Source of the DNA: Guyparkeria sp. | Lineage (GTDB): Bacteria; Pseudomonadota; Gammaproteobacteria; Halothiobacillales; Halothiobacillaceae | Direction: 5' to 3' | Assembly: GCA_024636755.1 (NCBI GenBank) | Contig: JAGXGL010000092.1 | Location: 1 to 51,398 of the forward strand | DNA length: 51,398 bases | In this document: positions 1-51,398 of the stretch, piece after piece | How positions within the stretch are numbered: position 1 is the first letter of the stretch | Layout of the letters: every line of letters begins with the position of its first letter | Position numbers and translations under genes: made by a program | Notes under the pieces: generated by a model | Databases searched by the model: none | The model's input: only the letters and a program-made list of their open reading frames with translations | Told to the model about the DNA's origin: nothing

Positions 1-132
1 CACCTCGACCACGATGTCCTTCTCCGCGCCGGTGCGCAGGATCGTATTGATGGGCGGCAGGTTTTCCTCGAAGCTTGCCTCCACCACGCTGCCGCGGACC
101 GAGACGACGACGCCTTCGACTGTTTGACTCAT
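1..132 (-). CDS. atpD: N-type (alternative, Na+) F1F0 ATPase beta subunit, N-terminal fragment
   Basis: Reads leftward off the window edge, so only the first 44 residues are visible. They include GVVVSVRGSVVEASFEE followed by LPPINTILR and a run resembling IVVEV. This matches the N-terminal beta-barrel of ATPase beta subunits, and specifically the SVRGSVVD-type start of the alternative N-ATPase rather than the IIGAVVDV-type start of the housekeeping F1 beta subunit. The start ATG has a GGGAG ribosome-binding site about 9 nt upstream. In known N-ATPase operons atpD is the first gene, which agrees with the non-coding stretch lying directly upstream here. The family is thought to pump Na+ or H+ at the cost of ATP. 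The fragment is short, so a housekeeping beta subunit is not fully excluded. Confidence 0.6.
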   Translation of the reverse strand, partial: MSQTVEGVVVSVRGSVVEASFEENLPPINTILRTGAEKDIVVEV

Positions 133-389
133 CGGATGCTGACTCCCTCGATCGGGCTGATCGATCTTCCACAAGGGTAGGCAATAGCGGTCGGCATCAC
201 AGCCGTTCTGCCTGGCCTCCGTGGGACAAGGCAAACCCCCTTGCCGGGGCGCGGGTCATCAGGAATAGGTGAGGGCGGAGCGAGAGGGTGTGGCCAGACT
301 GACCTTTGGCCCGCTTGGTGGCGCGGCCGGATACGCGTTGACGAGGCGGTTTCCGCGGCGCGTGCGGAGACATGTCGGCGTCATCTGAT

Positions 390-476
390 TGGTGCGGGTG
401 GCCGGACTCGAACCGGCACGGCCTTTCGGCCTGCAGATTTTAAGTCTGCTGTGTCTACCAATTCCACCACACCCGC
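390..476 (-). tRNA. tRNA-Leu (UAA)
   Basis: An 87-nt class II tRNA read on the minus strand. It has a perfect 7-bp acceptor stem (GCGGGTG with CACCCGC), an encoded CCA end, anticodon loop CTTAAAA with anticodon UAA, a long variable arm (GGCCGAAAGGCC) and a canonical T arm (GGTTCGAGTCC). It stands alone. No U-rich terminator is visible just downstream. Confidence 0.96.
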
Positions 477-515
477 GATGGGACTCGGCCGGGCAGAGGG
501 TGCCCGGCGGCGGGC

Positions 516-545
516 ATTCTATCGCCTTTCGGCGGTGCCGGCGAA
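516..545 (-). promoter_or_regulatory. possible tRNA-Leu promoter
   Basis: Minus-strand TAGAAT (-10) lies about 40 nt upstream of the tRNA, with a poor TTCGCC -35 at 18-nt spacing. A GC-rich stretch follows the -10, as is usual for stringently controlled stable-RNA promoters. The -35 match is weak, so this is tentative. Confidence 0.3.
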
Positions 546-621
546 CCGCATGCACGGGCGATCAGGTGCGTTACACTCACGCGTTCGATTCATTCAGCAC
601 TGCCCGGAGTCACCCGCGATC

Positions 622-3552
622 ATGTCAGAAGCCAACGGTCCCAACGCCAATGGTCACCATCCTGCTTTCAGCCTGGTACGCTCGGTCCCCATCAAGGCGC
701 TCAATCTGACCGTCGACGAGTACCGGCACGACAAGACCGGCGCCCGGCACTACCACCTGGCCACCGACGACGATCAGAACGTGTTCCTGGTCGGTCTGCG
801 CACGGTGCCGGAAGATTCCACCGGCGTGGCGCATATCCTCGAGCACACCGCGCTGTGTGGCTCGGAGCGTTTTCCGGTGCGCGACCCGTTCTTCATGATG
901 ATTCGCCGGTCGCTCAACACCTTCATGAACGCCTTCACCTCGAGTGACTGGACGGCTTACCCCTTCGCCTCCTGCAACGAGAAGGACTTCTACAACCTGC
1001 TCGACATCTATCTCGACGCGACGTTTTTCTCGCGTATCGACGAGCTCGATTTCTGCCAGGAGGGCCACCGGGTCGAATTCGAGCAGTGGGACGATCCGAG
1101 CACGCCGTTGACCTTCAAGGGCGTGGTGTTCAACGAGATGAAGGGCGCGATGAGCGACTCGACCTCCGTGCTCTGGGAGACACTCTCGCGTGAACTGTTC
1201 CCGGATACCACCTATCACCACAACTCGGGTGGCGACCCTGCGCTGATCCCGGATCTGACCTACGAGCAGATGGTGGCGTTCTACAAGCGCTTCTATCACC
1301 CGTCTAACGCCGTCTTCATGACCTATGGCAACCAGCCGGTCGAGCGGCTGCAACGCCAGTTCGAAGAGCGGGCGTTGGCGCGCTTCGAGAAGATCGATCC
1401 CGATTCGGCCGTACCGCTCCAGCCGATCTTCGCCGGCCCGAAACAGGTCGAGGACGTCTACCCGCTCGACGAAGACGACACCGCCGAGAAGACCCACGTC
1501 AACGTCGGCTGGATGCTGGACGAGAGCGCCGATCTTGACGCGCGTCTCGAGGCGCAATTGCTCGAAGGCGTGCTGCTGGAAAACAGCGCCTCGCCGCTTC
1601 TGCGCGCGCTGGAAACCACCGATCTGGGCGCCTCGCCGTCTCCGGTGCTGGGGCTGGAGGATTCGCAGCGCCAGATGGTGTTCGTCGCGGGGCTCGAGGG
1701 CAGCGAGGCCGACCGCGCCGAGGCCGTGGAAAAGCTGATCCTCGACACACTGACCGGGGTGGTGGAAAAGGGCGTCGACCCCGACATGGTCGAGTCGGTG
1801 CTCCATCAGCTCGAGCTCGAGCAGCGCGAGATCACCGGCGATGGTTTCCCCTACGGCCTGCACCTGATCGTTCAGGCGTTGCCGGCGGCGATCCACGACA
1901 GCGATCCGATCAACCTGCTCGATCTCGAGCCGGCCCTCGAGCGCCTGCGTGCCAAGGCCGCCGACCCGCAGTTCATACCCAACCTGGTCCGTCGCCTGCT
2001 GCTGGACAACCCGCACCGCGTGCGGTTGGTGCTCAAGCCGGACACCGAGCTCTCCGCGCGCCAGCTGGCCGCGGAGAAGGCCCGGCTGGCGGCCATGCAG
2101 GACACGCTCACCGAAGAGGATAAACAGCGCATCGTCGGTCAGGCCAAGGCCCTGGCCGATCGTCAGGCCGTGGAGGGCGACCTGTCGATCCTGCCGACGG
2201 TGACCCGCGAGGATATCCCCGAGGACATCGACATCCCGCAGCCCGAGCAGTTCGTTCACCAGCCGTCGAGCCAGCGGTGGTACAACCGCAGTACCAACGG
2301 CCTGTGCTACCTGCAACTGGCGATCGACCTGCCGGACCTGGATCGGGACGAACTTGAACTGATGCCGGTCTATGCCGGTTTGCTCACCGAGATGGGGGCG
2401 GGTGATCGTGACTACGTCGCCATGGCCGAGGCGGTCACCGCCAGGAGCGGCGGCTTCTCCTCGGGCGCCTCGGTGCGTGCAGGTATCGATGATGTCCACA
2501 AGACCAGTGGGTTCTGGCTGCTGTCGGGCAAGGCGCTGGTGCGCAATGCCGATGCGATGGTCGACTTGTTCCACCAGCATCTCGATGCCGCGCGCTTCGA
2601 TGAAATAGATCGCATTCGCGATCTGGTCAGCCAGATGCGCTTTGGCACCGAGCAGGGCGTCTCCGGTCGTGGTCACGTTCACGCCATGCTGCTGGCCACC
2701 TCGGGCATGTCGGCCCGTGCAGCCATGCGTCACGACACCGCCGGGGTCTCGGCCGTGCGCCGCATCAAGTCGATGGATGACGGGCTTGAGCAGTTGGCCT
2801 CCCGTTACGATCTGGCCGAGCGACTGGCGCGGCTGCACGAGAAGCTCAAGGGCGGGCTGCGTCACTACAACGTGGTCACCGAGCGGCGTCACTTTGCCGA
2901 GATGGCCCAGGCCCTGCGCCCGCACATGCACCAGGGGCAGACGGACCAACCGTTCGCGCTGGGGCGTCACGAGGAACAGGTGCGCGAGGCCTGGATCGGC
3001 AACCTCGCGGTCAACTACTGCGCCAAGGCACATGCCTGCGTGCCGCCCAAGCACCCGGACGCGGCCGCATTGGCCGTGCTGGGCGGTTTCATGCGCAACG
3101 GCTTTTTGCACACGGCCATCCGCGAGAAGGGCGGGGCCTACGGTGGCGGGGCCGGCTTCGATTCCGAATCCGGCAGTTTCCGCTTCTTCTCCTATCGCGA
3201 TCCGCGCCTGGCCGAGACGCTCGAGGACTTCGATCGGGCAGTCGACTGGGTGGTGGACAATACTCACGAGGATCGCACCGTCGAGGAGGCGATCTTTGGC
3301 GTGATCGCCTCGATCGACAAGCCGGGTTCCCCGGCCGGCGAGGCGAAGAAGGCGTTCATGGATTCGCTGCACGGCCGAACCGTGGACGACCTGCGCGAGA
3401 TTCGGGCACGGGTGCTCGATGTCACCCAGGACGATCTCAAGCGGGTGGCGGAAACCTACCTCAAGCCCGAAACGGCGTCGGTCGGTGTGCTTGCCGGTCC
3501 GACACGCGAAGAGGACCTCAAGGCGCTGGATCTGCGGATCGAGCGCATCTGA
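622..3552 (+). CDS. M16C family zinc metallopeptidase (presequence-protease/PreP-like)
   Basis: A 976-residue protein, the usual length for the M16C (pitrilysin/PreP) group. The inverted zinc motif HILEH is at residues 71-75, with the typical downstream run TALCGSERFPVRDPF and the third-ligand region around VVFNEMKGAM near residue 165. The rest follows the two-half clamshell layout of PreP/Cym1 proteins, including a C-terminal half with GGAYGGGAGFD. No signal peptide is seen, so a cytoplasmic role in degrading short or unstructured peptides is likely. The ATG was chosen because similarity begins just after it and the tRNA lies upstream; the reading frame is open much further back, but that part overlaps the tRNA. 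The substrate in bacteria is not established. Confidence 0.9.
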   Translation: MSEANGPNANGHHPAFSLVRSVPIKALNLTVDEYRHDKTGARHYHLATDDDQNVFLVGLRTVPEDSTGVAHILEHTALCGSERFPVRDPFFMMIRRSLNTFMNAFTSSDWTAYPFASCNEKDFYNLLDIYLDATFFSRIDELDFCQEGHRVEFEQWDDPSTPLTFKGVVFNEMKGAMSDSTSVLWETLSRELFPDTTYHHNSGGDPALIPDLTYEQMVAFYKRFYHPSNAVFMTYGNQPVERLQRQFEERALARFEKIDPDSAVPLQPIFAGPKQVEDVYPLDEDDTAEKTHVNVGWMLDESADLDARLEAQLLEGVLLENSASPLLRALETTDLGASPSPVLGLEDSQRQMVFVAGLEGSEADRAEAVEKLILDTLTGVVEKGVDPDMVESVLHQLELEQREITGDGFPYGLHLIVQALPAAIHDSDPINLLDLEPALERLRAKAADPQFIPNLVRRLLLDNPHRVRLVLKPDTELSARQLAAEKARLAAMQDTLTEEDKQRIVGQAKALADRQAVEGDLSILPTVTREDIPEDIDIPQPEQFVHQPSSQRWYNRSTNGLCYLQLAIDLPDLDRDELELMPVYAGLLTEMGAGDRDYVAMAEAVTARSGGFSSGASVRAGIDDVHKTSGFWLLSGKALVRNADAMVDLFHQHLDAARFDEIDRIRDLVSQMRFGTEQGVSGRGHVHAMLLATSGMSARAAMRHDTAGVSAVRRIKSMDDGLEQLASRYDLAERLARLHEKLKGGLRHYNVVTERRHFAEMAQALRPHMHQGQTDQPFALGRHEEQVREAWIGNLAVNYCAKAHACVPPKHPDAAALAVLGGFMRNGFLHTAIREKGGAYGGGAGFDSESGSFRFFSYRDPRLAETLEDFDRAVDWVVDNTHEDRTVEEAIFGVIASIDKPGSPAGEAKKAFMDSLHGRTVDDLREIRARVLDVTQDDLKRVAETYLKPETASVGVLAGPTREEDLKALDLRIERI

Positions 3553-3619
3553 GCCGAGTCATGCCCTAGGGCGGGAGTGAGTGGTGAATCGTAACGAATC
3601 AGGGCAGGGAGTGGGACGG

Positions 3620-4696
3620 ATGCGCTGGATGATCTGGATCGGGGTGGCGGCAAGCCTGCTGCTCGCCTACTTCCTGTTGCCCATTCTCAGTCCTTTCGTG
3701 GTGGGTTTCATCATCGCCTACCTGTTCAATCCGCTGGTGACGAAGCTGGAGCGACGAGGCGTCTCACGCATGCTGGGGGCCTCGGCGGTCTTCACCGTCG
3801 GCGGGTTGCTGCTGGTGCTTACCCTGATCGCGCTCTTGCCGGTGCTCATCGAGCAGAGCGGCCGCTTGGTGCGCGTTTTCCCCGAGTTTATGGATGCGTT
3901 GCAGAACCGGATCATTCCCTGGTTCAACGAGAGGCTCGGGCTGGCGCTGGATCTGGGGCAGTTGCGCGAGATGCTCATGGACAACAAGGAGACCGTGGGC
4001 AAGGCGACGGCCGAGGGGGTGAGGGCCGTCTTCGGATCCGGCACGGCCGTGATGCTAGCGGTGATGAATTTCCTGCTGATCCCGGTGGTCGGCTTCTATC
4101 TGCTGCGTGACTGGCCGATGGTGGTCGACCGGATCGAGCGCCTGTTACCGCGAACCAGGAGTGCCGTCGTGGTGCAGCTGGCGCGCGAGTCCGACCGAAT
4201 GCTGGGTAATTTCCTGCGCGGTCAGCTGGCCGTGATGATCGCCAATGGGGTGACCTACTCAATCGGTCTGACCCTGATCGGGCTGAGTACCGGCATCGCG
4301 ATCGGCCTATTTGCCGGGCTGGTGAGTTTCGTGCCGTACCTGGGCACCATCATCGGCGTATTGCTGGCCCTGATCGCGATGTACATCCAGGCCGACGGTC
4401 TCTTGCCGTTGCTGCTCGTGCTGGGCGTGTTCGCTATCGGGCAGGTGCTGGAGACCGTTGTCTGGCAGCCGCGTTTCGTCGGCAACGAGATCTGCATGCA
4501 CCCGGTCGCCGTGATCTTTGCCGTGATGGCCGGTGGTCAGTTGTTCGGCTTTTTTGGCATCCTGCTCGCGCTGCCGGTCTCGGCGGTGCTGATCGTGCTG
4601 GGTAAGCACGCGCTGGACAACTATCAAAAAAGCCGTTTCTACCGCGGAGGCAACGAGCGGGCCTTACCACCGGGCAAAGACAGATCCGGGGGCTGA
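3620..4696 (+). CDS. AI-2E family transporter (PerM/UPF0118 permease)
   Basis: A 358-residue integral membrane protein. It begins with two closely spaced hydrophobic helices (WMIWIGVAASLLLAYFLLP, then LSPFVVGFIIAYLFNPLV), has a large amphipathic soluble part around residues 75-140, and ends with a cluster of helices in the second half. This is the AI-2E/PerM family pattern, including the conserved SFVPYLGTIIG and ILLALPVSA regions. Family members export autoinducer-2 or act as Na+/H+ antiporters; the substrate cannot be read from sequence. The ATG has GGGAG 8 nt upstream. A GTG 13 codons earlier, also preceded by GGGAG, is an alternative start. It lies 5 nt upstream of hda, and perM-hda adjacency is common in gammaproteobacteria. 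Confidence 0.85.
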   Translation: MRWMIWIGVAASLLLAYFLLPILSPFVVGFIIAYLFNPLVTKLERRGVSRMLGASAVFTVGGLLLVLTLIALLPVLIEQSGRLVRVFPEFMDALQNRIIPWFNERLGLALDLGQLREMLMDNKETVGKATAEGVRAVFGSGTAVMLAVMNFLLIPVVGFYLLRDWPMVVDRIERLLPRTRSAVVVQLARESDRMLGNFLRGQLAVMIANGVTYSIGLTLIGLSTGIAIGLFAGLVSFVPYLGTIIGVLLALIAMYIQADGLLPLLLVLGVFAIGQVLETVVWQPRFVGNEICMHPVAVIFAVMAGGQLFGFFGILLALPVSAVLIVLGKHALDNYQKSRFYRGGNERALPPGKDRSGG

Positions 4697-4701
4697 GCCG
4701 G

Positions 4702-5397
4702 ATGCAGCAAATCCCGCTGGCGCTCGATCTGGTCACCCCGACGAGTTTCGAGGGTTTCATCGGCAACGAGAACCTGTTGCTCAAGGCGACCCTGGCCGAG
4801 CAGGCGACCGGCGCTGGTGAGGCGCAGGTGCTGATCCACGGGCCGTCCGGGGCGGGCAAGTCGCATCTGGCGCAGGCGACCTGCTACCACGCCGGTTCGA
4901 TGGGGCGTCCGGCCGCCTACTGGCCGTTGCGCCAGCTGGGTGGGCAACTGGCCGCGGCAAGTGAGCAGATCGAGGCCTTCGCCCTGGCGGTGATCGACGA
5001 TGTCGATGCCGTGATCGGTCAGGCCGAGGGGGAATTCATGCTGTTCGACCTCATCAACCGGGCGCGCGAAGCCGGCGTGCCGCTGCTGTTGACGGCCTCG
5101 CATCCGCCAACCGAGTTACCGGTGAACCTGCCGGATCTGGCCTCGCGGCTGGCCTGGGGGGCAGTGATGACCGTTCACCTGCCGGGTGACGGTGAGAAGA
5201 TCGAGCTGCTTCGGGCTCGCGCGCAGGCGCGGGGGCTGGAAATGCCGCATGGCACGGCGCAGTGGATGCTGGGTCATCTGCCGCGTGACGTCGGGACATT
5301 GCTGGACGCGCTCGGTCGCCTGGATCGCGAGTCGATGATCGCCAAGCGCCGGCTGACCATCCCGTTCCTGCGCGAGGTGCTGGTCGAGGAGGACTGA
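4702..5397 (+). CDS. hda: DnaA regulatory inactivator Hda
   Basis: A 231-residue AAA+ protein homologous to the ATPase core of DnaA but lacking its DNA-binding domain, as expected for Hda. The N-terminus QQIPLALDL resembles the clamp-binding motif used to dock on DnaN. Walker A is GPSGAGKS at residues 47-54, and a Walker B-like AVIDDVDAV follows near residue 97. In E. coli, clamp-bound Hda stimulates ATP hydrolysis by DnaA and so prevents re-initiation of replication. The gene follows the AI-2E permease by 5 nt and is probably co-transcribed with it. Confidence 0.92.
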   Translation: MQQIPLALDLVTPTSFEGFIGNENLLLKATLAEQATGAGEAQVLIHGPSGAGKSHLAQATCYHAGSMGRPAAYWPLRQLGGQLAAASEQIEAFALAVIDDVDAVIGQAEGEFMLFDLINRAREAGVPLLLTASHPPTELPVNLPDLASRLAWGAVMTVHLPGDGEKIELLRARAQARGLEMPHGTAQWMLGHLPRDVGTLLDALGRLDRESMIAKRRLTIPFLREVLVEED

Positions 5398-5427
5398 GCG
5401 CCTATTGGTTGTTGCCCCGCCAGCGGG

Positions 5428-5595
5428 CCTCTGCACGATTCGGTGACGTTTCTGGCTTGAGGATTTGTTCGCAATCAAGGCGCCGGAGCGAAGACGGGCT
5501 TGCGGCCCGTCGAGTGATGGCTTTGCTGCGTGCGGGCAAATCCTCAAGCCCCGGAAAGGGCGGTTTCGCAGAGACGTTATCGAATCGTGTAGAGG
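5428..5595. repeat. small inverted-repeat element A (MITE/REP-like)
   Basis: Fills the hda-smpB gap. Its 25-bp ends are imperfect inverted repeats (left begins CCTCTGCACGATTCGG; right on the other strand begins CCTCTACACGATTCGA; 4 mismatches). Nested inside is a perfect 14-bp inverted repeat, GGCTTGAGGATTTG at 5454-5467 and its complement at 5537-5550. The end motif CTCTGCACGA-TC recurs at 9237-9561 and, in part, at 46194-46312, so this looks like a member of a dispersed family. No coding capacity is evident. As RNA it would fold into a long two-part stem and could also serve as the 3' end of hda and smpB transcripts. Confidence 0.75.
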
Positions 5596-5599
5596 TCCG

Positions 5600-6079
5600 C
5601 TACATGCTGTGGCGGACGATGCGCTGCTTGTCACGCTGCCAATCGCGGTCCTTCATGGTCGCGCGCTTGTCGTGGGCCTTCTTGCCCTCACCGAGGGCGA
5701 TTTCGAGCTTGGCCCTGCCGCGCTTGAAGTACATCGCGGTGGGCACGATCGTGAACCCCTTGCGCTCGACCTGACCGATCAGACGGGCGAGCTCCTGCTC
5801 GTGGAGCAGCAGCTTGCGGGTGCGCGTCGGGTCGGGACGGACGTGGCTGGAGGCCTGGAGCAGCGGGGTGATCACCGCGCCCAGCAGCCAGGCCTCGCCG
5901 TCCTTGATGATGACGTGCGCGTCGGCGATCTGGGCCTTGCCCGCGCGCAGGGCCTTGACTTCCCAGCCCTCGAGTACCAATCCGGCCTCGATGCGATCGC
6001 CGAGGAAGAAGTCGAACTTCGCCTTCTTGTTCAGCGCGATGGTGGACTGGCCGGTGGTGGGCTTGTTGTTCTTGCTCAT
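5600..6079 (-). CDS. smpB: SsrA-binding protein SmpB
   Basis: A 159-residue basic protein of standard SmpB length. It shows the OB-fold core with [28 protein letters not shown], a [11 protein letters not shown] helix region and the [11 protein letters not shown] strand, plus the basic C-terminal tail [17 protein letters not shown] that enters the mRNA channel. SmpB binds tmRNA and delivers it to stalled ribosomes for trans-translation. The ssrA RNA itself is not in this window. No Shine-Dalgarno sequence precedes the ATG, and a good extended -10 lies only 6 nt upstream, so the message may be leaderless. Confidence 0.96.
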
Positions 6080-6085
6080 CCCCGC

Positions 6086-6094
6086 ATTCTAGCA
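6086..6094 (-). promoter_or_regulatory. extended -10 promoter for smpB
   Basis: TGCTAGAAT on the minus strand is an extended -10 (TGn plus TAGAAT, 5 of 6 matches to consensus). Its last base is 7 nt from the A of the smpB start codon, so transcription would start at or next to that ATG. No convincing -35 is present. Confidence 0.45.
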
Positions 6095-6255
6095 GCATGT
6101 GGGCGGCCACCCGGTGCCTGTGGGCAGTCTCGGCGCTTTTGTCAGCGGCTTGGCCGTGATGGCGGCATGGTGGTAGTTTTTCAGCGGCTCGCGTGGTTCC
6201 GTCGCGTGGGCCTTGGGAGAGGAACCCCGCCCGTCCAAACCGAAGAGGAAGTCCG

Positions 6256-7617
6256 GTGTCCGCACAACATCTCGAGAACCATCCGGAATGGAGTGGCCGT
6301 CTGGCCTTCATCCTTGCCTCGGCGGGCTCGGCCGTCGGCCTGGGCAACATCTGGAAGTTTCCCTACATCATGGGCGACAACGGCGGCGGGGCGTTCGTGA
6401 TGATCTACCTGGCCTGCCTGCTGATCGTCGCCACGCCGATCCTGATCAGTGAAGTGATGCTCGGGCGTCGTGCCCGTTCCAACCCGATCATCGGCATGGG
6501 CAAGCTCGCCGACCAAGCCGGCGTGAGCCGCGGCTGGCAGGTGATCGGTTGGATGGGCGTGCTCACCGGGTTTCTCATCCTGAGTTTCTATTCGGTGGTC
6601 ATGGGCTGGGCGCTGTCCTATGTCGAGAAGGCCGCGAACGGTGCCTTCGTCGGTGCCTCGTCGGAAACCGTCAAGGGGCTGTTCGACGGCCTGGTCGGCA
6701 ATCCAGGGACTTTGCTGTTTTGGCACACGGTGGCCATGGTGATGACCGTGGCGGTGGTGGCGCGTGGCGTGCGCGGTGGGCTGGAACTGGCCACGCGGAT
6801 CATGATGCCGTTGCTCATCGTGATCCTGGTGCTGCTGTTCGGCTACAACATCGGCACCCCGGGGTTCGCGCCCGCCATGGAGTTCATGTTCGCGCCGGAC
6901 TTCTCGCGGGTGAACGCCGAGACCTTCCTGGTTGCCCTCGGGCACGCCTTCTTCACGCTGAGTCTCGGCATGGGCGCGATCATGGTGTACGGCTCGTACA
7001 TGCCCCGGGGCACCTCGATCGTGCGCGCCGGCATCTGGATCATCGTTCTGGATACCGGCATCGCCCTGCTCGCCGGCATGGTGATCTTCCCGATCGTGTT
7101 CTCCAACGGCATGAGCCCGGAGCAGGGGGCCGGGCTGATCTTCCAGACCCTGCCGTTGGCGCTCGGGCAGATGGAGTGGGGCTACTGGCTTGCCATCGTG
7201 TTGTTCGTGCTGGTGTCGATCGCGGCCTGGACCTCGGCGATCTCGCTGGTCGAGCCGGCGGTGTCCTATCTCTGGGAGCGCTTCGGCATCCGCCGCCTGC
7301 ATTCGGCGATCGCCGTGGGCGTGGCGACTTGGTCGCTGGGTGTACTGGCGGCCCTGTCGTTCAACCTGCTCGGTGATCTCACCCTGTTCGGCAAGAACGT
7401 CTTCGGACTGCTCGAATTCACCACCGCCAACATCTTGCTGCCGGCCGGCGGCATGCTGATCGCGCTCTTCGCCGCCTGGCGGATGCCACGCGCGGATTCG
7501 GCCGAGGAACTGGGGCTGGCCGGCTGGCGGTATCGGCTATGGTGGTGGCTGGCGGCGATCGTCGCCCCGCTGGGCGTGGCGCTGGTGTTCCTCAATGGGC
7601 TGGGTCTGTTCGGCTGA
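6256..7617 (+). CDS. neurotransmitter:sodium symporter (NSS/SNF) family transporter
   Basis: A 453-residue multi-pass membrane protein. Helix 1 carries the family signature GSAVGLGNIWKFPYIMGDNG (about residues 21-40), where the Na+ and substrate sites lie in LeuT/MhsT-type transporters. About 11-12 hydrophobic helices follow, including LGHAFFTLSLGMGAIMVYGSY, which corresponds to the helix 6-7 region. Bacterial NSS proteins import amino acids, often aromatic or hydrophobic, using the Na+ gradient; the substrate here is unknown. The GTG start has GAGGAA 6 nt upstream, and similarity begins just after it. The gene sits alone between smpB and ratA, a pair that is usually adjacent, so it may be an insertion relative to the ancestral order. 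Confidence 0.9.
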   Translation: MSAQHLENHPEWSGRLAFILASAGSAVGLGNIWKFPYIMGDNGGGAFVMIYLACLLIVATPILISEVMLGRRARSNPIIGMGKLADQAGVSRGWQVIGWMGVLTGFLILSFYSVVMGWALSYVEKAANGAFVGASSETVKGLFDGLVGNPGTLLFWHTVAMVMTVAVVARGVRGGLELATRIMMPLLIVILVLLFGYNIGTPGFAPAMEFMFAPDFSRVNAETFLVALGHAFFTLSLGMGAIMVYGSYMPRGTSIVRAGIWIIVLDTGIALLAGMVIFPIVFSNGMSPEQGAGLIFQTLPLALGQMEWGYWLAIVLFVLVSIAAWTSAISLVEPAVSYLWERFGIRRLHSAIAVGVATWSLGVLAALSFNLLGDLTLFGKNVFGLLEFTTANILLPAGGMLIALFAAWRMPRADSAEELGLAGWRYRLWWWLAAIVAPLGVALVFLNGLGLFG

Positions 7618-7649
7618 CTCGGGTGTGATCCGTGACGGGGCGGCGATTT

Positions 7650-7658
7650 TGCTAGAAT
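7650..7658 (+). promoter_or_regulatory. extended -10 promoter for ratA-rnfH
   Basis: TGCTAGAAT gives an extended -10 about 38 nt upstream of the ratA start. It is identical to the 9-mer in front of smpB. No clear -35 is present. Confidence 0.4.
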
Positions 7659-7696
7659 CCCTATCCGACCACCATTAAGGGCGGGCCTTCCCCGGT

Positions 7697-8161
7697 ATGA
7701 GCACCACCATCGAGCGACAGGTCGATGTACCGTTCTCCGCGCTACAGATGTACGCGCTGGTCAACGACATCGACGCCTATCCCGACTTTCTCCCCTGGTG
7801 CGAGCAGACGCGCATCATCCAGGCAACGGGTGACGAGGTCGAGGCCAGCATCACCCTGAAGAAGGGCGCGATCCGCAAGACCTTCGTCACGCGCAATCAC
7901 AACGAGCCGGGTTCACGCATCGTGGTCACCCTGGTTGACGGGCCGTTCCGTCATCTGGATGGGTTCTGGGAGTTCGAGGATCTGCCCGATGGCGGTTCGC
8001 GGGTGACCCTCGACATGCGTTTCGAGTTCTCCAACTGGTTGCTCGAACGCGCGATCGGGCCGGTGTTCCGCGAGATCGTCAAGAACCTCGTCGGCTCGTT
8101 TCGCAAGCGGGCCTTCGAGGTCTACCCACGCGATTCGTCGGGTGGCGGAGACGGGGCGTGA
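7697..8161 (+). CDS. ratA: RatA/COQ10-type START-domain protein
   Basis: A 154-residue single-domain protein of the polyketide cyclase/START superfamily (helix-grip fold). The start, with [25 protein letters not shown], and the middle region ([15 protein letters not shown]) match E. coli RatA (YfjG) and mitochondrial Coq10. RatA was described as a toxin that blocks association of ribosomal subunits, while Coq10 relatives bind ubiquinone; which activity applies here cannot be told. The downstream gene overlaps it by 4 nt (GTGA), as in the common ratA-rnfH pair. Confidence 0.88.
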
Positions 8162-8571
8162 AGGTCGAGGTGGCCTACGCCCGTCCGGACATTCAGATGC
8201 TGCTCGAGGTGGATGTCGCCGAGGGGGCGACCGTCGAAGAGGCGATCCGTCGCAGTGGGATTTTGGAACGCTTTCCCGAGATCGACCTGTCAAAACAGAA
8301 GGTCGGCGTGTTCGCCAAGGTCGCGCCGCTGTCGCAGGTCTTGCGCGAGTGGGATCGCGTCGAGATCTACCGCCCGCTGATCGCCGATCCCAAGGCGGCG
8401 CGTCGTCAGCGCGCCCAAAAGGATGGGGCCAGGGCCAGGAACGATGGGGCTCGAGCCGGGCGTAAAGCGGCGCCATCCAAGGCGGATGACAAGGCGGATG
8501 ACAAGGCGGATGACAAGGCGGATGACAAGGCGGATAAAACCGCGTCCGACACGAAAAAACCGGCGGAGTAG
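8158..8571 (+). CDS. rnfH: RnfH family ubiquitin-fold protein (RatB)
   Basis: A 137-residue protein. The first 80 residues form the RnfH domain: [18 protein letters not shown], then [13 protein letters not shown], then [31 protein letters not shown]. The fold is ubiquitin/MoaD-like and the function is undefined. The remaining ~55 residues are a low-complexity Lys/Ala/Asp tail with four tandem ADDK units, encoded by a 12-bp repeat. Many RnfH proteins end soon after ADPK, so the tail is an expansion. The GTG start overlaps the ratA stop, which implies translational coupling. The last codons also encode the stem of a terminator for the opposing bamE gene. Confidence 0.86.
8481..8528 (+). repeat. 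12-bp tandem repeat, 4 copies, in the rnfH tail
   Basis: Four perfect copies of GGCGGATGACAA, followed by a partial fifth unit (GGCGGAT). It stays in frame and encodes repeated Ala-Asp-Asp-Lys. Perfect identity between units points to recent slippage or expansion, and copy number is likely to vary between strains. Confidence 0.95.
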
Positions 8572-8584
8572 GCCTCTCGCCGGT
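8554..8584 (-). terminator. rho-independent terminator of bamE, within the rnfH 3' end
   Basis: On the minus strand, an imperfect stem (ACCGGCGAGAG with CTCCGCCGGT) is followed by TTTTTT. It terminates bamE transcription. The hairpin includes the rnfH stop codon and last codons, so the two convergent genes share it. On the plus strand there is no T tract. Confidence 0.7.
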
Positions 8585-8645
8585 TCAATCGTTTGCCGCT
8601 GTCACCGATGAGTGGACATGCAGCGGTGGGCTTTTGCGTTCGGCC

Positions 8646-9167
8646 TTAGAGCGGATCCTGCGCCGGCGGGGTCGTCGGCAGGGGCTGATCGTCGTCCTGC
8701 GTTTCCATATCGTAGGGGCTGTCGCCACCCTCCGAGCCGGGTCCCGGACTCGGAGAGATATTCCTCGGCGAGGCGGCCTCGGCCTCGTCGGGCAGCTCGG
8801 CGCTGTTCATCGACGGCGCCTCGGCCAGGTCCATGCCGTCACGGCGGATGGCATCGACGCGGCCGGTCGAGTCGTATTCGATTACCAGCGTGTGACGGAA
8901 GGCTTCCTGCTTGCCGCGCTTGTCGTAGTAGACGTAGGTGTCACGCTGGCCCTGATGGAAGATGTCGTTGAGGCTCGGGGTGCCGAGGATCGCGCGCACC
9001 TGAGATTGGGGCATGCCCTCGCCCAGCCGCTCGATCTGCTCCTCCTCGTAGATATTGCCCTGCTGGACATCCGGCTGGTAGACCTGGATAAAGCTGGGAA
9101 CGTAGACCGACGAGCAGCCGGCTAGCAGGGTGGCGACGAGCGAAAGCGTGAGAAATTGGCGCAGCAT
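8646..9167 (-). CDS. bamE: outer membrane assembly lipoprotein BamE (SmpA/OmlA)
   Basis: A 173-residue precursor. A short lipoprotein signal ends in the lipobox LLAGC (Cys18). The BamE core follows: FIQVYQPDVQQGNIYEEEQIERL, GMPQSQVRAILGTPSLNDIF and DTYVYYDKRG. BamE is the small lipoprotein of the Bam complex, which inserts beta-barrel proteins into the outer membrane. A Pro/Ser/Glu-rich tail of about 60 residues beyond the usual ~110-residue protein looks disordered. It diverges from fur, a conserved gammaproteobacterial pairing. The start was placed at the signal peptide; the frame stays open upstream but has no family similarity there. Confidence 0.92.
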   Translation of the reverse strand: MLRQFLTLSLVATLLAGCSSVYVPSFIQVYQPDVQQGNIYEEEQIERLGEGMPQSQVRAILGTPSLNDIFHQGQRDTYVYYDKRGKQEAFRHTLVIEYDSTGRVDAIRRDGMDLAEAPSMNSAELPDEAEAASPRNISPSPGPGSEGGDSPYDMETQDDDQPLPTTPPAQDPL

Positions 9168-9236
9168 GATCCTGGAAACCTGTTCCTGATGGTCTGGATA
9201 GTGATTCGAATGCGTCCAATCATACGCCGTATAGGG

Positions 9237-9561
9237 AAGCTCTGCACGGATCGGATATCGCTCTGCGCGTCTTGAGCCGGGCAGGTGCAAGGCGCTCGTC
9301 CGCCGCGGAAGAGTCATTCTCTTTCCAAGGACGACAACGCCGTCGATGCCCGGCTCAAGGCGCGCCCTGCGGGGCTTGTCGAGCCGGTCCGGCCTCGCGT
9401 GGCTCGGCACTTCCCGGGCTGCGGCGTGCCACTGGCACGCCGTTCCGGGTCGCCCATGCTTGGTGTTTCGCCGTCTTGACGTGGCCACCGGCACGCCGCC
9501 GACGCGTCTTGGTCACGAACGGCTCGCCAGGACAGAGTGCTATCGGATTCGTGCAGAGCTT
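9237..9561. repeat. inverted-repeat element B (MITE-like) filling the bamE-fur gap
   Basis: Occupies most of a 512-nt gene-free stretch. The 21-bp ends are inverted repeats with 2 mismatches (AAGCTCTGCACGGATCGGATA on the left; AAGCTCTGCACGAATCCGATA reading in from the right). An internal perfect 13-bp inverted repeat, CTTGAGCCGGGCA (9271-9283 and 9347-9359), sits near the left end, an arrangement like that of element A. The right part (9469-9530) is clearly similar to 46194-46258 on the opposite strand, sharing GGCCACGTCAAGACGGCG. No credible ORF is inside. The short flanks hold only the bamE and fur upstream regions. Confidence 0.8.
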
Positions 9562-9679
9562 GCCTAGCAGGTGATGCCAGCCTGCGAGATCGCAGGACTC
9601 GATTATCCGCATAGTGCTCCGGTTCGTACGGTATCTTCGGTTACAATCTCGCGAGTACACGCAATCGAGGGTAGAAGTT

Positions 9680-10096
9680 TTGGATTCCAGCGAACTCAAG
9701 AAGGCCGGCCTGAAGGTCACCTTGCCACGGGTGAAGATCCTCGAGATCATCGAGTCCAACGCGGATTGGCACATGAGCGCGGAGGACGTTTACAAGGAAC
9801 TGCTCGCCCGCGGCGAGGAGATTGGTCTGGCGACCGTCTATCGTGTGCTCACCCAGTTCGAGACGGCGGATATTCTCAAGCGCCACCAGTTCGAAGGTGG
9901 CAAGTCGGTGTTCGAGCTGATTTCCAAGGGCGATCACGACCACTTGGTCTGCGTGAAGACCGGGCAGGTTGAGGAATTTCACGACCCGATCATCCAGGAG
10001 CGGATCGCCATGATCGCCGACCAGTTCGATTTCGATCTGACCGACTACTCGCTGGTGATCTACGGCATCAGCCGCAAGGCGACCGGCAAGAGGTAA
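9680..10096 (+). CDS. fur: ferric uptake regulator Fur
   Basis: A 138-residue protein covering the full Fur family. The winged-helix DNA-binding half has LKKAGLKVTLPRVKILEI and GLATVYRVLTQFE. The dimerisation half has GDHDHLVCVKTGQVEEF, which supplies His ligands of the metal sites. The second Cys of the CxxC motif of E. coli Fur is Thr here, as in Pseudomonas Fur. Fur with Fe2+ represses iron-uptake genes. A TTG start was chosen because family similarity begins exactly there (DSSELKKAGL) and GAGGG lies just upstream; an upstream ATG would add 22 residues unlike any Fur. It diverges from bamE, with recN downstream in opposite orientation. Confidence 0.94.
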   Translation: MDSSELKKAGLKVTLPRVKILEIIESNADWHMSAEDVYKELLARGEEIGLATVYRVLTQFETADILKRHQFEGGKSVFELISKGDHDHLVCVKTGQVEEFHDPIIQERIAMIADQFDFDLTDYSLVIYGISRKATGKR

Positions 10097-10117
10097 GCGA
10101 CTCTCGATCGCGTTGCG

Positions 10118-10160
10118 ACGACGCCCGCTCGGGCTTCCCGGGTGGGCGTCGTGCGTTTTT
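10118..10160 (+). terminator. rho-independent terminator after fur
   Basis: A perfect 9-bp stem, ACGACGCCC with GGGCGTCGT, followed a few bases later by TTTTT. It lies between the fur stop codon and the 3' end of convergent recN. Confidence 0.85.
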
Positions 10161-10198
10161 ATCCCCGCGTTCTGGGTTCGCGAACGAGGACCGGTCGG

Positions 10199-11887
10199 TC
10201 AGGCCGAACTCGCCAACAACTCGCGGGCATGTGCCCGCGTCTGCTCGGTAACTTCCCGGCCGCCGAGCATGCGCGCGAGTTCCTCGACGCGTTCGTCGGC
10301 ATCCAGGCCGCGTACCCAGGTGCGGGTCGAGTCGGCCTGTTCGTCCTTCTCGATCCGTGCCTGGTGGTGTCCGTGCGCGGCGACCTGCGGCAGGTGCGTG
10401 ACGCACAGCACTTGGCGCGACTCACCCAGCGCGCGCAAGTGGGCACCCACGATTGCCGCGGTGGCCCCGCCAATGCCGGTGTCGACCTCGTCGAAGATAA
10501 AGGTGCCCACCGGGTCGTCGCCGGCGGTCAGCGTCTTGAGGGCCAGGCTCACGCGTGCCAGTTCGCCGCCCGAGGCGATCTGGTCGAGTGGGGCGACCGG
10601 CTGGCCGCGGTTGGCGCTGATCAGGAAAACCACCTCGTCGATGCCGCGCTCGCCGCGTCGCTCGGCCAATGTCTCGGGGTTGGTGAGCTGTACCTCGAAT
10701 TCGCCGTTGGGCATGCCCAGTTCACGGATGGAGGCCCTGAGGCGCTCGGCCAGCTTGCGTGCGCCGGCCTGACGTGTCTTGCTGACCTCGGCGGCGAGCT
10801 TGTCGTAGGCGGCGCGATTCTCGGCCAGTCGGGCCTCGACCTCGCCCAGCGTGCTGCCGGCGTGCTGGAGTTGCTCGTATTCCTCGCGCAGATCCGCGAC
10901 GTGTTGCTCGAACATCTCCGGGGCGACGCGATGCTTGCGCGCCAGTTCGTGCAGGGCATCGAGCCGGGCCTCGACCGTGGCCAGGCGCTCCGGGTCGGCG
11001 TCCGAGGATTCCAGCCGGTCGCGCAACGTGTCGACGGCCTCGGCGATCTGGATCTCGGCGGATTGCAGGGTCTCGATGACCGGCCCGAGTGCTTCGTCGA
11101 GATCGGCGATCCGCGAGAGTGACTGTTCGGCCGCGCCGATGCGATCGTGGGCATTGCCGTCGTCGTCGAACAACGCGGCCATCTGCTCGGCCAGGACCTG
11201 CCGCCACTCGTCTAGCCTCGAAAGGCGCTTGAGCTCGGCGTGCAACTGGTTGAACTCGTCGGGCTGCGGATCGACCCGCTCGATCTCCTCGAGCTGGAAT
11301 GCCAGGAAGGCGAGCCGGTCGGCCCGCGAGGCCTGTTCGGCCTGGTGGCTGGCGAGTCGGTCTTCGTCGCCATGTATCTGTCGACTCAGGCGTCCGAGTT
11401 CATCGACTGACCCCTTCAAGTCGCAAAAATGATCGAGCAGGGCGAGCTGGGTCTTGGCCTGCATCAGCCGCTGGTTCTGGTGCTGACCATGGATGTCGAT
11501 CAGGTGCCGGCCGATGCCCTTGAGCGTCTGCCCCGGCACGGGGCGGCCGTTGATCCACGCCTTGGAGCGCCCGTCGCGAGACAGAACCCGGCGCACGATC
11601 AGCGGCAGACTTTCGCCTTCCGGTTCCTCGCCCAGTTCCTGCTCATCGAGCCAGCGGGCCGCCGGGCCGTCCACCGGCAACAGGAACTCGCCGGTGACCT
11701 CGCCCTGATCGCAGCCCGCCCGCAGCAGGTTCATGTTGGCGCGGTCGCCCAGCAACAGTCCGATCGCGTCGATCAGTATCGACTTGCCCGCGCCGGTTTC
11801 GCCGGTGAGCGCGGTCATGCCGGCGGCGAAATCGAGCTCGAGCTGGTCGATCAGGGCGATCTGGCGGATCGAAAGGGTGGTCAGCAT
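10199..11887 (-). CDS. recN: DNA repair protein RecN
   Basis: A 562-residue SMC-like ATPase. Walker A is GETGAGKS near residues 29-36, long coiled-coil arms fill roughly residues 150-370, and the C-terminal head has the ABC signature region SGGELARVSLALK and Walker B TFIFDEVDTGIGG. RecN helps hold and process double-strand breaks during recombinational repair. AAGGA upstream could serve as the ribosome-binding site. In many relatives recN is under LexA control; no clear LexA box could be found in the upstream gap, much of which is taken up by a MITE-like element. It probably reads through from nadK. Confidence 0.95.
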   Translation of the reverse strand: MLTTLSIRQIALIDQLELDFAAGMTALTGETGAGKSILIDAIGLLLGDRANMNLLRAGCDQGEVTGEFLLPVDGPAARWLDEQELGEEPEGESLPLIVRRVLSRDGRSKAWINGRPVPGQTLKGIGRHLIDIHGQHQNQRLMQAKTQLALLDHFCDLKGSVDELGRLSRQIHGDEDRLASHQAEQASRADRLAFLAFQLEEIERVDPQPDEFNQLHAELKRLSRLDEWRQVLAEQMAALFDDDGNAHDRIGAAEQSLSRIADLDEALGPVIETLQSAEIQIAEAVDTLRDRLESSDADPERLATVEARLDALHELARKHRVAPEMFEQHVADLREEYEQLQHAGSTLGEVEARLAENRAAYDKLAAEVSKTRQAGARKLAERLRASIRELGMPNGEFEVQLTNPETLAERRGERGIDEVVFLISANRGQPVAPLDQIASGGELARVSLALKTLTAGDDPVGTFIFDEVDTGIGGATAAIVGAHLRALGESRQVLCVTHLPQVAAHGHHQARIEKDEQADSTRTWVRGLDADERVEELARMLGGREVTEQTRAHARELLASSA

Positions 11888-11911
11888 GTCAGGCGGATTC
11901 CTTTGCCCGGT

Positions 11912-12077
11912 TAGCCCGGATGTTTCATGAAGCCGCGCGATGATCGCGCAGTATATTGGTCGTACAAGGGATCTTCCGAAAGAGCAGCGTATCGGTGATT
12001 ACGGCCGACTGAGGAAAATTCTTTGGACGGACAAGAGACAAGCGAGGGCCTGTGGATTTCATGAAATATCCGGGCTA
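11912..12077. mobile_element. MITE-like element D between recN and nadK
   Basis: A 166-bp stretch bounded by 21-bp inverted repeats with 2 mismatches (TAGCCCGGATGTTTCATGAAG on the left; TAGCCCGGATATTTCATGAAA read in from the right). The interior is noticeably richer in A and T than the flanking genes and holds no recognisable transposase, so it looks like a non-autonomous element mobilised in trans. No clear target-site duplication is visible. The right terminal repeat contributes the TAG stop codon of nadK. The ends are unrelated to elements A-C. An IS with matching ends elsewhere in the genome would be its likely source. Confidence 0.7.
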
Positions 12078-12992
12078 GAACTTCTGCTCGCTCCAGCAGA
12101 GCTTGTCGCGCAACAGGGAGTAGTGGTCGTGACCGGCCGGGTGGATCAGGCGGATATCGTGTTCGTACTTCGAGATGGCCAGCACGTCGCCGTGTTCCAG
12201 CGGCTGGTTGAGCTGGCCGTCGAAGCTGACCACGCCGCCGCCGCGCGACCCTTCCACCGGGCGGATCTCGATCAGGTGACGGGCATCGACCACGATCGGG
12301 CGGTAGCTCAGCGTGTGCGGACAGATCGAGACGATCCCGACCGCGTGCAGGTCGGGGGCGATCAGCGGGCCACCGGCAGAGAGGGCATAGGCCGTCGAGC
12401 CGGTCGGCGTGCAGACGACCACACCGTCGGAGCGTTGCTGGTTGACCAGCGTGCCGTCGATGCACATCTCGAACTCGACCATCCGGGCCGGGTCGCGCAT
12501 CTTGAAGGTGATGTCGTTGAGCGCCACCGATTCCATGATGCGCGTGTCGTTGCGCATCAGGCTGCCCTGCAGCAGAAAGCGGCGCTCGTCACTGTAGCGC
12601 CCCTTGAGGATGGCCGAGAGGTGGCGCTGCACCTCGACCGGGCTGACGTCGGCGAGAAAGCCCAGCCGACCGAGGTTGACGCCCAGGATCGGCACGTCGT
12701 GCAGGCACAGTGAACGCGCCGCGTTAAGCATGGTGCCGTCGCCGCCGATTACCACGATCAGATCGCGGTCGATCCGATCACGCGAAAAGCGGGTCGCCTT
12801 GATCGACGGCACCGGGTTTTCGGCGTCTTCCTCCAGCGCCCAGTCGACGCCATGTGCCTCAACCACAGCCACCAGGTTGCGGTAGACCTCGGCAAGCGCA
12901 TCGCCGCCGTCAGGCTTGAGGATGATGCCCAGGCGCGAGAACGCGGGGGCTTCGTCCGGCGGTTCGGTGGGTGACGAGGAGGAAGGTTTCAT
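12075..12992 (-). CDS. nadK: NAD kinase
   Basis: A 305-residue protein. It carries the NAD-kinase hallmark GGDGT at residues 83-87, followed by TMLNAARS, then NLGRLGFLADV, an ALND motif, and TPTGSTAYALSAGGPL. It phosphorylates NAD+ to NADP+ using ATP. The C-terminus (KLCWSEQKF) aligns with the normal family end (K-L-G-W-S-K-K-L-F in E. coli), so the protein is not truncated even though its stop codon lies in the end of element D. The first ~15 residues (Ser/Pro-rich) are less conserved. It sits 28 nt downstream of the SMR exporter gene and is probably co-transcribed with it and with recN. Confidence 0.95.
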   Translation of the reverse strand: MKPSSSSPTEPPDEAPAFSRLGIILKPDGGDALAEVYRNLVAVVEAHGVDWALEEDAENPVPSIKATRFSRDRIDRDLIVVIGGDGTMLNAARSLCLHDVPILGVNLGRLGFLADVSPVEVQRHLSAILKGRYSDERRFLLQGSLMRNDTRIMESVALNDITFKMRDPARMVEFEMCIDGTLVNQQRSDGVVVCTPTGSTAYALSAGGPLIAPDLHAVGIVSICPHTLSYRPIVVDARHLIEIRPVEGSRGGGVVSFDGQLNQPLEHGDVLAISKYEHDIRLIHPAGHDHYSLLRDKLCWSEQKF

Positions 12993-13020
12993 GGCGTATG
13001 CGCTCTTGCTGCCTGAGGAA

Positions 13021-13347
13021 TCAATGATTGCCCGAGGACCATTTCAGCCCGATGATGCCAATGACGATCATGGCGATGAAACCCAGCCGCGCGAGCGATG
13101 CCGGTTCCTTGAACCAGAGGATGCCGATCATGGCCACCCCGGTGGCGCCGATCCCCGTCCAGATCGCGTAGGCGGTGCCCATCGGGATATCGCGCATGGC
13201 CACGGCCAACAGGTAGAAGCTCAACCAGGCGATGACGAGCACCGCGACCGTGGGCAGTAGCCGGGAAAAGCCGTCGGTAAAGCGCAGTCCGGTCGCCCAG
13301 ATGATTTCCAACAGGCCGGCGGCCAACAAGAGAAGCCAGGCGTTCAT
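13021..13347 (-). CDS. sugE: SMR family transporter, Gdx/SugE subtype
   Basis: A 108-residue protein with four hydrophobic helices, the standard size of small multidrug resistance proteins. Helix 1 has the Gdx-type sequence LLEIIWATGLRFTDGFSRL, with the essential membrane Glu at position 14. Helix 3 has MGTAYAIWTGIGATG, and the end IGIIGLKWSSG matches E. coli SugE/Gdx closely. Gdx proteins export guanidinium ion in exchange for protons as antiparallel dimers. No guanidine riboswitch of a known class was recognised upstream. It heads a likely operon with nadK. Confidence 0.88.
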   Translation of the reverse strand: MNAWLLLLAAGLLEIIWATGLRFTDGFSRLLPTVAVLVIAWLSFYLLAVAMRDIPMGTAYAIWTGIGATGVAMIGILWFKEPASLARLGFIAMIVIGIIGLKWSSGNH

Positions 13348-13427
13348 GCCGTGTTGTTATCCTCGAATCCGATGGGTCGCGTCCGTCGAGAGCTGGCGCT
13401 TGGCCGACGGGATGCGAAAGTGGGCCC

Positions 13428-13436
13428 AGTCTAGCA
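13428..13436 (-). promoter_or_regulatory. extended -10 promoter for the sugE-nadK operon
   Basis: TGCTAGACT on the minus strand, an extended -10, lies about 80 nt upstream of the SMR start codon. It differs at one base from the elements before smpB and ratA. No strong -35 is seen. Confidence 0.4.
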
Positions 13437-13475
13437 AAGGAACCTGCGTTTGAATCTGACTGCGGTGCGGTCCGC

Positions 13476-13502
13476 TTGGCACTCTCGTTGGGCGGGTGCT
13501 AG
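13476..13502 (+). promoter_or_regulatory. CIRCE operator (HrcA binding site) upstream of hrcA
   Basis: TTGGCACTC-N9-GGGTGCTAG matches the CIRCE consensus TTAGCACTC-N9-GAGTGCTAA at 8/9 and 7/9 positions with exactly 9 nt between the arms. The left arm doubles as a plausible -35 (TTGGCA), with TAGTTT 18 nt further on, so bound HrcA would block the promoter. This implies autoregulation of hrcA. Confidence 0.85.
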
Positions 13503-13543
13503 TTTGGAAATCGATTCTAGCGGCCTGCCGCGATTGCCGCTAA

Positions 13544-13576
13544 GGAAGGTCGGCACGAATCCGATACCGACCTTCC
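13544..13576 (+). repeat. perfect 10-bp hairpin in the hrcA leader
   Basis: GGAAGGTCGG and its exact complement flank a 13-nt loop. The base before the loop plus the loop read GCACGAATCCGATA, the same 14 bases found in the right end of element B. There is no T tract. It lies between the CIRCE site and the hrcA start, so it would be in the mRNA leader. It may be a remnant of the same repeat family. Confidence 0.75.
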
Positions 13577-13603
13577 CTCAACCAGAGGTTCCCAAGTCTG
13601 CGT

Positions 13604-14653
13604 ATGACTGACGCCTGGAGTGAGCTTCCCGAGCGGGCACAGACCCTGCTGCGGGTGCTGATCGATCGCTACACCGACGAGGGCGCGCCGATCGGGTCGC
13701 GCTCGCTCGCCCGCATGTCCGATCTCAACCTCAGTCCGGCCACGGTGCGTAATGTCATGGCCGATCTCGAGGACCTCGGGCTGGTGCGCGCCCCGCATAC
13801 CTCCTCTGGGCGCGTGCCTACCGAGCTGGCCTATCGCCTGTTTGTCGACTCGTTGCTGACCACGCCCGGCAAGGCGCCGGTGGATGCCCGTCGCCTGGAG
13901 CGCATCCTGCGCGAGGCGGCCGATGATGATCCGCAGCACATGGCGGATACCGCCTCCAATCTGCTCTCGAGTCTGACGCAGTTCGCCGGGGTGGTCACCA
14001 TCCCGTCGCGGGCCCGCGCGCTGTTTCGCCAGATCGATTTCGTCTCGCTGTCGCCCGGCCGAGTGCTGATGGTGCTGGTCACCAACGACGGTGGGGTGCA
14101 GAACCGCATCATCCATCCCGAAAAGCCCTACAGCCAGGGCGAGCTGACGCGCTTCGCCAATTTCCTCAACGAGCGGCTCAACGGCCAGTCCATCCAGGGG
14201 TTGCGCGAGACGCTGGTCGCCGAGCTCAAGAGCACGCGCGCGCAGATCGAAGGCAATCTTTCCGAGGCCATCACCCTGGCCGAATCCGCCGTCGAGGCGG
14301 TCGAGGACGAGGCCGGCCTGGCCGTGGCCGGCCAGGTCAACCTGATGGGCATCGATGAACTGGGCGATGTCGATCGCATGCGGCGGCTGTTCAATGCCTT
14401 CGCCGAGAAGCGCGAACTGGTCTCCCTGCTCGACCAATGCGAACGCGCCCGGGGCGTGAAGATCTTCATCGGCCGCGAGTCCGGCTCGCCCACGTTCGAC
14501 GAATGCGGCGTGGTGGGGGCGTCCTATGGCGTCGGCGACGAGGTGGTCGGCGTGCTGGGCGTGATCGGTCCCAAGCGCATGCCCTACGACCGGGTGATCT
14601 CGATCGTCGATGTCACCTCGCGGCTGTTGTCGAGCGCGTTGTCTCGCCAGTAA
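13604..14653 (+). CDS. hrcA: heat-inducible transcription repressor HrcA
   Basis: A 349-residue protein of family length. The N-terminal winged helix has EGAPIGSRSLARMSDLNLSPATVRNVMADLEDLGLV and the wing PHTSSGRVPTELAYR. A GAF-like middle part follows, then the C-terminal IGPKRMPYDRVISIVDVTSRLLS. HrcA binds CIRCE operators and depends on the GroEL chaperonin to stay active, so it senses unfolded protein. A CIRCE site lies in its own upstream region. It heads the hrcA-grpE-dnaK-dnaJ cluster, but grpE has a separate heat-shock promoter signal. Confidence 0.95.
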   Translation: MTDAWSELPERAQTLLRVLIDRYTDEGAPIGSRSLARMSDLNLSPATVRNVMADLEDLGLVRAPHTSSGRVPTELAYRLFVDSLLTTPGKAPVDARRLERILREAADDDPQHMADTASNLLSSLTQFAGVVTIPSRARALFRQIDFVSLSPGRVLMVLVTNDGGVQNRIIHPEKPYSQGELTRFANFLNERLNGQSIQGLRETLVAELKSTRAQIEGNLSEAITLAESAVEAVEDEAGLAVAGQVNLMGIDELGDVDRMRRLFNAFAEKRELVSLLDQCERARGVKIFIGRESGSPTFDECGVVGASYGVGDEVVGVLGVIGPKRMPYDRVISIVDVTSRLLSSALSRQ

Positions 14654-14698
14654 GCGCTTTCATCCGAAACGCCGTTTCCCACGGCCGGATGCTTTCCC

Positions 14699-14725
14699 CT
14701 TGAAAAGATGGCGGATGCCCCAAGA
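14699..14725 (+). promoter_or_regulatory. sigma-32 (RpoH)-like heat-shock promoter for grpE
   Basis: CTTGAAA, preceded by CCC as in the extended sigma-32 -35 consensus, is separated by 12 nt from CCCCAAGA (consensus CCCCATNT). It lies in the hrcA-grpE gap about 110 nt before grpE. The match is good but no CIRCE is present here, so grpE-dnaK may follow RpoH while hrcA follows HrcA. Confidence 0.55.
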
Positions 14726-14744
14726 CTCCGGGCATCAATCGAAG

Positions 14745-14798
14745 CCGTTGGTTTGCAGCGGCGCCCTGCGATACGGGGGCGCCGTTTTCAGCCAACGG
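14745..14798 (+). other. nested stem-loop in the grpE 5' leader
   Basis: An outer 7-bp stem (CCGTTGG with CCAACGG) encloses a strong inner hairpin (CGGCGCCC with GGGCGCCG, 14759-14784), itself followed by TTTT. The inner part could act as a weak terminator ending hrcA transcripts. Placed downstream of the heat-shock promoter signal, it would also sit in the grpE leader about 40 nt before the start codon, where it could act as an attenuator or thermosensor. Function is inference. Confidence 0.5.
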
Positions 14799-14838
14799 TT
14801 TCACCGCCAGTTTCCATCCGCTTTTCAGGAGAGTTTCG

Positions 14839-15399
14839 ATGACGGACAAGCCGGTCGATCAAGACGACATGAACCAGGAACAGCCGGAGCAGCCCGTCGA
14901 GGGTGGTCCCCAGGCCCAAGCCCAAGCGGGTGAGGCCAGCGAGCAGAGCGAGGTCGAGCAACTCAAGGCGCAACTCGCCGAGAAGGACGAGGAAGTCCTG
15001 CGCATCGCCGCGGAGATGCAGAACGTGCGTCACCGTGCCGAGCGCGATATCGAGTCGGCCCGCAAGTTCGCCCTGGAGCGCTTCGTCGAGGGGCTCTTGC
15101 CGGTTGTCGATTCGCTGGAACTGGGTATCCAGGCGGCCGACAAGGAAAACGCGACGCTGGAGAAGATCAAGGAGGGTGACGAGATGACCCTCAAGATGCT
15201 GATCCAGACCCTGGAGAAATTCGGCGTCCAGGCCGTCCACCCGATCGGCGAACGATTCAACCCGGATCACCACCAGGCCATGAGCCTGCAACCGCACGAC
15301 GGCGAACCGGACCAGGTCGTCGACGTGATGCAGAAGGGCTACCTGCTCAAGGACCGCATCGTGCGCCCGGCGCTGGTGGTGGTCTCGAAGCCCAAGTAA
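14839..15399 (+). CDS. grpE: nucleotide exchange factor GrpE
   Basis: A 186-residue protein. An acidic, Gln-rich N-terminus precedes the long coiled coil (from about residue 30: SEVEQLKAQLAEKDEEVLRI). The conserved region RIAAEMQNVRHRAERDIESA follows, then the C-terminal beta-wing with HPIGERFNPDHHQAMS and VVDVMQKGYLLKDRIVRPA. GrpE dimers eject ADP from DnaK and so reset its chaperone cycle. CAGGAG sits close upstream of the ATG. It is followed by dnaK after 150 nt that contain a hairpin. Confidence 0.95.
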   Translation: MTDKPVDQDDMNQEQPEQPVEGGPQAQAQAGEASEQSEVEQLKAQLAEKDEEVLRIAAEMQNVRHRAERDIESARKFALERFVEGLLPVVDSLELGIQAADKENATLEKIKEGDEMTLKMLIQTLEKFGVQAVHPIGERFNPDHHQAMSLQPHDGEPDQVVDVMQKGYLLKDRIVRPALVVVSKPK

Positions 15400-15412
15400 G
15401 GGTTTCGAGGGC

Positions 15413-15459
15413 GGATTTGCTGCGGGTGTCTTGAAAAATCACCGCCCGCCCGCAAATCC
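15413..15459 (+). other. intergenic hairpin between grpE and dnaK
   Basis: Two stacked stems, GGATTTGC with GCAAATCC and GCGGG with CCCGC, separated by a single mismatch, close an 18-nt loop. There is no T tract, so it is more likely an mRNA processing or stability structure than a terminator. The outer stem bases resemble the GAGGATTTG inner repeat of element A, possibly by chance. Confidence 0.5.
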
Positions 15460-15549
15460 AAGCACAAGAGCGGGCCCGGTATCCATCGAGGCGGCGGGCC
15501 ACGCCAACCAAATTTCGCATTCACGACAGAACGACTGGAGACACTATTT

Positions 15550-17475
15550 ATGGGCAAGGTAATCGGTATCGACCTGGGGACGACCAACTCCTGCGTCGCG
15601 ATCATGGATGGCAAGACCGGCAAGGTAATCGAGAACGCCGAGGGCGCGCGCACCACCCCGTCGGTGGTCGCCTACGCCAATGACGGCGAGATCCTCGTCG
15701 GTCAGCCGGCCAAGCGCCAGGCCGTCACCAACCCGGAAAACACGCTTTACGCGGTCAAGCGTCTGATCGGCCGCAGCTTCGACGAGAAGGCGGTCCAGAA
15801 GGACATCAAGCTGATGCCCTACAAGATCGTCAAGGCCGACAACGGCGATGCCTGGGTCCAGGTCAACGACAAGAAGATGGCCCCACCGGAGGTTTCCGCG
15901 CGCGTCCTGATGAAGATCAAGAAGGACGTCGAGGCGTACCTCGGTGAAGAGGTGACCGAAGCGGTCATCACTGTGCCGGCCTACTTCAACGACAACCAGC
16001 GTCAGGCGACCAAGGATGCCGGCAAGATCGCCGGCCTCGACGTCAAGCGCATCATCAACGAGCCCACCGCGGCGGCGCTCGCCTACGGCATGGACAAGAA
16101 GGAAAGTGGCGATCGCAAAATCGCGGTGTACGACCTGGGTGGCGGCACCTTCGACGTGTCGATCATCGAGGTGGCCGACATCGACGGCGAGAAGCAGTTC
16201 GAGGTCCTGTCGACCAACGGCGACACCTTCCTGGGTGGTGAAGACTTCGACAACCGCCTGATCGATCACCTGGTCGACGAGTTCAAGAAGGAGCAGGGCG
16301 TCGATCTCTCCAATGACGCGCTTGCCATGCAGCGTCTGAAAGAGTCCGCCGAGAAGGCGAAGATCGAACTGTCCTCGACCGAGCAGACCGACGTGAACCT
16401 GCCGTACATCACGGCGGATCAGAGCGGTCCGAAGCACATGAACATCAAGATCACGCGGGCCAAGCTCGAATCCTTGGTCGATGAACTGGTCACGCGCACC
16501 ATCGATCCCTGCAAGATGGCGCTCAAGGATGCCGGCGTTTCGGCCTCGGACATTGATGACGTGATCCTGGTCGGCGGTCAGACCCGCATGCCGAAGGTGC
16601 GTGACACCGTCGCCGAGTTCTTCGGCAAAGACCCGCGCAAGGACGTCAACCCGGACGAGGCCGTGGCCATCGGTGCGGCAATTCAGGGCGGCGTACTTTC
16701 CGGCGGCGTCAACGATGTGCTGCTGCTCGATGTCACCCCGCTGTCGCTGGGTATCGAGACCATGGGCGGCGTGATGACCAAGCTGATCGAGAAGAACACC
16801 ACTATCCCGACCAAGGCGAGCCAGACGTTCTCGACTGCCGACGACAACCAAACTGCTGTCACCGTGCACGTGCTGCAGGGTGAGCGCGAGATGTCCTCGG
16901 GCAACAAGTCGCTGGGTCGCTTCGATCTCACCGAGATCCCGCCGGCGCCGCGCGGTCAGCCGCAGATCGAGGTCACCTTCGACATCGATGCCAACGGCAT
17001 CCTGCACGTCTCGGCCAAGGACAAGGGCACCGGTCGCGAGCAGAAGATCGAGATCAAGGCGAGCTCCGGCCTGTCCGAGGACGAAGTCCAGCGCATGGTG
17101 GACGATGCCGCCGCGCACGCCGACGAAGACAAGAAGCAGAAGGAGCTGGTCGAGGCGCGCAACCAGGGTGATGGCATCATCCACACCATCGAGAAGGCGA
17201 TGACCGACGCCGGTGACGCGCTGACCGACGAGGACAAGAAGCCGGTCGAGGACGCCATCGCCGAGTTGCGCGCGTCAATGAAGGGCGACGACAAGGCCGA
17301 GATCGACGCCAAGATCGAGGCCCTCTCCCAGGCCTCCGCCGCCGTCATGCAGAAGGCGCAGGCGGCCCAGGGCGGCGGCGATGCCGGTGGTCAAGCCGAC
17401 GGCGGACAGGCGAAGCAGGACGACGATGTCGTCGACGCCGAGTTCGAAGAGGTCAAGGACGACGATAAGAAGTAA
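15550..17475 (+). CDS. dnaK: Hsp70 chaperone DnaK
   Basis: A 641-residue protein. The N-terminal ATPase domain carries [55 protein letters not shown] and VGGQTRMP. The interdomain linker [18 protein letters not shown] leads into the substrate-binding domain with its lid. The C-terminus [11 protein letters not shown] is the usual DnaK tail. It binds hydrophobic peptide segments in an ATP-driven cycle with DnaJ and GrpE. A rho-independent terminator follows the stop codon. Confidence 0.98.
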
Positions 17476-17498
17476 GTCGTCGACAGCCTGACCAGTGA

Positions 17499-17529
17499 AT
17501 CATCCGCCCTTCGGGGTGGATGATTTTTT
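17499..17529 (+). terminator. rho-independent terminator after dnaK
   Basis: An 11-bp stem, ATCATCCGCCC with GGGTGGATGAT (one G-U pair), is capped by a UUCG tetraloop and followed by TTTTTT. It lies between dnaK and dnaJ, so dnaJ depends on read-through or on its own promoter. Confidence 0.9.
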
Positions 17530-17680
17530 GTGCCTCGCGACCCGGTCGCCGTGATCCGGTGGCGTGGCACACAGCTTTCCAAGACGGGTCGGCCGCTTTC
17601 GCGGTGCGGCCTGTCACCGTATTCAGTCCCGCGCGGCGCTGCCGAGCGGGCAAAAACGAAGACAGCCCAAGAGATCGACC

Positions 17681-18817
17681 ATGGCAAAACGTGACTACTA
17701 CGAGGTGCTGGGGGTCAGCAAGAATGCCTCGGCCGACGAACTGAAGAAGGCCTACCGCCGTCTGGCGATGAAGCATCACCCGGACCGCAATCCGGGCGAC
17801 GAGCAGGCCGAGACGCTGTTCAAGGAGGCCAAGGAGGCCTACGAGGTGCTCGCCGACCCACAGAAGCGCTCCGCTTATGATCAGTTCGGTCACGCCGGCG
17901 TCGATGGACAGGCTGCCGGTGGATTCGGTGGCGGTGGCGCCGGCTTTGCCGATATCTTCGGTGACGTCTTCGGTGACATCTTCGGCGGCGGGCGCGCCCG
18001 TGGTGGCGCCCGGCGCGGGGCCGACCTGCAGTACAACCTCAGGCTCTCGCTCGAGGAAGCGGTGCGCGGCACCACCGTCGAGATCCGCATTCCGACCACC
18101 GAGCCCTGCGAGACCTGTGACGGGAGCGGCGCCAAGCCGGGCACCGGTAAGACCACCTGTTCGACCTGTGGCGGTCAGGGGGCGGTGCGCATCCAGCAGG
18201 GTTTCTTCTCCATCCAGCAGCCGTGCCCGGACTGCGGTGGCGAGGGTCAGAAGATCGAGGACCCCTGCACCGACTGTGGTGGCACGGGTCGTATCGAGAC
18301 GCAGAAGACCCTCTCGGTCAAGATCCCGGCCGGGGTCGACTCCGGCGACCGCATCCGCCATTCGGGCGAGGGCGCGCCGGGCGAGAAGGGCGGTCCGCCG
18401 GGCGATCTGTACATCCTGATCGACATCAAGCCGCACCCGCTGTTCCGGCGCGACGATGCCGATCTGCTCTGCGACATGCCGATCAGCTTTACCACCGCGG
18501 CACTTGGTGGCGAAATCGAGGTGCCGACGCTCGATGGCAAGGTCAGCCTCAAGATCCCCATCGAGACGCAGACCGGCAAGGTGTTCCGTCTGCGCGGCAA
18601 GGGGGTGCGTCCGGTGCGTGGTGGCACGCAGGGCGACCTGCTGGTGACCGTCCACGTCGAGACGCCGGTCAAGCTCAACGACGAGCAGCGCGAACTCCTC
18701 GAGGCCTTCGAGCGGTCGCTGGGCAGCGGCGACGGCGTGGCCAAGAAGCATCGGCCGCGGCAGCACTCGTTCCTCGATTCGGTCAAGCGGTTCTTCGACG
18801 ATCTGCGAGGCGAGTGA
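17681..18817 (+). CDS. dnaJ: chaperone protein DnaJ (Hsp40)
   Basis: A 378-residue type I DnaJ. The J domain has HPD at residues 33-35, followed by a Gly/Phe-rich linker with repeated [12 protein letters not shown] zinc-finger region contains four CxxCxGxG units ([32 protein letters not shown]), and the C-terminal substrate-binding domain ends the protein. It delivers clients to DnaK and triggers its ATP hydrolysis. The start is at [11 protein letters not shown], where all family members begin; the frame is open upstream but overlaps the dnaK terminator region. The dnaK-dnaJ gap is about 205 nt. Confidence 0.97.
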
Positions 18818-19025
18818 CCGTATCGTCGGGACGGTGCCGATGGGTGCCGTTCCTGCCTGCCTCGGGACGCGCCCACCGATAAGGGGCCATTCGCATCCGG
18901 GGCAAATGCCTGGTCTCTCGGCCGGGTCCGGGTGTGGATTCCAGCTCGGTATCCGGGCCGCCGCGCAAGCAGCGTGAAGGGTCACGATGGCCGACCGCCA
19001 ACCCCGTGGGCATCCCGGTATCGGA

Positions 19026-19054
19026 TTGACTTTGGTGGGCGTTGTCTTTATATT
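19026..19054 (+). promoter_or_regulatory. sigma-70 promoter of the rimP-nusA-infB operon
   Basis: TTGACT-N17-TATATT, the best sigma-70 match in the window (5/6 at -35, 5/6 at -10, ideal spacing). Transcription would start near 19061, giving a leader of about 115 nt before rimP. Confidence 0.8.
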
Positions 19055-19093
19055 CCGGTTCCCGCGAACATTGGCTTTAAGTCGTGATGCCGG

Positions 19094-19119
19094 GCCCCAT
19101 ATGGGGCTTTTTTATTTTT
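19094..19119 (+). terminator. leader hairpin-terminator (attenuator candidate) before rimP
   Basis: GCCCC-ATAT-GGGGC followed by TTTTTTATTTTT is a rho-independent terminator placed about 30 nt after the predicted start site and upstream of rimP. A terminator in this place implies attenuation of the whole operon. Leader RNAs with a terminator before rimP have been described in gammaproteobacteria; whether this is the same class needs a covariance search. Confidence 0.7.
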
Positions 19120-19175
19120 CCGGCTCCCGGTCTTGCGAAAAGGGCGGGCGTAACCAGCAGAGGGTGCAGGCAGAC

Positions 19176-19688
19176 GTGCAGAGAATCCCGGCGGCGATCG
19201 AAGACATGCTCAAACCAGTGGTCGAGGACCTTGGCTTCGAGTGGGTCGGCGGCGAGTTCCGCGGCGGCCCGGCTGGCCTGCTGCGTGTCTACATCGACCA
19301 CGCGGATGGCATGACGCTCGAACACTGTGCCGAGGTCAGCCACGCCCTGGCGGGTGTGCTCGACGTCGAGGACCCGTTCCAGAGCGCCTACCGGCTCGAG
19401 GTTTCCTCGCCGGGCGTCGAGCGGCCGATGTTTCGCACCGAGGATTTCGCCCGCTTTGTCGGGCACCGCGTGCGCCTGCGGCTGTATAAGCCGGTAGCGC
19501 AGCAGAAGAAGTTCGAAGGCGTCATTCAGGGCGTCGATGGCGAGGACATTTCGGTCCTCGTCGACGAGGTAGGCGACTTGGTCTTCCGTTTCGAGGAGGC
19601 CGAGAAGGCCCACCTGGTCTACGAGTTTGCCGACAACACCAAGCGTGGCCGCAACAAGCGTCAGAAGCGGCGCACGGCGCGGAAATAG
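19176..19688 (+). CDS. rimP: ribosome maturation factor RimP
   Basis: A 170-residue protein. The N-terminal domain has LGFEWVGGEF, LLRVYIDHADGMTLEHCAEVSHALAG, VEDPFQSAYRLEVSSPGVERP and then a C-terminal Sm-like domain (GHRVRLRLYKPV ... FEGVIQGVDGEDI). The basic tail KRGRNKRQKRR is longer than usual. RimP binds the free 30S subunit and aids its assembly. A GTG start is chosen because it leaves the family's usual ~18 residues before LGFE; a second GTG four codons upstream is possible. First gene of the rimP-nusA-infB-rbfA-truB-rpsO-pnp run. Confidence 0.93.
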   Translation: MQRIPAAIEDMLKPVVEDLGFEWVGGEFRGGPAGLLRVYIDHADGMTLEHCAEVSHALAGVLDVEDPFQSAYRLEVSSPGVERPMFRTEDFARFVGHRVRLRLYKPVAQQKKFEGVIQGVDGEDISVLVDEVGDLVFRFEEAEKAHLVYEFADNTKRGRNKRQKRRTARK

Positions 19689-19706
19689 AGCGATCTGGCT
19701 AGCAAC

Positions 19707-21200
19707 ATGAACAAAGAAATCCTTTTTGTCGTCGATTCGGTGTCCAACGAGAAGGGCGTCGACCGCGACGTGATCTTCGAGGCGATCGAGGCGGCGCTTG
19801 CTCAGGCAGCGCGCAAGCGCCACGGCGGTGACATCGAGACCCGTGTCGAGATCGACCGGGAAGACGGTAGCTACCGTACCTTCCGTCGATGGATGGTGGT
19901 CGAGGGTGAAACCTCCGAGCACCCCGAGCGCGAGATCATTCTCGAGGCCGCCCAGATGGATGAGCCCGACGTGCAGGTGGACGACCACATCGAGGAAGAG
20001 ATCGAATCGGCCGAGTTTGGCCGGATCGCTGCTCAGGCCGCCAAGCAGGTGATCGTGCAGAAGGTGCGCGAGGCCGAGCGCCGCCAGGTAGTCGAAGCCT
20101 ACGAAGATCGCAAGGGCAGCCTGATCATGGGGCTGGTCAAGCGCATCGATCGCGGCAACGTCATCCTGGATCTGGGTGGCAACGCCGAGGCGATGATCCC
20201 GCGCGACGAGATGATCGGTCGCGAGGCCGTCCGTCCCGGCGATCGCCTGCGTGGTTACGTCACCGACGTGCGCCACGAGCCGCGCGGGCCGCAGATCTTC
20301 GTGTCCCGCACGGCGCCGGAATTCCTGATCGAGCTGTTCAAGCTCGAGGTGCCGGAGATCTCCCAGGGGTTGATCGAGATCGTCAACGCCGCCCGCGATC
20401 CGGGCCTGCGCGCCAAGATCGCGGTGCTCTCCAACGATCCGCGCATCGACCCGGTGGGTACCTGCGTGGGCATGCGTGGTTCGCGAGTCCAGTCGGTGAC
20501 CAACGAGCTCTCCGGTGAGCGGATTGATATCATCGTCTGGGACGAGAACCCGGCCCAGTTCGTCATCAACGCGATGTCGCCAGCCGAGGTCGTCTCGATC
20601 GTCGTCGACGAGGACACCGGCAGCATGGACGTGGCGGTCAGCGAGGAGAACCTCTCCAAGGCGATCGGCCGCGGTGGCCAGAACGTCCGTCTCGCGAGCC
20701 AGCTGACGCGCTGGCAGATCAATGTCATGAGCGAAGAGCAGGCGATCGAGAAGGGCGAAACCGAGACGCGCCGGATCGTCGAGCAGTTCATGGCAGCGCT
20801 CGATGTCGATCAGGAAGTGGGCGAGGTGCTGGTTGAGGCTGGTTTCACGACCATCGAGGAAATCGCCTACGTGCCGACCGAGGAGTTGCTCGAGGTCGAG
20901 GGCTTCGACGAAGGCATCGTCGACGAGCTGCGCAACCGCGCTCGCGACGCTTTGCTGACCATGGCGATTGCCGGTGGCAGCGAGACCGAGGAAGAAACCG
21001 AATCCTCCGGCGAGGCACTGACCCTCGAGGAGCTCGACGGGATGACGACCGAACTGGCCGCCAACCTGCGCGAGAACAACATCAAGGACTCGGAAGATAT
21101 TGCCGAACTTTCCATTGATGAGTTGACGGAATACGAAGGCGTGGACGAGGAGCTTGCCGGGCGGCTGATCATGGCCGCACGCGCACCCTGGTTCGCTTGA
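19707..21200 (+). CDS. nusA: transcription termination/antitermination protein NusA
   Basis: A 497-residue protein with the full gammaproteobacterial layout. The N-terminal polymerase-binding domain is followed by an S1 domain (IVQ.. then GLVKRIDRGNVILDLGGNAEAMIPRDEMI), KH1 and KH2 (DPVGTCVGMRGSRVQSVTNEL; KAIGRGGQNVRLASQLT) and two acidic C-terminal repeats rich in EELLEVEGFDE-type helix-hairpin-helix sequence. NusA controls RNA polymerase pausing, termination and rRNA antitermination. Lies 18 nt after rimP. Confidence 0.97.
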   Translation: MNKEILFVVDSVSNEKGVDRDVIFEAIEAALAQAARKRHGGDIETRVEIDREDGSYRTFRRWMVVEGETSEHPEREIILEAAQMDEPDVQVDDHIEEEIESAEFGRIAAQAAKQVIVQKVREAERRQVVEAYEDRKGSLIMGLVKRIDRGNVILDLGGNAEAMIPRDEMIGREAVRPGDRLRGYVTDVRHEPRGPQIFVSRTAPEFLIELFKLEVPEISQGLIEIVNAARDPGLRAKIAVLSNDPRIDPVGTCVGMRGSRVQSVTNELSGERIDIIVWDENPAQFVINAMSPAEVVSIVVDEDTGSMDVAVSEENLSKAIGRGGQNVRLASQLTRWQINVMSEEQAIEKGETETRRIVEQFMAALDVDQEVGEVLVEAGFTTIEEIAYVPTEELLEVEGFDEGIVDELRNRARDALLTMAIAGGSETEEETESSGEALTLEELDGMTTELAANLRENNIKDSEDIAELSIDELTEYEGVDEELAGRLIMAARAPWFA

Positions 21201-21289
21201 TCGGTCGGCGAAGCCCGACCCGTCGCCATCGGCAGGTGCCGAGGCGTGAAATCCCTATTTGATAGTTTGCAGGACCACAGGAGTCGTTA

Positions 21290-23935
21290 ATGTCCGAGGT
21301 CACGGTTAAAGATTTGGCAAAAGTGGTAGGCGCCACCCCTGAACGGCTGCTTGAGCAACTGGCTGAAGCGGGCGTGACGGTCGCCTCCGTGGATGCCAGT
21401 GTCAGTGACGACGACAAGATGAAGCTGCTGGCCCATCTGCGCAAGTCGCGTTCGTCGGGTGAAGGGGAGGCGAAAGCGCCTTCCTCGCGCATCACGCTCA
21501 AGCGTCGCTCCCAGCAGGAAATCAAGGTCGGCGGCGGTGGCCGTGGCAGCAAGACCGTCGCGGTCGAATACCGTCGCCGCAAGACCTATGTCTCGCGTGA
21601 CGAGGTCGAGCCGACCGAAGAGGCCGAGCAGGCCGAACACTTGGCCGAGGAAATGACCCAGGCGGCACCGGTCGAAGAGCAGGCGGCCACCGAGACCGCG
21701 CCGTCGGTCGAACAGGCGCTGAGCACGACCGCCGAGGCCGAGCCGGCCGAGAGCCAAGAGGCACCTGTCGAGCCAGAGCCGGAGCAGGTCGCTGCCGAAC
21801 CCGCCGAACCGGCGGCCGAGCCCGTTACCGAGGAAAAGCCGAGCGAAGAGCCGGCTGCCGAGGAGAGCGCTCCCGCCGAGCAGACCGCTCCCGCCGAGGA
21901 GGCTGCGAGTGGCGACGGTGAAGGCAAGGATGACGGCAAACGTAAGTCCCGTCTGCGTATTGTCGCGATGCCGGAAGAAGCGCCGGGCATCCCGGTCTCG
22001 ACCGAGGAGGAACGTCCCAAGCGTGGCAAACATGGCGGCAAGGGCCGGCATGCCCGCGAGAGCGCCCGTGAAGAACTGCATCTGGGTGCCGGCGCTGGTC
22101 GTCGGCGCAAGAAAGGCAAGAAAGGCATCGCCTCCAAGACGGCCGTGGCCACTCGTCACACCTTCGAGAAGCCGACCGCCCCGGTTGTCCGCGACGTCAA
22201 CGTGCCCGAGTCGATCTCGGTCGAGGAACTGGCCCAGCGCATGGCCGTCAAGGGCGTCGATGTGGTCAAGGTCCTGTTCAACATGGGCGTGATGGCCACC
22301 ATCAACCAGGTGCTCGATCAGGACACCGCGATCCTCGTGGTCGAGGAGATGGGGCATACGCCGCACGCCGAGTCGGAAAGCGCGATCGAGGACGAGGCGC
22401 TCGAGCAGGTCGAGCAGGGCGAGGCCATGTCCCGTCCGCCGGTCGTGACCGTGATGGGTCACGTCGACCACGGCAAGACCTCGCTGCTTGACTACATCCG
22501 TCGCGCCAAAGTGACCGCGGGCGAGGCCGGTGGCATCACCCAGCACGTGGGTGCCTATCACGTCGACACGCCGCGCGGCACGGTCACCTTCCTCGATACC
22601 CCGGGTCACGAGGCGTTCACCGCCATGCGTGCCCGTGGCGCGAGCGCCACGGACGTGGTCGTGCTGGTCGTTGCGGCCGATGACGGCGTCATGCCACAAA
22701 CGAAAGAGGCGATCCACCACGCCCGCGCCGGCAACGTGCCGATGGTGGTGGCCGTCAACAAGATCGACAAGGATGGCGCCGACCCCGAGCGGGTCCGCTC
22801 CGAGCTCTCGCAGGAAGAAGTGATCTCCGAGGAGTGGGGTGGCGACACGCAGTTCGTGCATGTCTCCGCGCACACCGGTGAAGGGATCGACCAGTTGCTC
22901 GAAGCGATTCTTCTGCAGGCCGAGCTCCAAGAGCTCAAGGCGCCGGTCGAAGGCCACGCCATCGGTACCGTGGTCGAGTCCTCCCTGGAGAAGGGGCGCG
23001 GCCCGGTCGCGACCATCTTGGTTCAGAGCGGCACCCTCAAGAAGGGCGATACCGTGGTCGTGGGTAAGGAATACGGCCGAGTGCGTGCCCTGCTCGACGA
23101 GACCGGGCAACAGGTCAAATCGGCCGGCCCGTCCATCCCGGTGGTCGTGCTGGGTCTTTCCGGCACGCCGGAAGCCGGGGATGAACTGGTCGTGATCGAG
23201 GACGAGAAGAAGGCGCGTGAAATCGCCGAGTTCCGCGAGGCCAGGCAGCGCGATTCGCGCCTGGCGGCCCAGCAGGCGGCGAAGCTCGAGAACCTGTTCG
23301 ACCAGATGAAGGAAGGCGAGGTCGAGTCCCTGAACGTGCTGGTCAAGGCCGACGTGCAGGGCTCCGCCGAGGCCATCCGCGACAGCCTGCAGAAGCTGTC
23401 GACCGACGACGTCAAGGTCAACGTCCTGATGAGCGGCGTGGGCGGGATCAACGAGTCCGACGTCAACCTCGCCGCCACGTCGAGCGCGATCGTGATCGGC
23501 TTTAACGTGCGTGCCGATGCCGCCGCTCGCAAGACGGCCGGCGAGCAGGATGTCGAGATACGCTACTACTCGGTCATCTACGAGATGCTCGACGACGTCA
23601 GGGCGGCCATGACCGGCCTGCTGGGCACCGAGACCCAGGAGAAGTTCGTCGGTCTGGCCGAGGTGCGCGACGTGTTCCGCTCGCCGAAGCTGGGCGCGAT
23701 CGCGGGCTGTATGGTCACCGAGGGTCTGGTCAAGCGAAACAACCCGATTCGCGTACTGCGCGACAACGTGGTCATCTACGAGGGCGAGCTCGAGTCGCTG
23801 CGCCGCTTCAAGGACGATGCCCAGGAAGTGCGTGCCGGTATGGAGTGCGGCATCGGCGTGAAGAACTACAACGACGTCAAGGTCGGCGACCAGATCGAGG
23901 TCTTCGAGCGCTTCGAGGTCCAGCGGACCCTTTAA
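21290..23935 (+). CDS. infB: translation initiation factor IF-2
   Basis: An 881-residue protein. The N-terminal IF2 domain ([21 protein letters not shown]) is followed by a long Ala/Glu/Pro-rich linker (about residues 100-230) and a basic segment. A second IF2_N motif ([23 protein letters not shown]) leads to the GTPase domain with [20 protein letters not shown] and NKIDK, then the domains II-IV that bind the initiator tRNA. IF-2 guides fMet-tRNA to the 30S subunit and promotes subunit joining. In-frame internal start codons exist near the linker, so shorter isoforms like those of E. coli are possible. Confidence 0.97.
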
Positions 23936-23945
23936 GGCGAACGTT

Positions 23946-24380
23946 ATGGCACAGGGTTTTCAGCGCCACAAACGAGTGGCCGGCCAGATCAAGCGCGAGA
24001 TCGCCGAACTGATCCGTGATTCCGGCGTGGACGGCGGGGCGAATGCGCCGTTGACCATGTTGACGGTCACGGACTGCGAGGTCTCGCGGGATCTTGCCCA
24101 TGCGCGCATCTTCTACAGCGTACTCAATGCCGATGAGCAGCCGATCGCCGAGCAATGGCTCAACGAGGCGGCCGGTTTCCTGCGTGGCGAACTGGGTCAC
24201 CGGATGCGCCTGCGCATCGTCCCGCAACTGACCTTCATCTTCGATAACTCGATCGAGCAGGGCATGCAGATGGATGCCCTGATTCGCGCCGTGCGTGACA
24301 AGGATGGCGACGCCGAGGACGATGGCACCGACGAGAATGGTGTCGATCGAGACGAGTCCGAGGAAGACGGCCGGCGCTAA
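23946..24380 (+). CDS. rbfA: 30S ribosome-binding factor RbfA
   Basis: A 144-residue protein with the KH-like RbfA fold: GFQRHKRVAGQIKREIAELIRD, LTMLTVTDCEVSRDLAHARIFYS and LRGELGHRMRLRIVPQLTFIFD. It acts in late 16S rRNA 5' end processing and cold adaptation. The last ~25 residues form an acidic, Asp/Glu-rich tail (DKDGDAEDDGTDENG), longer than in E. coli. It starts 10 nt after infB and leads directly into truB. Confidence 0.95.
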   Translation: MAQGFQRHKRVAGQIKREIAELIRDSGVDGGANAPLTMLTVTDCEVSRDLAHARIFYSVLNADEQPIAEQWLNEAAGFLRGELGHRMRLRIVPQLTFIFDNSIEQGMQMDALIRAVRDKDGDAEDDGTDENGVDRDESEEDGRR

Positions 24381-24398
24381 GCCGGGTCCGTCAGTCGT

Positions 24399-25331
24399 AT
24401 GGCACGCAAGCGTCGCGGTCGCGAGATCAATGGCATCGTCTTGTTCGACAAGCCGCTGGGCTCGAGTTCGAACCAGGCGCTGCAACGCGTTCGGCGGCTG
24501 TTCGATGCCGCCAAGGCCGGTCACACCGGCAGTCTCGATCCGGCGGCCTCCGGCCTGTTGCCGGTCTGCTTCGGCCAGGCGACGCGCATCTCCGGATTGC
24601 TGCTCGATGCCGACAAGACCTACCGGGTGACCGGCCGGCTGGGCACGCGGACCGACAGTGGTGATCTCGAGGGCGAGGTGATCGAGACGCGCGAGGTTCC
24701 GGCCATCGATAACGATGCGATGGAAGCGGTGCTGGGCCGTTTTCGGGGCCGTGTCGAGCAGGTGCCGCCGATGCACTCGGCGCTCAAGCACGAGGGCCGG
24801 CGCCTGTACGAGCTGGCGCGCGAGGGCAAGACCGTCGAGCGCAAGGCGCGCCCCATCGACTTTCACGAGATCACGCTGGAATCCCTCTCGGCCACCGAAT
24901 TCACGCTGCGGGTGCACTCGAGCAAGGGTGCCTACATTCGCACCCTGGTCGAGGATATCGGCGAGGCGCTTGGCTGCGGCGCGGTGGTGATCGAGCTGCG
25001 CCGCATCGGCCTCGGCCCCTGGTCGATGGACGAGCAGCCGACCTACCGGCTAGAGGACCTCGAGGCGATCGCCGCCGAAGGCGGGCTCGAGGCCCCAGAC
25101 GGTTTGGACCGTGTTATTCTCCCGATCGATTCGGCGCTTGGTGCGTATCCAGTCGTGATGCTGGACGCCTCGAGCGTTGACCCAATTCGCCATGGTCATC
25201 CGGTGTTTGTGCCCAACGCGCCACAAACCGGGTGGTTTCGACTCTATGCACCTGACGACCTTTTCCTGGGTATGGGGGAAGTGCTGGATGACGGGCGAAC
25301 CGCGCCGCGACGATTGTTCGCGGCGTTGTAA
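24399..25331 (+). CDS. truB: tRNA pseudouridine(55) synthase TruB
   Basis: A 310-residue protein. The catalytic motif GHTGSLDPAASGLLP places the active-site Asp at residue 47. The N-terminal GIVLFDKPLGSSSNQAL and the KGAYIRTLVEDIGEALG region are typical, and a C-terminal PUA-like domain ends the protein. It isomerises U55 of the T loop in nearly all tRNAs. It lies 18 nt after rbfA, as in other gammaproteobacteria. Confidence 0.96.
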   Translation: MARKRRGREINGIVLFDKPLGSSSNQALQRVRRLFDAAKAGHTGSLDPAASGLLPVCFGQATRISGLLLDADKTYRVTGRLGTRTDSGDLEGEVIETREVPAIDNDAMEAVLGRFRGRVEQVPPMHSALKHEGRRLYELAREGKTVERKARPIDFHEITLESLSATEFTLRVHSSKGAYIRTLVEDIGEALGCGAVVIELRRIGLGPWSMDEQPTYRLEDLEAIAAEGGLEAPDGLDRVILPIDSALGAYPVVMLDASSVDPIRHGHPVFVPNAPQTGWFRLYAPDDLFLGMGEVLDDGRTAPRRLFAAL

Positions 25332-25444
25332 GGGGCGTGCAAGCGCCCAAACGCATTGCGGGACGGTGGTTTCAGGGGATACGCCTGAGCTACTGACCCA
25401 CGATGGACTTCAAAAGCTTCACCCAGGCAGATAGGAGAGTTCCC

Positions 25445-25714
25445 ATGTCCCTGAACGAAAAGACCACCGCCGATATCGTTACCGAGTTCGGCAAAGACGC
25501 GAACGACACCGGTTCCCCGGAAGTTCAGGTCGCGCTGCTGACCCAGCGGATCACGCACCTGACCGAGCATTTCGCGACCCACAAGCAGGATCACCACTCG
25601 CGTCGTGGCCTGCTCAAGCTGGTCAACCAGCGTCGCAAGATGCTCGACTACCTCAAGTCCAAGAGCCTGACCCGCTACCAGGACTTGATCAAGAAGCTGG
25701 GCCTGCGCAAGTAA
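25445..25714 (+). CDS. rpsO: 30S ribosomal protein S15
   Basis: An 89-residue protein of exact family length. It contains [21 protein letters not shown], the loop [26 protein letters not shown] that contacts 16S rRNA, and the C-terminal [13 protein letters not shown]. The ATG follows AGGAGAG at good spacing. The 113-nt gap after truB could hold the S15 autoregulatory leader known in other bacteria, but no known class was recognised. A strong terminator follows. Confidence 0.97.
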
Positions 25715-25735
25715 GCGCATCCCGGTTACACTTGA

Positions 25736-25762
25736 AACCCGTCGCATTGCGGCGGGTTTTTT
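25736..25762 (+). terminator. rho-independent terminator after rpsO
   Basis: AACCCGTCGC-ATT-GCGGCGGGTT, a 10-bp stem with one G-U pair, followed by a run of six T. It separates rpsO from pnp, as in E. coli, where a similar structure limits pnp read-through. Confidence 0.88.
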
Positions 25763-25829
25763 GTTTGCGAGGTGGTCAGCCGATCGTCTCGTCGCCCATC
25801 GAACACATTTGATACGTCAGGAGCCAAGC

Positions 25830-27914
25830 GTGGCAGTGAGCAAGCAATCCTTCGAGTACGGTCAACACACCGTCACCCTGGAGACCGGCGAAATCGCCCG
25901 GCAGGCCAGCGGGGCGGTCATGGTCACCATGGGCGAGACGGTGGTGCTGGTCACCGCCGTGGTCGCGCCGACCGCGGATCCGTCCAAGGATTTCCTGCCC
26001 CTGACGATCGAATACCAGGAAAAGTTCTACGCCGCCGGGCGGGTGCCAGGCAGCTTCTTCCGCCGCGAGGGGCGTTCGACCGAGGGGGAAACCCTGGTCG
26101 CGCGCCTGATCGACCGGCCGGTGCGCCCGCTGTTCGCGAAGGGCTTCACCCATGAGACGCAGGTCATCGCCCAGGTGCTCTCGTTGGACCCCGAGGTCGA
26201 CTCCGAGATCCCGGCACTGATCGGTGCGTCGGCCGCGCTGTCGCTCTCCGGGGCGCCGTTCGCCGGTCCGATCGGTGCCGCGCGGGTCGGCCACATCAAT
26301 GGTGAGTTCGTGCTCAACCCCAGCCCCGCGCAACTGACCGAGTCGCGTCTGGATCTCGTGGTGGCCGGTACCGACAAGGCCGTGCTGATGGTCGAGTCAC
26401 AGGCCGATCAGTTGCCCGAAGATGTCATGCTCGATGCGGTCATGTTTGGTCATGAGCAGATGCACGCGGCCATCCAGGCGATCGAGGCCCTGGCCGCCGA
26501 GGCGGGTCGTCCGACCATGGAATGGACCCCGCCGGCCGACAATTCGGCGCTGGCCACCGAGATCGAGTCGGCCTTCCGCGCCGAGATCGAAGCCGCCTAC
26601 CAGATCGCCGACAAGGCCGAGCGCGGCGGGCGTCTGGGGCAGTTGCGCGGCGAGATCCGCGAGCGTTTCGTCGATGAATCGGCCGAACCACCGGTCACCG
26701 AGAAGACGGTCGACGGGCTGGTGAAGGGCATCGAGTCCGCCGTGGTCCGTGGCGACATCCTTGCCGGCAAGCCGCGCATCGACGGGCGCGATACCCGCAC
26801 CGTCCGACCGATCAGCATTCGCACCGGCTTTCTGCCGCGTGCCCATGGCTCGGCGCTGTTCACCCGTGGCGAGACCCAGGCGATGGTGGTGACCACGTTG
26901 GGTACGGCGCGTGACGCGCAAATGATCGATGCGGTGGGTGGCGAGCGCAAGGAACCGTTCCTGTTCCATTACAACTTTCCGCCGTTCTGTGTGGGGGAGA
27001 CCGGCCGGTTCGGCATGCCCAAGCGCCGCGAAATCGGTCACGGCAACCTCGCGCGCCGCGGCGTCATGGCCGCCTTGCCGCCGGCCGCGGAGTTCCCGTA
27101 CACGATCCGGGTCGTCTCCGAGATCACCGAGTCCAACGGTTCGTCCTCGATGGCCTCCGTCTGTGGCGCCTCGCTCGCCATGATGGATGCCGGTGTGCCG
27201 GTGAAGGCGCCGGTGGCCGGGATCGCCATGGGCCTGATCAAGGAAGGCGAGCAGTTCGTGGTGCTCACCGACATCCTCGGTGACGAGGATCACCTCGGTG
27301 ATATGGACTTCAAGGTGGCGGGCACTGCCGAGGGTGTGAATGCCCTGCAGATGGACATCAAGATCGAGGGCATCAACCGCGAGATCATGGAAGAGGCCCT
27401 GCGCGAGGCGCGTGCCGGCCGCACCCATATCCTCGGCTGCATGAGCGAGGCGCTGGCCGAGGCTCGCACCGACCTGTCCTCGCACGCACCCCGCTTTATC
27501 ACCGTGCGCATCAACCCGGAGCGCAAGGGCGATCTGATCGGCAAGGGCGGCTCGACCATCCAGGCGCTGACGAAGGAGACCGAAACCCAGATCGACATCA
27601 GCGAGGACGGGTTGGTCACCATCGCCGCGCCCAATGGCGAGGCCGCCGAGGAAGCCCGTCGCCGGGTCGAGGAGCTGACCGCGGAACTCGAGGTGGGCAA
27701 GATCTTTCACGGCAAGGTGGTGCGCGTGGTCGATTTCGGCGCCTTCGTCAACATCGCTCCGGGCAAGGACGGCCTGCTGCACATCTCCGAGATGGCGGAG
27801 GGCCGGGTTGAGAAAGTCACCGACATCGTCAACGAGGGCGACGAAGTGAAGGTCAAACTGCTCGAGGTCGATCGGCAGGGACGTCTGCGCCTGACCATGC
27901 GCTTCTCCGCATAG
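25830..27914 (+). CDS. pnp: polyribonucleotide nucleotidyltransferase (PNPase)
   Basis: A 694-residue protein. It has two RNase PH domains (first with [17 protein letters not shown] and [21 protein letters not shown] split across it; second with [18 protein letters not shown] and [16 protein letters not shown]), a KH domain ([16 protein letters not shown]) and a C-terminal S1 domain ([21 protein letters not shown]). PNPase is a 3'-5' phosphorolytic exonuclease of the degradosome. The GTG start has CAGGAG 7 nt upstream; a longer frame reaches back into the rpsO terminator and is rejected. Confidence 0.97.
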
Positions 27915-27988
27915 GTCGGCTGCGGTATGATGTGATCAAGCCCGTGATTCGATACGCCGGGCGCCCACGCGACAAGCCGTAGCACGCC

Positions 27989-29263
27989 ATGGCAAATCCC
28001 GATCAAAACAATCCCCCCAGCGAGGAGACGGCCCAGCGGATCGTCCAGTCGGTGCGCCTCGCGCGCCAACCGATCGTCGATGCCGATCTCAACACCATCG
28101 GGTACGAACTGCTCTATCGGGCGGCGGATGCCGACCAGGTGGCTCGAATCGGCAATTCCAACCAGGCCACGGCATCGACCGTACTCAACGCCCTGAGTGA
28201 AATCGGTCTCGATAGCCTGGTCGGGGGCAAGCAGGCGTTCATCAATGTCCCGGGGAAGATGCTCTTCAGTGACGTGCTGGAGGGCATCGTGGCCCCGTCG
28301 GTGGTTCTGGAAGTCCTCGAGACGGTCGATTGCGATGAACGGACCGCCGAGGCCATCAAGCGCCTGAAGAAGGCCGGCTACCGGGTCGCGCTGGATGATT
28401 TTGCGCCCGAATCGATCGACCAGCCCTGCGTGGCCGAGTGCCATTACGTCAAGTTCGACGTCCTGGCGGTGGGGGTAGACCGGATCATCGCGGCACTGCC
28501 TGTGGCGCGCCAAGTCGGGGTCAAGGTCATTGCCGAAAAGGTCGAGGAGTGGGAGGTCTACGATCGCCTGCGCGAGGCCGGGGTGGATTACTTCCAGGGG
28601 CATTTCGTCTCCCGCCCGGAGATGGTGGTCCGGCCGACCGTGCGGGCCTCCAAGGCGAACCTGATGGGGCTCTTGATCCTCCTGCAGGACGACGAGGCCT
28701 TGATGGGCGAGATCGTCGAGCGCATCAATACCGATCTGGCCTTGAGTTACCGGCTATTGCGGCTGGTCAACTCGGCTGCCATCGGCCTGCGTCGGCAGGT
28801 CGATTCGGTCGAGGAGGCGGTGCGCTTGTTGGGGCTGAAGGCGGTGCGCAGCCTGGTCTACCTGTCCGCGCTCACGGGCGTGGATGGCAAGCCGCCGGCC
28901 CTGATCCACAACACCATGATCCGGGCGCGGTTTGCCGAATTGCTGGCGGAACAGAGCCACCTGGCGAACCCACCGACCGCCTTCCTCGTCGGTCTGTTCT
29001 CGAATCTCGATGCCTTCTACAACCAGCCGCTGGCCCAGTTGATCGACGAGTTGCCATTGACCGACGACATCGCCAAGGCGCTGTTGGAAGGGCAGGGCAG
29101 TCTCGGTGAATTGCTCGAGTACGTCCGTTTTTACGAGAAGGGCCAATGGCTCGAGGCCGATGGCGAGACCGCGATCTCGTCACTCAACGAGGTTGCCCCG
29201 AACTGCTATCTCGATGCCGTGCGTTGGGACGAGGCGCTGAGGGAGGCGTTGGGCGGGCCCTGA
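27989..29263 (+). CDS. EAL-HDOD signalling protein (YuxH/CdgJ-like)
   Basis: A 424-residue two-domain protein. Residues ~20-200 form an EAL domain with ELL in place of EAL (Glu40), FINVP for the NLS strand, LEVLE, VALDDF, VKFD, AEKVEEWE and QGHF, so most catalytic-type residues remain although the motif is altered. Residues ~205-400 form an HDOD domain (GEIVERINTDLALSYRLLRLVNSA). In Vibrio CdgJ and relatives the EAL part is inactive and the protein affects motility; activity here is uncertain. There is no clear Shine-Dalgarno before the ATG. It stands 74 nt after pnp and ends before a bidirectional terminator. Confidence 0.85.
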   Translation: MANPDQNNPPSEETAQRIVQSVRLARQPIVDADLNTIGYELLYRAADADQVARIGNSNQATASTVLNALSEIGLDSLVGGKQAFINVPGKMLFSDVLEGIVAPSVVLEVLETVDCDERTAEAIKRLKKAGYRVALDDFAPESIDQPCVAECHYVKFDVLAVGVDRIIAALPVARQVGVKVIAEKVEEWEVYDRLREAGVDYFQGHFVSRPEMVVRPTVRASKANLMGLLILLQDDEALMGEIVERINTDLALSYRLLRLVNSAAIGLRRQVDSVEEAVRLLGLKAVRSLVYLSALTGVDGKPPALIHNTMIRARFAELLAEQSHLANPPTAFLVGLFSNLDAFYNQPLAQLIDELPLTDDIAKALLEGQGSLGELLEYVRFYEKGQWLEADGETAISSLNEVAPNCYLDAVRWDEALREALGGP

Positions 29264-29297
29264 CACCCAGCCGCGGTTCTCCCCCCGAAAAGTGAGA

Positions 29298-29327
29298 GGG
29301 CCGTGATCGATGATCACGGCCCTTCTT
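29298..29327 (+). terminator. terminator between the EAL-HDOD and cNMP-binding genes
   Basis: A perfect 11-bp stem GGGCCGTGATC with GATCACGGCCC and a 3-nt loop, followed by TTCTT on the plus strand. It lies between convergent genes and could also serve the minus strand, where the following tract is poorer in T. Confidence 0.8.
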
Positions 29328-29358
29328 TACTATCCGCGGTCGACTGTGTCGAGGTTTC

Positions 29359-29847
29359 TCAGAACCGGCCGATGCTCGGGTTGATGTAGCTCAACAGCTC
29401 GCTGTGCTGACGGTTCATGCGTCGAATGATTTCGCGCACGCTGTGCACGATCGCGCGCATCACCTTGTAGACGAGGATCGGGTGGTCGACCAACAAGGCC
29501 TCGAGATGGGCGCGGTCAAGCATGACCACGTGCGCGTCGCCGACGGCGCGGAGGGTCGCGCTGTGCGGCGTCCCGTCGAGAAAGCCCGACTCGCCCGCCA
29601 GTTGCCCGGTCTCGAGCAGGTGCAGCGTGTCGGAAAATCCGCGGCCGGTATCGCGGCTGACCGCGAACCGCCCCTGGACGACGACGAACAGCGTGTCGCT
29701 GCTATGGCCTTCCTCGAACAGGATCTCGCCGTTACCTATCTCGCGACGCGTGCAAACGTTGGCGAGCAAGCGGCACTGATCGTCGTTGAGTTCCTGGCCC
29801 AACGCGGTCTGCTTGAGCTCCTCGCCGTTTACGACTTCTTTCGTCAT
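29359..29847 (-). CDS. cyclic nucleotide-binding domain protein (no DNA-binding domain)
   Basis: A 162-residue protein consisting of one CRP-type beta-barrel: EILFEEGHSSDTLFVVVQGRFAVSRD, then the phosphate-binding cassette GESGFLDGTPHSATLRAV, then a C-terminal helix with VREIIRRMNRQHSELL. No helix-turn-helix follows, so it is not a CRP/FNR regulator. In the cassette the Arg that grips the cyclic phosphate in CRP is His here, so the ligand may differ or be absent. It probably works as a small sensor that binds a partner. It sits downstream of the parvulin lipoprotein gene, 41 nt away, and may be in its operon. Confidence 0.78.
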   Translation of the reverse strand: MTKEVVNGEELKQTALGQELNDDQCRLLANVCTRREIGNGEILFEEGHSSDTLFVVVQGRFAVSRDTGRGFSDTLHLLETGQLAGESGFLDGTPHSATLRAVGDAHVVMLDRAHLEALLVDHPILVYKVMRAIVHSVREIIRRMNRQHSELLSYINPSIGRF

Positions 29848-29888
29848 GGTCTTTCCTGTTGCCGTTTGACGGATGGGCGTAGCCCGGT

Positions 29889-30971
29889 TCAGGGCATGGC
29901 CTTGAGCGGCTCGGCCGGGAGGTTGCCGATGTCGGCCGCGTCGTCGGCGCCCTCGGCATCATCGCCGTTCTCGGCGTCTTCCGCAGTCTCTTCCGCGGTC
30001 TCTTCCGTGGAGCCGGCCTCATCGTTGGCCTCGGCCTGATCGTCATCGCGCTCGACCATCGAACGCACGTCGCTGGTGAGAATTTCGACATTGGCCGATT
30101 CACGCAGCTCGGCAATCATGTCGTTGATGGCATCACGCCGGGCCTGATCTTCCAACTCCGGACGCATCTGCTCAAGCGTCGGCTTGGGCAAAGGTCGGGT
30201 TTCTTCGAGCCGGATGATGTGCCAGCCAAACTGCGTCTCGACCGGGTTGTCTGCACGCTGACCCGGCTCCAGAGCACCGACGGCCTCGGCGAAGGGTTCG
30301 ACCATCTGGTCGAGGGAGAACCAGCCCAGATCACCGCCAGATTCACCCGAACCGGTGTCCTTGGAGTGCTCCTGGGCCAGTTCAGCGAAGTCCCCGTCCT
30401 GGTCGAGCTCCGCGATCAGCTCGCGAGCGGTCTCCTCGTCCTCGACCAGGATGTGCATGGCGCGGTACTGGGTTTCCTCGCCCAAGGCTTCCATCTGGCG
30501 TTCGTAGGCCGCCTCAACCTCCGCGTCGTCCACTTCGATCTCGGTCATGAAGTCCATGAGATAGGCGTTGGCGAGCTGGTTGTCGATCGCGTTCTGCACG
30601 CGTGCCTGGGTGCGCGGGGCGCTGTCCAGCCCCTGTTCACGGGCGCGGTTGGCCAGCAGTCGCAACTCGACCATGCGGCTGACCAGGCGTTCCTCGGGCA
30701 CCTCGGCGCCCAGGTTTTCCTTCACCACCTCGAGGTTCTCGCGGTAGAGCGGGGAGCCATTGATGCGCGCGATCACTTCGCCGCCCTCGATGGTGGCGAA
30801 CGCGTCGGACGAGTTGCCCTGCTGCCCCAGCGGGGTCTTCTCGGCGGACTGCGGGCGGTCGTCGCTGCAACCGGTCATTGCGCCGGCACTGATCAGCAGG
30901 CCCGCGCTCAGCGCGATCGCCAGCCGGTGGCGACGGTGGGGGATGCGGTCGGTGGTCAGTTTGCTATCCAT
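29889..30971 (-). CDS. parvulin-type peptidyl-prolyl isomerase lipoprotein (PpiC/SurA-like)
   Basis: A 360-residue precursor. A signal sequence with basic N-region ends at a probable lipobox, AMTGC (Cys35). A SurA-N-like helical domain spans about residues 65-165 and a rotamase domain about residues 165-265, with YRAMHILVEDEETA, DFAELAQEHSKDTGSGESGGDLGWFS and VETQFGWHIIRLEE. The last ~70 residues are strongly acidic and low in complexity (runs of Glu, Asp and Ala). It is likely a periplasmic lipid-anchored chaperone/isomerase for exported proteins. Gene order yciB-yciI-parvulin recurs in related gammaproteobacteria as far as I recall. Confidence 0.85.
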   Translation of the reverse strand: MDSKLTTDRIPHRRHRLAIALSAGLLISAGAMTGCSDDRPQSAEKTPLGQQGNSSDAFATIEGGEVIARINGSPLYRENLEVVKENLGAEVPEERLVSRMVELRLLANRAREQGLDSAPRTQARVQNAIDNQLANAYLMDFMTEIEVDDAEVEAAYERQMEALGEETQYRAMHILVEDEETARELIAELDQDGDFAELAQEHSKDTGSGESGGDLGWFSLDQMVEPFAEAVGALEPGQRADNPVETQFGWHIIRLEETRPLPKPTLEQMRPELEDQARRDAINDMIAELRESANVEILTSDVRSMVERDDDQAEANDEAGSTEETAEETAEDAENGDDAEGADDAADIGNLPAEPLKAMP

Positions 30972-31035
30972 GATAAGTATCCTGTGGTTTCTTGGTCTGG
31001 TTCGTTTTTGGTTGTGACGGGGCACCAAACCGACG

Positions 31036-31341
31036 TTAGCCGGTGGCGCCGAAAATTGGTTTGTAGGGGCGCACGTCGACCGAGGCATACACGCCGCCGG
31101 CCTGAAACGGGTCGGCCTCGGCCCAGGCACGGGCCGCCTTGAGGTTCTCGAAGGCCGCGACGATCAGGCTGCCCGACAGCCCGCGGTCCGGGGCGGCCGG
31201 GTCGATCGGCAGAGGGCCGGCAGTAAGGATTCGACCCTCATTGGTCATCGACTCGATGCGCGCGCGGTGCGCGTCGCGGTGCTTTGCCCGCAGCGGGGCG
31301 CTGTCGGCCACGTCATTGGCCATGATCATAAACCATTGCAT
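31036..31341 (-). CDS. yciI: YciI family protein
   Basis: A 101-residue ferredoxin-like-fold protein. It contains MIMANDVADSAPLRAKHRDAHRARI, GRILTAGPLP and AWAEADPFQAGGVYASVDVRPYK, the conserved His/Asp and DPF regions of YciI. The biochemical role is unknown; some members are predicted dehydrochlorinase-like or muconolactone-isomerase-like proteins. It lies 45 nt downstream of yciB on the same strand, the usual arrangement. Confidence 0.88.
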   Translation of the reverse strand: MQWFMIMANDVADSAPLRAKHRDAHRARIESMTNEGRILTAGPLPIDPAAPDRGLSGSLIVAAFENLKAARAWAEADPFQAGGVYASVDVRPYKPIFGATG

Positions 31342-31386
31342 TGGCGGTGCGTCCTCCGTCGCTATCAGGGGCCATCCGGGCGGCGG

Positions 31387-31965
31387 TCAGGGGCGTTCGT
31401 CACCATCCTGCGGGCCGGATTCTGTCTCGACCTCGGCCGGTCGTTCGGCGTACAGGCCGAGATAGAGCCCCTGCAGGATCATGAACACGAAGGTCATGCC
31501 CATCAAGCCGAACAGCTTGAAGTTGACCCAGAACGCCTCGGAAAACTGGTAGGCGACCAGGATGTTGGCCACGCCCGAAATCAGGAAAAAGCCCACCCAG
31601 GCCCAGTTGACTCGGTGCCAGATGGCCTTGGGGACCTGGATGACGTGCTCCATCATGCGCTGGACCAGCGGCTTCTTGCCGATGAATGCACTGCCGAGGA
31701 ACACCAGCGCGAACAGCCAGTTGAGGATGGTGGGCTTCCACATGATGAACAGCGGGTTGTGCAGGATCAGCGTCATGCCGCCGAACAGGACGATCAGGCC
31801 GGCCGAAACCCAGTGCATTCGTTCGACCTTGCGCCATATCAGCCACCCGGCGGCGATCTGTACCACCGAGGCGATCATGGCCACCGCGGTGGCCACGTAG
31901 ATACCCTGCAGGTGGTAGGCACCAAAGAACAGCAGGATAGGGAAGAAGTCGAACAGGAATTTCAT
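31387..31965 (-). CDS. yciB: inner membrane-spanning protein YciB (septation protein A)
   Basis: A 192-residue protein with five to six hydrophobic helices. The start MKFLFDFFPILLFFGAY is typical of the family, followed by HNPLFIMWKPTILNWLFALVFLGS, and the end FGLMGMTFVFMILQGLYL also matches. YciB is an inner-membrane protein that interacts with elongasome and divisome proteins and affects envelope integrity in E. coli. The start was set at the conserved MKFLFDF; the frame continues upstream without similarity. It diverges from yciO, with a 179-nt gap. Confidence 0.92.
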   Translation of the reverse strand: MKFLFDFFPILLFFGAYHLQGIYVATAVAMIASVVQIAAGWLIWRKVERMHWVSAGLIVLFGGMTLILHNPLFIMWKPTILNWLFALVFLGSAFIGKKPLVQRMMEHVIQVPKAIWHRVNWAWVGFFLISGVANILVAYQFSEAFWVNFKLFGLMGMTFVFMILQGLYLGLYAERPAEVETESGPQDGDERP

Positions 31966-32144
31966 CGTCTCTCGCGTAACGGTAAGGAGCCTGGTAGTCG
32001 AGGCTGGCAGGACGTGCCCGCAAGCCGCTTGCAGTACACTAACATGGGCCCGAGGGCGCGCGGAGCGAGCCGCTCGGCTGCTCGCTCTCCCGCCCGACTG
32101 ACCGGGCCCGCCAACATTGCCATCCGACGCCATGAGGGGCATCC

Positions 32145-32771
32145 ATGACCAGAGTGCTCGACATCCATCCCGAGACCCCCCAGCCACGCTTCGTCAAGCA
32201 GGCCGCCGAGGCGATTGCCCGGGGACAGATCGTGGTCGTACCGACCGACTCGGGCTACGCGCTTGCCTGCCGCCTGGAAGACAAGAACGCGATCGAGCGC
32301 ATTGGGCGGATCCGGCGTGACGACGGCATCCATCATATGACCCTGTCGGTGCGCGATCTATCCGAGCTGGGCGTCTATGCCAAGGTAGATAATGTCCAGT
32401 TCCGTTTTCTCAAGAGCCACATCCCTGGCCCCTACACCTTCATTCTGCCGGCCACGCGCGAGGTCCCCCGGCGATTGCAGCACGAGAAGAAACGCTCGAT
32501 CGGCCTGCGAGTCCCGTCCCACGTGGTCCTGCGCGGCATCCTCGAGTCCCTGGACGCACCGATCCTGAGCGCCTCGCTGGTGATCCCGGACCTTGATGAG
32601 CCGCTGGACGATCCGGAGCTGTTCCCGACCGCGGTCACCAACCAGGTCGACCTGATCGCCGGCGCAGGCTTTCTCGAACAGATACCGGGCACGGTGCTCG
32701 ACCTGACCGGCGAGAATTTCGACGTCCAGCGCGAAGGCCTCGGCGGCGTACCGCCCGAACTGGCGGACTGA
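32145..32771 (+). CDS. yciO: Sua5/YciO/YrdC family protein YciO
   Basis: A 208-residue protein of the YrdC-like fold: GQIVVVPTDSGYALACRL, KSHIPGPYTFILPAT and RSIGLRVPSHVVLRGIL are the conserved nucleotide and RNA-binding regions. YciO is a paralogue of the threonylcarbamoyl-AMP synthase TsaC, with weak or uncertain activity in t6A formation. It begins the yciO-M50 protease-scpA-scpB run. A hairpin with an 8-bp stem (32063-32087) lies in its upstream region. Confidence 0.88.
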   Translation: MTRVLDIHPETPQPRFVKQAAEAIARGQIVVVPTDSGYALACRLEDKNAIERIGRIRRDDGIHHMTLSVRDLSELGVYAKVDNVQFRFLKSHIPGPYTFILPATREVPRRLQHEKKRSIGLRVPSHVVLRGILESLDAPILSASLVIPDLDEPLDDPELFPTAVTNQVDLIAGAGFLEQIPGTVLDLTGENFDVQREGLGGVPPELAD

Positions 32772-32778
32772 GTCGGAC

Positions 32779-33435
32779 GTGCTCGAGCTCTCGTTCCTGC
32801 AGAAGATCGCGATCGGCATCCTGCCGATCCTGCTGGCGGTGACCGTGCATGAAGCGGCGCACGGCTATGTCGCCAACGCGCTGGGTGATCCCACCGCCAA
32901 GCGGGCCGGGCGCCTGACGCTCAATCCGATTCCCCACATCGACTGGTTGGGCACGCTCGTCGTGCCGCTGCTGATGTACCTGTTCACCCCGTTCGTCTTC
33001 GGTTGGGCCAAGCCGGTGCCGATCAACGCCGCCCGTCTGCGCGACCCGCGCCGCGGCATGTTCCTGGTCGCGGCCGCCGGGCCCGGGGTCAATATCTTGA
33101 TGGCACTCGGCTGGGCGCTGGTCACCGTGCTGGCGTTGAAAGGACTGGACGGCGGCATGCGGTTTGCCGAAGCGTTGGCCCTGATGGGGCAGGTGGGGAT
33201 CTTCATCAACCTGATACTTGCCGTGTTCAACCTGTTGCCGATCCTGCCGCTCGACGGCGGGCGAATGCTGGTGGCGGTGCTGCCGGCGAGTTGGGGCGAT
33301 CAGTTGTCACGCTTCGAGTCGTGGGGCTTGCCGATCGTGGTGGTGCTGTTGGTCAGCGGGGTGCTTTCGGCGATCCTGCTGCCGATCATGGGCACGCTGC
33401 TCGGCTGGTTCAACGCATTGATTCATGTCTTCTGA
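32779..33435 (+). CDS. site-2 protease family (M50) metallopeptidase
   Basis: A 218-residue membrane protein with HEAAH at residues 24-28 in the first helix (zinc ligands) and NLLPILPLDGGRM near residue 155, the second conserved motif supplying the Asp ligand. Four to six helices are seen and there is no PDZ domain, so it belongs to the short SpoIVFB-like/YwhC group. Such proteases cut transmembrane segments of regulators; the target is unknown. The GTG start is 7 nt after yciO, and its end overlaps scpA by 11 nt, which suggests coupling. Confidence 0.88.
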   Translation: MLELSFLQKIAIGILPILLAVTVHEAAHGYVANALGDPTAKRAGRLTLNPIPHIDWLGTLVVPLLMYLFTPFVFGWAKPVPINAARLRDPRRGMFLVAAAGPGVNILMALGWALVTVLALKGLDGGMRFAEALALMGQVGIFINLILAVFNLLPILPLDGGRMLVAVLPASWGDQLSRFESWGLPIVVVLLVSGVLSAILLPIMGTLLGWFNALIHVF

Positions 33436-34285
33436 GGGCCGTATTCCACAAAGCGACTCGCGACGCTGGGTCGACGCCACGCCGCGGGTGTCCGGCGAGC
33501 CGCTCGAGCAATTGCCGCTGGATCTCTACATCCCGGCAGACGCACTGGCGATCTGGCTGGAACAGTTCGAAGGGCCGCTCGATCTGCTGCTCTACCTGAT
33601 TCGCAAGCACAACATCGACATCCTCGAGATCCCGGTCGCGCGGGTCACCGAGCAGTACCTCGACTATCTTGCTCTGATGAAGTCGATGGCGATCGAACTG
33701 GCGGCCGAGTACCTGCTGATGGCCGCCTGGCTGACCGAGATCAAGTCACGCATGCTCCTGCCCCCCGAACCGCGCGATGACGACGAGGAGGAGCCACTCG
33801 ACCCGCGCGCCGAGCTGGTCGAGCGGCTGCTCGAGTACGAGCGCACCACTCGGGCGGCGGGCCTGCTCGACGAGCAACCACGGCGGGGGCGCGACTGGTT
33901 CGACCTGTCGACCGAGCCGCCCGATCGCCTGCCGGCCCCGGCGGTGCCGGCCGATCTTGCCGGCTTGATCGCGGCGATGCAGGGGCTGATGCGTGAAGGT
34001 AGCGTCCGACGTGCCCATCACGTGCGGGCCGAGGCCCTGAGCATCCGCCAGCGGATGACCGAGATTCTCGTTGCCCTGGCCGAACGGCCGAGCTGCGAAC
34101 TGTCCGAGGTCTTCCATGTCGAGGAAGGGCGCATGGGGGTCGCGGTGACCACGGTGGCCGTGCTGGAACTCGCTCGCACCCACGCACTCGACTGGTCGCA
34201 GGAAAGCCCCTTTGGGCCCGTGACATTGTTTCGCCTGGCCGGCAAGACCCCCGAGCCGGCCGTTGAAGAGGAGATGCCCCGATGA
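33425..34285 (+). CDS. scpA: segregation and condensation protein A
   Basis: A 286-residue kleisin. The conserved N-terminal part IWLEQFEGPLDLLLYLIRKHNIDILEIPVARVTEQYLDYL is plain, followed by EYLLMAAWLTEIKSRMLLP, and the C-terminal winged helix begins near residue 200 (EILVALAERPSCELSEVF). ScpA bridges the SMC heads with ScpB. Its ATG lies inside the protease gene end, and its stop overlaps the scpB start (ATGA). Confidence 0.94.
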   Translation: MSSEGRIPQSDSRRWVDATPRVSGEPLEQLPLDLYIPADALAIWLEQFEGPLDLLLYLIRKHNIDILEIPVARVTEQYLDYLALMKSMAIELAAEYLLMAAWLTEIKSRMLLPPEPRDDDEEEPLDPRAELVERLLEYERTTRAAGLLDEQPRRGRDWFDLSTEPPDRLPAPAVPADLAGLIAAMQGLMREGSVRRAHHVRAEALSIRQRMTEILVALAERPSCELSEVFHVEEGRMGVAVTTVAVLELARTHALDWSQESPFGPVTLFRLAGKTPEPAVEEEMPR

Positions 34286-34890
34286 CCGAGAAGGCGCCCC
34301 CCTCGGACCACGCCGATACGCCCGTGTCCTCGGGTAGCGAGCCCCCCGAGGGGTTGGTCGAACTGGTCGAGGCCTTGTTGCTTACGGTCGACGAGCCTCT
34401 GTCGCTTGAGGCGCTGAGCACCATGGTGGGGCAGGAGACGGCCCCCGAGTTACTTGAGGCCGCGCTGGTACGCGTGGCTAAGCGTTGGCAATCGCATCGC
34501 TTTATCGAGTTGGCCAACCGAGAGGTCGGTGGGCGCCGCGTCTGGCACTTGGTTGCCACCGCCGCTGTCGCACCGTATCTCAAGGCCGGCGACCCGGGAA
34601 GGGTGCCGAAGCTCAGCCGCGCGGCACTGGAGACGCTGGCGCTGATCGCCTGGCGCCAGCCGATCACCCGTGGCGAGATCGAGGCGGCGCGTGGTGTGGC
34701 GGTCAATCCGCAGATCCTCAAGCAACTGGCCGAACGCGGCTGGGTGCGGAGTCTCGGCGTCAAGGACAGCCCGGGACGGCCGGAGATGCTGGGAACCACG
34801 CGCGAGTTTCTCGGCGACTTCGGCCTGAATTCGCTCGCGGAGCTGCCGGATTTCGAACGTTTCGCCGGTCAGGACGATATCGATGTGTGA
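34282..34890 (+). CDS. scpB: segregation and condensation protein B
   Basis: A 202-residue protein with two winged helices: LVELVEALLLTVDEPLSLEALS and the second half LSRAALETLALIAWRQPITRGEIEAARGVAVNPQILKQLAERGWVRSLG, a near-universal ScpB stretch, ending GTTREFLGDFGLNSLAELP. It dimerises and binds ScpA in the SMC condensin. The partner smc is not in the window. It is translationally coupled to scpA by a 4-nt overlap. Confidence 0.95.
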   Translation: MTEKAPPSDHADTPVSSGSEPPEGLVELVEALLLTVDEPLSLEALSTMVGQETAPELLEAALVRVAKRWQSHRFIELANREVGGRRVWHLVATAAVAPYLKAGDPGRVPKLSRAALETLALIAWRQPITRGEIEAARGVAVNPQILKQLAERGWVRSLGVKDSPGRPEMLGTTREFLGDFGLNSLAELPDFERFAGQDDIDV

Positions 34891-34944
34891 ACCGCTGTGC
34901 CGCCCGATTGAACATCGGCGCGCAAACCGCGACAGGGAAAGGTC

Positions 34945-35910
34945 ATGACACAACATTCCGCCGATGAGATCCGCAGTCTCGATCAGCTGATCGAGCAGGC
35001 GCGCGCCCTGCCGCCGGCCCCGACGGCGGTGGTCGGTGCCGACGAGGCGCACATTGTCGAGGCCGCCCATCACGCGGCCGAGGCCGGCCTGATCGAGCCG
35101 GTACTGATCGGTCGGGCCGCGCGTATCGAGGCGTTGATGGCCGAGCAGGGCGTGGCCTTTCCGGTCATCGACGCGCCCGGTCCGGAACAGGCGGCGCGAG
35201 CGGCGGTCGATGCGGTCGAGTCCGGCCGGGTCAGCCTGCTGATGAAAGGGGCGATTCACAGCGACGTGTTCCTGCGGCCGATCATCCGGGAACTGCGGCG
35301 CGGCCCGCGGATATCGCACGTGTTCATGGCCGAGATGGCGAGCTACCACAAGCTGCTGTTCATCACGGATGCGGCGATCAATATCCAGCCGGACGTGCGC
35401 GCCAAGGCCGAGATCCTGCAGAATGCGGTCAATCTGACCTGGTGGCTGGGCAATAAACGGGCCCGGGTGGCGGCTCTGTCGGCAATCGAGATGGTAAATC
35501 CGGCCATTCCCTCGACCCTGGATGCGGCCTGCTTGGCCAAGATGGGCGAGCGCGGCCAGATCGCGCATGCGCAGATTGACGGGCCGTTGGCCTTCGACAC
35601 GGCGATCTCGGCCGAATCGGCGCGCATCAAGGGCCTGATCAGCCCGGTCGCGGGCCACGCCGATATCCTGTTGGTTCCGGATCTGGTCTCAGGCAATATC
35701 CTCTACAAGGATCTCGAGTATCTGGCCGGGGCGCGCTTTGCCGGCATCGTGCTGGGTGCCTGCGTGCCGGTGGTGCTGACCTCGCGGGCCGATCCCGAGG
35801 AGGTGCGGATCGCCTCGCTGGCCCTGGCCCGCGTGGCGGCCCATCGTCAGGCGCGGGTCGACCCGCTGCCGCCGTTCGAGGCCGGCGGTTGTGGTCACCC
35901 GCCGCATTGA
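34945..35910 (+). CDS. phosphate acetyl/butyryltransferase family protein
   Basis: A 321-residue single-domain protein of the PTA/PTB family: DEAHIVEAAHHAAEAGLIEPVLIG, LLMKGAIHSDVFLRPII, FMAEMASYHKLLFITDAAINIQP and DILLVPDLVSGNILYKDLEYLAGA. This is the phosphotransacylase half of proteins often annotated as bifunctional enoyl-CoA hydratase/phosphate acetyltransferase; the hydratase (MaoC) half is missing. Family enzymes exchange acyl groups between CoA and phosphate. No acetate or butyrate kinase gene is next to it, so the pathway is unclear. AAGG stands before the ATG; pgm follows. Confidence 0.82.
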   Translation: MTQHSADEIRSLDQLIEQARALPPAPTAVVGADEAHIVEAAHHAAEAGLIEPVLIGRAARIEALMAEQGVAFPVIDAPGPEQAARAAVDAVESGRVSLLMKGAIHSDVFLRPIIRELRRGPRISHVFMAEMASYHKLLFITDAAINIQPDVRAKAEILQNAVNLTWWLGNKRARVAALSAIEMVNPAIPSTLDAACLAKMGERGQIAHAQIDGPLAFDTAISAESARIKGLISPVAGHADILLVPDLVSGNILYKDLEYLAGARFAGIVLGACVPVVLTSRADPEEVRIASLALARVAAHRQARVDPLPPFEAGGCGHPPH

Positions 35911-36018
35911 TACTCGGCCGGCCTCGAGCGGGGCCGGCATCGATGCCAGCCGTTTCGACCGCTTCCACGTTTCACGTTTCACGACGTCAAAGCCCGTACA
36001 GCCGAAGGACTTTCACCC

Positions 36019-41919
<5,901 letters not shown>

Positions 41920-42044
41920 CAGGGCGAGGAAGTGCACCGTTGGGTAGTTGGGCCGGTTTTTGGTGCGTATGCCTTGGCTCGGGTCATCCCTCCCCAGGCA
42001 GTTGCCCATTGTTCAGGAGGCACGGCCAATGTTGAATCATGCTA

Positions 42045-42072
42045 ATTGTCAGCCCGCTTGAACATAAATCAA
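42045..42072 (-). promoter_or_regulatory. possible promoter of the LOV-GGDEF-EAL gene
   Basis: Minus-strand TTGATT-N16-GACAAT (4/6 at each box) in an unusually AT-rich gap. It would give a leader before either proposed start codon. Confidence 0.3.
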
Positions 42073-42123
42073 ACTTTTTTACTGGGTTATTCGTTTGAAG
42101 CGTATCAGTCGTGGCCCGGCGGT

Positions 42124-42579
42124 TTAAATCCAACGTCGGGTACGGGCTCGATAGGCGGAATAGCCGGCGCCGAATCGTTGCGTCAGGGCCCGCTCTTCAC
42201 CGCGGACCTGAAGGCGGTCGAGGAACCAAACGAACGCGCCGATCACGACAAGCCCGGCCGGGTGGCCGAACCAGCTGACCACCCCGGCCAGCAACAGGGC
42301 GTCACCGAGGTAGATCGGGTTGCGACTGAGGCGATAGATGCCGCTGGTGACCAGGTGGCGGCTGCGTTCGGGGTGAATCGGGTTGATGGTGGTGTGCGCC
42401 TGCCACAGGGAGAACACCGCGGCCAGCATCAACATGCCGCCGGTAATGAAAAACGCCCAGGCGAGCCAGTGTAGCCAGGGCCAGTCGAGCGTTGCGCTCG
42501 GCCAGCCCGCCGCGAGGGCATACGCGAGGGCGATGCCGATCAGCAGGGCGACGGGTGGTGGAATCAGCTTGGTGAGCAT
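42124..42579 (-). CDS. isoprenylcysteine carboxyl methyltransferase (ICMT/PEMT) family protein
   Basis: A 151-residue integral membrane protein with about four helices. The C-terminal signature is HLVTSGIYRLSRNPIYLGDALLLAG followed by RGEERALTQRFGAGYSAYRARTRRWI, the conserved SAM-binding and Glu-Glu/Arg-Tyr motifs of ICMT-like methyltransferases. Bacterial members methylate unknown lipids or small molecules; the substrate cannot be inferred. It lies upstream of the LOV gene on the same strand and diverges from ovoA. Confidence 0.82.
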   Translation of the reverse strand: MLTKLIPPPVALLIGIALAYALAAGWPSATLDWPWLHWLAWAFFITGGMLMLAAVFSLWQAHTTINPIHPERSRHLVTSGIYRLSRNPIYLGDALLLAGVVSWFGHPAGLVVIGAFVWFLDRLQVRGEERALTQRFGAGYSAYRARTRRWI

Positions 42580-42700
42580 GGTTGGGCCTTTGAGAATGGA
42601 GAGGACTGCCTTGGCGCAGTCTAGTTTGGTCGTGCTGGGAATGACATCACGTGGCGCGCGCGTGGTTTATACGTTGCGGGCGATGGCCTAAAGTCCGTAT

Positions 42701-42724
42701 CAGACTCGTTCAGATTCGTTCAGA
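42701..42724 (+). repeat. 10-bp direct repeats upstream of ovoA
   Basis: CAGACTCGTT, CAGATTCGTT and then CAGA follow one another without a gap, giving a 10-bp period (about one helical turn). They stand about 105 nt before ovoA in the divergent ICMT-ovoA gap and could be stacked operator half-sites. No known regulator is matched. Confidence 0.6.
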
Positions 42725-42780
42725 CCTTCCCTGACCAAGAACCCGCTGGCCCCGGTTCGGGTCCGCGGGAGGTCCAGCGA

Positions 42781-42806
42781 ATACGGCTAAAAAATACGGA
42801 TAAAAA
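42781..42806 (+). repeat. 13-bp tandem repeat just before ovoA
   Basis: ATACGGCTAAAAA followed directly by ATACGGATAAAAA, one mismatch. It is strikingly AT-rich for this genome and lies between the upstream 10-bp repeats and the ovoA ribosome-binding site (GAGAGGA). It may be a regulator site, a -10-like region or an A-rich translation enhancer. Confidence 0.7.
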
Positions 42807-42828
42807 CCTTCCCCTAGAGAGGATCGCC

Positions 42829-44958
42829 ATGTTGTCCAGACTCAAGAGCCGCTCGGTATTGCTGACCGGACCGGATGCCGAGAGCAAGCGTGAGGCAGTA
42901 CGCGCGTATTTCCATCGCACGATGGACACCTACGAGAAGCTGTTCGAGGTGCTTACCGATGACCAGGCTTTCTACGAGCGGCCCGAGCCCCTGCGTCACC
43001 CGCTGATCTTCTATTTCGGCCATCCGGCCACCTTCTACATCAACAAGTTGGTTACGGCGAAGGCGACCACGCGCATCGATCCCCAGCTCGAAGGCATGTT
43101 CGCCATCGGCGTCGACGAGATGAGTTGGGATGACCTCAACGATGCGCACTACGACTGGCCGTCGGTCGACCGGGTGCGCGAGTATCGTCGCAAGGTGCGT
43201 GAGCGCGTCGATCAGTTGATCTCCGAGCTCGACTGGACGCCGCCGGTGCGCTGGGACGATCCCCCCGTCTGGTCGATCTTCATGGGCATCGAGCACGAGC
43301 GCATTCACCTGGAGACCTCGTCGGTGTTGATTCGCCAGCTCGATCTCACGTGGGTACGGCCGCACGACGACTGGCCGGTTTGCGATACCGCGGCCGCGGC
43401 GCCTGCTGCCGCGCCTGCCAACGAGTTGCTCGAGGTGGCCGGCGGCACGGTGGTGCAGGGCAAGCCGCATGACGCGCCCCTGTACGGCTGGGACAACGAA
43501 TACGGGCGGCTGGAGACGCGGGTGAAATCGTTTCAGGCCAGCCGCATGCAGGTTTCCAACGCCGAATTCCTCGCCTTCGTCGAGGCCGGCGGTTACGAGA
43601 CGCCCGAATGGTGGACCGAGGAGGGGCGGCGCTGGCTCGAATTTCGCGCAGCCCGTCACCCGAACTTCTGGGTGCCGCGCGGGGAGGGCTTTGCCTACCG
43701 GGCCATGACCCACGAGATCGAGATGCCGTGGGACTGGCCGGTGGACGTCAACTACCTCGAGGCCAAGGCGTTCTGCAACTGGCTGTCCGAGACCACGGGC
43801 CGGTCCATCCGTCTGCCCACCGAGCCCGAGTACGAGCGCCTGCGCCAGGTGTCCGGTGTGCCGGACGAGCCGGAGTGGGGTGAACGGGCGCCGGGCAACA
43901 TCAATCTCGAGTACTGGGCCTCGGCCTGCCCGGTCGACCGCTTCGCCCAGGGCGACTTCTTCGATGTGATCGGCAACGTCTGGCAATGGACCGAGACGCC
44001 GATCGATGCCTTCGAGGGCTTCGAGCCGCACCCGATCTACGACGATTTCTCGGTGCCGACCTTCGACAACCAGCACAACCTGATCAAGGGCGGCTCCTGG
44101 ATATCGACCGGCAACGAGGCGACGCGCGACGCCCGCTACGCCTTCCGCCGGCACTTCTTCCAGCACGCCGGTTTCCGCTACGTCGAGGGTGAACCGGTAC
44201 GCCCGCCGGCCAGCAGGGACGAGGGCTACTACGAGACCGACGCCCAGCTGGCGCAATACTGCGATTTCCACTTCGGCCGTTCGTACTTCGGTGTCGCCAA
44301 CTTTCCGCGCGCGTTGGCTGAGTACGCACTGCGCGAGATGGAGGGGCGCGCTCATGGGGCGGCGTTGGATATCGGCTGTGCTACCGGGCGGGCGACCTTC
44401 GAGCTCGCGCCGCATTTCGAGTCGGTCACCGGTCTGGATTTCTCGGCGCGTTTCATCCAGATCGCCCAGGCGATGCTCGACGAGGGGCAGATCGCCTACG
44501 CGCTGCCCACCGAGGGTGAACTGACCGAGGATCGTGCCGCCTCATTGGCCGGGCTCGGGCTCGAATCGCGCGACAACATCGCGTTCTGGCAGCAGGACGC
44601 CTGCAACATGAAACCGCACTTTGCCGGCTACGACCTGGTGCTGGCGGGCAACCTGATCGACCGGCTCTACGACCCGGGCAAGTTCCTCGACGACATCGCC
44701 GGGCGCATCAATCCCGGCGGCCTGCTGCTGATCGCCTCGCCCTACACCTGGCTCGAGGACTGCACGCCGCGCGATCGCTGGCTGGGTGGATTCGTCGAGG
44801 ACGGCCGTCCCGTCAGCACATTCGACACGCTGATCAAGCGCCTGGAGCCGAACTTCGAGTTGGTGGGTGAGCCGGCGGAGATCCCGTTCGTGATCCGTGA
44901 CACGGCCCGGCGCTACCAGCATACGGTCAGTCAGGTGACTGTATGGGCGCGCCGATGA
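42829..44958 (+). CDS. ovoA: ovothiol biosynthesis enzyme OvoA (5-histidylcysteine sulfoxide synthase/methyltransferase)
   Basis: A 709-residue three-domain protein. Residues ~20-175 form a DinB-like domain with the iron motif HX3HXE (His156, His160, Glu162) and an earlier candidate ligand His65. Residues ~200-455 form an FGE-sulfatase/C-type-lectin-like domain (MQVSNAEFLAFVEAGGY, RLPTEPEYERL, GNVWQWTE, IKGGSW, RYAFRRHFF). Residues ~470-709 form a SAM methyltransferase with LDIGCATGR at 513-521. OvoA joins cysteine to C5 of histidine using O2 and Fe2+, and its C-terminal domain later methylates N1 of the thiol-histidine to give ovothiol A, a redox-active antioxidant. AGAGGA precedes the ATG. 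The next gene overlaps by 4 nt. Confidence 0.94.
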   Translation: MLSRLKSRSVLLTGPDAESKREAVRAYFHRTMDTYEKLFEVLTDDQAFYERPEPLRHPLIFYFGHPATFYINKLVTAKATTRIDPQLEGMFAIGVDEMSWDDLNDAHYDWPSVDRVREYRRKVRERVDQLISELDWTPPVRWDDPPVWSIFMGIEHERIHLETSSVLIRQLDLTWVRPHDDWPVCDTAAAAPAAAPANELLEVAGGTVVQGKPHDAPLYGWDNEYGRLETRVKSFQASRMQVSNAEFLAFVEAGGYETPEWWTEEGRRWLEFRAARHPNFWVPRGEGFAYRAMTHEIEMPWDWPVDVNYLEAKAFCNWLSETTGRSIRLPTEPEYERLRQVSGVPDEPEWGERAPGNINLEYWASACPVDRFAQGDFFDVIGNVWQWTETPIDAFEGFEPHPIYDDFSVPTFDNQHNLIKGGSWISTGNEATRDARYAFRRHFFQHAGFRYVEGEPVRPPASRDEGYYETDAQLAQYCDFHFGRSYFGVANFPRALAEYALREMEGRAHGAALDIGCATGRATFELAPHFESVTGLDFSARFIQIAQAMLDEGQIAYALPTEGELTEDRAASLAGLGLESRDNIAFWQQDACNMKPHFAGYDLVLAGNLIDRLYDPGKFLDDIAGRINPGGLLLIASPYTWLEDCTPRDRWLGGFVEDGRPVSTFDTLIKRLEPNFELVGEPAEIPFVIRDTARRYQHTVSQVTVWARR

Positions 44959-46190
44959 GTGCCGACGCCCCCTCTACCGACTTCACCCGCTTGGCCCAGT
45001 ACCCCGGGTCCGGCTGCGAGAAGTACGACCGGCGCGCCGAAATCTTCGGCCGCGACGACGTGATCCCGCTGTGGGTGGCGGACATGGACTTCCCGGCGCC
45101 CGATTTCGTCACCGACGCACTCGCCGAGCGGCTCGCCGACGGCGCCTTCGGCTATGCCAAGCCGAGCGAGGGACACCTCGAGGCGATCACCGGCTGGCTG
45201 GCCGGTCAGCACGACTGGCAGGTCGGTGCCGAGACGATCGTGCCCGTGCCCGGCGTGGTGCCGGCGATGGCGATGGCCATTCGCGCCTTCACCTCGCCGG
45301 GGGCGCGCGTGATCATCCAACCGCCGGTGTACTTCCCGTTCTTCCAGGTGGTGCGCGACCAGGGGCGCGAACGGGTCGAGAACCCGCTGGTCGAGCAGGT
45401 ATCGCCGGATGGTATCCGCGGCTACGGCATGGATTTCGAGGCGCTGGAGGCGCAGGCCCGTGAGGCTGAGATGCTGCTGCTCTGCAATCCGCACAACCCG
45501 GGTGGGCGTGCCTGGAACGAAGCGGAGCTTGGCGAGGTGGCCGCTATCTGCTCGCGCCACGACGTGATGGTGATCAGCGACGAGATCCACATGGACCTGA
45601 CCTACCCGGGCATCCGGCACACCCCCTTTGCTCGGGTGGCAGACTCGGCCGGTTGTCGCTGGTTTACGGTCACCGCGCCGGGCAAGACCTTCAATACCGC
45701 CGGGATCGGCGGGGGTTATGCCGTGATCCCCGACGCCGAGATCCGCAAGCGTTTCGATCGCGAGCGTCGCGGCATGCATCTGGGCGAGGGCTCGGTATTC
45801 GGCCTGACCGCGCTCAAGGCTGCCTACACCCATGGGGCGAAGTGGCCGGCCGAGTTGATGGCGCATGTCGCGAGCAACCGGGATCGGGTGATCGAGGCGG
45901 TGGCCGATCTGCCGATCGAGCCGATGTGGCCCGAGGCGACCTACCTGCTGTGGCTGGACTGCCGGGGAATGGGGTTGTCCGACGCGGCGACCGATCCCGG
46001 CGACACGGCGTTGCAGCGATTTTTCATCGACGAGGCGGGATTGGGCCTGAGCCAGGGCATTATTTTCGGTGAGCCGGGGCGCGGCTACATGCGCATCAAT
46101 CTAGCCGCGCCGACGCGCATTATCGATCGCGCCATGGCACAACTGCGCGCGGCTTGGGGAAAGCGAGTCGCGGGGCGGGGTCCCGCCTAA
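44955..46190 (+). CDS. MalY/PatB-type PLP-dependent C-S lyase (OvoB-like)
   Basis: A 411-residue fold-type I PLP enzyme. It has IPLWVADMDFPAPDFV near the N-terminus, the NPHNPGGRAW motif, ISDEIHMDL and the Schiff-base Lys244 in TAPGKTFNTAGIGG. This is the MalY/PatB cystathionine beta-lyase group. Its start codon lies in the ovoA stop (ATGA), so the two are translationally coupled. Ovothiol synthesis needs a PLP lyase (OvoB) to cleave the C-S bond of the sulfoxide made by OvoA, so this gene very probably supplies that step. The specific assignment is from context; the sequence alone says only C-S lyase. Confidence 0.88.
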   Translation: MSADAPSTDFTRLAQYPGSGCEKYDRRAEIFGRDDVIPLWVADMDFPAPDFVTDALAERLADGAFGYAKPSEGHLEAITGWLAGQHDWQVGAETIVPVPGVVPAMAMAIRAFTSPGARVIIQPPVYFPFFQVVRDQGRERVENPLVEQVSPDGIRGYGMDFEALEAQAREAEMLLLCNPHNPGGRAWNEAELGEVAAICSRHDVMVISDEIHMDLTYPGIRHTPFARVADSAGCRWFTVTAPGKTFNTAGIGGGYAVIPDAEIRKRFDRERRGMHLGEGSVFGLTALKAAYTHGAKWPAELMAHVASNRDRVIEAVADLPIEPMWPEATYLLWLDCRGMGLSDAATDPGDTALQRFFIDEAGLGLSQGIIFGEPGRGYMRINLAAPTRIIDRAMAQLRAAWGKRVAGRGPA

Positions 46191-46193
46191 CGT

Positions 46194-46312
46194 CTGGCGA
46201 GTCGTTTGTGATCAAGGCGTGAGGTCGCCAGCGTGCCGCCGGCCACGTCAAGACGGCGCAACAACGAGCTCGGGTAACTCGCTCGGCCAGAACGGCATCA
46301 AATTCGTGCTAG
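46194..46312. repeat. inverted-repeat element C (partial relative of element B)
   Basis: Lies between two convergent genes. Positions 46194-46258 align with 9469-9530 of element B on the opposite strand (shared blocks CTGGCGAG, CGTG..CAAG and GGCCACGTCAAGACGGCG). The right edge ATCAAATTCGTGCTAG matches the element B end ATCGGATTCGTGCAGAG. The left terminal repeat is not recognisable, so the copy may be truncated by the preceding gene. Its right edge contains the stop codon of the DUF2789 gene. Confidence 0.7.
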
Positions 46313-46542
46313 TCGCGCAGTCGCGCATCGAGGTGATCGACGGCCTCCGCCCAGTCGGCGTCATCGGCCAGCGACTCGCGCAAAAAGTGGCGCTGGTTGT
46401 CGTTCCAGAATGGCGCGTCGCTCAGCACCACCTCGCTTGGCAGGGGGGAGTGGCGGTCGATGAATGCCTCGATTTCGTTTTCGCTGGCATCCAGGCCGAG
46501 CTGTTCGAACAGTTCACTCAAGGGGTGAAACGGTGGCTGCAT
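46309..46542 (-). CDS. DUF2789 family protein
   Basis: A 77-residue acidic protein matching DUF2789: HPLSELFEQLGLDAS, EIEAFIDRHSPLPSEVVLSDA and FWNDNQRHFLRESLADDADWAEAVD. The function is unknown; members are small, helical and common in gammaproteobacteria. The start was set at MQPPFHPL, where similarity begins; 21 extra upstream codons in frame are not conserved. Its TAG stop lies inside the edge of element C. Confidence 0.85.
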   Translation of the reverse strand: MQPPFHPLSELFEQLGLDASENEIEAFIDRHSPLPSEVVLSDAPFWNDNQRHFLRESLADDADWAEAVDHLDARLRD

Positions 46543-46647
46543 GCGATTTCCTCCATCGGGTCGGTGCCGATCTTGCGTGCGGGGTTCCCGCGTGAATTGT
46601 CCCAAGTCCCGCCTGGATTCTAGTCGCTTTTTCCGGGGGAGATTTGC

Positions 46648-47772
46648 GTGTCTATACTTGACCCCTTTGCCCAGAGTGAATTGTCCATGTGGCCCGAATA
46701 TTTCCTGTTTCTTCTCAAGACGCTGACATTGGTCGTTGCCGTGGTCTTTGTCGTGGCGGCGCTGGTTTCGGTCGTGGCGCAGGCGCGCAACTCGCAGGCC
46801 GGTGAGAGTCGGCTCAAGCCGCTGAAGATCCGTCGTCTCAACGACGAGATCGAGTCACGCAGCAAGCAGTTGCGCGAGGCGCTGGAAAAGCCCGACGCTG
46901 GGTGGAAGGCCAAGTGGGCCGAGCTGCGCCAGCGGTTGCCCGGTGGCAAGCAAAAGGACGATCACAAGGCGCCCGCCGTTACCGAGGACAAGCCGGCGGC
47001 CACCGAGGAACGCAATGAGGAGGGCGAGACGGGAGACTCGGCGACCCGAACCTTCGTGCTGCGTTTCCACGGCGACATCCGCGCCTCGGCGGTCGAGGCC
47101 CTGCGCGAGGAGGTCAGCGCCGTGTTGCAGGCAGCCGAGCCGGGTCGTGATCGCGTGCTGCTGGTGCTGGACAGCCCCGGTGGCGTGGTGCCGGGATACG
47201 GTCTGGCCGCCGCCCAGCTGGCGCGACTGCGCAAAGCGGAAATCGAGTTGATCGCGGTGGTCGATCGCGTCGCGGCCAGCGGGGGCTACATGATGGCGGC
47301 CGTGGCCAATCGCATCGTCGCCGCGCCGTTCGCCATTGTCGGTTCGATCGGTGTGGTGGCTCAGATGCCCAACATCCATCGCCTGCTCAAGCGCAACGAC
47401 ATCGATGTCGAGCTGCATACCGCCGGGCAGCACAAGCGCACCCTGACCTTGCTGGGCGAGAACACCGAGGCCGGGCGGGAGAAATTCCGCGAGGAGCTCG
47501 AGCAGACACACGTGCTGTTCAAGCAATTCCTCAATCGCTATCGCCCGCAACTGGACCTGGAGAAACTCGCCACCGGTGAGCACTGGTACGGTGAGGATGC
47601 GCTGGAGCTGGGTCTGATCGACGACATCGGCACCAGCGACGACTGGATCCTCGAGGCCGCGAATCAGGGCGACGCCTTCGAGATCACCCAGCCGATGAAA
47701 AAGCGTGGCCTGCTCGGTCGCCTGAGCGCCTCGGCCCAGTCATTGCTGAGCGAATGGCGACACCCGCTCTGA
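46648..47772 (+). CDS. sohB: inner-membrane protease SohB (S49 family)
   Basis: A 374-residue protein. One N-terminal membrane helix (about residues 18-43) is followed by a charged linker and the SohB/SppA protease domain. That domain includes VLLVLDSPGGVVPGYGLAAAQLARL, the nucleophile region RVAASGGYMMA (Ser211) and FAIVGSIGVVAQMPN, with a catalytic Lys expected in the following region (GQHKRTLTLLGENTEAGREKF). It degrades periplasmic or membrane peptides. The GTG start has GGGGGAG 7 nt upstream; an ATG 13 codons later, matching the start of E. coli SohB better, is an alternative, and a TATACT between them could be a -10. Confidence 0.9.
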   Translation: MSILDPFAQSELSMWPEYFLFLLKTLTLVVAVVFVVAALVSVVAQARNSQAGESRLKPLKIRRLNDEIESRSKQLREALEKPDAGWKAKWAELRQRLPGGKQKDDHKAPAVTEDKPAATEERNEEGETGDSATRTFVLRFHGDIRASAVEALREEVSAVLQAAEPGRDRVLLVLDSPGGVVPGYGLAAAQLARLRKAEIELIAVVDRVAASGGYMMAAVANRIVAAPFAIVGSIGVVAQMPNIHRLLKRNDIDVELHTAGQHKRTLTLLGENTEAGREKFREELEQTHVLFKQFLNRYRPQLDLEKLATGEHWYGEDALELGLIDDIGTSDDWILEAANQGDAFEITQPMKKRGLLGRLSASAQSLLSEWRHPL

Positions 47773-47813
47773 GCCGCGCGGGTCAGACGGTCAGTAGCCG
47801 GAGGGACAGTTCG

Positions 47814-50072
47814 TTACTTGCCAGATCCTTGTCGATTGGCTTGGAACTGGGCTAGGATCTGGATATAGGTTTCGCTCACGTCACGGGCGAAGTGGTCGAT
47901 GGCGTGACGCCGTGCGGTGCTGACGGCCTGGTCGGCCATGGTCGCGCGCAAGGTATCGTCTTCGATCAGTCGTTGGGCGGCCGTGGTCCAGCGGTCGATG
48001 TCCTCGGCGGTCTTGAAGCCGTTGCTCTCGTGGTTGACCACGTCGTCGATGCCGCTCGATCGCACGGCGACCACCGGCAGGCCTGCCGCCATCGCCTCGA
48101 GAATGACCATCCCCTGGGTTTCCGACTTGGAGGCGAACACGAACGCGTCCCCCAGTTGGTAATAGTGCGCCATCTCGTCGGGTGAAACCGCCCCGACCAG
48201 CGTGATCACCTCGGCCAGATCGAGTGCGTCGATGCGTTCCTGCAGGCGCTCGCGTTCGTCACCATCACCGATGATCAGGCAGCGAAATGGCTGGGCGCTG
48301 CGGCAGCGCAACTCGTCCATCGCCGCGATCAGAAAGTCGATGTTCTTCTCGCGGGAAAGCCTTGAAACACTCACCAGCACGCGCTCGTCCGGCCCAATGC
48401 CGTGTTTGAGGCGTAGGGCTTCGACGGCTGCGGGTTCGTCGGTTTGGAATCGGTCGAAGTCGATTCCGGTCGGGTGCACGTAGATGGGAGCGGTGACCCC
48501 GATCACCCGCAGGTATTCCTCGGCCGACTCGGTCGGCACGATCACCCCGTCGCAGCGATTAGCGAACCGCCGGATGGCGGTGTGTGCGATCAGGTTGCGG
48601 AACAGCGGGCCCGGCAGCGGCACGAAGTGCGAGTAGTGTTCCAGGCGGGTGTGATAGGTAAATACCGTCGGCACCTTCAGCCGTCGAGCATGCCATTGCG
48701 CCGCCCAGCCAAGCCAGAATGGGTGGTGGATGTGGATCAGGTCGGGTGAAAAGTCTTTCAGTCCCCGGCGAATGCGCGGCGAGAGCGGATTGGCCAGCCG
48801 GAACTCGCCCTTATGCCCCATGCTCAGCAGCGAGGGGACGCGGACCACGTCGGTCTCCCGGTCATCCTGGCGGGCGTAGCTGGGCGCGATGATCCGCACG
48901 CGATGACTCAACTGCGCCAATCCCCGGTGCAGTCGATCGATGGAGATGGGCACCCCACCGATGAACGGCAGATAGTTGTTGGTCACCATGGCGATGGTCA
49001 GCGGTCGGCCGGTCCACGGCGAGGTGTCCAGGTCGTAGTTCCGGTAGTAGTCGCGCTCGACGAAGATCGTGCTGTAGAGCTTGATTGCCAGCAGGATCAG
49101 CAGGCCGAGCACCAGCAGGAAATTGAGGTGGCCGACGTAGAAGAGCGAGTGGATGAAGAACCATAGGCTCTCGAGCGTCTTGAACACCTGGTGCTGGCCG
49201 ATATCGAGCCGCTCGACCGTGATCGTCACCTCGCCATCGGCGCTCTTCACGTCGACGTAGTGATAGAAGCTGGTCTCGTTGTTGAGTACCAGTCCGCCGG
49301 CCCCGCCGGTGACCACGTAGCGGACCCCGTCGCGTTGCTGTTCATCGAACAGGTGCAGGTTGCTGGAAAACACCGCGTCGACGTCATGCGCGCGGAACAG
49401 CGCGTGAAGCCGGTCGCGGAAGGTCTCGTCGGTCAGGTACTGATCGTCGGAATCGAGCGGGCTTTTCTCTGTAGTGCGGAACATCGGGTGGCCGATGAAC
49501 ACGAAGCGATACGTGGCTGACGGATCGCGCAGCTGCTCCTTGAGCCAGTGAAGTTGGAACGGATAGGTGTCCGAGTCGGTGCTGTCGAGGAACAGGAACT
49601 GGCTGCCGCCGGCGCGAAAGCCGAAGAAGTACGGGCCGAAGTGCTCGTAGTAATTGAACGAGCCGAAGGCACCGCTCTCCTTCTCGCCCACCGTCAGCAG
49701 GTAGGGCATCTCCAGGTGCGAGAGCGTGCGGTACAGGGCGCGATACTTGTCCTCGCCGCCGCCACTGACGGCGTTGCCGGCCGAGACCACGAAGTCGAGC
49801 CCGGCGCGATTGAGCCGCGGGATCATCTTGCGCTCGAACAGGCCGACCGAGTTGTTGATATTGCCGACGACGGCGAAATGCAACTCGTCATTTGTCTGGT
49901 TATCTGCCAGGTCCTGAACACGCTCGATCTGCTCGGCGTGGACCGCGTGGTAGGTGGTCTCGAAGATCGATAGGTAGACCCGGTAGCCGACCAGCAGGAG
50001 GATGGCGGTCAGCGTCAGATAGAAGGCCAGCTTGAGACGACGCGGTGTCAATGATCGCGACAGGCGGCTCAC
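47814..50072 (-). CDS. metallophosphoesterase-like/GT4 glycosyltransferase membrane fusion
   Basis: A 752-residue fusion. A basic N-terminus and a helix (residues 14-33) lead to a ~255-residue calcineurin-like phosphoesterase domain, predicted periplasmic. A membrane segment at ~303-335 returns the chain to the cytoplasm, where residues ~357-745 form a GT4 glycosyltransferase (GGVPISIDRLHRGLA, TYHTRLEHY, PTGIDFDRF, VSRLSREKNIDFL, and the donor-site E-x7-E at Glu651/Glu659). The phosphoesterase motifs are degenerate: Asn71 and Asn100 where GD is expected, GEK at 129-131 for GNH, SNLH at 237-240 for GHxH, with only His195 and His240 kept. The GT part resembles diacylglycerol/phosphatidylinositol glycosyltransferases. 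The GTG start overlaps the stop of the upstream flippase-like gene. Confidence 0.85.
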   Translation of the reverse strand: MSRLSRSLTPRRLKLAFYLTLTAILLLVGYRVYLSIFETTYHAVHAEQIERVQDLADNQTNDELHFAVVGNINNSVGLFERKMIPRLNRAGLDFVVSAGNAVSGGGEDKYRALYRTLSHLEMPYLLTVGEKESGAFGSFNYYEHFGPYFFGFRAGGSQFLFLDSTDSDTYPFQLHWLKEQLRDPSATYRFVFIGHPMFRTTEKSPLDSDDQYLTDETFRDRLHALFRAHDVDAVFSSNLHLFDEQQRDGVRYVVTGGAGGLVLNNETSFYHYVDVKSADGEVTITVERLDIGQHQVFKTLESLWFFIHSLFYVGHLNFLLVLGLLILLAIKLYSTIFVERDYYRNYDLDTSPWTGRPLTIAMVTNNYLPFIGGVPISIDRLHRGLAQLSHRVRIIAPSYARQDDRETDVVRVPSLLSMGHKGEFRLANPLSPRIRRGLKDFSPDLIHIHHPFWLGWAAQWHARRLKVPTVFTYHTRLEHYSHFVPLPGPLFRNLIAHTAIRRFANRCDGVIVPTESAEEYLRVIGVTAPIYVHPTGIDFDRFQTDEPAAVEALRLKHGIGPDERVLVSVSRLSREKNIDFLIAAMDELRCRSAQPFRCLIIGDGDERERLQERIDALDLAEVITLVGAVSPDEMAHYYQLGDAFVFASKSETQGMVILEAMAAGLPVVAVRSSGIDDVVNHESNGFKTAEDIDRWTTAAQRLIEDDTLRATMADQAVSTARRHAIDHFARDVSETYIQILAQFQANRQGSGK

Positions 50073-51145
50073 GCGGTTCCTCGCCGGCTGGCCGTGATTT
50101 CTCGCTGGGTGACAATCAGCCCGATCAGCATGCCCAGATAGATCGTCAGCGCTCGCCAGGCCACGGTCACCAGCACCAGGTGCGAGGCGGTGACCACGTC
50201 ACGGAAGAAATAGGCGAACACGCCCTCGGCAATGCCTGCGGCACCCGGCGTGGGCGAGAAATACATCACGAAGGTGGTCATCACCATGCGACCGATGACC
50301 AGCCAGTAGTCGAACCCGTAACCCAGGGACCAGAAGAGCAGGGCGGGGAACGAGAACAGGGCCAGCAGAAAGATCGCCGTGAAGACGAACGAGGCGGCGA
50401 TGTCGAGCCGGCTTCCCTGGAAATAACGCACGAATCCGTGAGCAAATCGCTGTAATTCGCGCACCAACCGATGGCGCCAGCGGTGATGTCGTTGCGGGCT
50501 GATCATGTGCAGGCCTCGCAGCGCCTTGAGCGCGCTCAGCATCGGGCGCAACAGCCAGTTGCTGCGCATGACCAGGACCATGAAAAAAATCAGGTAAAGC
50601 GCCACTGATACGCTCAATGTGATTACCAGCGAGTCGCTCTGTGCCGCGCCTTCCGCTCCCGGGAGTGTCACCAGCAGGATCGGCGTGGCGCCGAAGATGA
50701 ACAGCACCGCGAGGGCGGTGCGAATGGTGGTGGCTGTCAGCCCGGTGCCCACCGGCACGCCGCGCCGGCGCATGAACCAGACCTGGGCCACCCCGCCGCC
50801 GGTGGCCAGCGGCGTGATGTTCGAGACGAAGATGTTGAGAAACACCAGCCGCGCCATGGCCGGCAACGGGATGGAGTGGCCCAGCGCGCGCAGGGTGAAC
50901 CACAGGCGCAGGCCGTCCGCGGCAAAGTAGACCAGCAATAACGCCAGGCTAGCCAGCACCAGTTGCCAGCCGAGCAGGCGTGCATCCCAGTGAATCTCGT
51001 GACCGGCGACCTGCAAGTAGACCGCCCAGATGCCGGCGGCGCTGAGCCCGATGAACAGTACAGCGAACCACAGCAGTCGGCGGCCACGAAAGGCCGGCTC
51101 GTCCTGGATCTCGAAGCGTTCGGACTGGCGGTGGGGGTCGGTCAT
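50069..51145 (-). CDS. lysylphosphatidylglycerol synthase TM/flippase-like membrane protein
   Basis: A 358-residue protein with about eight helices of the LPG_synthase_TM (UPF0104/AglD-like) family. It has the conserved LVFLNIFVSNITPLATGGGVAQVWFM in the first half and VMYFSPTPGAAGIAEGVFAYFF in the second. Relatives include the flippase half of MprF and proteins linked to glycolipid or polyprenyl-sugar handling. It is the first gene of a two-gene operon: its stop overlaps the GTG start of the phosphoesterase-GT4 gene. A joint role in making and moving a glycolipid is an inference from this coupling. Confidence 0.85.
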   Translation of the reverse strand: MTDPHRQSERFEIQDEPAFRGRRLLWFAVLFIGLSAAGIWAVYLQVAGHEIHWDARLLGWQLVLASLALLLVYFAADGLRLWFTLRALGHSIPLPAMARLVFLNIFVSNITPLATGGGVAQVWFMRRRGVPVGTGLTATTIRTALAVLFIFGATPILLVTLPGAEGAAQSDSLVITLSVSVALYLIFFMVLVMRSNWLLRPMLSALKALRGLHMISPQRHHRWRHRLVRELQRFAHGFVRYFQGSRLDIAASFVFTAIFLLALFSFPALLFWSLGYGFDYWLVIGRMVMTTFVMYFSPTPGAAGIAEGVFAYFFRDVVTASHLVLVTVAWRALTIYLGMLIGLIVTQREITASRRGTA

Positions 51146-51215
51146 TGGAAGGCGGTGCCGGGGAAAACGTGTCGGACGACGGCATTATCGGCCGGGCCGG
51201 TTGCGCCGGGCACAG

Positions 51216-51237
51216 AAAAACCCGCGCGAGGCGGGTT
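51216..51237 (-). terminator. terminator of the tRNA-Gly-Cys transcript
   Basis: On the minus strand AACCCGC-CTCGC-GCGGGTTTTT: a stem of about 6 bp followed by T5. It lies 22 nt beyond the tRNA-Cys 3' end and separates the tRNA unit from the flippase-like gene. Confidence 0.8.
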
Positions 51238-51258
51238 GTCCGTGACATACGTCAGTGT

Positions 51259-51332
51259 TGGAGGCTGGACCCGGAGTCGAACCGGGGTGAACGGATTTGC
51301 AATCCGGTGCATAGCCACTCTGCCATCCAGCC
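51259..51332 (-). tRNA. tRNA-Cys (GCA)
   Basis: A 74-nt tRNA on the minus strand. The acceptor is GGCTGGA/TCCAGCC, the anticodon loop TTGCAAA gives GCA, the discriminator is U as in all tRNA-Cys, and CCA is encoded. Confidence 0.95.
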
Positions 51333-51338
51333 GAAATC

Positions 51339-51398
51339 TGGAGCGGGAAACCGGATTCGAACCGGCGACCCCAACCTTGGCAAGGTTGTGCTCTACCA
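51339..51398 (-). tRNA. tRNA-Gly (GCC), 5' end cut by the window edge
   Basis: The 3' 60 nt are present: part of the D arm, anticodon arm AACCTTGCCAAGGTT with anticodon GCC, T arm with GGTTCGAATCC, then the 3' acceptor strand TTCCCGC and an encoded CCA. It is transcribed ahead of tRNA-Cys, 6 nt apart, like the start of the E. coli glyW-cysT-leuZ cluster. Confidence 0.93.

Follow-up and report, generated by a model that had tools for sequence, protein, structure and literature searches.

A family of bacterial proteins joins a membrane-anchored domain of purple-acid-phosphatase fold, which has lost the expected metal ligands, to a GT4 glycosyltransferase, and in most of the loci that we examined its gene is accompanied by a gene for an LPG_synthase_TM protein or by one for a VTT/DedA-type protein, in none by both. 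This mutual exclusivity, a pattern read from gene content, is our main new point and the clearest clue that the fusion acts together with a lipid translocator. The founding member lies in a contig of Guyparkeria sp. (JAGXGL010000092.1 in assembly GCA_024636755.1), the whole 51,398-nt analysed stretch of which is here called the window. Both open reading frames are present on its reverse strand where an earlier, sequence-only reading had placed them. The first gene of the pair (positions 50,069–51,145) encodes, from an ATG start, a flippase-like membrane protein of 358 amino acids that scores well above the cut-offs of Pfam LPG_synthase_TM (PF03706; 106.8 bits against 33.4) and TIGR00374 (89.1 against 43.2). 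The second (47,814–50,072, reverse strand) encodes the 752-residue fusion from a GTG start, which overlaps the TGA stop of the LPG_synthase_TM gene in a 4-bp GTGA (50,069–50,072, reverse strand). The proposed coupling of the two genes is thus borne out here, and in 62 of 76 related loci the same overlap of 4 bp could arise from an in-frame start, given that starts were picked for their proximity to such an overlap.

The order of parts within the fusion, likewise read earlier from the letters alone, holds in Pfam, in profile comparisons and in an AlphaFold2 model. All on the reverse strand, the predicted membrane helix 1 (residues 10–37; positions 49,962–50,045) is followed by the pseudo-phosphoesterase domain (hereafter N-domain; residues 64–288; 49,209–49,883), delimited by fold searches and the model, then by a modelled juxtamembrane helix (295–312) with membrane helix 2 (315–337; together 49,062–49,190), and finally by the GT4 domain of GT-B type (355–740; 47,853–49,010), supported by Pfam, NCBIfam and PDB folds. 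The topology previously suggested is supported by the two modelled helices that flank the N-domain. In this arrangement the N-domain is probably periplasmic and the GT4 domain probably cytoplasmic; the charge bias flanking the helices is modest.

A Pfam scan of the window fusion gave no Metallophos match at E ≤ 1. By contrast, searching the PDB with a profile of the fusion family retrieved purple acid phosphatases (E = 2e-6) and GpdQ (E = 3e-5), and Foldseek with the predicted model returned purple acid phosphatases as the top folds (E = 5.8e-13), with Rv0805 also among the matches, so that all three share the fold by structure and the first two also by sequence profile. Among the relatives, the G388 fusion scores 22.1 bits with Pfam Metallophos, above the cut-off of 21.5, and the G770 fusion is listed with its neighbours as passing; the fusions of the window genome, G009 and G548 are absent from that list. 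Judged by profiles and model, the N-domain belongs to the calcineurin-like/purple-acid-phosphatase superfamily despite the missing Pfam call in the window protein, and structure prediction, which had been proposed as a check, recovered both the phosphatase fold and the flanking helices. A eukaryotic member of the same fold class, Plasmodium GAP50 (3tgh), is purple-acid-phosphatase-like and serves as a membrane anchor; its likeness to the bacterial N-domain is one of fold class, and we know of no glycosyltransferase part in GAP50.

A search for the same domain order across genomes showed a single frame encoding both halves in 79 of 80 genome loci (the best 80 of 197 relatives found), the remaining locus being cut by the end of its contig, and likewise in all 11 other loci. 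The frames hit at E ≤ 1e-10 are 744–880 amino acids long, bar one 145-residue piece at a contig end, and include no stand-alone N-domain. The 91 fusions aligned below comprise that of the window, those of the 79 loci and the 11 others (three plasmids and eight genome stretches). A set of 99 loci, used for partner genes, adds eight stretches of family f171, omits the window and includes the contig-cut locus; two genomes are counted twice, as identical copies, in each of the two sets (L040/L067 and L041/L070). The module occurs in many genera, including the culturable Marinobacter, Idiomarina and Guyparkeria, and also in Roseobacters. Apart from the pair itself, no neighbour cluster extends to more than 6 of about 30 genus labels: the flippase cluster covers 14 labels, the next widest (6) is an open reading frame antisense over the flippase gene, PAS-type and lipocalin-like clusters cover 4 each, and the VTT cluster is found in 4 genomes.

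The fold is retained without its metal site. We located motifs II–V by PDB profile alignments and motif I by spacing, and scored the seven positions that we assume to form the dinuclear site of motifs I–V. Whereas purple acid phosphatases, GpdQ and Rv0805 share the fold, the fusions keep at most one of these seven positions (none in 74 of 91, one in 17 of 91, never two). The substitutions reported for the window protein (Asn71, Asn100, GEK and SNLH) are all present, ligand loss extends throughout the 91 aligned fusions, and not one of them has the intact dinuclear site of a catalytic metallophosphoesterase. His195 is unlikely to be a retained ligand, because the PDB alignments put what we take to be the metal-ligand His on Gly194. 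Asn occupies position 100 in every one of the 91 fusions and position 71 in 88, a substitution pattern beyond chance. Asn74, Ser75, Ser97-Ala98-Gly99-Asn100, Glu132 and Asp163 are invariant in 91 of 91, and loops I and II are strongly conserved as Asn and Ser-Ala-Gly-Asn, respectively, where Asp is expected. The mean weighted majority frequency is 0.93 in each of these two loops, compared with 0.63 for the N-domain outside loops I–III; loops IV and V are much less conserved than I and II, and the N-domain as a whole is not above the GT4 domain (0.67 versus 0.70). Because the ligands are lost while loops I and II of the former active site are kept, the alignment identifies the N-domain as a conserved pseudo-enzyme, and a purple-acid-phosphatase fold without its metal site is predicted not to hydrolyse.

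The GT4 domain, by contrast with the N-domain, retains the catalytic residues that we checked. Pfam GT4 families cover residues 371–716; H447/H449/H450, R571, K576, E651 and E659 are invariant in 91 of 91 fusions; and the domain has the GT-B fold, EX7E motif and Arg/Lys pair that we take to be the signature of retaining GT4 enzymes. Its best NCBIfam profile is that of the Mgs-type alpha-monoglucosyldiacylglycerol synthases (NF049988; 187.9 bits, cut-off 400), followed by the GlcNAc-phosphatidylglycerol synthase GpgS (NF053787; 151.6 bits, cut-off 480) and, behind both lipid profiles, BshA (106.7 bits). Each lipid profile spans the whole GT4 domain, but the 398-position Mgs-type model has no counterpart of the N-domain. 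This resemblance is unspecific, because seven GT4 models, not the lipid ones alone, match 37 of 37 members at E ≤ 1e-20, and three other GT4 paralogues that lack the N-domain also score highest with the alpha-monoglucosyldiacylglycerol model. Fold comparison of the GT4 part with the PDB ranks BshA and MshA first, both of them enzymes that act on small-molecule acceptors. The likeness to glycolipid synthases noted earlier therefore survives in the two top-ranking profiles, but it is neither specific nor close enough to reach their cut-offs.

Counting a gene anywhere in the locus, we found an LPG_synthase_TM gene in 77 of the 99 loci (the contig-cut one among them), a VTT/DedA-type gene in 10, neither in 12 and both in none; because both kinds were sought by similarity to few queries, remote ones may be missed. 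The alternative partner carries VTT_dom (PF09335), a Pfam family distinct from LPG_synthase_TM, at 83.8–87.1 bits in 4 of 4 proteins tested, the rest being assigned by similarity to two; the UptA profile gave 21–23 bits on VTT partners (2 of 4 tested) against a cut-off of 250. DedA/VTT proteins include UndP flippases and putative phospholipid scramblases. Mapped on a tree of 52 fusions, which takes in 8 of 11 VTT copies with near-duplicates omitted, the VTT label requires two changes, of which the starred branches force one, and gene orientation differs between the two clades, with VTT and fusion genes tail-to-tail in one and divergent in the other. With all eight VTT rows, a single origin of the link was not rejected by the AU test (p = 0.06); restricted to the seven f171 family rows, which were singled out once the tree had been viewed, it was rejected (p = 0.0005). 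A search, run without a positive control, for the window flippase in other parts of 12 genomes whose fusion has a VTT partner or none found it in 0 of 12. In a Pfam search of the same 12 genomes plus five positives, 8 of the 12 had some other LPG_synthase_TM protein at E ≤ 0.001, six of them over the cut-off, and four had none at that threshold (G185, which has the VTT gene, G771, G775 and G777). The VTT partner, the absence of a partner and the spread over many genera go beyond what was read from the window alone.

We propose, with slightly better than even confidence, that the module consists of a glycolipid synthase anchored in the membrane and the translocator of its product, the synthase carrying a periplasmic pseudo-phosphatase that binds and does not cleave. 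The cytoplasmic GT4 domain would glycosylate an inner-leaflet lipid, with diacylglycerol or phosphatidylglycerol as the likeliest acceptor and a UDP-sugar as the probable donor, and the LPG_synthase_TM protein, or the VTT/DedA-type protein in other lineages, would carry the product to the outer leaflet. Its fold kept without a metal site, the periplasmic domain should not hydrolyse; the most likely role of conserved loops I and II is to hold a ligand or a partner, for which a lipid head group, some other phosphorylated molecule and the translocator are candidates, and this binding would couple synthesis to events across the membrane.

Other readings concern mainly what the N-domain does. It may be purely structural, a ligand-free membrane anchor, folding aid or oligomerization platform for the GT4 domain; we regard this as rather unlikely, because a mere anchor need not keep the residues that are invariant in 91 of 91 fusions, or conserve loops I and II so far above IV and V. 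Alternatively, these loops might form the contact of a dock for the LPG_synthase_TM flippase, which would suit the gene pair with its frequently possible overlap and the agreement between flippase and fusion distances across 34 loci (Mantel r = 0.93, reached in 0 of 2,000 permutations). However, the N-domain motifs persist in Pseudomonas loci with no adjacent flippase gene, in a Marinobacter locus (L088) from which the flippase gene is mostly deleted, and where an unrelated VTT gene stands in, and we consider a dedicated dock improbable.

Kinship to a known glycolipid pathway would be a different explanation again. The gpgSDF operon of Pseudomonas aeruginosa, whose flippase candidate is of UPF0104/AglD2-YbhN type, pairs GT4 with LPG_synthase_TM in the same way (PMC12713373). 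Like it, and like hexSDF of Clostridioides difficile, the present module encodes a glycosyltransferase with a flippase candidate in a membrane glycolipid setting, and GpgS is its second-best profile; that it is a synthase of GpgS type, which would produce GlcNAc-phosphatidylglycerol and have a flippase of its own, is nonetheless very unlikely. Both known systems include a deacetylase gene, which is absent here, the GT4 domain here is fused to a pseudo-phosphatase, and the scores lie far from the GpgS cut-off and from that of GpgF (NF053789; 24.6 bits for the window flippase against 320). In addition to its fusion, G388 carries a true GpgS scoring 599.2 bits and, next to it, a true GpgF scoring 417.3 bits; on this coexistence and the low scores, we rejected GpgS as the identity of the fusion. 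Least probable of all, in our estimate, is a fused variant of the PlcP–Agt lipid-renovation pathway, which has the same two kinds of domain, phosphoesterase and glycosyltransferase, and, according to PMC8528852, yields MGDG and GADG during phosphate stress, PlcP being a separate protein that degrades phospholipids. The occurrence of the module in Roseobacters would fit, but the N-domain has lost the metal ligands of a catalytic phosphoesterase and lies between two modelled membrane helices. Comparison of its profile with one canonical phosphoesterase of its own genome gave an hhalign probability of 2.7%, a weak test because the kinship of that protein to PlcP is itself weakly assigned. No Pho-box-like site agreeing with the assumed consensus at 11 or more of its 14 positions was found in the upstream regions of 98 loci, a level that 1.5% of shuffles reach. 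At 10 of 14 matches, 22% of regions against 9% of shuffles have a site; several Marinobacter regions share a single one, and we did not take this as a signal.

Returning to the glycolipid synthase with a binding pseudo-phosphatase, a more specific version is possible, although we hold it only tentatively: the dead domain may read the outer leaflet or periplasm and set GT4 activity through the helices, with either translocator family, which would make the fusion a new class of synthase. A candidate cue in that version is the head group of the flipped glycolipid or a phosphorylated ligand. Among the open-access papers listed by our searches we recognized none that describes the architecture, in agreement with its having been called uncharacterized; passages of PMC12419801 concern other genes, and for glucosyl-phosphatidylglycerol in halophiles the matches listed were genome, physiology and biotechnology papers only.

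Few substrates of LPG_synthase_TM and VTT/DedA flippase candidates are known, which makes these proteins difficult to assay. The presence of either family beside the same synthase suggests that both do the same job here, and the fusion family thus offers a single lipid product with which both could be tested; as it occurs in culturable genera, a lipidomic test is within reach. If the pseudo-phosphatase does bind a ligand, lipid composition would be under the control of a dead phosphatase acting across a membrane, an unusual arrangement.

On the minus strand of the window, the gene for a 358-residue LPG_synthase_TM/TIGR00374 membrane protein (50069..51145; assigned by Pfam and NCBIfam) shares a GTGA overlap with that of the 752-residue pseudo-phosphoesterase/GT4 fusion (47814..50072), in agreement with the coupling claimed in the sequence-only reading. 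The pair is preceded upstream by a tRNA-Cys gene (51259..51332) and followed downstream by an S49 peptidase gene that faces it (46648..47772). The N-terminal domain of the window fusion is unnamed by Pfam. Its assignment to the calcineurin-like superfamily comes from three tests: PDB searches with fusion-family profiles retrieve purple acid phosphatases and GpdQ, with motifs II and III aligning to GpdQ; the fusion of one relative, G388, passes the Pfam Metallophos cut-off; and a model of the domain (pLDDT 81, pTM 0.82) finds its best structural match in purple acid phosphatases (E 5.8e-13, TM 0.65/0.57, 17% identity). The full-length model (pLDDT 85.8) brackets this domain between helices 10-37 and 315-337, with the GT4 part behind, which upholds the anatomy originally claimed; relative domain placement is uncertain because pTM is 0.60. 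The helix layout fits a periplasmic N-terminal domain and a cytoplasmic GT4 enzyme, for which the charge bias around the helices is weak evidence. By structural match of the model, the N-terminal domain shares its fold with Plasmodium GAP50, a precedent for a purple-acid-phosphatase fold serving as a membrane anchor (PMC8949495).

The loss of metal ligands noticed in the window extends to all the relatives examined. Measured against the canonical metallophosphoesterase metal-ligand set, with motifs II-V located by PDB profile alignments and motif I by spacing, 74 of the 91 fusions keep none of the seven ligands and 17 keep one. The domain is thus predicted from its residues to be a pseudo-enzyme in all relatives examined, and hydrolysis is unexpected. 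Asn71 is present in 88/91 fusions, and Asn74, Ser75, Ser97-Ala98-Gly99-Asn100, Glu132 and Asp163 in all 91. Mean weighted majority frequency is 0.93 in both loop I and loop II, 0.72 in loop III, 0.64 in loop IV and 0.61 in loop V, with 0.63 for the N-domain outside loops I-III, 0.67 for the whole N-domain and 0.70 for the GT4 domain. The conserved replacements and the conservation of loops I and II therefore argue that selection persists on part of the former active-site cleft.

The GT4 domain looks active, with H447, H449, H450, H474, E478, R571, K576, E651 and E659 invariant in 91/91 fusions. Its reported likeness to glycolipid synthases was borne out in rank: lipid-glycosylating enzymes come first and second among NCBIfam models (187.9 and 151.6 bits), above BshA (106.7), with the cut-offs of both top models unmet by the window fusion. 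The resemblance is unspecific, since seven GT4 models each match 37/37 fusion-family members at E<=1e-20 and the alpha-monoglucosyl-DAG model is also top for 3/10 other GT4 paralogues tested (125-156 bits). Among PDB folds, BshA and MshA rank on top, with PimB' and PimA lower. Our best guess, by inference, is that the acceptor is diacylglycerol or phosphatidylglycerol.

Searches for relatives showed that the architecture recurs in many genera. The N-terminal half occurs in nine of ten other genomes of the window's genus (eight in frames of 767-796 aa; the genome without it is 64% complete), in 0/16 other genomes of the window's family and as one weak short match among 30 genomes of the class. 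An even sample gave 7/369 positive genomes in the class, four of them from the window's genus, and 7/398 in the phylum, the window's own being included in each count; in family f171, 11/121 were positive. The best 80 of 197 relatives in the genome scan, with Guyparkeria and Halothiobacillus as nearest named relatives, are chiefly Marinobacter, Idiomarina/Pseudidiomarina, Pseudomonas and Halothiobacillaceae, with singles from Saccharospirillum, Thiomicrospira, Methylophaga and others, and three MAGs (Desulfobacterales, Desulfobulbaceae, Desulfobacteraceae). Many genera carrying the fusion are marine or halophilic. The three MAG rows sit amid gammaproteobacterial rows in the fusion tree, which makes horizontal transfer likely, the alternative being misbinned MAG contigs. 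Plasmid records with the module number 33 (30 Pseudosulfitobacter, one each of Sulfitobacter, Alloyangia and Halomonas); in the three inspected, the surroundings of the pair hold genes for conjugation, ion transport or insertion sequences. On one Pseudosulfitobacter plasmid (L035), IS3 and IS110 transposase genes flank it in a mobile-cassette-like arrangement. A calcium/sodium-antiporter-like gene lies within 5/99 loci (L033, L034, L094, L141, L142), spanning Roseobacters, a Desulfobulbaceae MAG and family f171, and a CorA-like gene within 2/99; an ion-transport gene is possibly a recurrent neighbour.

The window's own assembly is incomplete (1.78 Mb, 98 contigs, 79% complete). A second contig carries a fusion start of 88% identity that ends at the contig edge (G000:C70:3-311, L002), which may reflect a strain mixture or a second copy. 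Elsewhere in the window, a gene at 37900-42009 (minus) encodes a 1369-aa protein with PAS, GGDEF and EAL parts by eye, and 42829-46190 (plus) is perhaps an ovothiol operon: by eye, we take it to encode a 709-aa OvoA-like sulfoxide synthase with a C-terminal methyltransferase, then a PatB/MalY-like aminotransferase.

Across 99 loci, the partner is LPG_synthase_TM in 77, a VTT-domain gene in 10 (PF09335, Pfam-checked in four), neither in 12 and both in none. The VTT gene lies tail-to-tail with the fusion in the L036/L038 clade and divergent in L141/L142; L141 (genome G858) holds two tandem VTT + fusion cassettes within 18 kb. On a 52-fusion tree, VTT needs two changes, of which the starred branches force one. 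Constraining all eight VTT rows together was not rejected (AU p 0.06), and constraining the seven f171 rows together was (p 0.0005). These results favour two acquisitions of the VTT partner, without proving them. Undecaprenyl-phosphate flippases belong to the VTT proteins, as do putative flippases or scramblases of phospholipids (PMC10127716), so the LPG/VTT swap suggests that the fusion product would need moving across the membrane. The 12 partner-less loci, among them eight Pseudomonas, one Halopseudomonas and Marinobacter L088, indicate that a dedicated neighbour is not obligatory. Marinobacter sp. HL-58 (L088:4300-5200) has kept the fusion and lost most of the flippase gene, of which a short remnant is left, a natural loss.

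Among known systems, gpgSDF (PMC12713373) and hexSDF (PMC11898633) each combine a glycosyltransferase, a deacetylase and a flippase candidate, whereas the present pair has no deacetylase gene and fails the cut-offs of both GpgS and GpgF. In addition to its fusion, G388 has overlapping genes for a true GpgS (599.2 bits) and a true GpgF (417.3 bits) at L192:4581-6714. PlcP-Agt has the same domain types, a phosphoesterase that degrades phospholipids, and Pho boxes (PMC8528852); the fusion's phosphoesterase domain, by contrast, lacks the expected metal ligands. No Pho box with at least 11/14 matches to the consensus was found upstream in 98 loci. The suggestion that the architecture is uncharacterised stands as far as our searches go: we recognised no description of a pseudo-phosphatase/GT4 fusion in the open-access literature searched. 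Taken together, the architecture is real, conserved and spread over many genera. We file the pair as a variant within the known GT4 + flippase glycolipid modules, and a putative control role for its N-terminal domain is a reasonable idea.
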